14,806 bases of DNA, taken from Methylophaga sp. GTDB taxonomy: Bacteria; Pseudomonadota; Gammaproteobacteria; Nitrosococcales; Methylophagaceae. The stretch lies in the NCBI GenBank assembly GCA_014762585.1, contig JABURN010000206.1:1-14806 (forward strand), read 5' to 3'. A program made the position numbers and the translations under genes. Positions 1 through 14,806 of this stretch are shown piece by piece; the first letter of the stretch is position 1, and each line of letters begins with the position of its first letter. The notes below the pieces were generated by a model. It was not told where the DNA came from and did not search any database. It saw nothing but the letters and a program-made list of their open reading frames with translations.

Positions 1-1
1 C

Positions 2-589
2 GCTCATATTTCCTATTATCAGCTGACCATTGAGCCCAATACCCTGTTCTACAGCCAACCACCTGTCCTGCCTGATGATGATCCGATTTATGACTGGCAA
101 CTGGCTAATCAAGCAAGATTAGCTGAGGCCGGTTATCAGCAATATGAAACCTCTGCCTATGCCCGTAAAGGCAAACAATGTCGGCATAATCTTAATTACT
201 GGCAGTTTGGTGATTACCTCGGCATCGGCGCCGGTGCCCACGGTAAAATCAGCAGTGCGGCACCACAGCAGATTGAACGCAGAGTTAAACAGAAACAGCC
301 ACAGGCCTATCTGGATACCGCCGGCAGTGATGACTGCCTGCTTGAACGCACACTGGTGGATGAACAAGAAGTCGGCTTTGAATTTATGCTCAACGCTATG
401 CGTCTGCTTGATGGTGTGCCTACGCCCTTATTTCAGCAGCATACTGGCGTGCCGATCTCGCAGATCAAAAAGCCGCTGGCGGAAGCGGAAAAACTTGGCC
501 TGATTGAGCATGATATTCATCGTCTTCGCCCTACCGAGAAAGGTCAGCGTTACCTCAACACGCTGATTGAGCAATTCCTGACCGCGTAG
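2..589 (+). CDS. hemW: HemW-like radical SAM protein, C-terminal part (5' end outside the window)
   Basis: The frame is open from base 2 and gives about 195 residues ending at TAG 587-589. The visible part has ISYYQLTIEPNT near the start, YETSAYA, the CRHNLNYW segment, and GIGAGAHG at about bases 226-249. These are hallmarks of the second half of HemN/HemW proteins. A winged-helix-like tail follows (GFEFMLNAMRLLDGV through LRPTEKGQRYLN). The N-terminal CxxxCxxC cluster that binds the SAM iron-sulfur centre would lie upstream and cannot be checked. HemW was long annotated as oxygen-independent coproporphyrinogen III oxidase. Characterised members are better described as haem-binding proteins or haem chaperones, and the short C-terminus here fits HemW rather than HemN. 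The next gene starts 33 nt downstream on the same strand. In many proteobacteria hemW follows rdgB/rph, which would be off-window. Confidence 0.93.
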   Translation, partial: AHISYYQLTIEPNTLFYSQPPVLPDDDPIYDWQLANQARLAEAGYQQYETSAYARKGKQCRHNLNYWQFGDYLGIGAGAHGKISSAAPQQIERRVKQKQPQAYLDTAGSDDCLLERTLVDEQEVGFEFMLNAMRLLDGVPTPLFQQHTGVPISQIKKPLAEAEKLGLIEHDIHRLRPTEKGQRYLNTLIEQFLTA

Positions 590-622
590 TATTCTGTTAT
601 CAACCACTCAAGGAGCATATCG

Positions 623-919
623 ATGCGGAACATCAGCCTAGTGCTTGCAGCGTTTTTTCTGAGCCTGACGGCGGTGCAGGCAGAAGTTATTTCTATTGCC
701 GACCCGCGTTATGACGTGCCCAACAGCGACGCTGGCGTCATGCGTCCAACCCAGGGAATGAACATGACCCAGGTTGAGCAGAGATTCGGTACGCCTGAAA
801 CAAAAGTGCCGGCCGTTGGCGAGCCCCCGATCAGCCGCTGGATTTACAGCGAATTCGAAGTCTTTTTCGAATACGACAAAGTGATCCACTCCGTTGTGAA
901 ACGCGCCGAGCAGCCCTAA
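623..919 (+). CDS. Small secreted protein with a BamE/SmpA-like core
   Basis: This encodes 98 residues. A good Shine-Dalgarno (AAGGAG, 610-615) stands 7 nt before ATG 623. Residues 1-20 form a classical signal peptide: MRN, a hydrophobic run, then VQA before Glu21. No lipobox cysteine is present, so the mature protein of about 78 residues should be soluble in the periplasm. The core GMNMTQVEQRFGTPETK, then PPISRWIY and FEVFFEYDKVIHSVV, follows the pattern of small SmpA/OmlA-type domains: a helix with 'M..VE..FG.P', then strands with aromatic-rich 'W.Y..F.V.FE....H.V'. The family looks conserved among gammaproteobacteria, but I know of no assigned function. It lies between hemW and the MOSC gene with 33-nt and 6-nt gaps, so cotranscription with either is plausible. 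Confidence 0.8.
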   Translation: MRNISLVLAAFFLSLTAVQAEVISIADPRYDVPNSDAGVMRPTQGMNMTQVEQRFGTPETKVPAVGEPPISRWIYSEFEVFFEYDKVIHSVVKRAEQP

Positions 920-925
920 GCTAAA

Positions 926-1573
926 GTGCTCATCCGTTCCGTTAACGTCTCTCTGCCGAAACAGGCTCAGTATAAAAACAAAACGGTCTCTACCGGTATC
1001 TTCAAGCAGCCGGTGTCAGGCCGTGTCGCTGTGAACGCCCTCAATCTGGATGGCGACAAACAGGTCGATCTCGTCAATCATGGCGGCGAACACAAAGCCG
1101 TTTATGGATTCGCCGCTGAACATTACTCATTCTGGCAACAAAAGCTGGGACTGGCCGCATTAGCTTTCGGCAAATTCGGCGAAAACCTCACTGTAGAGGG
1201 GCTCGACGAGGCCAGGCTCTGTATCGGTGACCGGCTCAGAGCCGGTCAGAGTCTGCTTGAAATATCTCAACCCAGAGTGCCGTGCTTCAAGCTCGGCATG
1301 GCCTTTGAGCGGGACGACATGCCAAGGTTGTTTGTGGAGCATGCCGCGACCGGTATTTATTTCAGAGTCATTGAGACCGGCTCGGTCGCCACTGGCGATA
1401 CGGTCGCTGTCGTTGAACCGCATCCAGCGAAACTGACTGTTCAGCGTGTATTCCGCGCCTATTTCGACAAAAGCCTGCCCGAAAACGAAAAAACGCCTGT
1501 CATGGAACAGGCGCTTGAAATTGAGGCACTCTCACACGAGTGGCGCGAGAAACTGGAAAAGCGACTCGCTTAG
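926..1573 (+). CDS. MOSC-domain protein, YiiM-like
   Basis: This encodes 215 residues from a GTG start only 6 nt after the preceding stop, without a strong Shine-Dalgarno; translational coupling is likely. The MOSC (molybdenum cofactor sulfurase C-terminal) fold is visible as SGRVAVNALNLDGD (31-44), DLVNHGGEHKAVYGF (48-62), FGENLTVEGL (84-93), then QPRVPCFKLG with the conserved Cys120. The C-terminal stretch ALSHEWREKLEKRL is typical of YiiM-type proteins, which take part in detoxifying N-hydroxylated compounds by handling a molybdenum-cofactor-bound sulfur. Length matches YiiM, at about 220 residues. The predicted location is cytoplasmic. The 3' end overlaps the convergent membrane-protein gene by 4 nt. 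Family assignment is firm; the in vivo substrate is unknown. Confidence 0.88.
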   Translation: MLIRSVNVSLPKQAQYKNKTVSTGIFKQPVSGRVAVNALNLDGDKQVDLVNHGGEHKAVYGFAAEHYSFWQQKLGLAALAFGKFGENLTVEGLDEARLCIGDRLRAGQSLLEISQPRVPCFKLGMAFERDDMPRLFVEHAATGIYFRVIETGSVATGDTVAVVEPHPAKLTVQRVFRAYFDKSLPENEKTPVMEQALEIEALSHEWREKLEKRLA

Positions 1574-2088
1574 TCCTCAGCCGGCGGCGGCTCGATACCC
1601 AAAAAGCGACGCAGGGCCCAGCCCGGCAGTGTCCCTACACGGGCGTGATGCAAAGAGTCAGACTCGATAACGATCAACACCAGTACGGATACCAGCGTGG
1701 GGAGCAGACTCAGTCCGCCAACCATGCCGTAGACAGCTTCCTTCATCATGCCCAGATAGGTTTTACCCAGCCAGCCGAGCACGGCCACGGTGGTGACGAC
1801 CGACAATACGATGAAAAAAACCTTACTCCAGCGGCGTGCTATCTGCCAATGCGCCCAGACAAACTCGCTGTCTTCACGGCGGATATGTCCGGATCGGTAA
1901 TAGGTATATGCCAGTGCCGTGAACGATAACAGCGGTACCAGCAACAGGTACTTGATATAAGCCGGACCAAAGGTCGATATCGCGGTAAAAATCAGAATAT
2001 GATTACCGATCAGATTGCTCAGGAAAATATCATGCGGCCGCTTGGCCAGCAGTCTTTCCCTCTCACTTGGATCCGGCAGGTTCGTCAT
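1570..2088 (-). CDS. Small multipass membrane protein of unknown function, last gene of the alaC-hom-thrC run
   Basis: This encodes 172 residues. ATG at 2086-2088 lies 5 nt after the thrC stop, with AAGG overlapping the end of thrC as a probable ribosome binding site. I do not recognise the family. The N-terminus is charged and cytoplasmic-looking (PSERERLLAKRP). Hydrophobic segments fall near residues 24-41, 43-63, 89-107 and 118-142, so three or four membrane spans are likely. A charged loop, RSGHIRREDSEFVWAHWQIARRW, separates the pairs, and the hydrophilic tail is proline-rich (GIEPPPAED). No catalytic motif stands out. DUF4870-type membrane proteins have similar size and 'FVWAHWQ…' style loops, but this is only a resemblance. 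Its position suggests cotranscription with threonine synthesis, which does not by itself imply a role in it. The 3' end overlaps the convergent MOSC gene by 4 nt. Confidence 0.75.
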   Translation of the reverse strand: MTNLPDPSERERLLAKRPHDIFLSNLIGNHILIFTAISTFGPAYIKYLLLVPLLSFTALAYTYYRSGHIRREDSEFVWAHWQIARRWSKVFFIVLSVVTTVAVLGWLGKTYLGMMKEAVYGMVGGLSLLPTLVSVLVLIVIESDSLHHARVGTLPGWALRRFLGIEPPPAED

Positions 2089-2093
2089 AGGCC

Positions 2094-3239
2094 TTACTGT
2101 GCCATATTCTGGATAATTGCGTCACGGACCGATTCAAGGTTCGCGTCTACAGTCACCACGGCAGACGTGCTTTGTTTGATCGCGGTATCCGGATCTTTCA
2201 GGCCATGACCGGTCAAGGTGCAGACGATGGTGCTGCCTTCCGGAATTTTGCCGGATTTCACATCGCGCAAGGCACCGGCCAGTGAGGTCGCGGAGGCAGG
2301 TTCACAGAACACGCCTTCTTTTTCGGCCAACAGTTTCTGTGCTGCCAGAATTTCTTCATCGCTGCACTCATCGAACCAGCCACCGGATTCTTCTTTAACC
2401 TGCCAGGCTTTATCCCAGCTCTGCGGATGACCGATACGGATTGCAGTAGCCACGGTTTCCGGATCATCGACCATGTGACCACGCATAAACGGCGCGCTGC
2501 CGGAAGCCTGGTAGCCAATCATTTTCGGACGGTTACCGACAATGGCACCACCGGCGTATTTGCACTTGCCATCACAGTAAGCACAGGCATCGGTGACATG
2601 GTCACCGGAGTCGCAGGAATATTCGCAGTAACCAATCCAGTGAGCGGTGATATTACCGGCGTTACCGACTGGCAGGCAGTGGTAATCCGGCGCCCGGCCC
2701 AATTCTTCAACGATTTCGAAGGCTGCGGTTTTCTGGCCCTGCAGGCGATAAGGGTTAATCGAGTTCACGATGGTGACCGGCGCATGCTCAGCCACTTCCT
2801 TGACCAGGCGCATGCCTTCGTCAAAGTTGCCTTTGATTTGAATCACGGTGGCACCGTGCATCATCGCCTGTGCCAGTTTGCCCTGGGCGATTTTTCCATC
2901 AGGAATCAAGACGAATGCGGCAATGCCGGCACGGGCCGCATAGGCTGCCGCAGCCGCTGAAGTGTTACCGGTGGAGGCGCAGATAATCGCTTTACTGCCT
3001 TCTTCAACGGCTTTGGTCACGGCCATGGTCATACCACGGTCCTTGAATGAGCCGGTCGGGTTCAGACCCTCGTATTTGACGTAGATATCAACATCCTTAC
3101 CCAGCTCTTTGGCGATATGGTTGAGCTTGATAAGCGGTGTATTCCCCTCACCCAGGCTAATCAGGCGAGTGTCGTCATTGACCGGCAGCCGATCGCGATA
3201 GCGTTCAATCAGTCCAGTGTAACGGGGGCGAAATGACAT
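2094..3239 (-). CDS. thrC: Threonine synthase with a cysteine-rich insertion
   Basis: This PLP enzyme converts O-phospho-L-homoserine to L-threonine, the last step of the pathway. It has 381 residues; ATG 3237-3239 is preceded by GAGGA. Landmarks in order: [13 protein letters not shown] (28-40), the PLP lysine in [11 protein letters not shown] (Lys66), [14 protein letters not shown] (87-100), the PLP-phosphate loop [11 protein letters not shown] (191-201), and near the C-terminus [15 protein letters not shown] and [14 protein letters not shown]. It belongs to the short class of about 350 residues, not the long E. coli/yeast type. The surplus lies at 205-235, where an insertion carries Cys205, Cys209, Cys219, Cys222 and Cys226 (C-x3-C-x9-C-x2-C-x3-C) before the family sequence resumes at [15 protein letters not shown]. 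This could be a metal site; see findings. It lies 39 nt after hom and 5 nt before the membrane-protein gene. Confidence 0.96.
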
Positions 3240-3265
3240 AGTGTTTTCCTCTAAACTAAATTCGG

Positions 3266-3289
3266 TGGGCCGGTTTTATCAACCGCCCA
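3266..3289 (-). other. Hairpin over the hom stop codon, in the hom-thrC gap
   Basis: An inverted repeat of TGGGC-CGGTT and AACCG-CCCA forms about 9 pairs with one bulged base and a 5-nt loop (3276-3280). It contains the hom stop codon. No U-tract follows on the transcribed strand, so it is not a classical terminator. It may affect coupling or mRNA stability between hom and thrC, which is inference. Confidence 0.3.
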
Positions 3290-4592
3290 GAGATTCCATG
3301 CGAATGCGCATGATGGAATCAGGCACGGTATCCAGTGCTTCAATCTCGCTGATGGCGCGGTCCATGTTTTTCTCGACCACGGCCTGCGTCAGCATGATAA
3401 TAGGCACCATGCCTTCATGTTCTTCCGGTTGTTTCTGCAGGATGGCTTCGATATTGATGCCCTCTGCACTCAGAATGCGGGTGATATCAGCCAGCACGCC
3501 CGGTTTATCCAGCGTGTGAATCCGCAGATAGTAGGATGTGACCACCTCATCCATCGGTAAAATCGGCGTGTCTTTCAGCGCATCTGGCTGGAATGCGAGA
3601 TGCGGCACACGATTTTCAGGGTCCGTAGTCAGGGCGCGGACGATATCAACAATATCGGCGACCACCGCTGAAGCGGTAGCATCAGAACCGGCGCCGGCAC
3701 CGTAGTACAGCGTCGGACCGACCGCATCACCTTTTACGACAACGGCATTCATCACGCCGTTCACATTGGCAATCAGACGCCGCTGTGGAATCAGAGTCGG
3801 GTGAACTCGCAGTTCGACACCGGAAGCGGTTTTCTTGGCAATACCCAGGTGCTTGATGCGATAACCGAGTTCAGCGGCATACTGCACGTCTTCCTGCGAA
3901 ATCTTGCTGATGCCTTCGGTGTAGCATTTGTAATACTGCAGCGGAATACCAAAGGCGATGGACGCCATGATAGTCAGCTTGTGGGCCGCATCGATACCCT
4001 CGATATCAAAGGTAGGATCGGCTTCGGCATAGCCCAGTGCCTGTGCTTCTGCCAGCACATCGGCAAAGTCGCGGCCTTTCTCACGCATTTCGGTGAGAAT
4101 AAAGTTACCGGTGCCGTTAATGATGCCGGCCAGCCATTCGATACGGTTGCCTGCCAGGCCTTCACGCATGGCCTTGATGATGGGAATACCACCGGCCACG
4201 GCGGCTTCAAAGGCAATGGTGACGCCTTTTTCCTGTGCCAGTTCAAACAGTTCGTTACCGTGCATCGCAATCAGCGCTTTATTGGCGGTGACCACGTGTT
4301 TGCCGTTTTCAATGGCTTTCACCACCAAGTCTTTGGCAATACCGGTGCCGCCGATGAGCTCAACCACGATCTGAATGTCGGGATCATTAATCACCTCAAA
4401 GGCATCATCCGTCAGGTTGATGTTTGAGGTATCACAACTCTTGGGTTTATCCAGATCGCGATCGGCGACGCGATAAATTTCGATATCACGACCGGCACGA
4501 CGACTGATTTCTCTTGAGTTGCGGGTCAGCACATTGACGGTACCGCTACCGACTGTACCCAGACCCAGGATTCCGATTTTTACTGATTGCAC
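3279..4592 (-). CDS. hom: Homoserine dehydrogenase with C-terminal ACT domain
   Basis: This NAD(P)-dependent enzyme reduces L-aspartate 4-semialdehyde to L-homoserine, at the branch to threonine and methionine. It has 437 residues, the usual length for monofunctional Hom, with no fused aspartate kinase. Visible parts: the Rossmann motif GILGLGTVGSG (8-18), VVELIGGTG followed by HVVTANKALIA, AAVAGGIPIIKAMREGLAGN, GIINGTGNFIL, and the catalytic-domain signature YAEADPTFDIEGIDAAHKL. The last 80 or so residues (YYLRIHTLDKPGVLADITRIL onward) form an ACT domain, which in this class typically gives feedback inhibition by threonine. The start is GTG at 4590-4592, 8 nt after the alaC stop, with AGGGGG as a Shine-Dalgarno-like stretch; no better in-frame start lies upstream. 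It is cotranscribed with alaC and thrC. Confidence 0.97.
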   Translation of the reverse strand: MQSVKIGILGLGTVGSGTVNVLTRNSREISRRAGRDIEIYRVADRDLDKPKSCDTSNINLTDDAFEVINDPDIQIVVELIGGTGIAKDLVVKAIENGKHVVTANKALIAMHGNELFELAQEKGVTIAFEAAVAGGIPIIKAMREGLAGNRIEWLAGIINGTGNFILTEMREKGRDFADVLAEAQALGYAEADPTFDIEGIDAAHKLTIMASIAFGIPLQYYKCYTEGISKISQEDVQYAAELGYRIKHLGIAKKTASGVELRVHPTLIPQRRLIANVNGVMNAVVVKGDAVGPTLYYGAGAGSDATASAVVADIVDIVRALTTDPENRVPHLAFQPDALKDTPILPMDEVVTSYYLRIHTLDKPGVLADITRILSAEGINIEAILQKQPEEHEGMVPIIMLTQAVVEKNMDRAISEIEALDTVPDSIMRIRMESLGG

Positions 4593-4600
4593 ACAGCCCC

Positions 4601-5779
4601 CTAAGCTTTTCTCATCATGTCACGGATCCCGCGGATCGCCTGACGTGTACGATGTTCATTTTCAATCAAGCCGAAGCGAACGTATTCATCACCGTATTCA
4701 CCGAAACCGATACCGGGTGACACCGCAACTTTCGCTTCCTTGAGCAGTTTTTTACTGAATTCCAGTGAGCCCATTTCACGATAACGTTCCGGAATACGGG
4801 CCCAGACAAACATGGTGGCCTTGGGTTTTTCCACCTGCCAGCCAATCGCATTGAGTCCGTCACAGAGCACATCACGGCGGCTCTTGTAGGTCGCCACAAT
4901 TTCATCGACGCAATCCTGTGGACCATCCAGCGCGGTAATCGCGGCCACCTGAATCGGGGTGAACATGCCGTAATCGAGATAGGACTTCATTCTAGCCAGC
5001 GCAGCGACAAGTGTCGGGTTACCGGACATGAAGCCGACGCGCCAGCCGGGCATATTATAAGTCTTGGACAAGGTGTAGAACTCGACTGCGACTTCCTTGG
5101 CACCGGGTACCTGCAGAATCGACGGTGCTTTATAACCGTCAAAGCAGATTTCGCCATAAGCGAGATCGTGCACGACCCAGATCTGATGTTCTTTGGCAAA
5201 GGCCACGATGCGCTCGAAAAACTCCAGGTCGACACACTGCGTGGTCGGGTTACCCGGGAAGTTCAGCACCAGCATCTTGGGTTTGGGCCAGGAATCCTTG
5301 ACCGATTTTTCCAGTTCGGCAAAGAAATCCACATCAGGTGTCAGCGGCACATGACGGATATCGGCACCGGCAATAACAAAGCCGTATGGATGAATCGGAT
5401 AGGCCGGGTTCGGCACCATGACCGCGTCACCGGGGCCCATAGTGGCCAGCGCCAGATGCGCCAGACCTTCTTTGGAACCGATGGTAACGATACACTCGGT
5501 GTCTGGGTCCAGGTTGACGTCGAACTTGCGTTGATACCAGTCGCAGCAGGCTTTGCGCAGACGCGGAATCCCCTTGGACACGGAATAACGGTGGGTATCC
5601 GGTCGCTGGGCCGCCTCAACCAGCTTATCAACAATATGCGCCGGGGCCGGTTTATCCGGATTCCCCATGCCAAAGTCGATAATATCCTCACCACGCGCAC
5701 GTGCTTTTGCTTTCAAATCATTTACAATGTTGAAAACATAGGGCGGGAGGCGTTTGATTCTCGGAAACTCGTCGTTCAA
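4601..5779 (-). CDS. alaC: Pyridoxal-phosphate aminotransferase, AlaC type (glutamate-pyruvate transaminase)
   Basis: This class I/II aminotransferase has 392 residues. AlaC-type enzymes transfer the amino group of glutamate to pyruvate to make alanine. The N-terminal [17 protein letters not shown] and [14 protein letters not shown] are typical of AlaC and of the related diaminopimelate aminotransferase group. Fold residues: [10 protein letters not shown] (Asn173), VVHDLAY (Asp205, pairs with the PLP ring nitrogen), the PLP lysine in [14 protein letters not shown] (Lys239), and YVRFGLIEN (Arg368, substrate carboxylate). The start read here is TTG at 5777-5779. The frame is closed by TAG seven codons upstream and no ATG or GTG lies between, so TTG is the best choice, with AGG 8-10 nt before it. 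An alaC-hom-thrC order recurs in several beta- and gammaproteobacteria. Substrate preference cannot be read from sequence alone. Confidence 0.93.
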
Positions 5780-5820
5780 CTGATTACCTGCGATTAGCTA
5801 AAACTGTCGGCAAACTAAGC

Positions 5821-5849
5821 AAAATAACTGAAATTCATCAACACTTCAA
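5821..5849 (-). promoter_or_regulatory. Candidate sigma-70 promoter for alaC-hom-thrC
   Basis: On the minus strand a TTGAAG -35 (5844-5849) and a TATTTT -10 (5821-5826) are separated by exactly 17 nt. The predicted transcript would start about 35 nt before the alaC TTG. Each box matches consensus at about four of six bases. It lies in the 94-nt divergent gap shared with the HDOD gene. I found no convincing forward promoter for the HDOD gene in this gap, and no attenuator or riboswitch before alaC. Confidence 0.42.
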
Positions 5850-5873
5850 ATTCATTTATCAGAAGCGAAACCC

Positions 5874-6719
5874 ATGAGCGAACAAGACGTATTTTACAAC
5901 ACTATTCTGGAGGAAATGGACAGCGGCAAGCTTGTCCTGCCTACCCTTCCCGAAGTCGCACTGCAAGTTCGGGAAGTCGTCGATGACCCCGAGGCCACCG
6001 CCAAACAACTGGCCGATATCATCACCACGGATGCTGCACTTTCAGCCCGTCTGCTGAAAGTCGCCAACAGTCCCCTCTACCGTGGCCGCGTTGCTATCGA
6101 TAGTGTGCAGATGGCGGTCTCGCGACTGGGACTCTCCATGGTGCGTAATCTGGTCACCAGCCTGGTCATGGAACAAATGTTCCAGGCCACCAATAACCGT
6201 CTGGATAAACGTCTGCGCAGCCTCTGGGAACAGAGCACCAAAGTTGCTGCCGCCTCTCAGGTTATCGCCGCCAAACTGAACGGCATCAGAACCGATGAAG
6301 CGATGCTGGCCGGCCTGATTCACGCCATTGGTGTGCTGCCTATCCTGATGAAGGCCGATGAAGATGGCGATCTTATCAGAGACAGCAAAAAACTGGATCA
6401 ATTGATTGATAATCTTTACCCACGCCTGGGCGCCGCTATTCTCAAGAAATGGGAATTCCCGGATAACCTGGTTGCTGTCGCCCGCGAACATGCCAATCTT
6501 AACCGCAACAGCGGAGACGACGGCCCGGATCTGGTCGATGTGGTTCAGGTCGCGGTCCTGCAAAGTTATAACGGGACAGATAAAGCGGTGGACCCTGTCA
6601 GACTCAATGATGTGGTGTCTTTTAAACAAGTCGGTGCCGATACCGGCTTCAGTGTCGAAGAACTGGACGAAGACAGCGAAGAATACCGCGAAGCACTGGC
6701 CCTGTTTAACATGGGCTGA
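5874..6719 (+). CDS. HDOD-domain signalling protein
   Basis: This encodes 281 residues from ATG 5874, with AGAAG upstream as a weak ribosome binding site. The HDOD signature is clear: VLPTLPEVALQVREVVDDPE (21-40), ADIITTDAALSARLLKVANSPLYRG (47-71), and AVSRLGLSMVRNLV (81-94). Farther on, LAGLIHAIGVLPIL (145-158) matches the HD position, but the metal-binding aspartate is Ala151 (HA instead of HD). HDOD domains generally lack phosphohydrolase residues and act as non-catalytic signalling or adaptor modules, so this is normal for the family. No second domain (receiver, EAL, GGDEF) is fused. The acidic tail VEELDEDSEEYREAL may be a partner-binding segment. The gene is monocistronic: it diverges from alaC and has its own terminator 22 nt downstream. 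The partner and pathway cannot be told from sequence. Confidence 0.9.
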   Translation: MSEQDVFYNTILEEMDSGKLVLPTLPEVALQVREVVDDPEATAKQLADIITTDAALSARLLKVANSPLYRGRVAIDSVQMAVSRLGLSMVRNLVTSLVMEQMFQATNNRLDKRLRSLWEQSTKVAAASQVIAAKLNGIRTDEAMLAGLIHAIGVLPILMKADEDGDLIRDSKKLDQLIDNLYPRLGAAILKKWEFPDNLVAVAREHANLNRNSGDDGPDLVDVVQVAVLQSYNGTDKAVDPVRLNDVVSFKQVGADTGFSVEELDEDSEEYREALALFNMG

Positions 6720-6741
6720 GGTCAGTCATCACCCTCATAAG

Positions 6742-6765
6742 AACCCGGCCTCGGCCGGGTTTTTT
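6742..6765 (+). terminator. Intrinsic terminator of the HDOD gene
   Basis: AACCCGGC (6742-6749) pairs with GCCGGGTT (6754-6761) around a CTCG loop and runs into a T-tract ending at 6765. The stem is 8 bp and GC-rich, and starts 22 nt after the stop codon. This is a textbook Rho-independent terminator. It separates the HDOD gene from the recombinase-like gene. Confidence 0.93.
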
Positions 6766-6811
6766 ATCTCTGCCTTCTCATGCCTTGCGCAGCCTGCTCA
6801 CACGAAAACCC

Positions 6812-6846
6812 TATAATCACGAACAAAAAGCCCGTCTTTGTTGACT
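6812..6846 (+). promoter_or_regulatory. Possible promoter region of the recombinase-like gene
   Basis: A perfect TATAAT (6812-6817) lies 66 nt before the ATG, but the -35 position (GCAGCC at 6789-6794 for a 17-nt spacer) is poor. A second candidate -35, TTGACT (6841-6846), is close to consensus, but its -10 would be ATTTAA at 6864-6869 and the transcript would begin at the ribosome binding site. The region between the upstream terminator and the gene must contain a promoter; which one is used is undecided. Confidence 0.3.
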
Positions 6847-6883
6847 ACTTTATTAAAGGGTTAATTTAAGCAAGGAGTTTTCA

Positions 6884-7417
6884 ATGCGAATTGGCTATGC
6901 AAGAGAAGGTCGACAGGGTCAACCGCTGCAGATGCAAATCGATAAACTCAAGGACTGCAACACCGTCTTCAAAGAAAAAGCGGCGGGCGGCGACAAGCAA
7001 AAAACGCTGGATGCCTGTCTGGATGCCCTTCATAACGGCGATATCCTGGTTGTTACCCGCCTTGACCGGCTGGCAGACAACACTACAAAACTGGCACAAA
7101 TCGCTGAAAGGCTGCATAAACAGGGAATTGACCTGGTGGTTCTGGATCAGGCCATTGACACCACCAAAGATGCCAATGACGCCGCCCTGAGAGTGATGAC
7201 TGCGATCGCTGACCTGGACCAGACTGATTCTGGCACAAAATCAGCCACTGTCACCCCCATACACAATGGCAAAGCGCTTGCCAGTCATACCGGTAGTCAG
7301 CTGTCTAAAGAACAGATCGCTGAAATGCAGTACCGGATTGCCTGTGGTGAAGAAGTGTCTGAACTTTGTGATGAATACAACATCAGCATACCGACTTTTT
7401 ATCATTTGACGGACTAA
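6884..7417 (+). CDS. Serine-recombinase-like protein lacking catalytic residues, with Hin-type helix-turn-helix
   Basis: This encodes 177 residues; AAGGAG (6872-6877) sits 6 nt before ATG 6884. The N-terminal half follows the resolvase/invertase catalytic fold: MRIGYAR, then PLQMQIDKLKDC, LDALHNGDILVVTRLDRLADNT (48-67), and GIDLVVLDQAIDTT. The C-terminus QLSKEQIAEMQYRIACGEEVSELCDEYNISIPTFYHL (139-175) is a Hin-like helix-turn-helix. In active members the start reads YARVSTxxQ with the nucleophilic serine; here it is YAREGRQGQ, with Gly9 at that position. LDRLGRDT is LDRLADNT, so the second arginine is Asp65. The arginine expected before the first long helix is also absent. The long E helix, normally AIAEFER, breaks into a Thr/Ser-rich linker after AIADLDQ. 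The protein can probably bind DNA but not cut it. No inverted sites that would mark an invertible segment flank it. Confidence 0.8.
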   Translation: MRIGYAREGRQGQPLQMQIDKLKDCNTVFKEKAAGGDKQKTLDACLDALHNGDILVVTRLDRLADNTTKLAQIAERLHKQGIDLVVLDQAIDTTKDANDAALRVMTAIADLDQTDSGTKSATVTPIHNGKALASHTGSQLSKEQIAEMQYRIACGEEVSELCDEYNISIPTFYHLTD

Positions 7418-7515
7418 CGCTGTCTCAACTGCTCACCATGCGCTGGTTATTTTCGCCTTTGATCGGTAGTTTATATGTCAGTATTCCCTACTATGGCTGC
7501 CACTAAATAAATAAA

Positions 7516-8022
7516 ATGTCTGCGCTGTCTGTTTTGTCACCCCTTTCCCGCTGCCTGCCGCTGCTGTTGATGCTGGCCCTGATGGCAGGCTGTAGCAGCA
7601 GTCCCAAAGTGCCCTCACCAGCTTTTGAACCCGGTGTAGCACCAGGCTCGCCGGATACAGGTGCTACGCTGTCACGACTGTATCAGCAACATGACGACTG
7701 GCGTGGCACGCCCTACCGTCTTGGCGGCCAGAGTCGCAGTGGTGTAGATTGCTCTGCTTTTGTGCAAATGACTTACCGGGATGTGTTTGGTCTCAAACTG
7801 CCGCGAACCACCTCACAGCAGTTCCTTGTCGGCCAGCCCATCAGCAAGACCGATCTACAGCCAGGGGATCTGGTGTTTTTCCGCAACGGCAATCATGTCG
7901 GTATTTATCTGCAAAACGACCGTTTTCTGCATGCCTCGACCCGTTTAGGTGTCACTATTTCCAGCATGAATAATGTTTACTGGTCACGAAAATACTGGCG
8001 CTCGATAAGGATCAGGCCATAG
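7516..8022 (+). CDS. NlpC/P60-family lipoprotein, probable peptidoglycan endopeptidase
   Basis: This encodes 168 residues. Residues 1-25 form a lipoprotein signal ending in the lipobox LMAGC, with Cys26 as the lipidation site. Ser27 and Ser28 follow, so outer-membrane sorting is expected. After a proline-rich linker, the NlpC/P60 domain spans about 50-168. The catalytic cysteine is in SGVDCSAFVQ (Cys79), a histidine in NGNHVGIYL (His127), and a third polar residue is probably His139 in FLHAST. LQPGDLVFF is also typical. Such enzymes (E. coli MepS, NlpC) cut peptide cross-links or stem peptides in the cell wall. Length equals that of MepS-type proteins. The ATG at 7516 has no recognisable Shine-Dalgarno (AAATAAATAAA precedes it), so expression may be low, or the start may be supported by the A-rich leader. 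Confidence 0.93.
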   Translation: MSALSVLSPLSRCLPLLLMLALMAGCSSSPKVPSPAFEPGVAPGSPDTGATLSRLYQQHDDWRGTPYRLGGQSRSGVDCSAFVQMTYRDVFGLKLPRTTSQQFLVGQPISKTDLQPGDLVFFRNGNHVGIYLQNDRFLHASTRLGVTISSMNNVYWSRKYWRSIRIRP

Positions 8023-8036
8023 CGTTTTTAAAGATT

Positions 8037-8450
8037 TCAGGGTTCAGTTTGAGACACTGAATACGTCGTTTCCGAAATACTGACTGACAGTGAAACCGGC
8101 TCAGAGCTGTCGATACTGATAACGACAGGAATCAACGGATAACGCGCCTTCTGATTGCGTTGCTGAAAAAATTTCTGATTTCTCAGTACCAGCCTGTAAA
8201 CGCCTTGGTGATCATCGCCCGCGAGAAAACCCTCAATCTTCCCCTGTTGATTGCTGACCTGACTGTCTACCAGCCGCCAGGTCGAGCGGGTTTCGCTGAA
8301 ATGAAACAGCACGACCTGCATGCCCTCAATCGCCTCGCCTGAGTCAGCATCGGTCAGGCTCAAGCTCAATTGTGGGTCTGCTTCCCTGGCCTGAAGCTGA
8401 GCAGCCACCAGGAAAAAGCATATTAATAAGAGTGCTTCAGGCCGCATCAC
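8037..8450 (-). CDS. Secreted transthyretin-fold protein resembling 5-hydroxyisourate hydrolase but without its active site
   Basis: This encodes 137 residues from GTG 8450 or ATG 8447. The GTG overlaps the preceding gene's stop (GTGA), so the two are translationally coupled. Residues 1-21 form a signal peptide (LLLICFFLVAAQLQA). The mature part follows the HIUase/transthyretin pattern: SLTDADSGEAIEGMQVVLFH (31-50) for the family's 'HVLD…G.PA.GV.V.L', STWRLVDSQVSNQQGKI, YRLVLRNQKFF (85-95), and RYPLIPVVISID (103-114). The ending TTYSVS (128-133) stands where HIUase has STYRGS. The catalytic residues are missing by my hand alignment: the first His is Ser31, the Arg after the turn is Lys, the His before the last strand is absent, and Arg of YRGS is Ser131. 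The fold is likely; ureide hydrolysis is not. The function is unknown. It is convergent with the NlpC/P60 gene, 14 nt apart. Confidence 0.7.
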   Translation of the reverse strand: MMRPEALLLICFFLVAAQLQAREADPQLSLSLTDADSGEAIEGMQVVLFHFSETRSTWRLVDSQVSNQQGKIEGFLAGDDHQGVYRLVLRNQKFFQQRNQKARYPLIPVVISIDSSEPVSLSVSISETTYSVSQTEP

Positions 8451-8767
8451 TGGGAGCGGTAAATGGTTTCATACTCAGGATTTTCCAGCCGCGGATCATC
8501 AGCCTCGACGCACTGAAAGGTAATGTCATATCGATAGCGAACCTGATGCTGCTTGAAGATTTTAGTCACCAGCAGCGCTTTTCCCATCTCATTACAGTGA
8601 TGTTCAGCCAGACCCAGCGCAGTACCCTTGGCCGTGGTGTCATCCAGATCATTGACGGTAATGGTATAAGTCTCACCGCCCAATGTACGGACACCGGAGG
8701 TTTTGACGCCACAGGCACTGACCGCAAATAACGCAAGCAAGGTGGCAATAACAGCAGTTGTTTTCAT
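8447..8767 (-). CDS. Small lipoprotein of unknown function
   Basis: This encodes 106 residues; ATG 8765-8767 is preceded by GAGGGA. A lipoprotein signal ends in AVSACG, giving Cys19 as the lipidated residue, and Gly20 at +2 does not signal inner-membrane retention. The mature protein reads GGETYTITVNDLDDTTAKGTALGLAEHHCNEMGKALLVTKIFKQ and YRYDITFQCVEADDP. Its paired cysteines (HHCNEM and FQCVEA) could form a disulfide. Small alpha/beta outer-membrane lipoproteins with 'A…AE.HC...GK...V' patterns are common in proteobacteria, often without known function. The downstream transthyretin-fold gene overlaps by 4 nt, so the two secreted proteins are probably made together. The only promoter-like sequence upstream is a palindrome-containing site at 8814-8842. 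Confidence 0.8.
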   Translation of the reverse strand: MKTTAVIATLLALFAVSACGVKTSGVRTLGGETYTITVNDLDDTTAKGTALGLAEHHCNEMGKALLVTKIFKQHQVRYRYDITFQCVEADDPRLENPEYETIYRSQ

Positions 8768-8813
8768 TGAAATCCCTCAGCTAAAAATGCCATAAGTGCG
8801 ACCAACAAATATC

Positions 8814-8842
8814 ATTATCGTCGCATGTTCTGACTGCGACAA
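8814..8842 (-). promoter_or_regulatory. Candidate promoter with an operator-like palindrome for the lipoprotein pair
   Basis: On the minus strand TTGTCG (-35, 8837-8842) and GATAAT (-10, 8814-8819) are 17 nt apart. Within the spacer, and slightly overlapping the -35, lies a perfect 6-bp inverted repeat GTCGCA-N9-TGCGAC (8820-8825 and 8835-8840). A third TGCGAC occurs at 8797-8802, just downstream of the predicted start. The arrangement suggests a repressor site. Confidence 0.4.
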
Positions 8843-8856
8843 TCGGTTTCAGTATG

Positions 8857-9888
8857 TCAGTGAAAGAAAATCACCGTGACGCCAACGGCGTAGCTCAGTA
8901 ACACCAGCACCCCCTCGAATCCGATATTACCGAGTCCATGCCGTTCGCGACGCAGCAGGCCCAGTAATAAAATACCCACCAGCAGAATATTCAACGCCAT
9001 CCAGAAAGCCAATGTGCCAGACACCGCCTGGTAAATCGAGCCGGGCCGGTAAGCCATATCAGACAACACCAGAAACAGTACATCGAAGGTATTGCCGCCA
9101 ATGATATCGCCCACAGCCAATGCCAGAGCCCCCCGACGCACCGCGGCAATCGCAATCACCAGTTCCGGTACTGAAGTCACAACCGCGGTGAATATGGTCC
9201 CGAATAATGTCTGACTCAGACCGGTATGGCGGGTAATCGCAATCCCGGTTTCAGCAATCAGCCAGCCGCTTACCGCGACTATCAGCGCCAAAAATAGAAA
9301 TGGCAACCATAAAGCCAGTCCGGCTGAAGCCATGTTCGCAGCGGGTGGTGAGGGTTGCTCCGGCCTGGTCTCACTGGTCTCTTTGGGCGACCACATCGGC
9401 ATCTTATGCGACTGGCGCAGTAAACGCAGGCCAAACAGATAAGCTGCCAGAATCACAAAAGACAGGATATCTATCGACCAGATGGTGATTCCCGGTCCTG
9501 ACATGGCGAGCATCGGCAGCGACAACATCACTACCAGTAACACGCCCTGCATCAGGTTTTCTTCCGATGCCGCCGCATGCTCAAGGTTGGCTTTGCGGTA
9601 GAGCATATCAGCAATCACCAGAAATGTGGTCTGCGCCGCAATGCCACCAATCGCATTACCGAAGGCGAGTTCTGCCGCACCTTCCCAGGCGGAGGTGACT
9701 GAGGTAATCGTACCTGCCAGTGAAGTGATAATGCCGAGAAACACCGCGCCCAGAATCGCCTGACCCAGGCCGGTGATATAGGCCAATTGTTCAGCCCGCG
9801 CGGTCAGCCACACACCACAGACGCCGACTACGGCACCGGCCGCGAGGAAGATGATGATATTGATGCCTAAACTGAGGTCGACAAACAT
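8857..9888 (-). CDS. CaCA-family cation antiporter with a degenerate first alpha repeat
   Basis: This encodes 343 residues; ATG 9886-9888 with GGAG 7 nt upstream. About ten hydrophobic segments fall in two halves around a hydrophilic Pro-rich loop (about 160-187). This matches the internally duplicated Na+/Ca2+ exchanger superfamily. The second alpha repeat is canonical: VVTSVPELVIAIAAVRRG (236-253) then GDIIGGNTFDVLF (260-272), with Glu242 at the ion-binding position. The first reads IITSLAGTITSVTSAWEG (53-70) then GNAIGGIAAQTTF (77-89), where the family's P-E is Ala58-Gly59. The fold and inner-membrane location are secure. Ca2+/Na+ or Ca2+/H+ exchange is the family's usual role, but loss of one of the two key acidic residues makes the substrate and stoichiometry uncertain. 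It stands apart from upstream ppc, behind 703 bp of repeats. Confidence 0.87.
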   Translation of the reverse strand: MFVDLSLGINIIIFLAAGAVVGVCGVWLTARAEQLAYITGLGQAILGAVFLGIITSLAGTITSVTSAWEGAAELAFGNAIGGIAAQTTFLVIADMLYRKANLEHAAASEENLMQGVLLVVMLSLPMLAMSGPGITIWSIDILSFVILAAYLFGLRLLRQSHKMPMWSPKETSETRPEQPSPPAANMASAGLALWLPFLFLALIVAVSGWLIAETGIAITRHTGLSQTLFGTIFTAVVTSVPELVIAIAAVRRGALALAVGDIIGGNTFDVLFLVLSDMAYRPGSIYQAVSGTLAFWMALNILLVGILLLGLLRRERHGLGNIGFEGVLVLLSYAVGVTVIFFH

Positions 9889-9921
9889 GTGACTCCGGTT
9901 TGGGTTGAGGTTTTGCTTTCT

Positions 9922-9951
9922 ATCCTAGCGGGTGGGGTTGGGGGTTGTCAT
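9922..9951 (-). promoter_or_regulatory. Candidate promoter of the antiporter gene
   Basis: On the minus strand ATGACA (-35, 9946-9951) and TAGGAT (-10, 9922-9927) are separated by 18 nt. Each matches consensus at about five and four bases. The predicted leader is about 27 nt and contains the GGAG ribosome binding site. The C-rich spacer is unusual. Confidence 0.35.
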
Positions 9952-10044
9952 TGTTGATGGTTTTTTTGAGATATTTACTGCTTCGTTGAAGCACCATCGA
10001 TTTGGTACTGACTCAGAATCTTGATTTCGCCTTGATGGCGAGTC
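9952..10044 (-). other. Non-coding segment between the antiporter promoter and the left structured element
   Basis: I see no gene. Two small hairpins occur: TGCTTC-GTT-GAAGCA around 9980-9994, and TCGCC-TTGAT-GGCGA at 10027-10041. A frame of 61 codons crossing this segment has no ribosome binding site and runs into the repeat, so it is not called. Confidence 0.4.
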
Positions 10045-10206
10045 AGGGAAATGCGTGCCCATTTCCCTAACAACCCTAGGGCGCCCCAATGTGCTGGCCT
10101 GCGGCTTCACTCGTCATTCTCTTTATTCAGGCGGTCGGCTAAAACTCGCTACGCTCAAACACTAGCCGCCCTCAGACCTGAATAAAGAGCATTCCTCGCC
10201 AGCACA
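10045..10206 (-). repeat. Left copy of a structured two-hairpin element (read on the minus strand)
   Basis: Read on the minus strand from 10206: tGTGCTGGC closes with GCCAGCACa (about 10198-10206 with 10089-10097). Inside, CCTGAATAAAGAG (10177-10189) and CTCTTTATTCAGG (10119-10131) form a perfect 13-bp helix. It is capped by a 6-bp helix, CGGCTA/TAGCCG (10136-10141 with 10163-10168), holding a 21-nt loop at 10142-10162. The loop reads GTGTTTGAGCG then TAGCGAGTTT on this strand. An invariant linker follows (10080-10111, ending GGGGCGCC), then a second hairpin AGGGAAATG-GGCACG-CATTTCCCT (10045-10068). The right copy at 10314-10484 has the same plan with different stems. No open reading frame of substance is present. 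Confidence 0.85.
10080..10111. repeat. Left arm of a perfect 32-bp inverted repeat
   Basis: These 32 bp are the exact reverse complement of 10410-10441. They begin GGCGCCCCAATG and end GGCTTCACT. The arms are 298 bp apart and form the linker common to the two structured elements, which points in opposite directions in the two copies. Confidence 0.95.
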
Positions 10207-10313
10207 AACGGGGGATGCAGGGAATATTAAATACAACACGTCATCGGCGATGCTTTAGACGGAATCAAAATACTTCAGCATGTCGAATCATGCTCCGATT
10301 TAGATATCCGCTT
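10207..10313. other. Spacer between the two inverted elements
   Basis: These 107 bp are AT-richer than the surroundings and carry no gene. One hairpin, AGCATG-TCGAAT-CATGCT (10277-10294), is visible. I see no direct repeats at its ends and nothing else recognisable. Confidence 0.5.
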
Positions 10314-10484
10314 ATGTGCTGACGAGTAGCGCAGGTTTATCTGGATTAGGATTGAGCAGTGTCTGAGCGTAGCGAGTTTTGCTCAATTCCCAGATAAACT
10401 GAGCAACGCAGTGAAGCCGCAGGCCAGCACATTGGGGCGCCTTTTGTTTGGTTCGTTTATTTTGGGCGAGCAAAATAAATGAAC
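10314..10484 (+). repeat. Right copy of the structured two-hairpin element (plus strand)
   Basis: ATGTGCTG (10314-10321) closes with CAGCACAT (10425-10432). Inside, GTTTATCTGG (10335-10344) pairs with CCAGATAAAC (10390-10399), then ATTGAGCA (10351-10358) with TGCTCAAT (10380-10387). The enclosed 21-nt loop (10359-10379) reads GTGTCTGAGCG then TAGCGAGTTT and differs from the left copy at one base. The invariant linker is at 10410-10441. Nine bases later a second hairpin, GTTCGTTTATTTTG-GGCGAG-CAAAATAAATGAAC (10451-10484), has 14 pairs including one G-T wobble. The stems share no obvious sequence with those of the left copy, while the loop, the linker and the overall plan are the same. Confidence 0.85.
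10410..10441. repeat. Right arm of the perfect 32-bp inverted repeat
   Basis: This is the exact reverse complement of 10080-10111, beginning AGTGAAGCCGC and ending TTGGGGCGCC. Identity stops abruptly at both ends: 10442 and 10409 no longer match. Confidence 0.95.
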
Positions 10485-10530
10485 GCCCGCGGCAGCGCTC
10501 CCAACTCCAGTTAAGAAACCCAGTTCCGGG

Positions 10531-10581
10531 AGATTGCCACGGCATAACGGCCTCGCAATGACGCATTGCAAAGTCCGGGCA
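10531..10581. repeat. Palindromic interspersed-repeat-like sequence just downstream of ppc
   Basis: ATTGC (10533-10537) pairs with GCAAT (10555-10559), with inner GGC/GCC, and GCAATG-ACG-CATTGC lies at about 10555-10569. On the minus strand it reads CATTGCGAGG…GTGGCAATCTC, resembling the CATTGCGAG…GCAATC palindromes scattered in many proteobacterial genomes (from memory, not searched). It starts about 10 nt past the ppc stop and could stabilise or end the ppc transcript. No strong U-tract follows. The bases between 10485 and 10530 show nothing I can name. Confidence 0.5.
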
Positions 10582-10591
10582 GATATAAGAC

Positions 10592-13435
10592 CTAACCGGT
10601 ATTCCGCATCCCCGCCGAAATCGCACTAATCGTCCGTAATAATGGATCCAGCCAGCGCTGACGATCATCCTCTGACTGAGCACTATCGCGATAACGCTGC
10701 AATAACAGAATCTGCATATAGTTAATCGGATCCAGATAAGGCTCGCGCCGGCGCAGCGAGCTTTTCAGAGAAGGCAGTTCCGCCAGCAAAGAATCCGCTT
10801 CCACCACCAGCAGTACCTGTTTGACCGTCTTGTGGTATTCCGCCGCAATCAGCTCGAACACCTGCTGACCCTGGAAAGCATCTTCACAGAGCGCAGCGTA
10901 ACGGCGGGCAATATTCATATCCGCCTTGGACAGAGACATCTGGGTGTTACTCAGCAAAGCACGGAAAAATGGCCACTGTCTGACCATCTGCCGCAGAATC
11001 GCAATCTTGTCTTCATCGCCCTGATGCCAGGCTTCCAGCGCCGTGCCGATGCCATACCAGGCAGGTAATGTGTGGCGAGACTGGGCCCAGGAAAACACCC
11101 AACCGATGGCACGCACCGAGGATTTGGAACGGTCACCGGGTTTGCGGTGGGATGGCCGCGAGCCGATATTCATCATGCCGATCTCGGTAACCGGACAGAC
11201 CTCGTAGAAATAATCCAGAAAGCCCGGTGTATCTTCGGTCAGCTTGCGGTAGCTGGCTTCACCGGTTTTGGTCAGGTTCTGCATAATATCGAGATAGGCC
11301 GGTTCCACCTGGCCGATTTCGGTGACCAGACTCCGCGACGCTTTCATCAGGCCGGAGACGCCCATGCCCAGTTCATAAGCCGCGGTCTCGACGTTGCCGT
11401 ATTTGAATGACAGAACCTCGCCCTGCTCGGTGAATTTAATCTGGCCATGCACAGTACCCATCGGCTGCGACAAAATCGCATCGTGGGTCGGGCCGCCGCC
11501 GCGACCGATGGTGCCACCACGGCCATGAAACATGCGGCATTCGACTTCATGCTGCTGGGTCAGACGGGTGATTTTCTTCTGCGCCTGGAACAGGTTCCAG
11601 CCGGAGGCAAGAATACCGCCGTCCTTACAGGAATCCGAGTAGCCTAGCATCACTTCCTGCAGATTACCGGAGTCTGACAGTAAACGGCGGTAAACCGGAT
11701 TTTCCAGCAAAGAGGACATCACCGGCTCGATATGGCCCAAATCCTCAATGGTCTCAAACAGTGGCGCGACGCGGACATGACAGAAACTGTCGCCATTGTC
11801 ATTGAAGCCGCATAATCCGGCAAAGCGCGCCAATGTCAGCACTTCCAGAATATGACTGGCTTCATGCGTCATCGAAATCACATAACTGCCGAAAGCCTTG
11901 CTGCTGACCTCACTGTGCAGGCGTGTCATCAGGCTGAAGACATTAAGCACTTCCTGATTATCGGAGTTCAGTGTCGGCAAGGCCGGCAGACTGGGCTGTG
12001 ACAATAGCTGGGTGAGCAGCTGTTGGCGCCCTGCTTCATCCAGATTGAGGTAATCCTGTTCAAGATCGGTCGCTTTCAACACCTCGGCCAGGGTCTCGCT
12101 ATGACGGGTCGATTCCTGGCGGATATCCAGATGATAGAGATAAAAGCCGAAGGTTTCGACCAGACGGATGAGATCATTTAGCTCGGCACCGGCGAGTTCC
12201 TTGTCACCGTTTTCCACCAGCGACTCGTAAATAAGATTGAGATCGGCCAGCAGTTCATCTTCATTGGCATAGGCCAGACCCAGCGCGGTGGGTTCCAGGT
12301 CCGGGCGGAAATACTGCTGCAACAGGCGCAGATTGTCTTCCAGCCGGTGGCGCATCATGTAGAGCTTGCGGCGGTAGGGCTCATTCAGGAAACGATCGGG
12401 CTTGGCGCGGAAGGCCCCGGCATAGCGCTTTTCAGACTCGGCGATATCTTCCGCCAGCGCATCGCTGATCCAGCACAAAGGCTGGGAGTGGGTCAGGATA
12501 TAACTCAGCTTGGTCACATCCTCCAGATAACGGCGAATCACGGTGCGCTTTTGCAATTGAATCGCCATTTCAGTGGTTTCAGCGGTGACATATGGATTGC
12601 CATCGCGATCACCACCAATCCAGGAGCCGAACTTCACAAAGCCAGGGACTTTAAAGGCCTGGCCGGCCTCTATCTCGTCGCTGTAAACGCGACGGATTGC
12701 ATTCTCCAGGTTACGGTAAGTGCGCGGCACCGCGTCGAACAGACTGACATTGAAGTAATACAGGCCGTTTTTAATTTCATCGCGTACGGTCGGTTTGACC
12801 GCCCGCACTTCATCGGTGGACCACAACAGTTGAATCTGGCGCTTGATCTCCTTGCGAGTGCGCTCTTCGTCAAAAGCAGTAAGCGGCTCATTGGTCAGTT
12901 GTTCATCGAGCAGAAAGATGCGACGCAGAATTTCCATCACTGTGCGCCGTTTGGACTCGGTCGGATGTGCGGTGAACACCGGCATATAGACCAGCGAGTC
13001 GAGTAAGGGCTGTAACTGGGCCAGCGACACACCCGCCTGCTTGAACTGACGCAGGGTATCCAGATAGGAACCTTCCCACAGGTCGCCACCGTTACGCAGT
13101 TGCGTCATCCGGTTGTGATAATTAAAGGCCTCTTCTGCCGTGTTGAGCAGACTGAAATACATGCTGAAGGCGCGAATCACCTCGCGTAGCGTGGTTTCAT
13201 CCAGTGTGTTGAGAAAACCCAGCAGCTCGGTTCGCAGACCGGCGTTATCGTCCTTGCGCAGATTGATAAAACCTTTGCGCAGCCGTTCCACTGTCTCAAA
13301 CACTTCGCGCCCGGCGCGTTCATCAATCACCTCGCCCAGAATATGACCGAGAAAACGCACATGCTGGCGCAGTTCCTTGTCGCTGAGCAAAGACAATTTT
13401 TCGACTGTACTGAGTACAGGCTGATAGTCAGTCAT
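10592..13435 (-). CDS. ppc: Phosphoenolpyruvate carboxylase
   Basis: This enzyme carboxylates phosphoenolpyruvate with bicarbonate to oxaloacetate, replenishing the citric acid cycle and feeding the aspartate family (substrate for the hom/thrC branch here). It has 947 residues, somewhat longer than the E. coli enzyme (883), and is intact. Landmarks: FTAHPTESKRRTV with catalytic His157, SWIGGDRDGNPYVT (271-284), YLYHLDIRQES (432-442), MLGYSDSCKDGG (596-607), the active-site glycine loop MFHGRGGTIGRGGGPTH (635-651), EIGMMNIGSRPSHRKP, and the conserved C-terminal end GMRNTG. That terminus contributes to the aspartate/malate allosteric site in characterised enzymes. ATG 13433-13435 lies 3 nt after the glgA stop with only a weak ribosome binding site, so translation probably couples to glgA. 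Downstream are the repeat elements of 10045-10581. Confidence 0.98.
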   Translation of the reverse strand: MTDYQPVLSTVEKLSLLSDKELRQHVRFLGHILGEVIDERAGREVFETVERLRKGFINLRKDDNAGLRTELLGFLNTLDETTLREVIRAFSMYFSLLNTAEEAFNYHNRMTQLRNGGDLWEGSYLDTLRQFKQAGVSLAQLQPLLDSLVYMPVFTAHPTESKRRTVMEILRRIFLLDEQLTNEPLTAFDEERTRKEIKRQIQLLWSTDEVRAVKPTVRDEIKNGLYYFNVSLFDAVPRTYRNLENAIRRVYSDEIEAGQAFKVPGFVKFGSWIGGDRDGNPYVTAETTEMAIQLQKRTVIRRYLEDVTKLSYILTHSQPLCWISDALAEDIAESEKRYAGAFRAKPDRFLNEPYRRKLYMMRHRLEDNLRLLQQYFRPDLEPTALGLAYANEDELLADLNLIYESLVENGDKELAGAELNDLIRLVETFGFYLYHLDIRQESTRHSETLAEVLKATDLEQDYLNLDEAGRQQLLTQLLSQPSLPALPTLNSDNQEVLNVFSLMTRLHSEVSSKAFGSYVISMTHEASHILEVLTLARFAGLCGFNDNGDSFCHVRVAPLFETIEDLGHIEPVMSSLLENPVYRRLLSDSGNLQEVMLGYSDSCKDGGILASGWNLFQAQKKITRLTQQHEVECRMFHGRGGTIGRGGGPTHDAILSQPMGTVHGQIKFTEQGEVLSFKYGNVETAAYELGMGVSGLMKASRSLVTEIGQVEPAYLDIMQNLTKTGEASYRKLTEDTPGFLDYFYEVCPVTEIGMMNIGSRPSHRKPGDRSKSSVRAIGWVFSWAQSRHTLPAWYGIGTALEAWHQGDEDKIAILRQMVRQWPFFRALLSNTQMSLSKADMNIARRYAALCEDAFQGQQVFELIAAEYHKTVKQVLLVVEADSLLAELPSLKSSLRRREPYLDPINYMQILLLQRYRDSAQSEDDRQRWLDPLLRTISAISAGMRNTG

Positions 13436-13438
13436 AGA

Positions 13439-14806
13439 TTACCGATTCGCAATGTGATGATAGAGATTGATATAGGTGTTGGCGCTGTTTTCCCAACTGA
13501 AGTCGTGCTGCATTGCTACGAGCATCATGCTACGCCAGATCCGCGGCCTCGCGAACAATGCGACGGCACGCAGCAGCGCTTGTTCCAGCGCTTTTACCGA
13601 GGCTTCATCAAAACAGAAACCGTTGGCTATACCAGCTTTGCGGTTTTCTTCACTGGCGTCAACCACGGTATCGGCCAGACCACCGGTATTACGCACTATC
13701 GGCAAGGTGCCATAACGCAGGCTGTACATCTGATTGAGACCGCAGGGCTCGAAACGCGACGGCATCAGAAACACATCAGCACCGGCTTCAATCTGATGTG
13801 ACAGGGCTTCGTCATAGCCTATGGTCACCGCAACCCGGTCCGGATATTTTGCCCGCAGCACACGTAAATCCTGTTCAAAGCCGGCTTCGCCACTGCCAAG
13901 ACAAACCAGTTGCACGTCATGGCCGGCCTCGAGCACGCGCCCCATAGCCGCAATCGCCAGGTCGATACCTTTCTGCGACACCAGCCGGCTAATCAGGCCA
14001 ATCAATAGCGTGTTGCTGTTGTCGGGCAGGAAAAACTGTTTCTGCAGGGCAGCTTTATTCCCGGCTTTGTTACGCGGCTGGCTGAGCGAAAAGCGTTTGG
14101 CGATGAGAGGGTCCGTCTCCGGGTTCCAGATGTGATAATCAATACCGTTCAGAATGCCGCTCAGTCGCCCCTGCTCACGACGGTAAGCCAGCAGGCCCTC
14201 AAGGCCGTAACCAAACTCGTAGGTGCAGATTTCTTCTGCATAGGTCGGACTGACGGTGGTGATTTGATCAGAAAAAATCAGCCCCCCTTTCATAAACGAC
14301 ATCAGGCCGTAAAACTCCAGCCCTTCCATCTGCCAAAGTGAGTCAGGTAAATCCAGCGCCTGAAAGGCTTCATAGGGGAACAGCCCCTGATAGGCAAGAT
14401 TATGAATAGTAAAAACGGTTTGCGGGCGGTTCTCCCTGCCCGCAATCAAAGCCGGTGCCAACCCGGTCTGCCAGTCATTGCAGTGGAGGATATCCGGTTG
14501 CCAGTTGAGGCCAGCCTCGTTCATCGCAATCGCAGCCGCGGCCCGCGATAACAACGCAAAGCGTGCTGCATTATCATGCCAGTCTCCGCCATCAGGATGA
14601 CTGTAGGGACCACCGTCACGATCATAATGAAATGGCGAATGCAGTAACCACAGGATAACCTCGCTGTCCGGCAGCCTGGTTTCAAGAATATCGACCGGCA
14701 GGTGATAGCCATCCAGTTTGATGGAAGCGACCTTTTCCATTTGTTCCAGTTGCTTCAAACACTGCCTGTATGCGGGCATGATGATGCGCACATCCTGACC
14801 GTGTTC
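13439..14806 (-). CDS. glgA: Glycogen synthase, ADP-glucose type (N-terminus outside the window)
   Basis: The frame is open to the right edge (first codon there 14804-14806, reading EHGQDVRIIMPAYR), so about 455 residues are visible and perhaps 20-30 are missing, including the KTGGLADV substrate loop. GlgA transfers glucose from ADP-glucose to growing alpha-1,4-glucan. Visible signatures: PDILHCNDWQTGLAPAL, TVFTIHNLAYQGLFP, TTVSPTYAEEI, GILNGIDYHIWNPETDP, LIGLISRLVSQKGIDL, and the C-domain motif FLMPSRFEPCGLNQMYSLRYGTLPIVRNTGGLADTV. This is a GT5-family GT-B fold. A GTG at 14789-14791 is internal (the V of QDVR), not the true start. It is followed after 3 nt by ppc on the same strand. Glycogen storage beside PEP carboxylase hints at joint control of carbon overflow, which is inference. 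Confidence 0.97.
   Translation of the reverse strand, partial: EHGQDVRIIMPAYRQCLKQLEQMEKVASIKLDGYHLPVDILETRLPDSEVILWLLHSPFHYDRDGGPYSHPDGGDWHDNAARFALLSRAAAAIAMNEAGLNWQPDILHCNDWQTGLAPALIAGRENRPQTVFTIHNLAYQGLFPYEAFQALDLPDSLWQMEGLEFYGLMSFMKGGLIFSDQITTVSPTYAEEICTYEFGYGLEGLLAYRREQGRLSGILNGIDYHIWNPETDPLIAKRFSLSQPRNKAGNKAALQKQFFLPDNSNTLLIGLISRLVSQKGIDLAIAAMGRVLEAGHDVQLVCLGSGEAGFEQDLRVLRAKYPDRVAVTIGYDEALSHQIEAGADVFLMPSRFEPCGLNQMYSLRYGTLPIVRNTGGLADTVVDASEENRKAGIANGFCFDEASVKALEQALLRAVALFARPRIWRSMMLVAMQHDFSWENSANTYINLYHHIANR

Follow-up and report, generated by a model that had tools for sequence, protein, structure and literature searches.

Flanked by the end of the gene for PEP carboxylase (minus strand, 10592-13435) and by the beginning of one for a sodium/calcium exchanger (minus strand, 8857-9888), one copy of a compound interspersed repeat of the Methylophaga genome lies in the window (the whole 14,806-nucleotide stretch of Methylophaga DNA that was analysed). 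Two long inverted arms lie within a closing helix, and small hairpins stand at either end. The first-pass annotation had placed a structured element at 10045-10484; the element is indeed present, and its extent, about 10027 to about 10497, exceeds those ends on both sides. Its parts are as follows.

10027..10041, no strand assigned: left terminal hairpin TCGCC-TTGAT-GGCGA, the start of the element, found by eye at the left end in most of 63 rows
10045..10068, no strand assigned: left inner hairpin AGGGAAATG/CATTTCCCT, seen by eye in most of the 63 rows and as an inverted pair in the repeat search
10080..10087, plus: closing helix, 5′ side, GGCGCCCC, within the 41-nt outer inverted repeat at 10071-10111
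10091..10205, tip-bearing strand minus: arm 1, a long irregular hairpin
10119..10189, minus: arm 1 helices, lower 10119-10131/10177-10189 and upper 10136-10141/10163-10168
10145..10157, minus: arm 1 tip TGAGCGTAGCGAG, GNA mini-hairpin motif
10206..10315, no strand assigned: spacer of 110 bases between the arms, variable in length and sequence among copies
10316..10430, tip-bearing strand plus: arm 2, a long irregular hairpin
10335..10399, plus: arm 2 helices, lower 10335-10344/10390-10399 and upper 10351-10358/10380-10387, with an internal loop between them; covariation over 19 arms
10364..10376, plus: arm 2 tip TGAGCGTAGCGAG, GNA mini-hairpin motif
10434..10441, plus: closing helix, 3′ side, GGGGCGCC, within the outer repeat at 10410-10450
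10451..10484, no strand assigned: right inner hairpin GTTCGTTTATTTTG/CAAAATAAATGAAC, an inverted pair; probe matches at query 396-461 in other copies
10485..10497, no strand assigned: right terminus GCCCGCGGCAGCG, by eye; some other copies end TCGCC..GGCGAAA

The core of the two arms had been read correctly from the start. The two 21-nt loops, GTGTTTGAGCGTAGCGAGTTT on the minus strand at 10142-10162 and GTGTCTGAGCGTAGCGAGTTT on the plus strand at 10359-10379, differ by one base; the helices of arm 1 are CTCTTTATTCAGG (10119-10131 with 10177-10189) and CGGCTA (10136-10141 with 10163-10168), and those of arm 2 are GTTTATCTGG (10335-10344 with 10390-10399) and ATTGAGCA (10351-10358 with 10380-10387). 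The arm-closing helix shared by both arms pairs GTGCTGGC at 10091-10098 with GCCAGCAC at 10198-10205, and GTGCTGAC at 10316-10323 with GCCAGCAC at 10423-10430 (one A.C mismatch). The repeat search recovered the 41-nt outer inverted repeat at 90%, the 23-nt loop pair at 96% and also the stem of arm 1. Judged by eye, the stems at the left end are compensated across copies, both in the terminal hairpin (TCGCC/GGCGA, TCGAC/GTCGA, TCGCA/TGCGA) and in the inner one (GGGAAATG, GGGATTTG, GGGGAATG, GGGGCTTG); two of the 63 rows of left ends (L136, L150) resemble coding sequence. The two sides of the outer closing helix likewise change together in other copies, as seen by eye and without a count.

Folded as RNA, the 440 nt at the core of the element give z = -12.7, which none of 100 shuffles equalled. 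The lowest-energy RNA fold is, however, a single giant hairpin pairing the left half with the right half rather than separate arms; the two-arm form is supported by the copies and not by the RNA fold of the whole element. Folded alone as DNA, the tip-bearing strands of the arms give z = -5.0 (0 of 200 shuffles) and -3.4 (1 of 200), and their complements also fold, with z = -4.3 and -2.6. No promoter-like site is predicted inside the element. Intrinsic terminators combine a GC-rich hairpin with a T run after it; four terminator-like sites lie in 9880-10620, compared with a shuffle mean of 0.8. The first, at 10500-10481 on the minus strand (that of ppc), includes the right terminus; a second stands at the base of arm 2, a third in the spacer, and the fourth outside the element.

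What had been described as a 21-nt loop carries, as covariation suggests, a conserved 2-bp GNA mini-hairpin motif. The conserved unit is TGA-(G/C)C-GNA-G(C/G)-GAG, and the full tip reads TGTY-TGA-(G/C)C-GNA-G(C/G)-GAG-TT. In Methylophaga the closing pair covaries from G-C to C-G. Among 175 sites that fit TGANNGNANNGAG with at least six flanking pairs, 156 are GC/GC, 14 are CC/GG and five take other forms (one GC/AC, four apparently unrelated). All 14 CC/GG sites are found in Methylophaga, in A-, B- and C-type arms, so that the double change, which preserves (G/C)C-GNA-G(C/G), arose or spread in at least three arm families. Sites fitting the same pattern without a six-pair stem comprise 81 GC/GC and a scatter of other forms; a one-sided closing pair occurs once in Methylophaga (L152). 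A listing over the class (Gammaproteobacteria) gave CC/GC 9 (the genome of L152 included), GC/GG 4 and CC/GG 3, about chance level. None of the eight of these loci that were examined (six one-sided, two CC/GG) has a stem above shuffles, and they accordingly look like chance sites that neither help nor hurt the case. The closing-pair covariation is confined to Methylophaga.

As RNA, a GNA mini-hairpin of the same sequence is far less stable than as DNA. Unusual stability is described for mini-hairpins of DNA that have a GNA loop on two or more G-C pairs, with GCGAAGC melting at 78 °C (PMC4686876), and the mirror argument, in which UUCG loops are taken to favour RNA, has been used for another motif (PMC2864571). 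Applied to single sequences, energy models draw the GNA mini-hairpin in one of six tip-strand arms as DNA and in one of four as RNA.

The stems that present this tip are far from constant. Seven arm families have at least four members, and their stems differ; arms with a nested insert were removed before the families were built, and nine arms in seven families of fewer than four members are left uncounted. Most families follow a common plan, namely a lower helix, the internal loop GG-(ATNAR)/(N)-CC, an upper helix of 8-9 pairs and TGTY-TGAGCGNAGCGAG-TT. Two alignments were drawn from the two largest of the seven. In the first (A1, 30 arms of one family) 97.5% of 1020 cells are paired and 18 of 34 pairs have changed on both sides; in the second (A2, 19 arms, arm 2 of the window included) the figures are 96.2% of 397 cells and 13 of 21 pairs. 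In both families, 49 arms together, pairing, both-side changes and the covariation score were each reached by none of 500 shuffles, bearing in mind that the structures were named from the same families and hence favoured over slid controls, and that related copies are non-independent. The number of further pair types in A2 was reached by 97 of 500. Conserved tips on freely changing but paired stems had been read in the first-pass annotation as the mark of selection on a folded strand, with compensatory changes expected in alignments; these changes, and the many copies in related genomes, bear the proposal out.

Mismatches indicate which strand is under selection. On the tip-bearing strand of the seven families (103 arms), with structures defined by Watson-Crick matches only, a rule that is blind to strand, there are 95 G.T, 9 A.C and 71 other mismatch cells, or 47, 9 and 44 as distinct events. 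A cruder pairwise count of G.T versus A.C gave 82 versus 23 in the genus and 79 versus 34 elsewhere. Given this excess of G.T over A.C, the tip-bearing strand appears to be the selected one. Among 20 arms from Clostridium, 18 of 49 pairs show compensatory change and the strand asymmetry is weak (G.T 8, A.C 5); these copies are otherwise alike, with stems that are hypervariable and mostly paired.

A 461-base probe found 13 matches on five contigs of the window's own genome, self-matches included. It matched 16 of 28 genomes (the window's own among them), all 16 within the genus, of which 17 were searched. As the first-pass annotation had anticipated, further copies are plentiful in related genomes: the exact tip TGAGCGNAGCGAGTT is present in 20 of 24 Methylophaga genomes, on many stem families, and each of the other four has at least one weaker probe match. 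Copy number and sites differ between near relatives. Allowing two mismatches, 147 tip sites, a few of them plain coding matches (e.g. L131, L137, L143), were counted in 85 sequences (84 fetched regions and the window). Many Methylophaga copies show a minus tip followed by a plus tip, mostly about 150-240 apart.

The tip together with stems recurs in other Pseudomonadota, in Clostridia, in Bacteroidota and in Patescibacteria. Among the matches listed, stem-bearing loci belong to Marinobacter, Variovorax, Herminiimonas, Sedimenticola, Clostridia, Flavobacteriales, Patescibacteria and a Desulfobacula. Chance hits included, the exact tip occurs in 26 of 398 genomes of the phylum (Pseudomonadota), and 50 of 369 genomes of the class match a pattern relaxed to G or C at the closing pair. 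Exact-tip copies number 69 in Clostridium sp. KNHs205, 64 in Sedimenticola, 33 in a Bacillota MAG, 26 in Marinobacter lipolyticus and 7 in a Patescibacteria MAG; the remaining genomes of the 18 counted hold 1 to 21 each. Whole elements with similar end hairpins were found in other families (L163, L380, L381, L385, L388), and the Clostridium copies examined are nearly all single-armed, in an element of about 300 bp. A 14-letter pattern matches large collections by chance, so that single hits prove little, and stems and the TGTY prefix are more telling. In the broad scan of named loci, 80 of 119 stretches were listed; of the 81 arms in them, 38 surpass every one of 40 shuffles, 56 have TGTY in front and 36 combine both, so that chance or weak pairing may account for a considerable share of the named hits. 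The same shuffle test was passed by 33 of 53 arms in class and phylum loci, 71 of 97 in the genus and 8 of 13 in viral stretches. A reversed-pattern control was left unused as non-independent, because the reversed pattern is itself contained in any site where N is A and a T stands in front. Pattern CTGTYTGAGCGNAGCGAGTT occurs in only 14 stretches among 2.9 million viral contigs, and a viral origin was rejected on this ground. Two plasmid records match the Variovorax copy; a Stenotrophomonas copy had no match in plasmids, phages or E. coli, and the window's copy none in phages or plasmids.

With respect to genes, 76 Methylophaga arm groups lie between convergent genes in 34 cases, tandem genes in 32 and divergent genes in 4, with 6 at an edge; several of these rows share one site, and genes were called as longest ORFs. 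In other genomes, 71 arms that stand alone and exceed a stem score were classified, 14 paired arms being left out; a few may be coding matches. The counts are 23 antisense-antisense, 14 sense-sense, 16 convergent, 8 divergent and 10 edge. The 21 Clostridium arms give 5, 5, 8 and 3 in the same order, and nine arms of the Bacillota MAG 4 antisense and 5 sense. There is no preference for the sense strand of genes, which argues against a mere mRNA element.

Arms and neighbouring genes turn over at one site, although transposition is not proven thereby. The gap between polA and xerD (gene names by eye; recombinase matches occur there) is occupied by an element in 12 genomes, as judged from matching flanks (L011, L076, L081, L090, L099, L104, L113, L117, L129, L135, L140, L145), and arms and orientation differ there even where flanks are 98-100% identical (G007 versus G028). 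In the gap between bfr and glmU (names by eye), different genes stand beside elements in three genomes: T5orf172, an AraC-type gene (by eye) and a phosphonate-type ABC operon with a 2-hydroxyacid dehydrogenase in G007, radical SAM and others in G034, and an FRG domain in G014. This region (L414, L416, L417, L418) is a hotspot in which the accessory genes between or beside elements differ in near relatives. Some element sites thus coincide with places of gene gain and loss. Downstream (3′) of ppc, among the matches listed, a tip is present in G000, G004, G005 and G013, and the 850 bases examined hold none in G002, G028 and others. Empty-site alleles had been proposed as a further mark of the element; no clean empty-site pair with a target duplication was found for the element as a whole.

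As to chromosomal position, most elements of G006, G009, G014 and G028 are found to a single side of dnaA, at some 65-650 kb from it. Exceptions are a G014 match on a different contig and two copies of G028, near 2.39 Mb, on the opposite side; some of the clustered sites are common by descent. Clustering at the terminus was considered and rejected, the dnaA positions indicating the origin side.

No partner enzyme was found among the candidates searched. Y1_Tnp matches occur in 15 of 24 genomes (14 over the cut-off), and none in the carriers G000, G001, G002, G004, G005, G006 and G007, three of which are less than 90% complete; four Y1 loci examined contain no tip. Y1_Tnp does not track the elements and was rejected as partner. 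The suggestion of a transposon-associated guide RNA found no support, Y1_Tnp having no match in seven carriers and no such gene being present among the window ORFs examined. The integron integrase (TIGR02249) exceeds the cut-off in 6 of 24 genomes, is absent at that cut-off from carriers such as G007, G028 and G034, and in G006 and G014 lies outside the element cluster; it was rejected for the same lack of tracking. Three ORFs overlapping elements gave no match in Pfam or NCBIfam, and one protein search with such an ORF returned two matches; the chance ORFs of the element probably clutter annotations. An autonomous version was likewise rejected: in L188 and L260, where two tips stand about 1.6 kb from each other, ordinary genes lie between them. 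In L384 the tips bracket a nirD-like gene (by eye). In L380 (1161-2108), the arms of an otherwise complete element are separated by an ORF of 315 aa that matches no family above its cut-off.

Nor did the element match a named family. The absence of a recognisable family, noted at the outset, was confirmed by an Rfam search of the window, with no match at the gathering score and weak matches only below it (E-value mode). The open-access literature, searched by sequence, peptide and topic, yielded no paper naming the element, and the passages searched in a Methylophaga genome paper (PMC5918138) make no mention of it. The structure is real and selected, and represents a large repeat family without an Rfam match that was not met in the open-access papers searched.

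Among known systems, the element works most like REPINs. REPs and REPINs are described as chromosomal, intergenic, inverted doublets that fold as single strands, and REP recognition in E. coli as strand-specific, on a hairpin with a required bulge (PMC3116915, PMC3733652, PMC8266576). Like the REPINs or REP-BIMEs, GTAG- and CGTC-tagged and mobilised by RAYT/TnpAREP, the element is a chromosomal, intergenic inverted doublet that would fold as a single strand, and many Methylophaga copies show the two inverted palindromes with a spacer. However, REPs measure 20-50 nt, whereas the arms are about 115 nt or more and the element about 470 bp, with a conserved tip on drifting stems. The GTAG/CGTC foot tag is not common to all arm families: A- and E-type arms have GAGTAG near the foot, and the B-, C- and D-type and Clostridium arms examined lack it (by eye). 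A RAYT (Y1 transposase) gene flanked by the repeats was not seen either, seven carriers having no Y1_Tnp match and the four Y1 loci examined no tip. Failing on tag, size and RAYT, the element is not classed as a REPIN.

Strand-specific recognition of single strands is also known from IS200/IS605, whose relatives are excised and inserted as single strands by an HUH enzyme. The ends of these insertion sequences, and MITEs, resemble the element in being non-coding with terminal hairpins, but in the loci examined no transposase gene is flanked by element ends. The attC-like DNA motif OTH-22-1 is reported from several phyla and from Archaea, with 1887 representatives (PMC8632094). Like attC and OTH-22-1, the element would be a structured single-strand DNA; the integron integrase does not track it, and no RYYYAAC or GTTRRRY boxes are visible by eye at the Methylophaga and Clostridium arm bases examined. 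OTH-22-1 was compared by description only, so that some copies could be identical with it. Candidate structured RNAs such as STAXI (PMC2864571) and PBC-28-3 are likewise covarying or repeated structured elements; PBC-28-3, however, precedes ahpC-like genes in the direction of the gene, while the direction of the element is indifferent and its tip is of the DNA-stable kind.

An action at the RNA level deserves to be weighed. Read-through transcripts might fold the tip-bearing arm, which would end or protect mRNA 3′ ends or bind an RNA-binding protein. The excess of G.T over A.C would suit a folded RNA, Methylophaga elements seem to avoid promoters (4 divergent cases in 76 groups), and a terminator-like match (10500-10481) stands at the right end in the direction of ppc. 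We nevertheless consider this explanation rather unlikely, as arms beside tandem genes face antisense at least about as often as sense, the element lacks a promoter-like site, and no Rfam family matches at the gathering score. Moreover, the CC/GG tip would break the UUUG-CGAG pairing of some RNA folds, yet it keeps the GNA closing pair. Of the earlier proposal of an uncharacterised structured RNA family, the lack of an Rfam match stands; indifferent gene orientation and a DNA-type tip speak against RNA. Decidedly improbable, in our estimate, is a non-mobile DNA site kept by selection on the cell, for instance for priming, topology or domain borders. Rarity in viral contigs, near-absence from plasmids and phages in limited searches, lasting presence at polA-xerD and bfr-glmU and the position of most elements on one side of dnaA in four genomes, exceptions aside, would agree with a service to the host; the patchy distribution (4 of 24 Methylophaga genomes without the exact tip, only 50 of 369 class genomes with the relaxed one) and the variation of copy number and sites among near relatives would not.

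Strand-specific hairpins with paired variable stems also recall attC, and the element could be a folded single-strand site for cassette exchange by a tyrosine recombinase. The different genes at bfr-glmU in G007, G014 and G034 and the ORF between the arms in L380 point in this direction. Tips of attC sites vary, however, and that of the element is conserved; in addition, the integrase does not exceed the cut-off in several carriers and lies outside the cluster in two genomes, and RYYYAAC is not visible by eye at the arm starts examined, which leaves this idea little probability. Finally, compensation might arise without selection if template switching in palindromes recopied one arm from the other, as the hypervariable yet mostly paired stems of similar Clostridium copies could suggest. 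Such recopying would leave G.T and A.C equal, contrary to what Methylophaga shows, and does not explain a fixed tip and a fixed internal loop; we regard it as extremely improbable.

The explanation that we favour, and to which we would give an even chance, is that these interspersed DNA repeats of the chromosome form a large family without a name, REPIN-like, whose members fold as single-stranded DNA and are moved or kept by a putative enzyme. Each arm would be a strand-specific site that folds when the DNA is single-stranded. A hairpin-binding enzyme acting in trans may recognise the tip together with the fixed internal loop and the motif at the base, and may either mobilise or copy the element or maintain it where it is. 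The helices would merely space these motifs apart, so that their letters could drift as long as pairing is kept, and two opposite-facing arms would provide each DNA strand with one correctly formed tip. The data show the anatomy, the many copies, the covariation, the asymmetry between strands, the indifference to the direction of genes and the change of arms and neighbouring genes at one site; that the element acts as single-stranded DNA, that an enzyme reads it and that it transposes at all is what we infer here. The non-autonomous single-strand transposing element put forward in the first-pass annotation is thereby the preferred reading, although neither a clean target duplication nor a partner enzyme was found. 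It is tempting to speculate further, if with considerable doubt, that the TGTY-TGA-(G/C)C-GNA-G(C/G)-GAG-TT tip defines a pan-bacterial class of single-stranded-DNA structures, in at least Pseudomonadota, Bacillota, Bacteroidota and Patescibacteria, which would be read by one conserved putative strand-specific enzyme and might in some genomes mark the borders of exchangeable gene islets. A folded DNA motif with compensated drifting stems across phyla would imply a common machinery reading single-stranded hairpins.

Several further structures were encountered. A second structured insert of about 70 bp (CAAATTTGTC..GATGCCACGAATCA) lies inside the tip loops of many arms (L012, L086, L130 and others); it is present in G014 (L140) and absent at the same place in G034 (L145), with TCA on both sides, and the insert seems to target hairpin tips. 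A different intergenic repeat that forms hairpins, similar to GTTGGGTTTCGTTCCTCAACCCAAC, adjoins elements in L414, L415 and L420. Elsewhere in the window, 2094-3239 encodes a threonine-synthase-like protein (PALP match) with a cysteine-rich stretch that appears unusual, and 6884-7417 a 177-aa protein whose sole Pfam match is the resolvase N-terminal domain.
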